Positions 1 through 30,544 of a DNA stretch of 30,544 nt are shown piece after piece. The notes under the pieces are model-generated. The model saw only the letters and a list, made by a program, of their open reading frames with translations, was not told the origin of the DNA and searched no databases. The position numbers were made by a program, and so were the translations under genes. The stretch is from a virus, in the IMG/VR virus record IMGVR_UViG_3300005613_000285, positions 1 to 30,544 of that record; one strand, 5' to 3'. Within the stretch, counting starts at the first letter, position 1. Every line of letters starts with the position of its first letter.

Positions 1-162
<162 letters not shown>

Positions 163-172
163 CGCTCTCTTG

Positions 173-218
173 GGTATGGCGGCGCACCGGAACAGTCGCC
201 GTCATACCTCTTTTCTTT
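173..218 (+). terminator. Rho-independent terminator after the poly-Q gene
   Basis: An 11-bp stem (173-183 with 198-208, one G-T pair in the middle) encloses a 14-base loop and is followed by a pyrimidine tail TCTTTTCTTT at 209-218. It begins 10 bases after the TAG of the upstream gene and ends before the next ribosome binding site, as expected for an intrinsic terminator. Confidence 0.65.
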
Positions 219-243
219 ACCTCTGCGTGGAAGGTATGCGCAC

Positions 244-669
244 ATGGCAGAAATGAAACCTGAAGTGCTCGAAGGACTCGATAGCCTGGCCAGGGAGCTT
301 GTCGCGGCTAAGGTTGCCGAATCGGCCGCGAAGGCTAGTCGCCTGGCGATCGAGAGTAAGATCGTTGCGCTGGTCGCAATCGAGAAGGGGAAGAAGCAGG
401 TCACCCTTCCCCTTCCGAGCAGCACGAAAATAGTCGTCAAACAGGGCAATAACTACAAGGCCGATGTCGAAGCGATTAAGCGACTCTTCAATTCTCCACA
501 GTTAAAGGAGCTTGAACTGCCTGCGCCAATCGAAACGAAAGACTCCTTATCAGTGAAGGGGTATGAATGGTATCGGGAGAATCACCCTGACGTTTATGTT
601 CTTCTGGCCGAGCACGTCACAGTTACGCCAGCCAAGGCGAGCGTTGCGGTTCAGTCACCCAAGAAATAG
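244..669 (+). CDS. Small phage protein preceding the Cas4-like nuclease, function unknown
   Basis: The 141-residue product has an Ala/Glu/Lys-rich helical N-terminus (about residues 8-50, probably coiled coil) followed by a mixed alpha/beta part and a short Ala/Val/Lys tail. No catalytic motif is recognisable. It starts at ATG 244 after the purine-rich GGAAGG at 230-235, and its stop is followed 9 bases later by the nuclease start, with AGGAGG between. Phages often carry a small helical protein of this kind directly before a Cas4/YqaJ-type nuclease, which suggests a recombination accessory role, but I cannot assign it to a named family with certainty. Confidence 0.75.
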   Translation: MAEMKPEVLEGLDSLARELVAAKVAESAAKASRLAIESKIVALVAIEKGKKQVTLPLPSSTKIVVKQGNNYKADVEAIKRLFNSPQLKELELPAPIETKDSLSVKGYEWYRENHPDVYVLLAEHVTVTPAKASVAVQSPKK

Positions 670-678
670 GAGGATAGC

Positions 679-2007
679 ATGGCCAGTTTGAAGGGGGTCC
701 TGCCGGAGCACTCCGCGACTGTAGAGGCGATCTACGAGCACTGGCGCAAAAAAGGAGAAGCCAGGCAGCGAGTTGTACGCGCTCTCGGCGCCTCACGGGT
801 TGGACTGCCATGTGAACGAGCGCTGTGGTATGAATTTCATCACTGCTGTGCGCCCAGTTTTAATGGGCGCATGTACCGGCTCTTCGATCGCGGAAACCTA
901 GAGGAGCCTCGGGTCGTCGCTGAATTGCGGGCCATTGGTTGCACCGTCCACGAGGTGGACCCCGAGACTGGTAAGCAGTTTCGGGTGGAAGCACTCGGCG
1001 GACATCTCTCTGGATACCTCGACGGAGCCGTGCTTGGCGTGCCGGAAGCTCCCAAGGCTTGGCATGTCCTGGAAATTAAGACGCACAGTGCAAAGTCCTG
1101 GAAGAAGTTGCAGAAGGAGGGAGTTCAGGTTTCTAAACCGGAACATTACGCCCAGTGTATGATTTACATGCACTTGACTGGCATGAAACGAGCACTCTAC
1201 GTCGCCACGAACAAGGATACGGATGAACTCTATTCTGAAAGGATTCGATACGACAAGGTTGAGGCTGAAGCGCTAGTTGACAAGGCACGTCGTGTGATCT
1301 TTGGTATCGAACCTCAGTCCCGCATTTCCGAACGGCCTGACTACTATCTGTGCAGGTGGTGTGATGCACGAGAAGTATGCTTCGGTTCGGAAGTTGCCAC
1401 GCTTCCGGTCCCTTCGCTTTCCTGCCGGCAGTGCTGTCATTCCACCCCGACCGAGGCTGGCAAATCTCATTGGGTGTGCGAGAGGCACAAGAAAGGTCTG
1501 GCCGTTACGGATCAGTGTAAGCCTTGTGCTGATCATCTTGTAATGCCAGCACTCGTGGAACCATCAGCAAGTCCAGGCGAGTTCGGTATAGATAGCGAGG
1601 GGCATGGCTTCATAGTTTTCATCGACGAAGAGTGGGGAGATTGGAAGCATGGCAGGATGGATGGAGCCTACAGTAGCGAGGAGCTAATGAAGCTTCCGCG
1701 CCAGATGCTAAGTAACGACATGCTTCAGTGCGCGAAAGAACTCTTCTCGGGTGCGGTAGTCGCCAAGCCGGATACTCTCCTGCGGAAGTACCCAGTAGAT
1801 GAGACACGATTAGTATGGAGTGGCCGTTTTAATACCGAGCACATCCGGGAAGCCTGGCGAGCCGCTTACGGTGAAGACATCGAAGGCCTGGAGCCGATCG
1901 ACTCGACAAAACAACCGAACTACATCGTTGTGGAGTATAGCGGTAACCGCGTGGTGTTCGCTGATTTCCAATCGAAGGAGGCTGAGATTCGTGACAAACA
2001 CATTTAA
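679..2007 (+). CDS. Cas4-like PD-(D/E)XK exonuclease with Fe-S type cysteines
   Basis: This 442-residue protein shows the PD-(D/E)XK nuclease core: an acidic residue near 75-76 (GNLEEP), Asp115 in GHLSGYLDG, the paired Glu132-x-Lys134 in LEIKTH and Gln159 in YAQCMIYM. Cys45 (LPCERALWY) together with Cys225, Cys228 and Cys234 matches the four-cysteine iron-sulphur arrangement of Cas4/AddB nucleases. A further Cys/His cluster at about 249-283 could be an added zinc-binding site. The last 150 residues have no motif that I recognise. Family members are 5'-3' single-strand exonucleases used in recombination or end processing. It has a good AGGAGG site at 669-674 and overlaps the next gene by 17 bases, so it sits in the replication operon. 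Confidence 0.9.
   Translation: MASLKGVLPEHSATVEAIYEHWRKKGEARQRVVRALGASRVGLPCERALWYEFHHCCAPSFNGRMYRLFDRGNLEEPRVVAELRAIGCTVHEVDPETGKQFRVEALGGHLSGYLDGAVLGVPEAPKAWHVLEIKTHSAKSWKKLQKEGVQVSKPEHYAQCMIYMHLTGMKRALYVATNKDTDELYSERIRYDKVEAEALVDKARRVIFGIEPQSRISERPDYYLCRWCDAREVCFGSEVATLPVPSLSCRQCCHSTPTEAGKSHWVCERHKKGLAVTDQCKPCADHLVMPALVEPSASPGEFGIDSEGHGFIVFIDEEWGDWKHGRMDGAYSSEELMKLPRQMLSNDMLQCAKELFSGAVVAKPDTLLRKYPVDETRLVWSGRFNTEHIREAWRAAYGEDIEGLEPIDSTKQPNYIVVEYSGNRVVFADFQSKEAEIRDKHI
1975..1981 (+). promoter_or_regulatory. Ribosome binding site AAGGAGG that sets a GTG start
   Basis: The full Shine-Dalgarno core AAGGAGG lies inside the end of the nuclease gene, 9 bases before GTG 1991. No comparable site precedes earlier in-frame starts, so it decides the start of the zinc-finger gene. 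Confidence 0.75.
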
Positions 2008-2410
2008 CACTCGCTTGCGAGCGGTTCGGCTCTCTAGCGAACGATCCTGCCTGATATGTGGTTGTCGGAGGTTGAGCCGTGTTCGGGGGCTGTGCCGAGC
2101 GCACTACGGCCGTGCTCAATATGCAATCTCGCAGGGGATGGAAACCTGGGAGGCACTCATACGTCGCGGGCTCGCACTGCCAGCGCGTAAAAGAATAGGA
2201 GATCGCGAGCGGCGCATGAGGAAGGCAATTTTGGCAATCTACGCGAGAGGTGAATACCCTAGCGTGCGACGAATCACCTTGGAATTGCATCGCAGCTCAA
2301 GAACACTCAGCGCCTCTGAGTGCGAGATACGGCGTGAGGTATTCGAGGAACTCGGAATTAAACTGTCCCGTCGCGGTACAGCCTTTTTCCTCCATCGACG
2401 AGCGGCCTAA
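1991..2410 (+). CDS. Zinc-finger protein of the RGLCxxHY type with C-terminal helical part
   Basis: Starting at GTG 1991 the product has 139 residues. Residues 18-37 hold Cys-x2-Cys-x-Cys, then RGLCRAHY, a compact Cys4/Cys3His knuckle. The following stretch (TWEALIRRGLAL) is conserved in a second protein of this window encoded at 16981-17325, so the two are paralogues. The rest is Arg-rich and helical, ending in a segment that could be a winged or helix-turn-helix fold, consistent with nucleic-acid binding. Role is unknown; it could be a small regulator or a structural zinc module for the nuclease/helicase. It is embedded between the nuclease and the helicase on the same strand with a 17-base overlap upstream and a 10-base gap downstream. 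Confidence 0.75.
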   Translation: MTNTFNTRLRAVRLSSERSCLICGCRRLSRVRGLCRAHYGRAQYAISQGMETWEALIRRGLALPARKRIGDRERRMRKAILAIYARGEYPSVRRITLELHRSSRTLSASECEIRREVFEELGIKLSRRGTAFFLHRRAA

Positions 2411-2420
2411 GGGGGGGGAG

Positions 2421-4067
2421 ATGATAACACCGCGACCATACCAACTTGATGCGCTTGGGGCCCTGCACAATCACATTTGCACGAAGGAGTCCAATCCGTG
2501 CGTTGTGATTCCTACAGGCGGCGGCAAGTCACTCTTGATTGCATGGAGTATTCAGGGATGGAAAGCTCAAGCTCCGTCTTTTCGGTGCGTAGTGCTTGCG
2601 CATCGGAAGGAACTGATACAGCAGAACTATGAAGAATTCATGGATGTACAGTTCCGGGAGGGATTCGGGCTGACGAATGACATTGGCATTTTCTCTGCTG
2701 GCCTGAAGCGGAAGGACTGGGATGCCTCAATTCTGTTTGCCTCAATTGATTCCATTTACAAGCGCGCCGGCGATTTTGCACCTTTCGATGCGATCCTGGT
2801 TGATGAAGCTCATCGCATTCCGCATAGTGGCGAGGGGAAATACCTCACCTTCCTGAAGGACTGCCGACGGTTCAATCAGAAACTCCGAGTCATCGGCTGG
2901 ACGGCCACCCCCTTCAGAATGAGCACTGGATCGATTTGCCACAAGGATCATTTACTCCATGAGGTGTGCTACGAAGCCGCAGTTACGGATCTTATCAAGG
3001 ACGGATTTCTATGCAAGCTTCGATCGAAAGTTGGGATGGCTTCTCCGGAACTGCGGAATGTGAAAAAGCGCGGTGGTGAATATATCATCTCTTCCCTCGC
3101 TGAAGTTACAAATCGTGACGACCTCATTACTAAGGCCGTAGATGAGGCAGTTCGGATCTTGCGCCACGAGAATCGACGATCGATCATCTTTTTCTGTGTC
3201 GATGTGGAACATTGCCATGCCGTATCGAGAGAACTTCAGCGGCACCATATCTACGCACCGGCGGTAACGGCAAAAACTAAACCAGAGATTCGAGATCGAA
3301 TCGGGGATGACTTCAAGAATGGAAAACTCCACGCTGTATGTAACGTCAACGTGTACACTGAAGGGTTCAATGCAACGTGTATTGACTGCATTGTACTATT
3401 GCGCCCAACTCTGTCGCCGGGGCTCTTCAGCCAAATGGTGGGCCGTGGCTTGCGGTTGCACCCAGATAAGGGTGACTGCTTGGTGCTCGATTTCGCTGGA
3501 TGCATCGACGAGCACGGACCGATCGACTTGTTGGGTACAGGAATGGAAACTCCCCTTGCTACCTGCCTGCAGTGTCGCACTTCTTTTTCTCGCGCGATAC
3601 GAGTGTGTCCTGAGTGCGGCTGGAGTATTCCCAAGCAAGAACTTGATCGACTAGAGGAGGAGGATGCCGAACGCAAGCGGCGAATGCACGGCGACAAAGC
3701 GTCTGATCGTTCGATTCTCTCGAACGCACCAGAAACTCACATTGTCTCAGACGTAAAGGTCAGTCGTCACAGGAAGCCCGGCAAGCCAGATAGTCTCGTG
3801 GTGCGCTACCGTTGCGGGATACGATTCTTCCGGGAATGGGTTTGCCTCAACCATGAGGGATTCGCAGGGCGCAAAGCGCAACTCTGGTGGATTGAACGCT
3901 TCGGTCAGCGAAAGGCGCACCAGGGACGGGCGACTGTTAGTGAGGCCCTGTCGAATTTCCTCACGGAACAAGTACTAAGCGATTACACGAAGTCCATTAC
4001 CGTCAAGCGCGAGGGAAAATACTTTCGGGTCATAGGGTATAATGAACCAATTGGGGGAGCAGCATGA
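2421..4067 (+). CDS. Superfamily 2 DEAH-box helicase with C-terminal zinc ribbon
   Basis: From ATG 2421, placed after the G-rich AAGGGGGGGGAG, the protein has 548 residues. It begins with the Q-motif-like RPYQLDAL, then Walker A PTGGGKS (31-37), DEAH (128-131), TATPFR (161-166), VNVYTEGFNA (309-318) and the motif VI QMVGRGLR (338-345). A zinc ribbon CxxC...CxxC follows (Cys382, 385, 396, 399), and then an uncharacterised C-terminal domain. This is the UvrB/RecG-like phage helicase type (as in T7/T5-like and many siphophages), which unwinds or remodels DNA at forks and recombination intermediates using ATP. An upstream extension of the frame exists but lacks a ribosome site and overlaps the previous gene. 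It shares an ATGA overlap with the primase gene, implying coupled translation. Confidence 0.93.
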   Translation: MITPRPYQLDALGALHNHICTKESNPCVVIPTGGGKSLLIAWSIQGWKAQAPSFRCVVLAHRKELIQQNYEEFMDVQFREGFGLTNDIGIFSAGLKRKDWDASILFASIDSIYKRAGDFAPFDAILVDEAHRIPHSGEGKYLTFLKDCRRFNQKLRVIGWTATPFRMSTGSICHKDHLLHEVCYEAAVTDLIKDGFLCKLRSKVGMASPELRNVKKRGGEYIISSLAEVTNRDDLITKAVDEAVRILRHENRRSIIFFCVDVEHCHAVSRELQRHHIYAPAVTAKTKPEIRDRIGDDFKNGKLHAVCNVNVYTEGFNATCIDCIVLLRPTLSPGLFSQMVGRGLRLHPDKGDCLVLDFAGCIDEHGPIDLLGTGMETPLATCLQCRTSFSRAIRVCPECGWSIPKQELDRLEEEDAERKRRMHGDKASDRSILSNAPETHIVSDVKVSRHRKPGKPDSLVVRYRCGIRFFREWVCLNHEGFAGRKAQLWWIERFGQRKAHQGRATVSEALSNFLTEQVLSDYTKSITVKREGKYFRVIGYNEPIGGAA

Positions 4068-6346
4068 ATTTTCTCGAATGGGCATTGCGATACGCGAAAC
4101 TCGGTTGGGCGATCTTCCCTTGTCTTCCGGGGCAAAAGATCCCAGCAACCAAACATGGCGTTAAAGATGCAACAACTGATGAGGCTCAGATTCGCAAATG
4201 GTGGGATCGGTGGCCAAACGCGAACATTGCCGTTGCATGCGGGGAACCTAGCGGTGTGCATGTTGTTGATATAGATGTAACCGAAGCTGGAGACGTGAAC
4301 GGGTGGAATACTCTCGTTCAACTCAGCAGAACAGGGAAAATTCTTCCCGCAACAGTAAAGCAGGGTACTCCGCGCGGCGGGGCACACTTCTTCTTCCGCA
4401 CGGTCGATCCGCCGGCCAACAAGAACAGTTTCCTGCCCGGGGTGGACATTCGATCGACTGGGTATTACGTCGTAATCGCACCCTCGATTCACCCGAATGG
4501 CGGGCAATACAAATGGGCAGAAGGCTATTCGCCCTGGGATCGTGAACTCGCTGAGTATCCGGACTTTATGCGGCCCAGCGAGAAGCCGGCGCCAGCGCAG
4601 GGTACACCTTTAACGCCACTACCATCGGAGGCGGTTAACGGTGATATTATCCGGCGCGCCAGTGCCTACCTGGCAACCTGCGACCCTGCCATCCAAGGGT
4701 GTGGCGGACATGATAAGCTGCTAAAAGCGGCGATGTACATGGTTCAGGGGTTCCTGCTCCCGGAGGGGCAAGCTTTCGATCTCCTGGCGCACGAGTACAA
4801 CCCGCGATGCGAGCCTCCGTGGAACCTGGGCGACCCGCGGGACGCCAAGGATTTTCGCCGCAAGATAACGGAAGCCATGAAGCTAACTCCTCAGCACCAG
4901 CCAGGCTGGCTATTGGCTGAGGGCGGACATTCGGACGAACCGAGCCTGTTCACACCCGAGGAATTGAAAGCCCTCCTCGATCGTGGGCAAGCCAAGGATG
5001 CGGAGGAGTCCCTCACGCCGCCCACAGTGCTTCAGCAGGAAAGGCTAATTGCCCTTACTGGTAATGCCGATGCTCGCGAGAAGGAACTACACTTTCTGAC
5101 TCGTCCAACCGGGCTACTCGGGGATCTCTGCTCTTGGATCAATAGCTGTGCCAGGAAACCGCAGCCCTGGCTTACGCTGGGCTGTGCAATTTCGTTTTTG
5201 GGTGTGCTTTTCGGCCGGAAGGTCGAAGACGAGGACGGGTTGCGAACCAATATCTACTGCATGGGAATCGCGAATTCGTCCGCCGGAAAGAACCATGCCC
5301 CCAAACAGGTGAGGCGCCTCTGTTACGAGGCTGGTTGTTCTGGGCTGATAGGCGGAGATGACTTCGCCTCTGATACTTCAATCGAATCTCGTCTGGAAAA
5401 AGATCCGGCGACCCTGTTCTTGTGTGACGAGATTGGATACCTCTTCTCAGCCATTAAAGGCGGACAAAATCCCCACACTGCCAAAATCGTCTCGCTACTG
5501 ATGAAGTTGTACTCCTCGGCTGATTGTATCTATACGGGGCGTGAATACGCCGATGCCGAAAAGAGGCGAACGCTGGTGGAGCCGCACTGTTGCGTTTATG
5601 GTTACTCTTCTCCGGAAAGTTTCTTCGATGCTCTATCACCGAAAGAACTACAAGACGGGTGGCTTTCCCGGTGCCTGCTTTTCTACTCAACTGATGATCC
5701 AGAGAAGATACGTGATGGCTCCGCGAAGAAGAAACCGATTCCGAAACCCTTGAAGAATCAAGTGAATGCATGGTACGCACATGAACTCGTAAATCCAAGC
5801 ACGATAGACGGACTGCTGACTCCTTACTCGACAGAGATGATGCCGCGCCCTCCCGCTCCTAAGACTGTGTCGACTACAGCAGAGGCGGATCGAGTCTTCA
5901 TTGCTTTTGATCGGGAGGCGATCGAGTTCGGAAGGCAGTATACACAATTGGATTGTCTCTGGAAGAAGGGCGAGGAGAACGCCAGGAAGATCGCACTTAT
6001 CGTGGCCGCTGGAGAAAGTTTCGAGAACCCGGTAATCACTGCTCCAATTGCGGATTATGCCTGTCGGCTAACCAGGAGATTGCTTCTTGATTTCTCCTTG
6101 CGCGTACCGAGTATTTCCATAAACGAAATTGATAAATCGAAACAGAAAATTATCAATCTAATAGACCGTTCCGGAACCACCGGTTGCCGCAACCGGGAGA
6201 TCACACAGCGCACGAGATGGCTTTGCGGGCGTGAACGAAGGGCGCTTCTTGCGGATTTGATTGAGGGCGGGGATATCATTTCGAGAACTTCAGGTAGGAC
6301 TATGAAATATTGGACACCTCAGCATTACGGAAAGAGAAAGGCATGA
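4064..6346 (+). CDS. Bifunctional primase-polymerase fused to DUF3987-type ATPase/helicase
   Basis: The 760-residue protein has an archaeo-eukaryotic PrimPol domain at residues 1-180: Asp69-x-Asp71 (VVDIDV), His108 in RGGAHFFF, and VDIR at 127-130 followed by STGYYVVIAPS. A linker leads to a DUF3987-like P-loop domain with an atypical Walker A ending AGKN near residue 407 and a Walker B LFLCDEIGYLF near 450-460. The last 80 residues resemble a winged helix. Such fusions make primers and drive unwinding at phage forks, and some extend DNA themselves. The start overlaps the helicase stop (ATGA), and the gene ends with another ATGA overlap onto RusA. No separate replicative DNA polymerase is seen in the window. 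Confidence 0.9.
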   Translation: MNFLEWALRYAKLGWAIFPCLPGQKIPATKHGVKDATTDEAQIRKWWDRWPNANIAVACGEPSGVHVVDIDVTEAGDVNGWNTLVQLSRTGKILPATVKQGTPRGGAHFFFRTVDPPANKNSFLPGVDIRSTGYYVVIAPSIHPNGGQYKWAEGYSPWDRELAEYPDFMRPSEKPAPAQGTPLTPLPSEAVNGDIIRRASAYLATCDPAIQGCGGHDKLLKAAMYMVQGFLLPEGQAFDLLAHEYNPRCEPPWNLGDPRDAKDFRRKITEAMKLTPQHQPGWLLAEGGHSDEPSLFTPEELKALLDRGQAKDAEESLTPPTVLQQERLIALTGNADAREKELHFLTRPTGLLGDLCSWINSCARKPQPWLTLGCAISFLGVLFGRKVEDEDGLRTNIYCMGIANSSAGKNHAPKQVRRLCYEAGCSGLIGGDDFASDTSIESRLEKDPATLFLCDEIGYLFSAIKGGQNPHTAKIVSLLMKLYSSADCIYTGREYADAEKRRTLVEPHCCVYGYSSPESFFDALSPKELQDGWLSRCLLFYSTDDPEKIRDGSAKKKPIPKPLKNQVNAWYAHELVNPSTIDGLLTPYSTEMMPRPPAPKTVSTTAEADRVFIAFDREAIEFGRQYTQLDCLWKKGEENARKIALIVAAGESFENPVITAPIADYACRLTRRLLLDFSLRVPSISINEIDKSKQKIINLIDRSGTTGCRNREITQRTRWLCGRERRALLADLIEGGDIISRTSGRTMKYWTPQHYGKRKA

Positions 6347-6729
6347 CCGCTGAAATAGCCATGTTCATTCTGCCATTACCGACTCGCATTCTATCTCCGA
6401 ATGTGGCCCAGGCTACTCTTCGCGGGCGCTTCGCGAAGGCATCGGCTACGGCAAAATATCGGCGCCTAGCGAAGGAGGCGGTCCAAGAGGAGTGCATTGA
6501 ATCGGCACCGTGGGAAAGGGTTACGGTCGATGCAGAGTTCTTCTTCAAACGGCGAGGGCGGCACGATGACGAAAACGCCATGGTGTCGATTAAGGCAGCC
6601 TACGATGGAATCGTGGATGCCGGGCTTGTGGAGGATGACGATTCGGAGCACATGCGCAAGATGCCGCCGAAGTTCGAGGTGGATAAGGAGAATCCGAGGG
6701 TTGTCATAACGGTAACTAGGCTCTCATAA
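6343..6729 (+). CDS. rusA: RusA-type Holliday junction resolvase
   Basis: The 128-residue product carries the RusA signature: R-G-R-H-D-D-E-N at 71-78, then Asp88 and Asp92 in AYDGIVDAGLVEDDD, with the acidic triplet at 98-100. These aspartates bind Mg2+ and cut four-way junctions symmetrically. Length equals the usual 110-140 residues of the family. The start is ATG 6343, inside an ATGA overlap with the primase stop; an earlier in-frame ATG would intrude further into that gene and has no ribosome site. It should resolve recombination intermediates or debranch DNA before packaging. Confidence 0.92.
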   Translation: MTAEIAMFILPLPTRILSPNVAQATLRGRFAKASATAKYRRLAKEAVQEECIESAPWERVTVDAEFFFKRRGRHDDENAMVSIKAAYDGIVDAGLVEDDDSEHMRKMPPKFEVDKENPRVVITVTRLS

Positions 6730-6744
6730 GGGGGATGCGATCGA

Positions 6745-7455
6745 ATGTCACGGGTACTTGTGGTGGGTGATCTTCATAATCCCGCGTCACACGTTGGCTA
6801 TTTATCGTTCTGTCAGGATCTATACGCGGAATGGGATTGCGAACGAGTTGTCATCATAGGGGACATTGCTGATTTTCAAGCAATCAGTTTCCATGCGAAT
6901 AACCCCAATTGCCCCGGGGCCTCCGACGAATACGTTTTGACGAGGCAGTATATGCAAGTGTGGTACAAAGCCTTCCCTGAGGCGTTTGTGTGCATCGGAA
7001 ACCATGACGAGCGCGTGCTAAGACTGGCTGAGTCTGTAAACATTCCAAGTCAGTTTATTCGAGATTTCCGAGAGACTTGGGGCACACCAGGGTGGGATTG
7101 GAAATACGAACACTTCGTTGATGATGTGTATTACTTTCACGGCACAGGACAAGGCGGAATTCACCCGGCCTGGAACGTCGCCGGGAAGATGCTTATGTCG
7201 GTCGTAATGGGGCATTGCCATTCGAGGGCGGGAGTGAAATGGCGAGCAAACCCACGGCAGCGTATCTTCGCTGTCGATACAGGATGCGGCATCGACGTAG
7301 ATGCTTATCAATTCGCCTACGGACGGCATATGAAGGATCGGCCGATTCTGTCTGCGGCAGTAATCGCCGATGGGATTCCGTACCACGAAATCATGCCGTG
7401 TGGGACTAAGGAACGCTATCACAAATCTCGTTTTCAGAAGAGGAGAGCAGCATGA
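6745..7455 (+). CDS. Calcineurin-like metallophosphoesterase
   Basis: This 236-residue protein has all metallophosphoesterase motifs in order: GDLH (Asp9, His11), GDIAD (Asp40), GNHDER (Asn86, His87), a histidine in FHG (132) and GHCH (His157, His159). The fold binds two metal ions and hydrolyses phosphoesters; phage members may act on DNA ends, nucleotides or signalling nucleotides, and the substrate cannot be told from sequence. A GGGGGA ribosome site lies at 6730-6735. The gene ends with AGGAGAGCAGC leading straight into the ATGA start of the next gene, so the two are coupled. Placement after RusA favours a DNA or nucleotide substrate. Confidence 0.88.
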   Translation: MSRVLVVGDLHNPASHVGYLSFCQDLYAEWDCERVVIIGDIADFQAISFHANNPNCPGASDEYVLTRQYMQVWYKAFPEAFVCIGNHDERVLRLAESVNIPSQFIRDFRETWGTPGWDWKYEHFVDDVYYFHGTGQGGIHPAWNVAGKMLMSVVMGHCHSRAGVKWRANPRQRIFAVDTGCGIDVDAYQFAYGRHMKDRPILSAAVIADGIPYHEIMPCGTKERYHKSRFQKRRAA

Positions 7456-7886
7456 GTAAACAACCATCCGAAGGGGATCTGACCTCTAATGTCCGAGGAA
7501 CTTGCGCGAGATTCAACGGGGGTAAAGTCCGCTTGTCCCTCGTGCCGCTGCACTTACTTGCGGGGACGGCTCGCGTTCTCGAATGGGGCACGAGAAAATA
7601 CGCCCCCTGGAATTGGGCCAAGGGCGGCATCTGGTCGACACCGATGGATTGCCTCTTGAGGCACCTAATCAAGTGGTGGTTTTTCGGCGAAGAATACGAT
7701 GAAGATTCGCATCTCCATCATCTCGATCACGCCATGTGCAACCTTCTCTTTTTGATTCATTACAAGGATACTTACCACGAGGGGGATGATCGCCCCTCCC
7801 AGGTAACAACTGATTTCTTGTCCTCCATGAAGGAGTTTGCATCCCTTTTCAATTTACCCCCGGAGGCCGATGACAATGCTGTGTAG
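7452..7886 (+). CDS. dATP/dGTP diphosphohydrolase-like protein (DUF5664 type)
   Basis: The 144-residue product has the pattern of the phage dATP/dGTP diphosphohydrolase N-terminal family: ARVLEWGTRKYAPWNW (about 40-55), then a metal-binding-like helix with RHLIKWW, FGEEYDEDS and HLDHAMCNLLFL. Members are small phage proteins thought to hydrolyse purine deoxynucleoside triphosphates and so shape the dNTP pool; relatives occur in phages with 2-aminoadenine DNA, though no PurZ or DatZ gene is seen here. The C-terminal 30 residues are poorly conserved in appearance. It overlaps the metallophosphoesterase stop by ATGA and overlaps the next gene by 11 bases. The family assignment is from motif memory and is fairly firm; the reaction is inferred. 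Confidence 0.8.
   Translation: MSKQPSEGDLTSNVRGTCARFNGGKVRLSLVPLHLLAGTARVLEWGTRKYAPWNWAKGGIWSTPMDCLLRHLIKWWFFGEEYDEDSHLHHLDHAMCNLLFLIHYKDTYHEGDDRPSQVTTDFLSSMKEFASLFNLPPEADDNAV
7862..7866 (+). promoter_or_regulatory. Ribosome binding site GGAGG that sets ATG 7876
   Basis: GGAGG at 7862-7866 lies 9 bases before ATG 7876 but only 3 bases before ATG 7870, so the second ATG is the better start for the deoxyribosyltransferase-like gene. Confidence 0.65.
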
Positions 7887-8421
7887 ATTGTTTCAGACGC
7901 GCGGTTATCTGTGTGGTCCGATGGATAAGGTGGCTGATTGTGGTATCGATTGGCGCCGCAAGTTAATTGAACGCTTATACTTCATGGGTATCAACTGGCT
8001 CGATCCGACCAACAAACCATGCACCAGAGCGCTGGAGGGTGAAGCGGAAGTGGCCCTTGGACATGAACTGCTAAGTGAGCGGCGATACGACGAAGCCGCG
8101 AAGATGTTCCGCGAAGTGAGGCACATTGATCTGCGGCTCGTTGATATTTGCGATTTCGTGGTGGCGAGAATTGATCTCTCCGTGCCCATGTGCGGCACCT
8201 GGGAGGAAATCTTCTGGGCAAACCGAATGCAGAAACCTGTCATTGCGGTCATAGTCCAAGGGAAAGCGAACGCTCCGGGATGGCTATTCGGTACGCTGCC
8301 ACATCACATGATCTTCAGTACGATGCTTCAGGCCGAGGCGTACCTGAAACACATATCGTACGAGCAGGAAATCGATCTCGCGGATCGGTGGGCATTTTTT
8401 GATTTCAAGGAGGCAGCGTGA
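7876..8421 (+). CDS. Nucleoside 2-deoxyribosyltransferase-like protein
   Basis: The 181-residue protein shows the Rossmann-like layout of the nucleoside 2-deoxyribosyltransferase clan: GYLCGPMD near the N-terminus (10-17), DWRRKLIERL, an Asp-rich strand DICDFVVARID (90-100) and GTWEEIFWANRMQKPVI (107-123), in which a glutamate (110 or 111) occupies the nucleophile position. The C-terminal WLFGTLPHHMIF is typical of the phage branch. Classical enzymes swap bases on deoxyribose; phage homologues are mostly untested and may act in nucleotide salvage, base modification or cleavage of nucleotide signals. It lies between the dNTP diphosphohydrolase and a metallopeptidase, and its last codons carry the AAGGAGG site for the next gene. 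Confidence 0.8.
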   Translation: MLCRLFQTRGYLCGPMDKVADCGIDWRRKLIERLYFMGINWLDPTNKPCTRALEGEAEVALGHELLSERRYDEAAKMFREVRHIDLRLVDICDFVVARIDLSVPMCGTWEEIFWANRMQKPVIAVIVQGKANAPGWLFGTLPHHMIFSTMLQAEAYLKHISYEQEIDLADRWAFFDFKEAA

Positions 8422-8726
8422 TGGACAGATTCGAGAAATTCGTTAAATACCTGAAGGAAAGAGTGCCCACCAAGAGGAAGGTTGCGGTGCATCGCATAGC
8501 CATGAAGGATGACGGCTCCACTGGCCTGTCCGATTGCGGGCGCATTACGGTTAGTATCTCCCGGAAACTTCCGGTACATCGCCAGCTTGATACTCTCGTT
8601 CACGAATGGGGGCACGTTCTCGAATTTGATAAGCACGGAAACCACGGAAGGGAATGGGGGATCGGACAATCGAAAGCCTACGAGGCATGGGAAGAATTCC
8701 GCGATGTAGTGGAGCCGAAACTATGA
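8421..8726 (+). CDS. Small zinc metallopeptidase-like protein (HEWGH)
   Basis: The product has about 101 residues from ATG 8421, 7 bases after AAGGAGG; a GTG three bases earlier is possible but too close to that site. The motif LVHEWGHVLEF is a zincin HExxH site, followed by a Gly/His/Glu-containing segment (HGREWGIGQSKAYEAWEEF) that may supply the third ligand. The protein is much shorter than a full SprT peptidase, so it could be a minimal zincin acting on a phage or host protein or only a binding module. It joins the preceding gene by a TGATG junction and the following gene by ATGA. Confidence 0.75.
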   Translation: MDRFEKFVKYLKERVPTKRKVAVHRIAMKDDGSTGLSDCGRITVSISRKLPVHRQLDTLVHEWGHVLEFDKHGNHGREWGIGQSKAYEAWEEFRDVVEPKL

Positions 8727-9556
8727 GCGAGCATGCCAATTACAGGCTCTTCAATAATGACTGCCTCGATGTACTTCGGACAATCGATGATGAAGTGGAT
8801 TGCATCTTCGCCGATCCGCCGGATAACATCGGGTTGTCGTACGGCACCTACAAGGATCGTCGCACTACAGCGAATTACTGCGACATGCTGGAGGATTGGC
8901 TTCACGCGATGCTTCGATGTTCACGAACAACCTGGATGAGCTTCAATGCGTGTTGGACGCTGCATTTCGCTGGCGTAACCAATCTGATGCTCTCTGTCTT
9001 TCCGGACGTTTGCGTGAAGCCATGCGTGCAGACGTTCACCTTCGGACAGCACAATAAATACGATCTCGGGAACAACCATCGGCCGCTTTGGAGATTTCGG
9101 CACCCGGAGGCGCCGCTCTATCCAGATGCAATTCGTGTCCCATCTTGGCGTCAGCTTCACGGTGACAAGCGAGCCGATCCTCGCGGCCGGGTTCCCGGCG
9201 ACGTGTTCGATTTTCCACGAGTCACGGGCAACTCCAAGCAACGCCGCCGATGGTGCCCGACGCAGCTACATGAGGGGCTTGTGGAGAGGTGCCTGTTGCT
9301 GACCACCAAGCCGGGAGACTTAGTGCTCGATCCATTCGGCGGATCCGGCACCACCTTGCGAGTGTGCAAGAGAATCGATCGACGGTGCATCCTGGTGGAA
9401 ATTGATCCCGATTACTGCGAACGAATCGCGCAAGAACATGATCTCATCATAGAAAAATTGCCCAGCAAGGGCCAGGCAATTGAGGGGAATCAGCCGAAAG
9501 ATCCACGATTTCTCAAAAATCAGCAGACGCTTTTTCCGCTTGAGGAGGCCGCCTAA
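8723..9556 (+). CDS. DNA N-methyltransferase (N6-adenine or N4-cytosine), DPPD variant
   Basis: From ATG 8723 the protein has 277 residues. The catalytic motif IV reads ADPPDNIG (residues 30-37), where most enzymes have DPPY, DPPF or DPPW; the aromatic residue that stacks on the flipped base is replaced by Asp. The SAM-binding motif I is near the C-terminus (LDPFGGSGTT, 202-211, followed by ILVEIDPDYCERI), so motif IV precedes motif I, the beta-class order. The target region is the Arg/Trp-rich middle. It likely marks phage DNA against restriction or regulates packaging. It is the last gene of the plus-strand operon and abuts the end of the convergent minus-strand operon with no spacer. If the Asp is incompatible with catalysis it may be a non-methylating relative, but the rest of the fold is intact. 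Confidence 0.85.
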   Translation: MSEHANYRLFNNDCLDVLRTIDDEVDCIFADPPDNIGLSYGTYKDRRTTANYCDMLEDWLHAMLRCSRTTWMSFNACWTLHFAGVTNLMLSVFPDVCVKPCVQTFTFGQHNKYDLGNNHRPLWRFRHPEAPLYPDAIRVPSWRQLHGDKRADPRGRVPGDVFDFPRVTGNSKQRRRWCPTQLHEGLVERCLLLTTKPGDLVLDPFGGSGTTLRVCKRIDRRCILVEIDPDYCERIAQEHDLIIEKLPSKGQAIEGNQPKDPRFLKNQQTLFPLEEAA

Positions 9557-9793
9557 TCATTCCTCGATTACCTCTCGCTTGGCAATTGCAATGTTGTGCC
9601 CTGCCGCCCAGGCGTGCGCATCTTTCCTTGCCGCAGCTACCGTCTTGAATTTCTCGCGACCGTTGATGCACGGAAATGCCACGGTCCTCCTGATCGGTAC
9701 GAGATCCCAAGCGTAGCCTCGTTCTGTGCCGCTAAGGCTCATTTCCCAAACGCTCTCGCAAGCCCGGTGTACGCTAAGTCTCATTTGCGTCAT
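9557..9793 (-). CDS. Small protein encoded downstream of the serine recombinase, unknown
   Basis: The 78-residue basic protein has no recognisable motif; its C-terminal half (residues 45-78) is Ala/Lys-rich and helical. Its ATG overlaps the recombinase stop (ATGA), and it stops immediately next to the methyltransferase gene of the opposite strand. The tight coupling suggests that it is expressed together with the recombinase, possibly as an accessory or directionality factor, but nothing in the sequence proves this. Confidence 0.65.
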   Translation of the reverse strand: MTQMRLSVHRACESVWEMSLSGTERGYAWDLVPIRRTVAFPCINGREKFKTVAAARKDAHAWAAGHNIAIAKREVIEE

Positions 9794-10485
9794 TCCCCTT
9801 CTCCCTTCTGCTGTTGGAAAATTCTTCTAACCGTTCGGGCACTCCACGGCTTGCCGCGGAACGGTCCGAACTCTTCGGTCAGAAGCTCCGCTATTTTGTG
9901 CGACGGACGTCCGAGCCGGCTGAGTTCCCGCATTTTCTCTAGCGCCTTTTGCTCTTGCTCGCAGCGGATCAGCCTCTTGCTATCCTCCGGGTCTCGCATC
10001 CAACCGACCGGCGGCTTCCCGAACCACTCTCCATTTGCCTGCCGGCGCTTCATTCCTCTGCTCGTGGCGTGCCGGATGCGATCTCGCTCATAGGCGGCGA
10101 AGGCCGCGAGGATGTTCGAGAACAGCCGGCCTTCCGGCGTCTCGGCCACCGGGGTTCCGTTGGCGAATTCGATTCGGCCGCCGGCCCGCTCGACTTCGTG
10201 TCGGATCGTCAGGCTGACAAGCATGTCTCGCGCGAGGCGATCCATGGCATCTACCACCAGAACGACTTCGCCCTTGAAGTTCTCGATAGTACGGATCGCA
10301 GCCGAGAGCCCCGGCCGGTCTAAAACCCCCCCACTGGTGTCAGGGTCAGAGAGGGAATTCAGAACTACCCGATACCCCTTCTGGATGCAGTACGCTCGGC
10401 ACCGCTCCTCCTGTTTTTCGCACGAGTCGCATTCCCTGGCGTTCGGCCGGGGGCTGAATCTGGTGTAGATCACGGCTGCGGTCAT
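9790..10485 (-). CDS. Serine recombinase (resolvase/invertase family)
   Basis: The 231-residue protein has the resolvase catalytic domain at about 1-140: YTRFSP with Ser11 as nucleophile, an Arg-rich DRLARD (82-87) and the long helix with AAYERDRI (130-137). The C-terminus (185-225) contains a compact Recombinase-type/HTH segment (GRPSHKIAELLTEEFG...WSARTVRRIF). It is far shorter than large serine integrases (450-600 residues) and has no zinc-ribbon/coiled-coil domain, so it is nearer to resolvases or small transposon recombinases. Role could be integration, dimer resolution or inversion of a phage segment. It lies in a three-gene minus-strand operon with ATGA overlaps on both sides, next to a degraded tyrosine integrase. 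Confidence 0.9.
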   Translation of the reverse strand: MTAAVIYTRFSPRPNARECDSCEKQEERCRAYCIQKGYRVVLNSLSDPDTSGGVLDRPGLSAAIRTIENFKGEVVLVVDAMDRLARDMLVSLTIRHEVERAGGRIEFANGTPVAETPEGRLFSNILAAFAAYERDRIRHATSRGMKRRQANGEWFGKPPVGWMRDPEDSKRLIRCEQEQKALEKMRELSRLGRPSHKIAELLTEEFGPFRGKPWSARTVRRIFQQQKGEGE

Positions 10486-10727
10486 GCCTCTTCCTCCCAG
10501 GGGGGCTTTTTATATTCCGACTGAATCAGCATCTTACCAATCAAAATTGCCCGATACCCGTACAGACACGTTTCCGAAGAGAAATGCTCACAATACACCT
10601 TAGCCTCCGCCTCCGTGGCGAATGCTCTGGGAGTAACGAAACTACAGGTCAGCGTATCGAATCCCTGAATCACCCAAATGATGGGTTTTTCGCAAACGGG
10701 ATCGACTTGTAACTCCACCTTGACCAT
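10482..10727 (-). CDS. Small protein upstream of the serine recombinase, unknown
   Basis: The 81-residue product begins after a strong GGGAGG site on the minus strand (10737-10742 region) and ends in ATGA overlap with the recombinase. It shows alternating beta strands and ends YKKPPWEEEA. No family is recognised. Position as the first gene of the recombinase operon suggests a regulator or accessory. The C-terminal PPW element recurs in two other proteins of the window. Confidence 0.7.
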   Translation of the reverse strand: MVKVELQVDPVCEKPIIWVIQGFDTLTCSFVTPRAFATEAEAKVYCEHFSSETCLYGYRAILIGKMLIQSEYKKPPWEEEA

Positions 10728-10741
10728 GTCAATCCTCCCGA

Positions 10742-10779
10742 CGCCCGCTCAGAATCGATACAGCCGCCAGGAGCGGGCG
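10742..10779. repeat. 9-bp inverted repeat upstream of the recombinase operon
   Basis: CGCCCGCTC at 10742-10750 pairs perfectly with GAGCGGGCG at 10771-10779 across a 20-base loop. It lies 15 bases upstream of the first codon of the minus-strand recombinase operon, so it could be an operator, a recombination half-site pair or a leader hairpin overlapping the ribosome site. Confidence 0.55.
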
Positions 10780-11155
10780 CTCGTTACCCTGGACGGCTCG
10801 TACTGCCTATTCTACTATCGGCGATTCCTGGGCCTCCTGGGACCCCTGACGTGCTAATTCAGTAACCCCCTCAGCAGGTGTATGACACAATACCCATTGG
10901 AGCTAACGGGCAAGAAACCAGTCAGGGGCCACGTACAAATGAGCGAAATCTCCCCAGCACGGACTCGAATGTACGGCGTATTCTCTTCGCCATACCTTCG
11001 CGACCGAAGCGATTCTTGCCGGAGTCGACCTGGTAACGATTGCGGAAATAATGGGACACGCAAATCTCCAAATGCTGTCAACGGTATATCAGCATGTCGG
11101 TAAGCGGCTGGATCACTTGCAATTAGGAATCGAGCGGGCGACTTCGGGGATATGA
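10750..11155 (+). pseudogene. Decayed tyrosine recombinase (integrase) relic
   Basis: The clearest part is 10943-11155: a 70-codon open frame ending in TGA that gives TAYSLRHTFATEAILAGVD..., then EIMGHANLQ and STVYQHV. This is the box II region of tyrosine recombinases with the second catalytic Arg (LRHTF), the His of MGH and the nucleophile Tyr (VYQH). There is no start, and the frame is closed upstream by TGA at 10940. In another frame just upstream (from about 10882) LTGKKPVRGHVQ resembles the preceding integrase segment, so one frameshift probably separates them. A short stretch at 10750-10857 (ALVTLDG, then LGLLG) resembles the N-terminal arm region of such integrases, with the middle missing. 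The first catalytic Arg/Lys region is absent, so it cannot be active. It lies antisense to the flanking genes. Confidence 0.75.
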
Positions 11156-11159
11156 GATA

Positions 11160-11169
11160 ATCACCTCCT
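11160..11169 (-). promoter_or_regulatory. Orphan perfect Shine-Dalgarno AGGAGGTGAT
   Basis: The minus strand reads AGGAGGTGAT, a 10-base perfect complement to the 16S rRNA end, overlapping the stop of the excisionase-like gene. No ATG, GTG or TTG occurs at a useful distance downstream; instead the sequence runs into the end of the integrase relic only 5 bases away. It looks like the left-over start region of a gene that was removed by recombination. Confidence 0.6.
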
Positions 11170-11497
11170 ATGCCGCATCGGCGAGACGCAATCGCCTACT
11201 CGATTGCTTATCGTACGACAAATTCATGAATCGATCAAGTTCTGCCCGTGAGACTCTCACCATTCGGCCTATGCTGAAGGTGGCAATATCCCCCCGCTGA
11301 ATCAAATCGTACACCTTATTACGGCCGCATTGTAACACTTCAGCAACCTCATCCACCGTTAAGGCCGTAATTGGATCTGTCCGTTTCTGGGGGGGTTGGA
11401 GGAGAACGTGAGCGATTGTTAGCACGGCGCTTGTGAGGGGATCACCAACTTCCTTACGAATAGCAGTGAACAATTCGATAGTCTTAATCATTTCCAC
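11168..11497 (-). CDS. Excisionase-like helix-turn-helix DNA-binding protein
   Basis: The 109-residue protein has a MerR/excisionase (HTH_17) domain at about 44-93: LTVDEVAEVLQCGRNKVYDLIQRGDI, then GRMVRVSRAELDRFM. An extra 40-residue helical N-terminus (about 1-35) is seen, as in longer excisionase-like proteins. It probably binds DNA at the attachment or control region, as excisionase or as a repressor/activator of the lysogeny module. Start ATG 11497 is preceded by a weak purine run. It follows the SprT-like gene by 9 bases, so it belongs to the minus-strand operon that begins at 13255. Being next to the integrase relic fits a former Int/Xis pair. Confidence 0.85.
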   Translation of the reverse strand: MEMIKTIELFTAIRKEVGDPLTSAVLTIAHVLLQPPQKRTDPITALTVDEVAEVLQCGRNKVYDLIQRGDIATFSIGRMVRVSRAELDRFMNLSYDKQSSRRLRLADAA

Positions 11498-11506
11498 TCC
11501 GTGTGT

Positions 11507-12073
11507 TTATACGGCACTCATCACGTTGCCACATGGACAAGTAGGAAGTCCCACGTCAAGCCACTTCCGCGTAACGCGCACGAGATACCCGCAGTTCGGA
11601 CACGTCGCCTTGAGTAGGCGCGTCGTCTGCTTCTTATCTTTCGTTGATGGGGAGAGTGTCGCATGCGGATAATGGCCAATCCGTTCGATAAGCCCCTCTA
11701 GCTGCAAAGCCAGCTCCTCGCCAACTGAACTTTCGGACATTTTCCCTTCAAGTCCAACGGCGAGCGCGACCCTGCGAAATGGCGCCTTGTGCCCGCAGTC
11801 TGTACCAACGACCGTATGCACGAGTTCATGCACAAGCGTACCGAGCACTTCTATTGAATCGGAGAGAACTGGGCTGACGAACAATTCGTAATGCCCGTCG
11901 GCTGAGCGCTTGCTACTCCAGCATTCCCCGACGCATCGTCCGCGCTTAGCCGTTGCGCCGTGAGATGGCCAGCCGCAGGACGCCCGGATATGCTCGGGAA
12001 TCTCAGCGTCATGCCGTCTAAACAGTGGTCGCAATGCCTCAATCATCTTCTGAAGCCATTGTTCTCGTGTCAT
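11507..12073 (-). CDS. SprT-like zinc metallopeptidase with C-terminal zinc ribbon
   Basis: The 188-residue protein has HELVH at 82-86 with a further His95 in CGHKAPFRR, the SprT/Wss1-like zincin site, and a C-terminal zinc ribbon (Cys158, Cys161, Cys179, Cys181). Cellular relatives (SprT, Spartan) cleave DNA-protein crosslinks; phage versions are common but untested and could act on host DNA-bound proteins. Start is ATG 12073 inside an ATGA overlap with the upstream gene, with the GGAGG site just before. The window thus has two zincins, this one complete and the short one at 8421-8726. Confidence 0.88.
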   Translation of the reverse strand: MTREQWLQKMIEALRPLFRRHDAEIPEHIRASCGWPSHGATAKRGRCVGECWSSKRSADGHYELFVSPVLSDSIEVLGTLVHELVHTVVGTDCGHKAPFRRVALAVGLEGKMSESSVGEELALQLEGLIERIGHYPHATLSPSTKDKKQTTRLLKATCPNCGYLVRVTRKWLDVGLPTCPCGNVMSAV

Positions 12074-12288
12074 TTGCTGCCTCCTTCCAGGACTCGCTTA
12101 ATCAGCCCAAGCACGCCCACCTTGCGCTCATTGGCACTCTCCGAGAGTTCCACGAAAATCATGGCTAATCGGTTCGCCCAGAGCGGAGTATAATTGTAAG
12201 AACTGAAGATTTTGGCTACGCGCTTTTCGCGATTGCGGCGCGCCTTCATCTCATCCGTGTTACCGGGCCAGTTACGCGGCTTCGCCAT
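12070..12288 (-). CDS. Small basic protein, unknown
   Basis: The 72-residue basic protein has an Arg/Lys-rich N-terminus and a helical C-terminal half (ANRLAMIFVELSESANERK). No family is recognised. It overlaps the upstream gene by 17 bases and the downstream SprT-like gene by ATGA, so translation is coupled. Nucleic-acid binding is plausible from the charge only. Confidence 0.7.
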   Translation of the reverse strand: MAKPRNWPGNTDEMKARRNREKRVAKIFSSYNYTPLWANRLAMIFVELSESANERKVGVLGLIKRVLEGGSK

Positions 12289-12997
12289 GATTATCCTTCA
12301 CACAGAGGCAAAGGGAAACCGGCTTAGCGAGCAGATTCATTTGCTCATAGAGGAATTCGCTAAAATCCTCGTCGCCGTTCTCGGCCGCCTTCAGAGCCTG
12401 TACGGATAGTTCCTCGCACGCCTCTTTAGCGGCTTGAATCCCCACCTGCTGAGTCGATTCGAGTCCTAAGTGCGCAAGCGCTCCACGAAGCAAACCGATC
12501 GTGCGCATAAGCCAGACTTTCACATCGCGCGCCTCCCCACGGCGGGCGAGTAATTCTTCTAATGCAGCCTGCGCTGCATCGCGTAGCAATTCGATTCTCT
12601 CCAGCATGATGCGAGTCTCCTTGGATGAGTCGAGAAATTCCACAACTTCTTGCATTGCCTTCCTGGCGCGTTTCCATTTTGCCCGTAGCGCCAGACTGAA
12701 CAACCGATCAGCCGGCAAATAAGAGTAGATACAGTACCCTAATCCCTCATATGCCACGTATTCGTTCTTGATCGTGTCGGTAGCGAGCAATCCGCTTTTC
12801 GGAAGCGGTAGCGGCGGATCTTTCTTGGGCAGACCATGGTAGTCGTCCAGCACACCGGCGCCGGGTTCGGGATAAAGCGGATGAGGCAAAATGCTGGTCG
12901 GCTTCTTTCCCCCGGCAACAAAATAGTGTCCGCATTCGCACATCTTCTTCCGGGGACCATGTTTAGCTGCGCACTCAGGACAAATCTTGAACGCCAC
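12272..12997 (-). CDS. Protein with N-terminal zinc ribbon and long helical region, unknown
   Basis: The 241-residue product starts with a small zinc ribbon (Cys6, Cys9, Cys20, Cys22), followed by a Pro-rich linker (about 30-70) and an all-alpha C-terminal 150 residues rich in Ala, Glu and Leu. No known domain is recognised beyond the ribbon. The architecture (metal ribbon plus helical bundle) suits an adaptor or transcription-related protein. It is the second gene of the minus-strand operon beginning at 13255, with a 3-base gap from the first. Confidence 0.75.
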   Translation of the reverse strand: MAFKICPECAAKHGPRKKMCECGHYFVAGGKKPTSILPHPLYPEPGAGVLDDYHGLPKKDPPLPLPKSGLLATDTIKNEYVAYEGLGYCIYSYLPADRLFSLALRAKWKRARKAMQEVVEFLDSSKETRIMLERIELLRDAAQAALEELLARRGEARDVKVWLMRTIGLLRGALAHLGLESTQQVGIQAAKEACEELSVQALKAAENGDEDFSEFLYEQMNLLAKPVSLCLCVKDNHGEAA

Positions 12998-13000
12998 TGT

Positions 13001-13255
13001 TTACTCCTCGTTCCAGGCTTCGACCAGTTCACCGAAATCAACATCCTTCAACTCGGAAGAGAATTCCATATCGGGTGTACCATTCGGGAACATTTCAAGA
13101 ACGAGAAGCACACAGCCTGCAATATCCAATGGCAACCGGCTAAGCATAAGCTGGTATAGGCCCACCTCATTCATGACCCAAAGGTTCACGTTCCACGTTT
13201 CCCAATTCTTCCAGCCATTATACGTTTGGAGAGCAGTTTCAGCCACATTACTCAT
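13001..13255 (-). CDS. Conserved small phage protein with YNGWKNWETW motif
   Basis: The 84-residue acidic protein has YNGWKNWETWNVNLWVMNE at 12-30, the hallmark of a small conserved family found in many phages (I associate it with a DUF7249-like family). Its function is unknown. It is the first gene after a sigma70-like promoter at 13320-13347 and leads the five-gene operon running down to 11168. The remaining part is acidic and helical, ending in EAWNEE. Confidence 0.8.
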   Translation of the reverse strand: MSNVAETALQTYNGWKNWETWNVNLWVMNEVGLYQLMLSRLPLDIAGCVLLVLEMFPNGTPDMEFSSELKDVDFGELVEAWNEE

Positions 13256-13319
13256 GATGCTAATCCCCTGGGTGTCCGTCTCATGTTATTTGAACCAATA
13301 TGTTTGATCCACCAACTAA

Positions 13320-13347
13320 AGTCTACTTCGTATTGCTACGAAGTCAA
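13320..13347 (-). promoter_or_regulatory. Sigma70-like promoter TTGACT-16-TAGACT
   Basis: On the minus strand the -35 box TTGACT (13347-13342) and -10 box TAGACT (13325-13320) are 16 bases apart, about 65 bases upstream of the gene starting at 13255. The spacer is filled by one perfect palindrome, so the promoter is probably controlled by a protein that binds there. Confidence 0.55.
13325..13344. promoter_or_regulatory. Perfect palindrome in promoter spacer (candidate operator)
   Basis: ACTTCGTA at 13325-13332 and TACGAAGT at 13337-13344 are perfect inverted repeats around TTGC. The arms overlap the edges of the -35 and -10 boxes of the minus-strand promoter. As DNA it is an 8-bp dyad; as RNA it would be a tetraloop hairpin. 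A repressor site is the simpler reading. Confidence 0.5.
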
Positions 13348-13350
13348 GTA

Positions 13351-13366
13351 TTAAAGTTGCCTTTAA
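13351..13366. repeat. Short hairpin TTAAAG-TTGC-CTTTAA
   Basis: A 6-bp perfect inverted repeat at 13351-13356 and 13361-13366 with the same TTGC loop as the neighbouring palindrome. It lies directly after the stop of the 59-residue gene on the minus strand, so it could be a weak terminator for that gene or part of a double operator. Confidence 0.4.
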
Positions 13367-13367
13367 G

Positions 13368-13547
13368 TTACGAGCGAAAGGCAGCAGCGCAGTCTTCGGA
13401 ACAACAGTCCTGCCTGGGGCCTTCGGGCTGAAACTTACAACCGCACCATCGACAGTCCCTGGCTTCGTCACGCCAGGCGCTTGGGCACCCGATTTCATGG
13501 CACCGCACGCCGTTGATGACGAGTATCTCGCAAGCTTCGCATTGCAT
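13368..13547 (-). CDS. Small cysteine-rich zinc-finger protein
   Basis: The 59-residue product from ATG 13547 has ten cysteines: Cys-x2-Cys near the N-terminus, a His/Cys pair (CHEIGC) and a C-terminal treble-clef-like knuckle CRWCGCKF...CCSEDC. The latter is typical of MYM/HNH-like zinc knuckles in small phage proteins, and HEIGCPSAW is a motif I recognise from conserved phage hypothetical proteins. Start was chosen because GGAG precedes ATG 13547 by 8 bases; a longer frame upstream would overlap the previous gene. No catalytic residues are seen. Probably a small nucleic-acid or protein binder. Confidence 0.75.
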   Translation of the reverse strand: MQCEACEILVINGVRCHEIGCPSAWRDEARDCRWCGCKFQPEGPRQDCCSEDCAAAFRS

Positions 13548-13581
13548 GGTGTCGCTCCAAGGTGGTATGGAAACTTGACGC

Positions 13582-14439
13582 CTACCCCGCCGGCCAGAAC
13601 CAGGCTTGCAGCGCTCCGCCACAACTGGGGCAGTGTGCCTTGCCCTCTTCGTCAACCCAAATCACGCCAATGTCGGGCGCCGGTCTTTCGGGAAGATCGA
13701 TCGGCAATTCAAGTTGCGCCGGATCGGGCTTCCTGGGATAGTCGGGCTTCTCGGTTGTCGTAGGGTACTCGCCCGGGCAGGTGTACTCTTGCCCGCGAGT
13801 TTCGTCAGGCGTCCAATGCTGCCCGTCGTCCGTGTCCCAATGCCGGTAACACTCCGCGCAACTGATACTCCCCCGTGTGTTGTCGAAAATGGCGGTTCCG
13901 TCGTCCCCATCCACATCGAACGCAACCGGGTCCGTGTAGCCCCATCGCGCATCGCACCCGTTGTGTATCTGCAAGAGAACGTGCGCGTCCCCGTCCGCAT
14001 CCGTCCAGTAGACATACTGCAGAACCTGGGAAAGCAGGTCTCCCCCATTGTACGTGTTGACAGTTAAGGGTCCGCCATCCCCATAGATACCTTTACCCTC
14101 TACGTGTTCGGCAAAGGATTCGGCGGATTCCATGACAAGCGGTAGCCCCTCTTCCTCGCAGTATTCGCGATAGCGCTCGTCAAGATCGGGGTTGTATTCC
14201 AGCCGATCTTTCAGCCAATGATACACGCTGAAGGCTGGCCAGCATTCGAGCCTTTCCCCTTCCTTCCGGGGACGCTCGACGTACAAGACCGCTTCGGGTT
14301 CTTTCTCGAAATCCCGATCCTGGTTCTGTTGCCAGTGACGCCCGAAGTAGTCCCCGGAATCGACCAGAACGCGCCCCGTGTTCTCTTTCAGCATCCGTGC
14401 AATCACTTCCGCGGTTGTCTCGGTTGTAGTGCTAGCCAT
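13582..14439 (-). CDS. Conserved phage protein with acidic, Cys-containing C-terminus
   Basis: The 285-residue product is acidic. It begins with a helical segment followed by NTGRVLVDSGDYFGRHWQQN (about 20-39), then YHWLKDRLEYNP, VNTYNGGDLLSQVLQYVYW and LLQIHNGCDARWGYTD. Together these are the fingerprint of a conserved uncharacterised phage protein family. Cysteines in SCAECYRHW and a terminal CPSCGG suggest zinc binding. It is the first gene after a strong promoter at 14478-14505 and is preceded by GAGG 8 bases before ATG 14439. Function unknown; early expression and acidity would suit a host-interaction role, but that is inference. Confidence 0.85.
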   Translation of the reverse strand: MASTTTETTAEVIARMLKENTGRVLVDSGDYFGRHWQQNQDRDFEKEPEAVLYVERPRKEGERLECWPAFSVYHWLKDRLEYNPDLDERYREYCEEEGLPLVMESAESFAEHVEGKGIYGDGGPLTVNTYNGGDLLSQVLQYVYWTDADGDAHVLLQIHNGCDARWGYTDPVAFDVDGDDGTAIFDNTRGSISCAECYRHWDTDDGQHWTPDETRGQEYTCPGEYPTTTEKPDYPRKPDPAQLELPIDLPERPAPDIGVIWVDEEGKAHCPSCGGALQAWFWPAG

Positions 14440-14477
14440 GGTGTTGCCTCATAGTGCGATAGTGAACGAACACCTCT

Positions 14478-14505
14478 ATTTTACCTTGCCGCTTAATGAA
14501 GTCAA
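14478..14505 (-). promoter_or_regulatory. Strong sigma70-like promoter TTGACT-16-TAAAAT
   Basis: The minus strand has TTGACT (14505-14500), a 16-base spacer and TAAAAT (14483-14478), with an A/T-rich stretch upstream of the -35 box. It lies about 40 bases before the start of the 285-residue protein gene. Box quality (5/6 and 5/6) makes it the best promoter in the window. Confidence 0.7.
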
Positions 14506-14577
14506 ACAAACTAAAGCTTTTTTACCGCACATTACAATTAAAAGGGTTATGCGGTGTACTTTGCAATAGAGTCGAGT

Positions 14578-14619
14578 CCGCGCTTCGCAGGTTCTTCGGT
14601 TCCTAGTGACGAAGCGCGG
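14578..14619. repeat. 10-bp perfect inverted repeat in a gene-free stretch
   Basis: CCGCGCTTCG at 14578-14587 and CGAAGCGCGG at 14610-14619 are perfect inverted repeats with a 22-base loop. There is no T-run on either side, so it is not a standard terminator. The stretch 14506-14717 otherwise holds no gene that I can support. A structured RNA or a protein-binding dyad is possible. Confidence 0.55.
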
Positions 14620-14717
14620 TATCGAACCCATTACAGGTCGCAATGCATAACGTACCCCCTTTCTATTACAGGTTCGCACTATTCGGAGCGATACAATCCA
14701 CGACGCCCGGGGAGGGG

Positions 14718-14903
14718 CTACCTGATCTTGGTTTCAGCGTAGGTGGCCCTTGCGAGCCGACCCGAAAGCGTAATGACTTGCGGGGGCACTCCCCTAACCA
14801 ATTTCTGGCAGTGTGTACGCAACTCGAAAAGATCCATCGGGCGCGCAAGGCGAATCGTTACGCGCTTACGTGGTGTTTCAATGATGAGTGTTTCTGCGGT
14901 CAT
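14718..14903 (-). CDS. Small basic protein, unknown
   Basis: The 61-residue product is read from ATG 14903, which has GGGAG 10 bases upstream; an ATG 24 bases earlier lies within the end of the preceding micro-gene. The sequence alternates beta-like strands (TLIIET, RVTIRL) and a helix, with basic residues at the C-terminus. No family is recognised. It is the last gene of the minus-strand group that begins at 16799. Confidence 0.6.
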   Translation of the reverse strand: MTAETLIIETPRKRVTIRLARPMDLFELRTHCQKLVRGVPPQVITLSGRLARATYAETKIR

Positions 14904-14920
14904 AACCCGTTGTCTCCCGG

Positions 14921-15025
14921 CTAGCAATTACAAAACACGTAAACGCCCGAATCGCTCTCGACGCTATAGTTGTCGCCCCCGAACAGGTCGCGGGTGAAAG
15001 CTTCGTAGTCGATGTAGACTTGCAT
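14921..15025 (-). CDS. Micro-protein of 34 residues, unknown
   Basis: ATG at 15025-15023, preceded by GGGAG at 9 bases on the minus strand, opens a 34-residue frame ending in TAG at 14921-14923. The product begins MQVYIDYEAF and ends YVFCNC, with an acidic middle (DLFGGDNYSVESDSG). It fits exactly between the neighbouring genes in the same direction. Its function is unknown; the good ribosome site and snug fit argue that it is real. Confidence 0.6.
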   Translation of the reverse strand: MQVYIDYEAFTRDLFGGDNYSVESDSGVYVFCNC

Positions 15026-15066
15026 GGTGCGTAACTCCCAGTTGCCAGGTCAAAAGTAGCCCAGTC

Positions 15067-15089
15067 TGGACAGCCCGAGGGGCTGTCCA
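15067..15089. repeat. Perfect 10-bp hairpin between minus-strand genes
   Basis: TGGACAGCCC at 15067-15076 pairs with GGGCTGTCCA at 15080-15089 around a 3-base loop. It sits between the 133-residue and the 34-residue protein genes on the minus strand. A short T-run occurs about 10 bases downstream in the transcript, so it may act as a partial terminator or an RNA-processing hairpin. Confidence 0.5.
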
Positions 15090-15106
15090 TGGTGGGGCAC
15101 TGTTGC

Positions 15107-15508
15107 CTACCCTTCAATCAGAACAGTCTCGCCCTCTTCCATCTCGTACAGGAGCATTCCAATCTCGTCACTATTCTGGTATGCCCATTCGTTCACCCAA
15201 GCGGGAAACAGATCGGTATTGTCGGATGCACACCCGGTGCGCTTCTCGAATTCGTACGCTTCACCTGCGGCCCCAAGGAACGAAAGCAAACTTTCGAGAC
15301 CATCTTGCAAGCCCCCGCCCTGGCAACCAGACTGCAAGTCGTCCGCGCTGTATTCGTTGACTCCGCCAGACGAGTCGAGAAAGTACCGATAGCGGGTACG
15401 CCCTCCGCGGCCCCCGCAGTTGGCATACTCAATTGAGATTGTAACGTCGCCGATCTTGACGCCCGCGCAAAGCCTGCTTGTAATCATCCCTGGTGAGTTG
15501 ATTATCAT
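15107..15508 (-). CDS. Conserved phage protein with GGRGGRTRY and DLQSGCQGG motifs
   Basis: The 133-residue acidic protein contains NCGGRGGRTRYRYFLD (about 30-45), DDLQSGCQGGGLQDGLESLL (56-75), FLGAAGEAYEFE and LFPAWVNEWAYQNSDEIGML. This combination recurs in small uncharacterised proteins of unrelated phages in my memory. No catalytic motif is known. Its ATG overlaps the stop of the upstream gene (ATGA), with a GAGG site before it, so the genes are coupled. Early host-takeover or anti-defence function is conceivable but unproven. Confidence 0.8.
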   Translation of the reverse strand: MIINSPGMITSRLCAGVKIGDVTISIEYANCGGRGGRTRYRYFLDSSGGVNEYSADDLQSGCQGGGLQDGLESLLSFLGAAGEAYEFEKRTGCASDNTDLFPAWVNEWAYQNSDEIGMLLYEMEEGETVLIEG

Positions 15509-15696
15509 CGTGCCCGCCTCTTGTTGTGTTTTCGTATCTTGTTAATTGCCTTCAGGACGGCAGGTTTGAACCCGCGCATGGGATGTTCAGTGACAGCCCC
15601 ATCACATGGGTTACCATCCTCGTAGTCCCCTGCCCTGAACCAGTATTCAATGGCGTTTGCGTGTCGCCGATAGTAACCGCCGCAAGCTCGGGGCAT
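15505..15696 (-). CDS. Small basic protein, unknown
   Basis: The 63-residue product has a Tyr/Arg-rich N-terminus (YYRRHANAIEYWFRAGDYEDG) and a strongly basic C-terminus (INKIRKHNKRRAR), suggesting nucleic-acid or ribosome binding. It starts 4 bases downstream of the previous gene with an AGGTGA site and ends in ATGA overlap with the next gene. No family is recognised. Confidence 0.7.
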   Translation of the reverse strand: MPRACGGYYRRHANAIEYWFRAGDYEDGNPCDGAVTEHPMRGFKPAVLKAINKIRKHNKRRAR

Positions 15697-15699
15697 GCC

Positions 15700-16095
15700 T
15701 CACCTTTCACTTCTGGGGTTGTCGTATCGCTTGTCGGTTGCGTCCCTCCAAACAAAACAGCCCGTATCCCAGAACCGCTCGCAAATTTCTTGCGCTGAAA
15801 TGCTCTTGTATTCGTCGCTGTCAATTGTGGCCCGAACGGTTCGCCCATGGAATACGATTGCATACGAGAACACTAAGCGCTTCTGGATTCTCTCCATTTG
15901 CGCCGCTTGGTACCCGCTCAAATAGCTCTTCTCCCGTTCGGGAAGCGATTGATATTCTGCCTCGTTCCACAAACAGTGCTTCAATGAATCGATAATCCGT
16001 TCATGTGTCCAGTGAAACCTAATTGCATTGTCGGTGATGGCACGAATTCGTTCGGCATACAATCGGACAAGATGGGTTCGAGTTTTCTCACACAT
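15700..16095 (-). CDS. Uncharacterised 131-residue protein
   Basis: The product is helical in its first half (RLYAERIRAITDNAIRFHWTHERIIDSLKHCLWNEAEY) and mixed in the second, with a conserved-looking WNEAEYQSLPEREKSYLSGYQAAQMERIQ. It has no known catalytic site. ATG 16095 follows the excellent site TGGAGGTGA, which itself sits right behind two tandem hairpins (16109-16153), so its translation may be regulated. The gene is in the middle of the accessory block. Confidence 0.75.
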   Translation of the reverse strand: MCEKTRTHLVRLYAERIRAITDNAIRFHWTHERIIDSLKHCLWNEAEYQSLPEREKSYLSGYQAAQMERIQKRLVFSYAIVFHGRTVRATIDSDEYKSISAQEICERFWDTGCFVWRDATDKRYDNPRSER

Positions 16096-16108
16096 CGCTT
16101 CACCTCCA

Positions 16109-16153
16109 CTATCAGGGAACGGTTACTGATAGGACGCAACCGGAAGGGTTGCG
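16109..16153. repeat. Two tandem hairpins before a ribosome binding site
   Basis: CTATCAG (16109-16115) pairs with CTGATAG (16126-16132), and CGCAACC (16135-16141) pairs with GGTTGCG (16147-16153). In the minus-strand transcript they lie one after the other between the 109-residue and the 131-residue protein genes; the second one to be transcribed ends just before the TGGAGGTGA site. They may act as attenuator, processing site or translational control. Confidence 0.5.
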
Positions 16154-16174
16154 CCCCGTCGGGAATCGTCGCCT

Positions 16175-16504
16175 TCACTGGACAGCAACATTCCACCGAA
16201 TCGAAACGTGGTAATAGGTTTCGTCGATGCTCCCGTATATCGCCTGTCTGTCGGGCGTTGTGGGCAGCGCTTCCCATCCCTCTTGCTCCAAGATCCGCGC
16301 TTCCATCCCCTCCGTGTCAAACCCGGCTTGCGCGACTTGCTCTAGGCAATCGTCGATAGCTTCGGCCGGGTTGTCGCCGATTCCCGTAACGACATTGGCG
16401 AACCGGGTAAAGGCAACCCCGCAACCCTGGAAGTATTGGGAATGCTCTATCCCGTGATCGATCAATTCAAACTCGCCGATACGTTCTGCCGTGTTGTCGG
16501 TCAT
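16175..16504 (-). CDS. Conserved phage protein with HSQYFQGCG motif
   Basis: From ATG 16504 the product has 109 residues. It carries FELIDHGIEHSQYFQGCGVA (about 12-31), then VVTGIGDNPAEAIDDCLEQVA, a fingerprint of a small conserved family seen in many phages without known function. The start was fixed by AGGAGAG 9 bases upstream; a longer frame lacks a site. The protein is acidic. Neighbours are other small uncharacterised proteins on the same strand. Confidence 0.8.
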   Translation of the reverse strand: MTDNTAERIGEFELIDHGIEHSQYFQGCGVAFTRFANVVTGIGDNPAEAIDDCLEQVAQAGFDTEGMEARILEQEGWEALPTTPDRQAIYGSIDETYYHVSIRWNVAVQ

Positions 16505-16527
16505 GGTCAATTCTCTCCTAGGCCAAA

Positions 16528-16617
16528 TCATCGGTTGAATCTGAGGGCACGCCAGTAGGCGTACCATTGCCTTCTCGCCTCGTCCCGTGTCCTCCGCCTG
16601 CGCTTGCCGTCGGGCAT
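16528..16617 (-). CDS. Arginine-rich micro-protein of 29 residues
   Basis: ATG 16617-16615 follows AGGTGA by a few bases on the minus strand, and the frame ends at TGA 16528-16530. The product is MPDGKRRRRTRDEARRQWYA followed by YWRALRFNR, with 10 or more arginines and an amphipathic helix. It fills the gap between two accepted genes exactly. RNA/DNA binding is plausible from charge; no family can be named at this length. Confidence 0.5.
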   Translation of the reverse strand: MPDGKRRRRTRDEARRQWYAYWRALRFNR

Positions 16618-16625
16618 GGTGTCAC

Positions 16626-16799
16626 CTACAGACTGCGGAGTGTTGCTTCGCACATTTCAAGCTGCTTTTCGAGGTGGCGAAGATCTCCCAGGATTGTCCA
16701 CCTCTGTCTCAATTGGAGGGGCGCCTGATACAAGCGCTGCTTCGTAAGCTGTATCTCAGACAGCAAGCGTTCACGATTGGCCTTCAATTGCCGCTTCAT
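16626..16799 (-). CDS. Small coiled-coil protein, unknown
   Basis: ATG 16799 follows GAAGGAGG by 8 bases and opens a 57-residue frame. The product is basic and almost wholly helical, with a heptad-like pattern of Leu, Gln and Arg (RLLSEIQLTKQRLYQ...LRHLEKQLEMCEATLRSL), so a short coiled coil is likely. It is the first gene of the minus-strand group 16799-14718. No clear promoter was found just upstream, although a TTGACT box occurs at 16863-16868. Confidence 0.7.
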   Translation of the reverse strand: MKRQLKANRERLLSEIQLTKQRLYQAPLQLRQRWTILGDLRHLEKQLEMCEATLRSL

Positions 16800-16924
16800 C
16801 GATCTACCTCCTTCATGCCAAGAGAACAACGTCTATCACAAGAGTGTTGCATAAAAACGGATAGTCAAGCACAAAAACAAAAGATTAAGGGATGTTTCGA
16901 TTGCAACGATTACAATGAGCGCAT

Positions 16925-16954
16925 AAAAAAAGCCCCCAAGTGTGACCTTGGGAG
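16925..16954 (-). terminator. Rho-independent terminator after the zinc-finger gene
   Basis: On the minus strand a stem CTCCCAAG / CTTGGGGG (core 6-8 bp) with a 6-base loop is followed by GCTTTTTTT and then A/T. It begins about 27 bases after the stop of the zinc-finger gene 16981-17325. The G/C stem and seven Ts make this the clearest terminator in the window. Confidence 0.9.
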
Positions 16955-16980
16955 CGTAAGAGTATAGCGTCGGTTATCCG

Positions 16981-17325
16981 CTACTGTTGCCAGGGTGGAA
17001 CAGTAGGCTTTTCGGACGATTTCTCAGGTGCAGACTCAGGCGGTTGCTCGGGTGCAGACTCGGGCGCCGGCGCTTCGGCGGGCCGTCCAGGCGGATTGCC
17101 TTGGAGTGCTTGAGCGACCGCGTCCCTGAACAGCTTGCGTGTCCCCGATTCCCGCCGGGAATGCAACGCAAGGCCCAATTTAACCAGCTTCTCCCAAGCA
17201 AGTGTGCCGTTCTTGACCATCGTCTGCGCAGCGCTGTAGCATCGATGGCACAAACCGCGCGTTCCGCCTACCTGGTCACAACCGGGCGTCAGACATTGCG
17301 GTTTTCGTTTCGCTTTCTTACTCAT
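16981..17325 (-). CDS. RGLCxxCY zinc-finger protein with Pro-rich tail
   Basis: The 114-residue protein starts with a basic stretch, then Cys-x4-Cys...RGLCHRCY at about 11-29 (four-cysteine knuckle), then NGTLAWEKLVKLGLALHSRR. This first half is clearly paralogous to the protein at 1991-2410, which shares the spacing and the TWEALIRRGLAL segment. The second half is a disordered Pro/Glu/Ser tail ending TVPPWQQ. It has its own promoter (17373-17401) and terminator (16925-16954), so it is a single-gene unit and is the first gene on this side of the control region, consistent with an early regulator. Nucleic-acid binding is likely but unproven. Confidence 0.8.
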   Translation of the reverse strand: MSKKAKRKPQCLTPGCDQVGGTRGLCHRCYSAAQTMVKNGTLAWEKLVKLGLALHSRRESGTRKLFRDAVAQALQGNPPGRPAEAPAPESAPEQPPESAPEKSSEKPTVPPWQQ

Positions 17326-17372
17326 TCATAGCTCCTCATGTTGGAAATAAAATCGTTCACGTTGCATTCTCT

Positions 17373-17401
17373 GTTATACTGTTGATTTGTTGCGAAATCA
17401 A
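17373..17401 (-). promoter_or_regulatory. Sigma70-like promoter TTGATT-17-TATAAC
   Basis: The minus strand has TTGATT (17401-17396), a 17-base spacer and TATAAC (17378-17373), about 48 bases before the start of the zinc-finger gene at 17325. Optimal spacing and a 5/6 -10 box support it. Confidence 0.6.
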
Positions 17402-17487
17402 GATCGAAATAGTTGAAGCAGTCAAATCAGGCGCAGCAAGTGTGTAAGGGGCTTGGTAGCACCGATGGGGGGCAAGACGGTTTCAAG

Positions 17488-17743
17488 TATGTAAGTATAG
17501 AGGTGGTGCGGACCCCGGTAATTACACGGGTGGCACGAGACCCCCCATTGAACGTAAGTATAAGGGGGATAAGGAGTTAGGTCTTATATATATAGTATAT
17601 ATATATATGTGTGTATGTGTGTATGTATGTATTCATAATCTATCTATTTTCCCCCCCCTTATGGTGAAAATCCCCTTTTTTCTTATTACGCGGGAGTACA
17701 TACACAAATGACCTAATTGGGTGGTGAGTATGTAAGTGTGTAG
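17488..17743 (+). repeat. Three iteron-like copies of TATGTAAGTATAG
   Basis: Near-identical copies start at about 17488 (TATGTAAGTATAG), 17553 (CGTAAGTATAAG) and 17729 (TATGTAAGTGTGTAG). They share GTAAGTRT in direct orientation and flank the AT-rich microsatellite, a pattern seen at replication origins and regulator-binding arrays. Confidence 0.45.
17584..17632. repeat. TA and GT dinucleotide microsatellite
   Basis: A run of TA dinucleotides interrupted once (TATATATATA-G-TATATATATATA) passes into GTGTGTATGTGTGTATGTAT. It is the most AT-rich and least stable DNA of the window, self-complementary in its TA part, and is followed by a run of eight Cs near 17651-17658. Confidence 0.85.
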
Positions 17744-17867
17744 ATGCTCGCTATTCTGAGGGATGAGGCGTAGTCCGGGCGTGGGCCGATGGCCATCGAG
17801 GCAGGCGAGGCGCGGGGTGGTGGCCTAACTCGGACAAAGCGCTCGGTTTTGTTGCGCGCATCGGGAA

Positions 17868-17923
17868 GTGTAGTCAAATTGATGACACATGCACCACCAT
17901 GTGTAGTCAATGTGATGACACAT
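17868..17923. promoter_or_regulatory. Two near-identical dyad operators 33 bp apart
   Basis: Two 23-base sites at 17868-17890 and 17901-17923 differ at only two central positions. Each has the half-sites GTGTAGTCA and TGATGACAC separated by three bases; the halves are imperfect inverted repeats of one another (consensus TGTGTMRTCA, M = A or C, R = A or G). Start-to-start distance is 33 bases, about three helical turns, so two dimers would bind the same face. This is a strong candidate for the binding site of the phage's master regulator. Confidence 0.65.
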
Positions 17924-18141
17924 TGATCCCTCCCATGTGCTTCCCATACCCGTGTAGCCCGCATACTGGCCAATGACGTGTCCCCATTGGCTATTATGAG
18001 CATGATTGTGCTGATTATGAGGATCGAACAAGCGTCGGGGGGGCCCCTAGGTGTCAGAATCCTTAAAACCGGACCCGGGGCCGCTCCTCTCCCCCTACTA
18101 CTTAGCCCCCCTCTCTCCTCACGGTATTTCTCGTTAGAAGT

Positions 18142-18203
18142 GGAGGTACTTTGTACCCTCCCTTCGCAGTGATTCTTGCTTTGGCTCCCCCATCGAGGGG
18201 GCC
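18142..18203 (+). promoter_or_regulatory. Two stable hairpins in the leader of the structural operon
   Basis: GGAGGTAC at 18142-18149 pairs with GTACCCTCC at 18153-18161 (one bulged C, loop TTT), and GGCTCCCC at 18183-18190 pairs with GGGGGCC at 18197-18203. No T-run follows the second. They lie 115-180 bases upstream of the first plus-strand gene and would form in its leader RNA; attenuation or mRNA protection is possible. Confidence 0.4.
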
Positions 18204-18319
18204 TATCCTTTGCTATGCCGCGGGAGTTAGCTACCTGGTTATGCCAGAGATTCGTCCATGCCGTAGTTACGCTGGCCATAGGCGAAGAGAATTCCTCCCC
18301 AGTTTCCCAAGGAGAGACC

Positions 18320-18757
18320 ATGCAGGATACCGAACAACGTCCGCCATTTGACGCAGAGGACCTCGCTTGGCTAGGGATCGATCCGTGGGGCCCCGAGCAC
18401 CAGCCGGTACCGATCGGACTGGGCTCTCAACGCCCCTGTCTAGTGTTTGAATCGACCCCTAATGGCTCCGAGAACCCCTACTACAAATTCGCAGAGGAGC
18501 GTGGCGTCACAAAGCGTCCCCTTGGACCTCCCATCAGTTTGACGGCTGGCGAATCGTGCAAGCCAGTCACCTTCGTTAATCGGTCAATGTGGTTCAATTC
18601 TTCAGGAGAAGGGAGCGCGGTTATGTCTGAAGCGGTGAAGCGAGTATTGAAGAACAAGTGGTTGTACGTGGCGCTAGTTGGAGTTCTGGGATTGCTTAGT
18701 GGCGGTGCTTATTCCGAAGAGATCACTAAATTGCTGTTTGCAATTCTGGGAGGGTGA
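18320..18757 (+). CDS. First gene of the plus-strand late block; unknown protein with C-terminal membrane helix
   Basis: ATG 18320 follows AAGGAGAG by 3-4 bases and opens a 145-residue frame. The first 100 residues are Pro/Gly-rich (FDAEDLAWLGIDPWGPEHQP) with no recognised fold and include FESTPNG, which resembles the STPNG coupling motif of large terminases; I regard this as chance or a tiny relic. The last 44 residues hold one membrane-spanning helix (WLYVALVGVLGLLSG) and could be a separate protein with its own start at 18623. Because of this nested start the gene may be read as one or two proteins. Confidence 0.5.
   Translation: MQDTEQRPPFDAEDLAWLGIDPWGPEHQPVPIGLGSQRPCLVFESTPNGSENPYYKFAEERGVTKRPLGPPISLTAGESCKPVTFVNRSMWFNSSGEGSAVMSEAVKRVLKNKWLYVALVGVLGLLSGGAYSEEITKLLFAILGG
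18623..18757 (+). CDS. Nested 44-residue membrane protein (alternative start), holin-like in form
   Basis: ATG 18623 is preceded by AAGGGAG with a 7-base spacer, a better ribosome site than that of the longer frame. The product is a short basic N-terminus, one transmembrane helix (about 13-28) and an amphipathic C-terminus (EEITKLLFAILGG). Small phage membrane proteins of this form are frequent, and some are holins or tail-assembly membrane proteins; no specific family can be assigned. It shares its frame and stop with the 145-residue reading. Confidence 0.5.
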   Translation: MSEAVKRVLKNKWLYVALVGVLGLLSGGAYSEEITKLLFAILGG

Positions 18758-18758
18758 A

Positions 18759-18926
18759 GTGTACGAAATGCGTGACGTTGAGTGTGACTATTGCAGACAA
18801 TTATTCACTGCGGAAGAGGTGAATACGTGTGAATTGTGCGGAGCCACATTCTGTTACGATTGTGGCACTGTGCGAGAGAGGCGCGACGGGCGCATTACTG
18901 AAGTGTGCGTTGGCTGTAATCACTAA
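18759..18926 (+). CDS. Small zinc-binding protein with four CxxC pairs
   Basis: GTG 18759 lies 5 bases after GGGAGG; ATG 18768 is an in-frame alternative with a long 14-base spacing. The 52-55 residue product has four CxxC pairs (CDYC, CELC, CYDC, CVGC), the cross-brace pattern of RING/FYVE-like or double zinc ribbons, able to bind two zinc ions. It starts one base after the membrane-protein stop. Function unknown; small RING-like proteins usually act in protein or nucleic-acid contacts. Confidence 0.7.
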   Translation: MYEMRDVECDYCRQLFTAEEVNTCELCGATFCYDCGTVRERRDGRITEVCVGCNH

Positions 18927-18940
18927 AGAGGAGAAGAGAG

Positions 18941-19348
18941 ATGAAGTTGCGAAGAGAGGTGGAACTCTTTGAGCGGCCACCTTCGGTTTGGTTTATCTAC
19001 TGCTGGCATGATTTCGATCGACGGACGAGCGTCTTCTATCCATTCGGCATCCATTGGATCGCCAAGTGGATCCGCGCCGTCCATTGGTGGCTGAATCGTG
19101 TTACGCCCAATAAGTGGGAGAGGATGCTTGAGGATGCTCGCGAACGAGGCTTACAGGAGGCAGGCGGGGAGGCGCGGTACAAGTTGGAGCATTTGCATGA
19201 GCTGTGTGAACGGCAGTTCGATCTGGGCTTCCTGGCGGGCGTGGAGTCAGAGCGGGAGTCGATCTTCAATGCGGCGCCCAAGCCGACCGAGCAGTGCTTT
19301 CAAGATCTGAGCAAAGAGGGTGATCCCAACCAGGCGTTCGAGTGTTAG
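18941..19348 (+). CDS. Uncharacterised 135-residue protein
   Basis: The product has an aromatic-rich N-terminal part (VWFIYCWHDFDRR, FYPFGIHWIAKW, IRAVHWWLNRV) followed by a helical acidic part (RMLEDARERGLQEAGGEARYKLEHLHELCERQ). The first part could be membrane-associated, though it has no clear 20-residue hydrophobic span. ATG 18941 follows AAGAGGAGAAGAGAG. No known family is recognised. Confidence 0.7.
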   Translation: MKLRREVELFERPPSVWFIYCWHDFDRRTSVFYPFGIHWIAKWIRAVHWWLNRVTPNKWERMLEDARERGLQEAGGEARYKLEHLHELCERQFDLGFLAGVESERESIFNAAPKPTEQCFQDLSKEGDPNQAFEC

Positions 19349-19382
19349 GGTTTTTACACATTTAGTAAGAGGAGAGAAGAGA

Positions 19383-19748
19383 ATGCGCATCGCTTATAGG
19401 GCAAACAGCAGATTTCCAGCCGAATTGGACATCGTGCTCAGTGTTGAGGAATTGGGGAATGTGAATCAGGAATTCTGTGATCTGGCTTCAGCGTTTCATG
19501 GAATGACAAATATGCTGTTGACTTTTGTCCACATTTGGGAGGACGTCGAGGCTAATCTGTCAGAGAAAGTTTTCTACGACGAAAAACACAATGATCCGTT
19601 CGGATGCTTTGAGGAGTTGCACGATGCGATTTTAGCCCTGAAGGCGAAATGCCTGGCGGGGATGGAGCGATTGATGGCTACTGTTCCCGGGAACGAGGAC
19701 GAGGACGAGGACGAGGCGGAGGATGTGGACGAAGAGGGGGAGGAGTAG
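19383..19748 (+). CDS. Uncharacterised protein with poly-acidic tail
   Basis: From ATG 19383, after AGGAGAGAAGAG, the product has 121 residues. The body is helical with several Phe/Met/Leu (FHGMTNMLLTFVHIWEDVEA), and the last 20 residues are almost all Glu/Asp, encoded by a short GAGGAC repeat (about 19694-19714). Acidic tails may mimic DNA or keep a partner soluble. It is one of a set of small genes leading into the packaging module. No function can be assigned. Confidence 0.7.
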   Translation: MRIAYRANSRFPAELDIVLSVEELGNVNQEFCDLASAFHGMTNMLLTFVHIWEDVEANLSEKVFYDEKHNDPFGCFEELHDAILALKAKCLAGMERLMATVPGNEDEDEDEAEDVDEEGEE

Positions 19749-19756
19749 CACCTCTA

Positions 19757-20341
19757 ATGCCAACTGGTGTGGAAAAGTTTGCGAAGGATGTGCGTAAGAC
19801 CCTTTGGCCTCTAAGCAAGGACCATCGAGAATACCACGCTTGGGATGTAAGGGTTGATGCACTAAAGCAAGAGAAGGGATACACGCTTCAACAGGCGCAG
19901 GTTCAGGCCGCGAAGGAGCAGCCGGCCTGCCTGAGGCTGTTCGGTCGTCATGATGTATCCATGTTCGATCCTGAACCTGGATCGCACGAAGATGTGGAAG
20001 TATTCATGAGCAGGAAGCGCGAGGAGAATGCCCAGAAAGCAGAGAAGGTTGTTTGCGAGCAGACGGAGCAAACGTATCGCGAGAACCTCGCCTGGGCTCT
20101 GCAGGCGGCCGGCAAGTTTAATCGTACAGCCGAGGAACCCGAGTCCTGCCCGAACGATTCGGCGTTCTACCTTTACCGGCGGGCGATCGAGGAGCCGAAG
20201 GAATTTATGGCTCGGGTGAATCAGTTGGAGTTAAAGGCCAAAGGGGAATCTGGAGACGCTAAAGCAGTCCGGCATTCGATCAAAGAGATCGATATGATGC
20301 TGGAAGCCTTTTGTGAAGGGGAGACTGAAGAGAATGAGTAG
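19757..20341 (+). CDS. Candidate small terminase subunit (by position)
   Basis: From ATG 19757 the 194-residue product is helical and acidic: residues 1-60 (GVEKFAKDVRKTLWPLSKDHREYHAWDV, then TLQQAQVQAAKEQPACLRLF) may include a DNA-binding helix-turn-helix, and later segments (FYLYRRAIEEPKEFMARVNQLE) suit an oligomerisation core. It lies two genes upstream of the large terminase in the same orientation, where the small terminase subunit is usually found. No motif proves this. A GGGGGAGGAG site lies about 11 bases upstream. Confidence 0.6.
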   Translation: MPTGVEKFAKDVRKTLWPLSKDHREYHAWDVRVDALKQEKGYTLQQAQVQAAKEQPACLRLFGRHDVSMFDPEPGSHEDVEVFMSRKREENAQKAEKVVCEQTEQTYRENLAWALQAAGKFNRTAEEPESCPNDSAFYLYRRAIEEPKEFMARVNQLELKAKGESGDAKAVRHSIKEIDMMLEAFCEGETEENE

Positions 20342-20657
20342 AGCTTATCAATGCGACGTGTGCGGGCTTTTTTACGACTGCCAAAGTGAGAGTGTCGGAG
20401 TCACGGCACGGAATACGCTGAACGTTCAGGGCGTGGCGATGTTGGATGTATGCCCTAGATGCGCTGACATTCTCAACCTGGCTCAGCCCTGCCATAGTGC
20501 GATGGAGAATAGGGCTTCCATGGCGAGATTATTTCGAGAGATGTTCCTCTTTCGGAAGGCGAAGCCCGCCCAGGCGGAGCGAACATCATTGATCAACGAA
20601 TGGATTAATATCTGCGTGGAGGCAATCGATCAGGGGGAAGATGCAGACGCCGTTTAA
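20334..20657 (+). CDS. Small Cys-rich protein before the large terminase
   Basis: ATG 20334 overlaps the end of the preceding gene by 8 bases. The 107-residue product begins with a zinc-ribbon-like pair (CDVCGLFYDC) and a second CPRC at about 46-49, followed by a helical half (MARLFREMFLFRK...INEWINICVEAIDQ). It overlaps TerL by 17 bases. A role as a terminase accessory or small regulatory factor is plausible from context only. Confidence 0.7.
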   Translation: MSRAYQCDVCGLFYDCQSESVGVTARNTLNVQGVAMLDVCPRCADILNLAQPCHSAMENRASMARLFREMFLFRKAKPAQAERTSLINEWINICVEAIDQGEDADAV

Positions 20658-22521
20658 GCATCATGTGCCGAAGGGTATCGTTGCCAATCTGGAATGGCGC
20701 CGTGGAGTCTATCTCCGCATGGGGGAAGATCCGGATTTCGCGGAGGTGGTCAAGCAGGCGTGCGCTCGTGATCCGGTCTTCTTCCTGAACGGGTTCGGCT
20801 GGACTTATGATCCGAGGCGGAAGCCGATTCATAAGCTGCCCTTTATCCTTTACGATTTCCAGGAGGAAGCGATTCTGGAGATCCTCGCGGCAGTCAACGA
20901 TCACGACTTGCTGATCGAGAAGTCGCGAGACATGGGCGCCTCTTGGCTTTGTATTGCTGCCTTTTTTTATTGCTGGCTCTTCCGGCCGATGCAATCATTC
21001 CTGGTCGGCTCCCGAGTTGATGATCTCGTGGACGCGAGCGGCAATCCTAAGGCCATCTTCTGGAGGCTGGATTTCCTTCACGACAATTTGCCTCCCTCCC
21101 TGCGCCCGGTCGGCTTCAATCCGCATGATCATCGAACGAAACGCCATTTAGAGAATCCCGAGAATTATAGCGTTATCGACGGCGAGACGACGACGAAGGA
21201 TTTCGGTCGCGGTGATCGGCGCACGGCGATCTTGCTTGACGAGTTTGCGATGGTCGAGGCGTTCGGGTCGCATATCTGCGAATCGACCAGGCCGGTTACG
21301 AATTGTCGTTTGTTCAATTCGACGCCTAACGGTACGGGGAACGCTTTCCATACGATTCGCCAAACGAATATCAAGAAGCTGTCGCTTCATTGGACTCGTC
21401 ATCCGCGTTGTAGGGTGGGCCTTTATGGTCGCAGGAATAACGTCTTCCTACCGATTGATGAAGAATACTGGTCGAAGTGGGATGAACCGGTTGCGGAGAT
21501 GGCGCGGCTGGATGCCCTGATCCTGGCGAAGAACGTACCCCTGCCGGATGGCAAGAAGAGATCCCCTTGGTACGCCAACGAGTGCGATCGGGCCGGCTCC
21601 GCTCGTGAGATCGCCAAGGAAATGGATATTGACTACGGCGGCTCCGGCGGTCAGTGGTTTAATTCCGAGCTTGTCGAGCAAGCCATCAGGCGATTCGCTC
21701 GTGCGCCGGATGTGATTGGCGATCTGGAGTTCGATGAAATTACGGCTGATCCGATTCGGTTTCGCGAAGACCCTAGGGGGTATACATATTTATGGGTGAC
21801 GCTGAACGGGGATGGGCTGCCGAATGTTGGCCCCCACCGTATCATGCTCGGGGTGGATGTTTCCGCCGGCACGGGCGCCTCGAATTCGTGCATCGTTGGT
21901 TACGATTCGATTACGCACAAAAAAGTTCTTGAGATTGCCACGCCGTATATCAGGCCTGAAGCCCTCGCCGTTCTCTGTGTTGCTGTGGCGAAGTGGCTTG
22001 AGAAGGCAACTCACACCAAGCCCTATGTGATCTGGGAAATGAATGGTCCTGGTCGGCAGTTCGGATCGAAAGTGCTGGAGCTGGGATACAAGCATATCTA
22101 CATGCGCAGAGATGATCTGTCCATTAAGAGGAGAGTTAGCGACATTCCAGGTTGGGCGCCAACGAAGGAAGGTAAGCTGGTCTTGCTCGGGGAGTATCGA
22201 GCGGCCATCGAGGGCGGACGGCTAGCGAATTATTCCCGGAACGCATTAGATGAAACGATGGAATACGTTCATTTACCTAACGGCGGAGTGGGGCATTCCA
22301 AGGCCGAGAAGAAAGAAGATCCGTCTGGGGCTAGTTCCAATCATGGTGACCGCGTGATGGCTGATGCGCTTGCGTGGAAAGTGTTGAATGGAGTCGGGCA
22401 TGCGCCGCAGGTTCGTGAGAAGCCTGAGGTTCCAGTGGGAAGTTTGGCATGGCGACGGAAGATGCGTGAGAAACAAAAGAAGCAACCGAATAGGCAACTC
22501 AGTGGGGGGTGGCGGAAGTGA
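20641..22521 (+). CDS. terL: Terminase large subunit (ATPase/nuclease)
   Basis: The 626-residue protein has the phage packaging motor layout. In the ATPase half, the Walker-A-like EKSRDMGASW lies at 93-102, Walker B ILLDEFA at 197-203 with Asp200/Glu201, and the coupling motif NSTPNGTGNAF at 226-236. The C-terminal RNase H-like nuclease has Asp406 in LGVDVSAG, Glu466 in VIWEMNGPG and Asp570/Asp575 in DRVMADALAW. It pumps DNA into the prohead and cuts the concatemer. The start ATG 20641 has a purine-rich site in the upstream gene. It ends with a GTGA overlap onto the portal gene. Confidence 0.95.
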   Translation: MQTPFKHHVPKGIVANLEWRRGVYLRMGEDPDFAEVVKQACARDPVFFLNGFGWTYDPRRKPIHKLPFILYDFQEEAILEILAAVNDHDLLIEKSRDMGASWLCIAAFFYCWLFRPMQSFLVGSRVDDLVDASGNPKAIFWRLDFLHDNLPPSLRPVGFNPHDHRTKRHLENPENYSVIDGETTTKDFGRGDRRTAILLDEFAMVEAFGSHICESTRPVTNCRLFNSTPNGTGNAFHTIRQTNIKKLSLHWTRHPRCRVGLYGRRNNVFLPIDEEYWSKWDEPVAEMARLDALILAKNVPLPDGKKRSPWYANECDRAGSAREIAKEMDIDYGGSGGQWFNSELVEQAIRRFARAPDVIGDLEFDEITADPIRFREDPRGYTYLWVTLNGDGLPNVGPHRIMLGVDVSAGTGASNSCIVGYDSITHKKVLEIATPYIRPEALAVLCVAVAKWLEKATHTKPYVIWEMNGPGRQFGSKVLELGYKHIYMRRDDLSIKRRVSDIPGWAPTKEGKLVLLGEYRAAIEGGRLANYSRNALDETMEYVHLPNGGVGHSKAEKKEDPSGASSNHGDRVMADALAWKVLNGVGHAPQVREKPEVPVGSLAWRRKMREKQKKQPNRQLSGGWRK

Positions 22522-24215
22522 GTAGCAGTCTTACGAAGAAGCAATTCGAGGACCTCACAAAATCTGTGAAGTGGTCGATTAGGAAATTGGAGACGCCGCG
22601 TACGAAGCGGCATGAGGCAATCAGGCAATTCGTCGGAAACCACCATAGCGACGACGGCTCGGAAGAAATCATGCCAGTCAACATGCTGAAGTTGGCTGTT
22701 CAGATTTCCATTCGGTCTTTAGCTGCTCGGTCACCTCGGGTGTTGATCTCAACTAGGGAGCCGTCACTCAGGGCGACGGCGGCGAATCTCGAATTGGCAG
22801 TTAACGATATTCCTCTGGAAATCGGATTCGAGGAGACGCTGCGGCAATTCGTACTGGAGGCTCTTTTTACTATCGGTGTTTGCAAGATCGGGCTCTCGAA
22901 GGTCAGCGAAATAATGGGGGTGCCTTACGGCAAGCCGTTCGTGGACATCATCACGATGGACAATTACTTCGTCGACATGACCGCCGAGCATCGCAGTGAA
23001 ATCCAGTACGAAGGTAACGATTACTGGCTTACGGTCGATGCGATCAAGGAACTGGGATGGCTTACCAAGGACAAGCTGAGGGAACTGGGTGACGGTCCCG
23101 GGGAGGCTGTCGGGTCTGACGATCGGGCGGGGGTAGGGTCGTCGGATGAATCCAAGCAACCGTTCAAGAAGCGTATTTGGGTGCGAGACGTGTGGCTCCC
23201 AGAGGAGCGACGAATTGTTACTTATGCTCCCAAGTTGGATAAGCTCTTGAATGATGAGGCGTTTGACGGGCCGAAGCACGGTCCCTATTACGTTCTTGGT
23301 TTTTCAGATGTTCCAGGGAGTCTACTTCCGCTCTCGCCGGTATCCGTACTTCGTGATTTGAATGAGTTGGCGAACGCGCTTTTTAGGAAGCTGGGCTGCC
23401 AAGCGGACGACCAGAAGCGGGTGCTCGGTTTCCCGGGCGGCGATGATGAAGGTGTTCAGAATTTCAAGGGCGCGAAAGACGGTGAAGGGATTCAGTACGC
23501 GGGTGCCGAGCCTACGAAGCTGGAAGCCGGCGGGATCGACGCCGGGACGCTTGCGTTCTATGGACAGTGCCGCGAGCACTGTTCTTATGTTGGCGGCAAC
23601 TTGGATGCGCTTGGCGGTCTGGCGCCGCAGACGGAAACACTCGGACAGGATAAGCTCTTGACGGAGTCGGCCAGTGCGCAGCAGCGCGACATGCAAGCGG
23701 CGACGGTGAGCGTGGTTCGTGAGATGTTTCGCGCATTGGCTTGGTATGAATGGCATGATCCGGTTGGGGAGCGAACTCTCGAAAAGCCAATTCCAGGGAT
23801 ACCCGGGAAATCGATTCCGGTCAAGTGGAATCGCGAGTCGCGCCAGGGGGATTTCGACGAATTCAGTTTGGAGATTGATGTCTATTCCCTAATGGACGAT
23901 TCGCCAAACCTAAGGCTACAGCGGCTCGGACTCATCCTTGAGCGCTACGTCTTTCCGCTCTTGCCTGAGATACAAAGGCAGGGCGGCGAGCTGGATGTGC
24001 CGGCTCTCATTGGTATGGTCGCTAAGTTGGCGGATTTCCGGGAGCTGCATGACATCGTCGTCTTCACTGGCGAACCGCAGCCTACGGATACTGGACAGCC
24101 TACTGGTCAGCCCTCGGAGACGAAGCGGACTTACGAGCACACGAGCAAGCCGGCGCCTGCCTCGCAGGCGAGCGATATGTTGAATCAATTCCTTAATGGG
24201 GGGCAGCAGCAGTGA
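22518..24215 (+). CDS. Portal protein (head-tail connector)
   Basis: Starting at GTG 22518, which overlaps the terminase stop as GTGA and has GGGGGG 8 bases upstream, the protein has 565 residues. It shows the mixed alpha/beta portal pattern with NMLKLAVQISIRSLAARSPR in the N-terminal part, VLRDLNELANALFRKLGCQADDQK in the middle and TLGQDKLLTESASAQQRDM near 380, as in podovirus-like portals. A disordered Gln/Pro/Thr tail ends in QQQ. The portal ring is the entry for DNA packaging. Position between terminase and scaffold supports the call; an alternative GTG at 22509 would add three residues. Confidence 0.9.
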   Translation: MSSSLTKKQFEDLTKSVKWSIRKLETPRTKRHEAIRQFVGNHHSDDGSEEIMPVNMLKLAVQISIRSLAARSPRVLISTREPSLRATAANLELAVNDIPLEIGFEETLRQFVLEALFTIGVCKIGLSKVSEIMGVPYGKPFVDIITMDNYFVDMTAEHRSEIQYEGNDYWLTVDAIKELGWLTKDKLRELGDGPGEAVGSDDRAGVGSSDESKQPFKKRIWVRDVWLPEERRIVTYAPKLDKLLNDEAFDGPKHGPYYVLGFSDVPGSLLPLSPVSVLRDLNELANALFRKLGCQADDQKRVLGFPGGDDEGVQNFKGAKDGEGIQYAGAEPTKLEAGGIDAGTLAFYGQCREHCSYVGGNLDALGGLAPQTETLGQDKLLTESASAQQRDMQAATVSVVREMFRALAWYEWHDPVGERTLEKPIPGIPGKSIPVKWNRESRQGDFDEFSLEIDVYSLMDDSPNLRLQRLGLILERYVFPLLPEIQRQGGELDVPALIGMVAKLADFRELHDIVVFTGEPQPTDTGQPTGQPSETKRTYEHTSKPAPASQASDMLNQFLNGGQQQ

Positions 24216-24484
24216 ACGAACTGATCGCGTATCTGATGGGTTGGAAGAAGACGGCCAGTCGATGGGCTGCACCCCTGGAGAAGCCTATTCCGCCCAAGAC
24301 GCCCAAGCAGATTGCGGCCGAGCGAGCCAAGGCAGCCGAAGTGAAGTTGCTTCGGGAGAAGCGAGCGAGGGAGAAGGCCGCGATGGAGAAGGGGCCGCCC
24401 CAGGGTGGACAGTTGCCGGCTGCCAAAGCGGCGGGGCCATCGGTTAAGGCCACGCTGAAACGGCGGAAGAGTTGGTTTCAGTAG
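24212..24484 (+). CDS. Small basic helical protein after the portal, unknown
   Basis: The GTG start at 24212 overlaps the portal stop (GTGA). The 90-residue product is Lys/Ala/Glu-rich and largely one long charged helix (residues about 30-62) with a Pro/Gly linker. Charge and place suggest a small head or scaffold-associated protein. No known family is recognised. A second frame over the same DNA is a shadow. Confidence 0.65.
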   Translation: MNELIAYLMGWKKTASRWAAPLEKPIPPKTPKQIAAERAKAAEVKLLREKRAREKAAMEKGPPQGGQLPAAKAAGPSVKATLKRRKSWFQ

Positions 24485-24560
24485 GGCATGGGCGGCCTGG
24501 GCTTTTCTATGAAGTTTTCGTCACAAGTTGCAGTAGGCTGAAGCTCAATGGGGGTAGGGG

Positions 24561-24935
24561 ATGCCGATCTATTGTTATACCACTAACGAGGGGGAAACGA
24601 TCGAGCGCCAGTTCTCTTTCCAGAAGACTGTGCCAGAACAGATTCGTGTGATGGGGAAGACTGCGAGGCGAGATCGTCAGGCTGAGGGGGCGCCTCGTTG
24701 CTTCGTGAAGGGGTCGCGGACGCCGGTCAAGCAGGGCTTGGGAAAGTGGCCGATGGAGCCTTGCGTGGCATCCGGTGTAAACGCGAGTCAGGCGCAGGAA
24801 CTTCGCGATTACCTTGCGAATCGCGGCTGCCCGACGGAAGTCTCCAAAGATGGTGATCCAATTTATATCAGTGCGGCGCATCGTCGCAAGGCCCTGAAAC
24901 TGCGTGGAATGCACGACAACAGTTCTTACGACTAA
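24561..24935 (+). CDS. FmdB-like small phage protein without zinc cysteines
   Basis: The 124-residue protein begins MPIYCYTTNEGETIERQF, the strand pattern of FmdB-type proteins but without their CxxC zinc site. The later segments KWPMEPCVASGVNASQAQEL and PIYISAAHRRKALKLRGMHD recur, as far as I remember, in conserved hypothetical proteins encoded between portal and scaffold in diverse phages. Function unknown; it may be a morphogenesis factor. ATG 24561 is preceded by a G-rich run 7 bases upstream. Confidence 0.75.
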   Translation: MPIYCYTTNEGETIERQFSFQKTVPEQIRVMGKTARRDRQAEGAPRCFVKGSRTPVKQGLGKWPMEPCVASGVNASQAQELRDYLANRGCPTEVSKDGDPIYISAAHRRKALKLRGMHDNSSYD

Positions 24936-24944
24936 GGGGAGAGA

Positions 24945-25931
24945 ATGGCACTTGACAAGGGCTTGCTAGAAGAGATCGATGCTGCGGTTGATGAGACTAC
25001 GCGGGAACTTAACGCAACCACCCCGGAAGACGCCCCGGAAGACACCCCGGAAGACGCTCCGGAAGACGCCTCGGAAGTGACCGCGCAAGTGACCGCGCAA
25101 GTTGACGATGAAGTTGACGATGAAGTTGACGATGAAGTTGACGATGAAGTTGACGACGACGAGAAGGACAAGAAAGCCGAGGAGCCCGAGTCGGATGTTC
25201 TTCCTTCGATGCCCCTTCGCTCGGAAGCGTTGCTTGAGCGAGCCGTGCGGAATGGCTTGTCGCTGGCGGATGCCAAGGCTTTTCCGAGCGACAATGCCTT
25301 GCAGTCGACTTGTGAATCGCTGGAGCAGATTCATGCATCTGCCGAGGAGCAGGGCGAGGTGGAAGATCCCCTTGCTGTTTTTGAGAAACTGAATACAGAG
25401 GATTTCCAGCCGGAGGTGGTCGAGTTTCTAGGGACGCTGGTCGGGCAGATGCGTGCTCAGCGTGAGGAGATTCGGCAGCTCCGCTCGGGACAGGAACAAT
25501 CCGTGCAGGTCCGCCAAGAGGCGGTTGTGCGCGAAGTGGAAACTTGGTTCGATGGGCAGGTGGCATCGCTCGGAGACAGTTTCCAGGAGGCCCTAGGAAC
25601 TGGTGGTTATCGATCACTGGCTCCGGGAAGTTCGCAGTTACAACAGAGGGATGCGATTGCGGAGCAGATGGCCGTGCAGATGGCCGGCTATCAGGCGGTC
25701 GGGAAACCCATGCCTCCCCGCGAAGAGTTATTCGTGTCGGCGGCAAGGATCGTATTGTCCAGCGAATTTGCGGCGCTTGAGCGTAAGCAGATTCAGAAGG
25801 AATTGCGCAGGAGAAGCAAGCAGCATATCCAGCGTGGCACCAGGGGCGATGCACAGGGCGGTGAAACAGGTTTATCACCGGAGGACGAGGCGGCTCAGAA
25901 GCTTGAACGGAAATACTTCGGCAAGGGGTAG
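24945..25931 (+). CDS. Putative scaffolding protein with acidic repeat region
   Basis: The 328-residue protein has an acidic N-terminal region made of four-residue repeats (PEDA/PEDT units, then VDDE units; about residues 26-72), a helical middle (including a likely coiled coil around 165-200) and a basic C-terminal helix (about 277-300) ending in KLERKYFGKG. Acid-rich, helical proteins encoded just before the capsid gene are usually internal scaffolds whose basic end touches the coat. The assignment rests on position and composition. AAGGGGAGAG precedes ATG 24945. Confidence 0.75.
   Translation: MALDKGLLEEIDAAVDETTRELNATTPEDAPEDTPEDAPEDASEVTAQVTAQVDDEVDDEVDDEVDDEVDDDEKDKKAEEPESDVLPSMPLRSEALLERAVRNGLSLADAKAFPSDNALQSTCESLEQIHASAEEQGEVEDPLAVFEKLNTEDFQPEVVEFLGTLVGQMRAQREEIRQLRSGQEQSVQVRQEAVVREVETWFDGQVASLGDSFQEALGTGGYRSLAPGSSQLQQRDAIAEQMAVQMAGYQAVGKPMPPREELFVSAARIVLSSEFAALERKQIQKELRRRSKQHIQRGTRGDAQGGETGLSPEDEAAQKLERKYFGKG
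25021..25160 (+). repeat. Tandem 12-base repeats of two kinds inside the scaffold gene
   Basis: From 25021 to 25080 five copies of a 12-base unit (CCCCGGAAGACG and variants) follow one another, and from 25101 to 25160 five copies of a second 12-base unit (GTTGACGATGAA, the first four exact). Between them is a shorter repeat of CCGCGCAAGTGA. The period of 12 keeps the frame and encodes PEDA- and VDDE-type tetrapeptides. Confidence 0.95.
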
Positions 25932-25966
25932 CTTGTGGTCCTCCGTTCACGGGGGGAAATTAACTC

Positions 25967-27001
25967 ATGACTTTGCAGTACGCAGACATTGACGACGCGG
26001 TCCTGGAGACTCAGGAGCATCTCATTAAGAGGGGTGCCTTTCTTGATTTGCAGACGGACCTGGCTGACCATGTGGCCGTTCGGGAAATGTGGGAGAAACG
26101 AAGGAAGAAGTTCGCGGGCGGTGATCCTTGGCGATTTGAAGCGCAGGTCGATCATAATCATTCGGCGCGAACCGTGGGACTGTGGGAGACGGACGCTAGC
26201 GCTCTGACGGATACGATGATCAAGGGCGAAGTCCACGCGAGACATATCAATGCTCATTACGAGTACGATCAGCGGGAGCCGGAATTCCAGCGCGGCGGAC
26301 ATGCTATCGTTGATCTGGTTCGTACTCGTTACGTCGGGATGAAGGTCTCTCTCTTTGAGCTGATGGAAGAGATTCTGTGGGGGAAGCCCGACGATTCCAC
26401 CGACAACAAGACGCCCTTCGGCATCGAGTTCTGGGTGCTTAAACACGCGGACGAAGGTTTCACTGGCCAGAATCCTGAGGGGTTCGATTCCGGCCGTGCC
26501 GGTATTGATTCGACGGCCCATGTACGATGGTCGAACTGGGCGGCTCAGTATGCGGAGATTGCCAAGGAGGACCTCATTCGGAAGATGCGCCGAGCGCATC
26601 GTAAGACTCGCTTCCGCTCGCCGGTTTCGCATGCGGTGCCTGAACTTGGCAAGATGGGGAATGGAATCTACACCAACGATGAAGTGATCGGCATCATGGA
26701 GGAGATCCTTGAGGCGAATAACATGAATCTCGGGAACGATCTCGCCTCCAAGGACGGTCGGACTGCGTTCAAAAGCACGCCGGTTCAGTACGCACCGTAC
26801 GTCGATAACGACGCGCAGAATCCGGTCTACATGCTCGATTGGAAGTATCTCGCCATCGGCGTTATGCCTGGCTGGGAGAATAACTTGCAGAAGCCGTATA
26901 TGGTTCCTGGTAAGCACCTCGTGCGCCGGGTCGATCTCGACTGCACGCTGAACATGGTCTGTACGGACCTGCGGAGGCAAACGGTTATCGCGACTGCGTA
27001 A
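25967..27001 (+). CDS. Putative major capsid protein
   Basis: The 344-residue product comes directly after the scaffold with a G-rich ribosome site (GGGGGGAAAT) upstream. The size fits a HK97-fold coat protein. An N-terminal helical arm (VLETQEHLIKRGAFLDLQTDL) is followed by mixed alpha/beta segments and a C-terminal part with VYMLDWKYLAIGVMPGWENNL and the basic VRRVDLDCTLNMVCTDLRRQ. No textbook signature is present, so the call rests on order (terminase, portal, scaffold, coat), length and the hairpin that follows. High expression would agree with the strong hairpin at the end of the gene. Confidence 0.8.
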   Translation: MTLQYADIDDAVLETQEHLIKRGAFLDLQTDLADHVAVREMWEKRRKKFAGGDPWRFEAQVDHNHSARTVGLWETDASALTDTMIKGEVHARHINAHYEYDQREPEFQRGGHAIVDLVRTRYVGMKVSLFELMEEILWGKPDDSTDNKTPFGIEFWVLKHADEGFTGQNPEGFDSGRAGIDSTAHVRWSNWAAQYAEIAKEDLIRKMRRAHRKTRFRSPVSHAVPELGKMGNGIYTNDEVIGIMEEILEANNMNLGNDLASKDGRTAFKSTPVQYAPYVDNDAQNPVYMLDWKYLAIGVMPGWENNLQKPYMVPGKHLVRRVDLDCTLNMVCTDLRRQTVIATA

Positions 27002-27010
27002 CTTCCAAAC

Positions 27011-27060
27011 CCTGGGGATTTCCGCCCCGTTAGCCAGGCGGGGCGGCCCTCAGGCTTATT
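27011..27060 (+). terminator. Long GC-rich hairpin after the capsid gene
   Basis: CCTGGGG (27011-27017) pairs with CCCTCAGG (27047-27054, one bulged T) and encloses a perfect 8-bp GC stem CCGCCCCG/CGGGGCGG (27022-27029 with 27039-27046). The tail CTTATTT is a weak T-run, so it may terminate partially or protect the capsid mRNA end. Confidence 0.65.
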
Positions 27061-27088
27061 TGTGTGACACTCACTTTGGAGAAGAAAT

Positions 27089-27916
27089 ATGATTGACCGT
27101 TCGATTAACGCCCACGAGAAGCAGTCGCAGGGTGCGGTGGCTTGTGTGTGGTTTGGTGGCTCCACTGCTTTGCTCGAAGGGCAGGGCGTGTGTTATAACT
27201 GGGATTACGGCACTGCTGCTGCGGCGGATGGCCGACGGCTGAACCGTGTCGAACTTCCCACGATTCTGAATGCTCGGTGGTTTGCCGGTGTGGCGTCTCG
27301 GAAGTATTCGGCCAAGAGTGGCGGGCAGCTGATCGAAATCTATCTGCCTGGTTCGCTCTGCAACGTCCTGTCGAAGGCGAGCACGACGATTGGTGTCGGG
27401 CGCTTGACGTGCGAGGCCGGCGGGACTTACGCGGGGTATTTCCGCCTAGCTGGGTTTCCTGGCCAGGGCTCGTGTGTTCCGATGCAGACCTATGATCGCT
27501 CCACCACGGCCGGTAAGTGCCAGGCGCTTCTCGAAGAGGGGCAGCAGTCGGGCCTCGTTGAGGTCGTTTCGGCGAATGCTGACGATCTTCTGGATGGTGG
27601 CGCTACGACCTTTATGGTCGGTGGCGTGAGCTATGTCGACACTGACATTTCCACGGGGGGCGATGCCACCTTTACCCTTGCTGATGGCGTTCTCCCTGGG
27701 CAGCGAAAGGCTTTCGTCTGCCAGAAGGCGCAGACGAATGACGTTGCCATTACCGTGACAAGCGGTATCGAGGGTGTCGCGAATGCTGATCCGTCGGATG
27801 GCCTGTCTTCGATCAAGCTGGATGCGGATTTGGAGGAAGTTACGCTGGAGTGGCCTGCGTTCGATACGAGCGGCGTTTGGGTCGTTCTTCACGCGGTTGG
27901 CGCAACGCTTGCGTAG
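27089..27916 (+). CDS. Capsid-associated / decoration protein candidate
   Basis: The 275-residue product has a Cys/Gly-rich beta-strand N-terminal domain (GVCYNWDYGTAAAADGRRLNR, then LPTILNARWFAGVASRKYSA, about 30-75) and a beta-rich acidic C-terminal domain (about 180-275; ISTGGDATFTLADG, LEWPAFDTSGVWVVLHAVG). Such proteins next to the coat gene often decorate or cement the head. The pattern is familiar to me from uncharacterised phage structural proteins, but I cannot give a family. GGAGAAG precedes ATG 27089. A terminator-like hairpin follows. Confidence 0.75.
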   Translation: MIDRSINAHEKQSQGAVACVWFGGSTALLEGQGVCYNWDYGTAAAADGRRLNRVELPTILNARWFAGVASRKYSAKSGGQLIEIYLPGSLCNVLSKASTTIGVGRLTCEAGGTYAGYFRLAGFPGQGSCVPMQTYDRSTTAGKCQALLEEGQQSGLVEVVSANADDLLDGGATTFMVGGVSYVDTDISTGGDATFTLADGVLPGQRKAFVCQKAQTNDVAITVTSGIEGVANADPSDGLSSIKLDADLEEVTLEWPAFDTSGVWVVLHAVGATLA

Positions 27917-27924
27917 TCATTATG

Positions 27925-27957
27925 CCGCAGGGCTGTCATCCTTTCATATCCCTGCGG
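27925..27957 (+). repeat. 8-bp hairpin after the decoration gene
   Basis: CCGCAGGG (27925-27932) and CCCTGCGG (27950-27957) form a perfect stem with a 17-base loop, immediately after the stop at 27914-27916. There is no T-run, so by itself it is not a complete terminator, but a second hairpin with a T-run follows within 15 bases. Confidence 0.55.
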
Positions 27958-27970
27958 ATGCAAGGCTGGG

Positions 27971-28004
27971 GGCGGGTTTCTCTTCCCCGTTCCCGGCCGT
28001 TTTT
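27971..28004 (+). terminator. Rho-independent terminator before the adaptor gene
   Basis: GGCGGG (27971-27976) pairs with CCCGGCC (27992-27998, one bulged G), followed by GTTTTT (27999-28004). It overlaps the ribosome site region of the next gene, so read-through would be needed for downstream expression unless a promoter lies nearby. Confidence 0.55.
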
Positions 28005-28017
28005 CTGGAGTTGATTG

Positions 28018-28809
28018 GTGGCTGAATCTACTCTGACGCTGGGTTGGGCTGATCTTAAAAAGGAAGTGGGGTTCTTCCTTGGGTTTGGTTCTACTATTGC
28101 GAATTGGAGTGCTTCGCAAGTAACGACCATTGAGGGGATTGTGCAGTCTGGTTACCGGCAAGTGCTCTACTTGCCGGCCATGCAGGGCGTGCAGCCAGGA
28201 TACGAATGGTCGTTTTTACGCCCAACGACGACCTTAGCACTCGTTGCTGATACTGGCGATTACGATTTGCCGGACGACTTCGGTCGTATGGTGGGGGAAT
28301 TTCATTACGCCCCCGACGAGCATCAGGCGCCAATACGGGAGATAGCGCTTCCGGCATTGCTCGATATGCGGTCGGCTTCCGATCGTAATGCTTATCCGAA
28401 TTTCTTCGCGACTCGATTTAAGGATACGGATGGTGATGCTGGACAGCGGCAAGAGGTTCTTTTCTATCCAGAATCCGACGCGGCTTACACGCTGTACTAC
28501 TGCTACGATTCTTATCAGGGTGCGCTCAGCGACACTTATCCGTATCCACTAGGCGGAATGCAGATGAGCGAGCTATACAGGGAGTCTTGCTTGGCTGTAG
28601 CGGAAGGGCGCAATGACGGGGAACCCGGCGTGCATCAGCAGATTTTCGAGCGCTTGGCAATCGACCGGGTGGCTCGTGATCGGAGGCGTGGCGCGAAGAA
28701 TTTCGGTCGAATGGGACAGCCTGGCATGCGGGGCACTAGTGATTGGCGCCGTGGTAGCAAGCTGTATGAAGGCGCTTACGAGGTGACTTACAAAGGGGAG
28801 TATCTATAG
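28018..28809 (+). CDS. Head-to-tail adaptor / joining protein
   Basis: From GTG 28018, 7 bases after GGAG, the protein has 263 residues. It has the recurrent phage adaptor pattern: YEWSFLRPTTTLALVADTGDY (about 60-80) with LPDDFGR, then GQRQEVLFYPESDAAYTLYY, YPLGGMQMSELYRESCLAVAE and VHQQIFERLAIDRVARDRR. Family members attach to the portal and extend the neck. The C-terminal basic segment is variable. A TTG codon three bases earlier is less likely. The next gene starts immediately after its stop. Confidence 0.85.
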   Translation: MAESTLTLGWADLKKEVGFFLGFGSTIANWSASQVTTIEGIVQSGYRQVLYLPAMQGVQPGYEWSFLRPTTTLALVADTGDYDLPDDFGRMVGEFHYAPDEHQAPIREIALPALLDMRSASDRNAYPNFFATRFKDTDGDAGQRQEVLFYPESDAAYTLYYCYDSYQGALSDTYPYPLGGMQMSELYRESCLAVAEGRNDGEPGVHQQIFERLAIDRVARDRRRGAKNFGRMGQPGMRGTSDWRRGSKLYEGAYEVTYKGEYL

Positions 28810-29109
28810 ATGCCGGCTGGCGTGACTACTCTAGTTGGCGGTTCCAGCGAATTGATCGTTGCGGCCGATGGTCATCGTGACTTTCTGACAATTCAGTTGC
28901 ACGGCACGGAGACCGTTTGCTTGGCATTCGGCGAAGCCGCTGCGGATGCAACCGGAATCATACTGCTGTACCCGGGGTGCTCCGTGAGGGTGCTCGGCGC
29001 CAAGGCGCGACTTGCTGTTTACGGATATGCGAGCGGTGGCGTGAATGTCGGGATCGAGACGTGCGAGGACGTTGAGTATCGTCCGGGCTCTTTTGCTTAC
29101 GGGTACTAA
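28810..29109 (+). CDS. Small structural protein, paralogue of the next gene's N-terminus
   Basis: The 99-residue product has a beta-rich domain (SSELIVAADGHRDFLTIQLH, VCLAFGEAA, VRVLGAKARLAVYGYASGG, GIETCEDVEYRPG). The same strand order and residues appear in the following gene, showing a tandem duplication. It begins directly at the end of the adaptor gene (AAAGGGGAGTATCTATAG then ATG). Likely a minor virion or tail component; function unknown. Confidence 0.8.
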   Translation: MPAGVTTLVGGSSELIVAADGHRDFLTIQLHGTETVCLAFGEAAADATGIILLYPGCSVRVLGAKARLAVYGYASGGVNVGIETCEDVEYRPGSFAYGY

Positions 29110-29110
29110 G

Positions 29111-29788
29111 GTGGCAGCATACGCCTGGGAAATCGAGGCGGGGGAAGTTGGAGTCTCGAAAGAGATCCTTGCTGCCAATGAGTATCGCGATGAGTTACTC
29201 GTGCAATTGCACACTCAGGTCGTTCCAGGGGCGAGTCCTGTATTCGTTGCATTTGGTGAAGAAGCAACTACCGAGAACGGACTCATGCTTGGTGGAATCG
29301 GTCACACGGTGAGACCGCTTGGCGCCAAGTCGAGATTGTCCGTGAACGTGCTCAGTGCGGCGGCGTCTGCCGGCGGTATCGAGACTCACACGTCGTTGGA
29401 GTATCGACACGTTTTGAATTATCCACTCTGGCAAAAGCAGGAGCCCAAGGGGGAGGCGCCAATCTGTGTTCATTTTTCCCCCTTGGATGACACGGATGAT
29501 GCCCCTGTTGATTGGGACCCGTTCTTTCTCATGTTCGATATGAATGTGCAGGCAGGGACGGGGGACATCGTACTCCACCTGGCGGGCGATGATTCCGTGG
29601 TGGAGACGATTGCGATCGGCGATGCAACTGTCGATGGGGGAATTGTTGAGTTCTCATTAACCAATCCACTCGATGCTGGCACTGCGTACTACTTCCTGAT
29701 TGCGAGCGGGGTAATCGAGAGTGAGGAGGGAGTCGATTGGGGCGGGACTGACGATGAAACAACTTGGAATTTCGTAACTGCTGCGTAG
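29111..29788 (+). CDS. Structural protein: duplicated small domain fused to SbsA/Big-type Ig domain
   Basis: Starting at GTG 29111 the 225-residue protein has at about 15-100 the domain shared with the preceding gene (KEILAANEYRDELLVQLH, FVAFGEEAT, VRPLGAKSRLSV, GIETHTSLEYRH). The rest (about 118-225) matches the SbsA Ig-like (Big_5) pattern: SPLDDTDDAPVD, FLMFDMNVQAGTGDI, VVETIAIGDATVDGGIVEFS, LDAGTAYYFLIASGVIE and WGGTDDETTWNF. Ig domains on phage virions usually bind cell-surface sugars. The ribosome site is weak, so translation is probably coupled to the previous gene (one-base spacing). Confidence 0.8.
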   Translation: MAAYAWEIEAGEVGVSKEILAANEYRDELLVQLHTQVVPGASPVFVAFGEEATTENGLMLGGIGHTVRPLGAKSRLSVNVLSAAASAGGIETHTSLEYRHVLNYPLWQKQEPKGEAPICVHFSPLDDTDDAPVDWDPFFLMFDMNVQAGTGDIVLHLAGDDSVVETIAIGDATVDGGIVEFSLTNPLDAGTAYYFLIASGVIESEEGVDWGGTDDETTWNFVTAA

Positions 29789-29796
29789 TCTTTAAC

Positions 29797-29826
29797 TGCT
29801 GGGTTATAAGTACCAGTATTTTTTTT
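29797..29826 (+). terminator. Weak Rho-independent terminator
   Basis: TGCTGG (29797-29802) pairs with CCAGTA (29813-29818; one G-T pair) around a 10-base loop, followed by eight Ts (29819-29826). The stem is short, the T-run perfect. It lies 9 bases after the stop of the Ig-domain gene. Confidence 0.55.
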
Positions 29827-29852
29827 CTGTTTCGTGAACGGGGGTTCGAGTA

Positions 29853-30544
29853 ATGATTAGTCGTTTGTGTAGTTTGTTGCGAGTGAAGCAGCCAGTGTTG
29901 GCCGATCGAGGCTACCTGTTCGCGAGCGGTGCGACTGTGCCGACCGATGGGACGGATGGCTTCCAAGTTGGGTGCCTGTTCCAACATACCGACGGTACCA
30001 GTGGTACTGCGCTGTATGTTAACGAGGGATCGGTTACGTCTTGCGATTTCAATCCGATTGATGCCGGCGATCTCGATACCGTGCTTGAGGTTGGCGAGTT
30101 TTCGTCCCTGACGGCGGGCAGCGGTATCCCGCTTTCCGATTCGCAGACTGCGGCTGCCGTTGTGTACGGCGATGACAATGGTCTTGCGATCACGGCCAAC
30201 GTGTACAATCTGCGTACGCGGCTCTTGCTGACGGTCGACCAGAGCGCCACTTCGATCCGTGCCTTGATGGCCCAGCTTAAGCTGGCCGATGGCGTGGATG
30301 TTGAGACGGGCATCTACACGGCCAACCAAGGCTATCTTGAGTTGGCTGGCACGCATATTGCGAAGAACGGCGCCACGCTTTCGGCCATGGATGTGAGCTT
30401 GGAAATCGGCACGAAGTTGACAACCAATGTTGGCGGCGAGGCTTGTGGATTGCACGTTGAGACAACTGGCACCGGGACGATCACGAACGACGGGACGTGC
30501 GCTGCGGTCTTGATTGACAAGGCAGCTGGCGCGGCCGATTGGCC
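29853..30544 (+). CDS. Beta-rich virion protein, 3' end beyond the window (partial)
   Basis: ATG 29853 follows GGGGG about 8-12 bases upstream, and the frame stays open for 230 codons to the window edge. The start reads MISRLCSLLRVKQP, then RGYLFASGATVPTDGTDGF, VGCLFQHTDGTSGTALYVNE and SVTSCDFNPIDAGD, a pattern that I associate with phage structural proteins in which this Gly/Thr/Asp-rich domain covers the head or tail. The rest is a series of beta strands with TTGTGTITNDGT near the edge. It is separated from the previous gene by a terminator. Confidence 0.75.
   Translation, partial: MISRLCSLLRVKQPVLADRGYLFASGATVPTDGTDGFQVGCLFQHTDGTSGTALYVNEGSVTSCDFNPIDAGDLDTVLEVGEFSSLTAGSGIPLSDSQTAAAVVYGDDNGLAITANVYNLRTRLLLTVDQSATSIRALMAQLKLADGVDVETGIYTANQGYLELAGTHIAKNGATLSAMDVSLEIGTKLTTNVGGEACGLHVETTGTGTITNDGTCAAVLIDKAAGAADW

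Follow-up and report, generated by a model that had tools for sequence, protein, structure and literature searches.

The window analysed here comprises the full length of one IMG/VR virus record (30,544 bases), which is classified as linear and likely to be incomplete. On its minus strand, an operon with an intact small serine recombinase gene and another with an intact excisionase-family HTH gene flank a short plus-strand fragment of a tyrosine integrase gene (Table 1).

Table 1. Features of the locus, in window coordinates unless a relative is named.
Feature	Position	Strand	Evidence or remark
Small serine recombinase, 231 aa, intact	9790..10485	-	PF00239 E 4.2e-30; PF07508 partial
81-aa protein, in operon with serine recombinase	10482..10727	-	L047/L048 homolog 43%; no Pfam or PHROG match
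Conserved non-integrase block, 5' of serine recombinase operon	10767..10873		67-77% DNA identity to L002:3668-3737 (intergenic) and L047:4802-4887
Junction stretch between intergenic block and relic	10874..10972		No significant match found
Open frame 5' of relic	10943..10972	+	No start codon; integrase likeness in last few codons only
Tyrosine integrase relic, 3' end	10973..11155	+	~58 codons, homologous to codons 276-333 of L002 and followed by own stop
Relic box II residues	Arg 10988-10990, His 11057-11059, Tyr 11087-11089	+	Alignment with L002
Excisionase-family HTH gene, 109 aa, intact	11168..11497	-	Convergent with relic; PF12728 E 3.1e-14; TIGR01764
SprT-like protein, 5' of HTH gene, same operon	11507..12073	-	64% to L002:5935-6489; weak PF10263; synteny marker with L002

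The fragment lies in a frame of 70 codons (10943–11155) that matches the Pfam Phage_integrase profile (PF00589, E 3.5e-9) with 37.1 bits against a curated cut-off of 27.1. Residues 8–53 of the frame align with positions 123–169 of the 172 in the profile, which is its terminal part only. PHROG integrase families also match the frame (best E 1.3e-12), and a profile search of the whole window returned no other PF00589 match. Alignment with the intact integrase of the closest relative, here called L002, shows that the second catalytic Arg, the His of 'MGH' and the nucleophilic Tyr are retained. The box I Arg and the catalytic Lys of the beta-hairpin are absent, codons 1 to ~275 are missing, and the codon list holds no in-frame ATG, GTG or TTG ahead of the Arg. 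Judged by its sequence, the frame is what is left of a broken tyrosine integrase gene, its final sixth, and, with the complete catalytic set of tyrosine recombinases absent, a relic rather than a working member; the phage as sequenced would be unable to integrate with this enzyme. A preliminary description of this DNA, which had read here a box II fragment with catalytic Arg, His and Tyr, and a dead tyrosine integrase with an intact serine recombinase next to it, is borne out on both points.

Used as a query against viral contigs, the fragment gave one close match, L002 (70% identity), in the 51.8-kb contig IMGVR 3300017963_000334, whose terminase and serine recombinase are 80% and 78% identical to those of the window. 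A query with the serine recombinase also matched L046, L047, L048 and L049. The L002 integrase gene (L002:4194-5207) is full-length, with 338 codons, and divergent from the serine recombinase gene; L047 and L048 have the same arrangement, with integrase genes of 352 codons. The relic is collinear with the whole gene of L002, between the same phage neighbours; the alignment with phages keeping the full gene, which the preliminary description had proposed, finds intact integrases at the same place in all three. Relic DNA is 73.8% identical to L002:5019-5162 and 71% to L047 (blastn), and the encoded protein is 76% identical to the L002 integrase over 58 codons; DNA homology begins at 10973, and the protein match reaches a few codons further left. 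By profile searches of whole records, those of L002, L047 and L048 each contain a single tyrosine integrase and a single serine recombinase, and those of L046 and L049 a serine recombinase only.

Beyond these, 44 related contigs have the serine recombinase, and the majority of the 44 have no tyrosine integrase. Among the 50 contigs, all with a serine recombinase by construction because that protein was the query, 10 have a tyrosine integrase and the window holds the relic. The tyrosine and serine genes are adjacent in six contigs, divergent in L002, L047 and L048 and convergent in L066, L069 and L070. In a tree of the 50 serine recombinases, the window is sister to L045, which is the L002 contig and keeps its intact integrase (support 100/98); the supported group around this pair also includes L046, L047, L048 and L051.

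We could place the lesion against these intact loci. In L002, L047 and L048, the DNA that aligns with the block at 10767–10873 is intergenic and precedes the integrase start. In L002 this anchor lies at 3668-3737, the gene starts at 4194, and homology to the window resumes at 5019, which is codon 276 of 338; the anchored interval in the window is 1,182 bp shorter than in L002 and 1,064 bp shorter than in L047. One global alignment was set aside since the large gap confounds it. A source for the 99 bp at 10874–10972 was sought in L002, L045, L047, L050, L105 and the rest of the window, with no significant match. Translated frames of 10728–10975, compared with two intact integrases in search of an N terminus or a frameshifted middle, gave nothing above shuffles, and the three frames of 10860–10975 matched the relatives' integrases no better than shuffled sequence (lowest p 0.27). 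As the block aligns with intergenic DNA and the frames do no better than shuffles, the 'earlier frameshifted segment' and the 'N-terminal scrap' of the preliminary description are not integrase and can be discarded.

The conserved block itself could serve as an operator or as a recombination site, or could encode a small peptide. Searches for inverted repeats or for a further copy of 10767–10873, as would mark a site for the serine recombinase, gave nothing convincing. A short frame reading ..LFYYRRFLGLLG.. is conserved in the block, in L002:3668-3737 and in L047:4802-4887.

Two motifs recur upstream of intact integrases. Direct repeats of TGTC[AT]CC form two clusters in L002, L047 and L105, at about −316 to −270 and −66 to −51. 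There are 13 copies upstream in the three phages against a shuffled maximum of 2, and the 8-mer GACTTACG occurs in 8 of 13 integrase upstream regions from phages and host loci, again against a maximum of 2, counts whose significance is somewhat overstated because both motifs were chosen by eye from the same sequences. It is the shared positions and the recurrence at several loci, rather than the counts, that carry the motif argument. GACTTACG directly follows the tRNA 3' end in several host loci. No T-arm motif and no tRNA were found when tRNA 3' ends were sought in the phage regions upstream of the integrase, and the attP reading therefore draws on the repeats and GACTTACG. The two motifs are candidate recognition sites of this integrase family, and by position and recurrence they would be its arm and core sites within a candidate attP. 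Neither is present near the relic. Candidate-site regions upstream of integrases were noted in L002, L047, L105, L111, L114, L116, L117, L119 and L120.

The gene convergent with the relic scores 48.4 bits with TIGR01764 against a cut-off of 28.8, which places it in that family, and in L002, L047 and L048 a homolog adjoins or lies close to the 3' end of the intact integrase; the excisionase-like gene previously noted on the far side of the fragment is thus confirmed as such. No homolog was detected in the other loci searched, which have neither this integrase nor the relic. The same convergent integrase–HTH pair occurs at 5998-7444 in L105 (IMGVR 3300028840_005768, a 106-kb contig of a different phage), where the integrase is 65% identical to that of L002 and there is only a distant resolvase-like gene, ~79 kb away; this contig gives the strongest support for the pairing. 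Among 392 sampled Planctomycetota genomes, 9 carry integrases of this family at E <1e-30; of the 10 Planctomycetota integrase loci read, 6 showed a convergent HTH gene and 7 a tRNA gene immediately upstream of the integrase. The recurrence of the HTH gene beside the integrase in L105 and in these chromosomal loci indicates that the two form a cassette. Hence, the HTH gene of the window is the surviving half of the lost tyrosine system and does not belong to the serine recombinase. From this conserved adjacency, we infer that it encodes the excisionase, a candidate recombination directionality factor that would have been orphaned by the deletion. Separately, the presence of the cassette in L105, a different and larger phage, is evidence of its movement between phages, and one Planctomycetota chromosomal integrase of this family (L111) is interrupted by a single in-frame TGA.

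Decay of the relic was sought by dN/dS and by a relative-rate test. Between relic and L002, over 58 codons, synonymous sites are saturated and dN is low, so most of the divergence predates truncation, when the gene was still constrained. The relative-rate test was not significant, with 7 unique changes in the relic against 4 (p 0.55), and 4 of 36 residues invariant in three intact integrase proteins are changed in the relic. With no significant acceleration, only recent loss is visible, not decay.

The serine recombinase is smaller than the large serine integrases. The invariant Ser and Arg motifs are present (YxRFS and DRLxRD are conserved), and dN/dS of 0.14–0.20 indicates that purifying selection keeps the gene intact. 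The PF07508 match covers positions 2–52 of 102 only, about half of the recombinase domain. An AlphaFold model (pLDDT 90.8, pTM 0.58) ends after the recombinase-domain helices, and its best match among solved folds is Bxb1 integrase (9iu2), of which it resembles the first half. The protein has an intact serine recombinase catalytic domain; at 231 aa it is without the full recombinase domain, zinc ribbon, coiled coil and length of ~450–600 aa of large serine integrases of the Bxb1/phiC31 type. Its coexistence with true tyrosine integrases suggests that it does something other than integration.

We take the observed homology, the gene order common to the relatives, the coexistence of both genes there, the deleted interval and the absent start as marks of a lost tyrosine-integrase system: two systems coexisted and one was lost by deletion, not swapped, a reading to which we give a probability of roughly 87%. 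The ancestor, probably a Planctomycetota phage, would have had two separate systems of site-specific recombination next to each other, the small serine recombinase, which was kept, and a cassette of tyrosine integrase, upstream attP-like region and convergent HTH gene. One net deletion of about 1.1–1.2 kb would then have taken the integrase promoter and the first ~275 codons together with the attP-like region, leaving the last ~58 codons, startless, beside the intact, orphaned HTH gene. Aberrant prophage excision or ordinary illegitimate recombination may have been the route; excision of the kind seen in phage TP-778L would, as a conjecture, account for a deletion that spans the attP-like region. 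Against this account, the 99 bp at 10874–10972 have no match and are left over by the deletion model. The window is moreover a 30.5-kb fragment beside the 51.8 kb of its relative, and its unseen part could hold a further integrase; the relative has only one.

The preliminary description had proposed, as one of two possibilities, an exchange of one integration system for another; the serine recombinase would then have replaced the tyrosine integrase and would now integrate the phage. The intact serine gene under purifying selection, its fold match to the catalytic and recombinase domains of Bxb1 integrase and the predominance of related contigs with a serine recombinase and no tyrosine integrase speak for this. 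However, in L002, L047 and L048 the two genes are both full-length and lie next to each other, so the serine gene predates the tyrosine loss and did not enter this lineage as a replacement; it also occurs in the 44 further contigs, and the protein has neither the zinc ribbon nor the coiled coil of phage serine integrases. We therefore regard an exchange as unlikely.

An assembly artefact, by which the locus was collapsed in metagenome assembly although the gene is whole in the phage, is very unlikely. The contig is indeed a metagenome record and its join includes ~99 bp of no identified source, but the two flanks of the join belong to one and the same locus, correctly ordered and oriented, and the relic has diverged from the known intact copies. 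We find it highly improbable that the frame is a functional small gene, such as one for a regulator derived from the integrase C terminus: its 70 codons contain no stop and preserve the box II residues, yet it has no start codon before the motif, its homology stops abruptly inside the integrase domain, and the relatives examined have no separate 70-codon gene at this place. To an origin in a host genomic island, picked up at a recombination joint as had also been proposed, we give almost no credence: Planctomycetota chromosomes do carry related integrases next to tRNA genes, but the best of them are ~29–38% identical to the L002 integrase, against 76% (58 codons) between the relic and that phage copy, none in the 392 sampled genomes is nearer to the relic than L002, and the relic is collinear between the same phage neighbours.

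Loss by deletion of one of two coexisting systems has known counterparts. One integrase of each catalytic type is found in S. aureus phage TEM126 and in Gordonia phages (PMC6507118), which resemble L002, L047 and L048 in combining recombinases of the tyrosine and the serine type in a single genome; here, in contrast, the serine protein is of the ~230-aa form, and its tyrosine partner in the window is dead. Integrase loss by recombination and deletion has been described for staphylococcal phages 3A and StB20-like (PMC6507118), and S. thermophilus TP-778L provides a case of aberrant excision of a prophage at an integrase gene that is truncated (PMC3952083). In these phages an integrase system was likewise lost or damaged by deletion or recombination; they are other phages of other hosts, whereas the window still has a defined 3' relic and the partner HTH gene. 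Both the loss of integrases by deletion and the carriage of one integrase of each type are therefore already known, and the event is an ordinary one in phage evolution. What the locus adds, owing to unusually good relatives, is a clear and directional case in which, of two recombination systems that coexisted, a phage lost one. The integrases of L002, L047, L048 and L105 share a homologous C terminus with the relic and each has a convergent HTH gene, with a serine recombinase neighbour in the first three; they are full-length (338–352 aa) with an upstream repeat region, whereas the window keeps ~58 codons.

An integrase relic beside an intact recombinase hence need not signify a swap. Moreover, life-style predictors that count any recombinase would class the phage of the window as temperate. 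The small serine recombinase is present in about 50 related contigs without an established role. Tentatively, the ~230-aa LSR-like serine recombinase could be a core gene of Planctomycetota phages with a non-integration job, beside which a cassette of tyrosine integrase and excisionase with its own attP is repeatedly gained and lost; the window would then capture a loss in progress in a phage that does not integrate. We consider this broader picture possible, at appreciably less than even odds.

As a separate observation, the tyrosine integrases that adjoin the small serine recombinase in L066, L069 and L070, in convergent orientation, are unrelated or distant ones, and the association of the two kinds of recombinase thus recurs.
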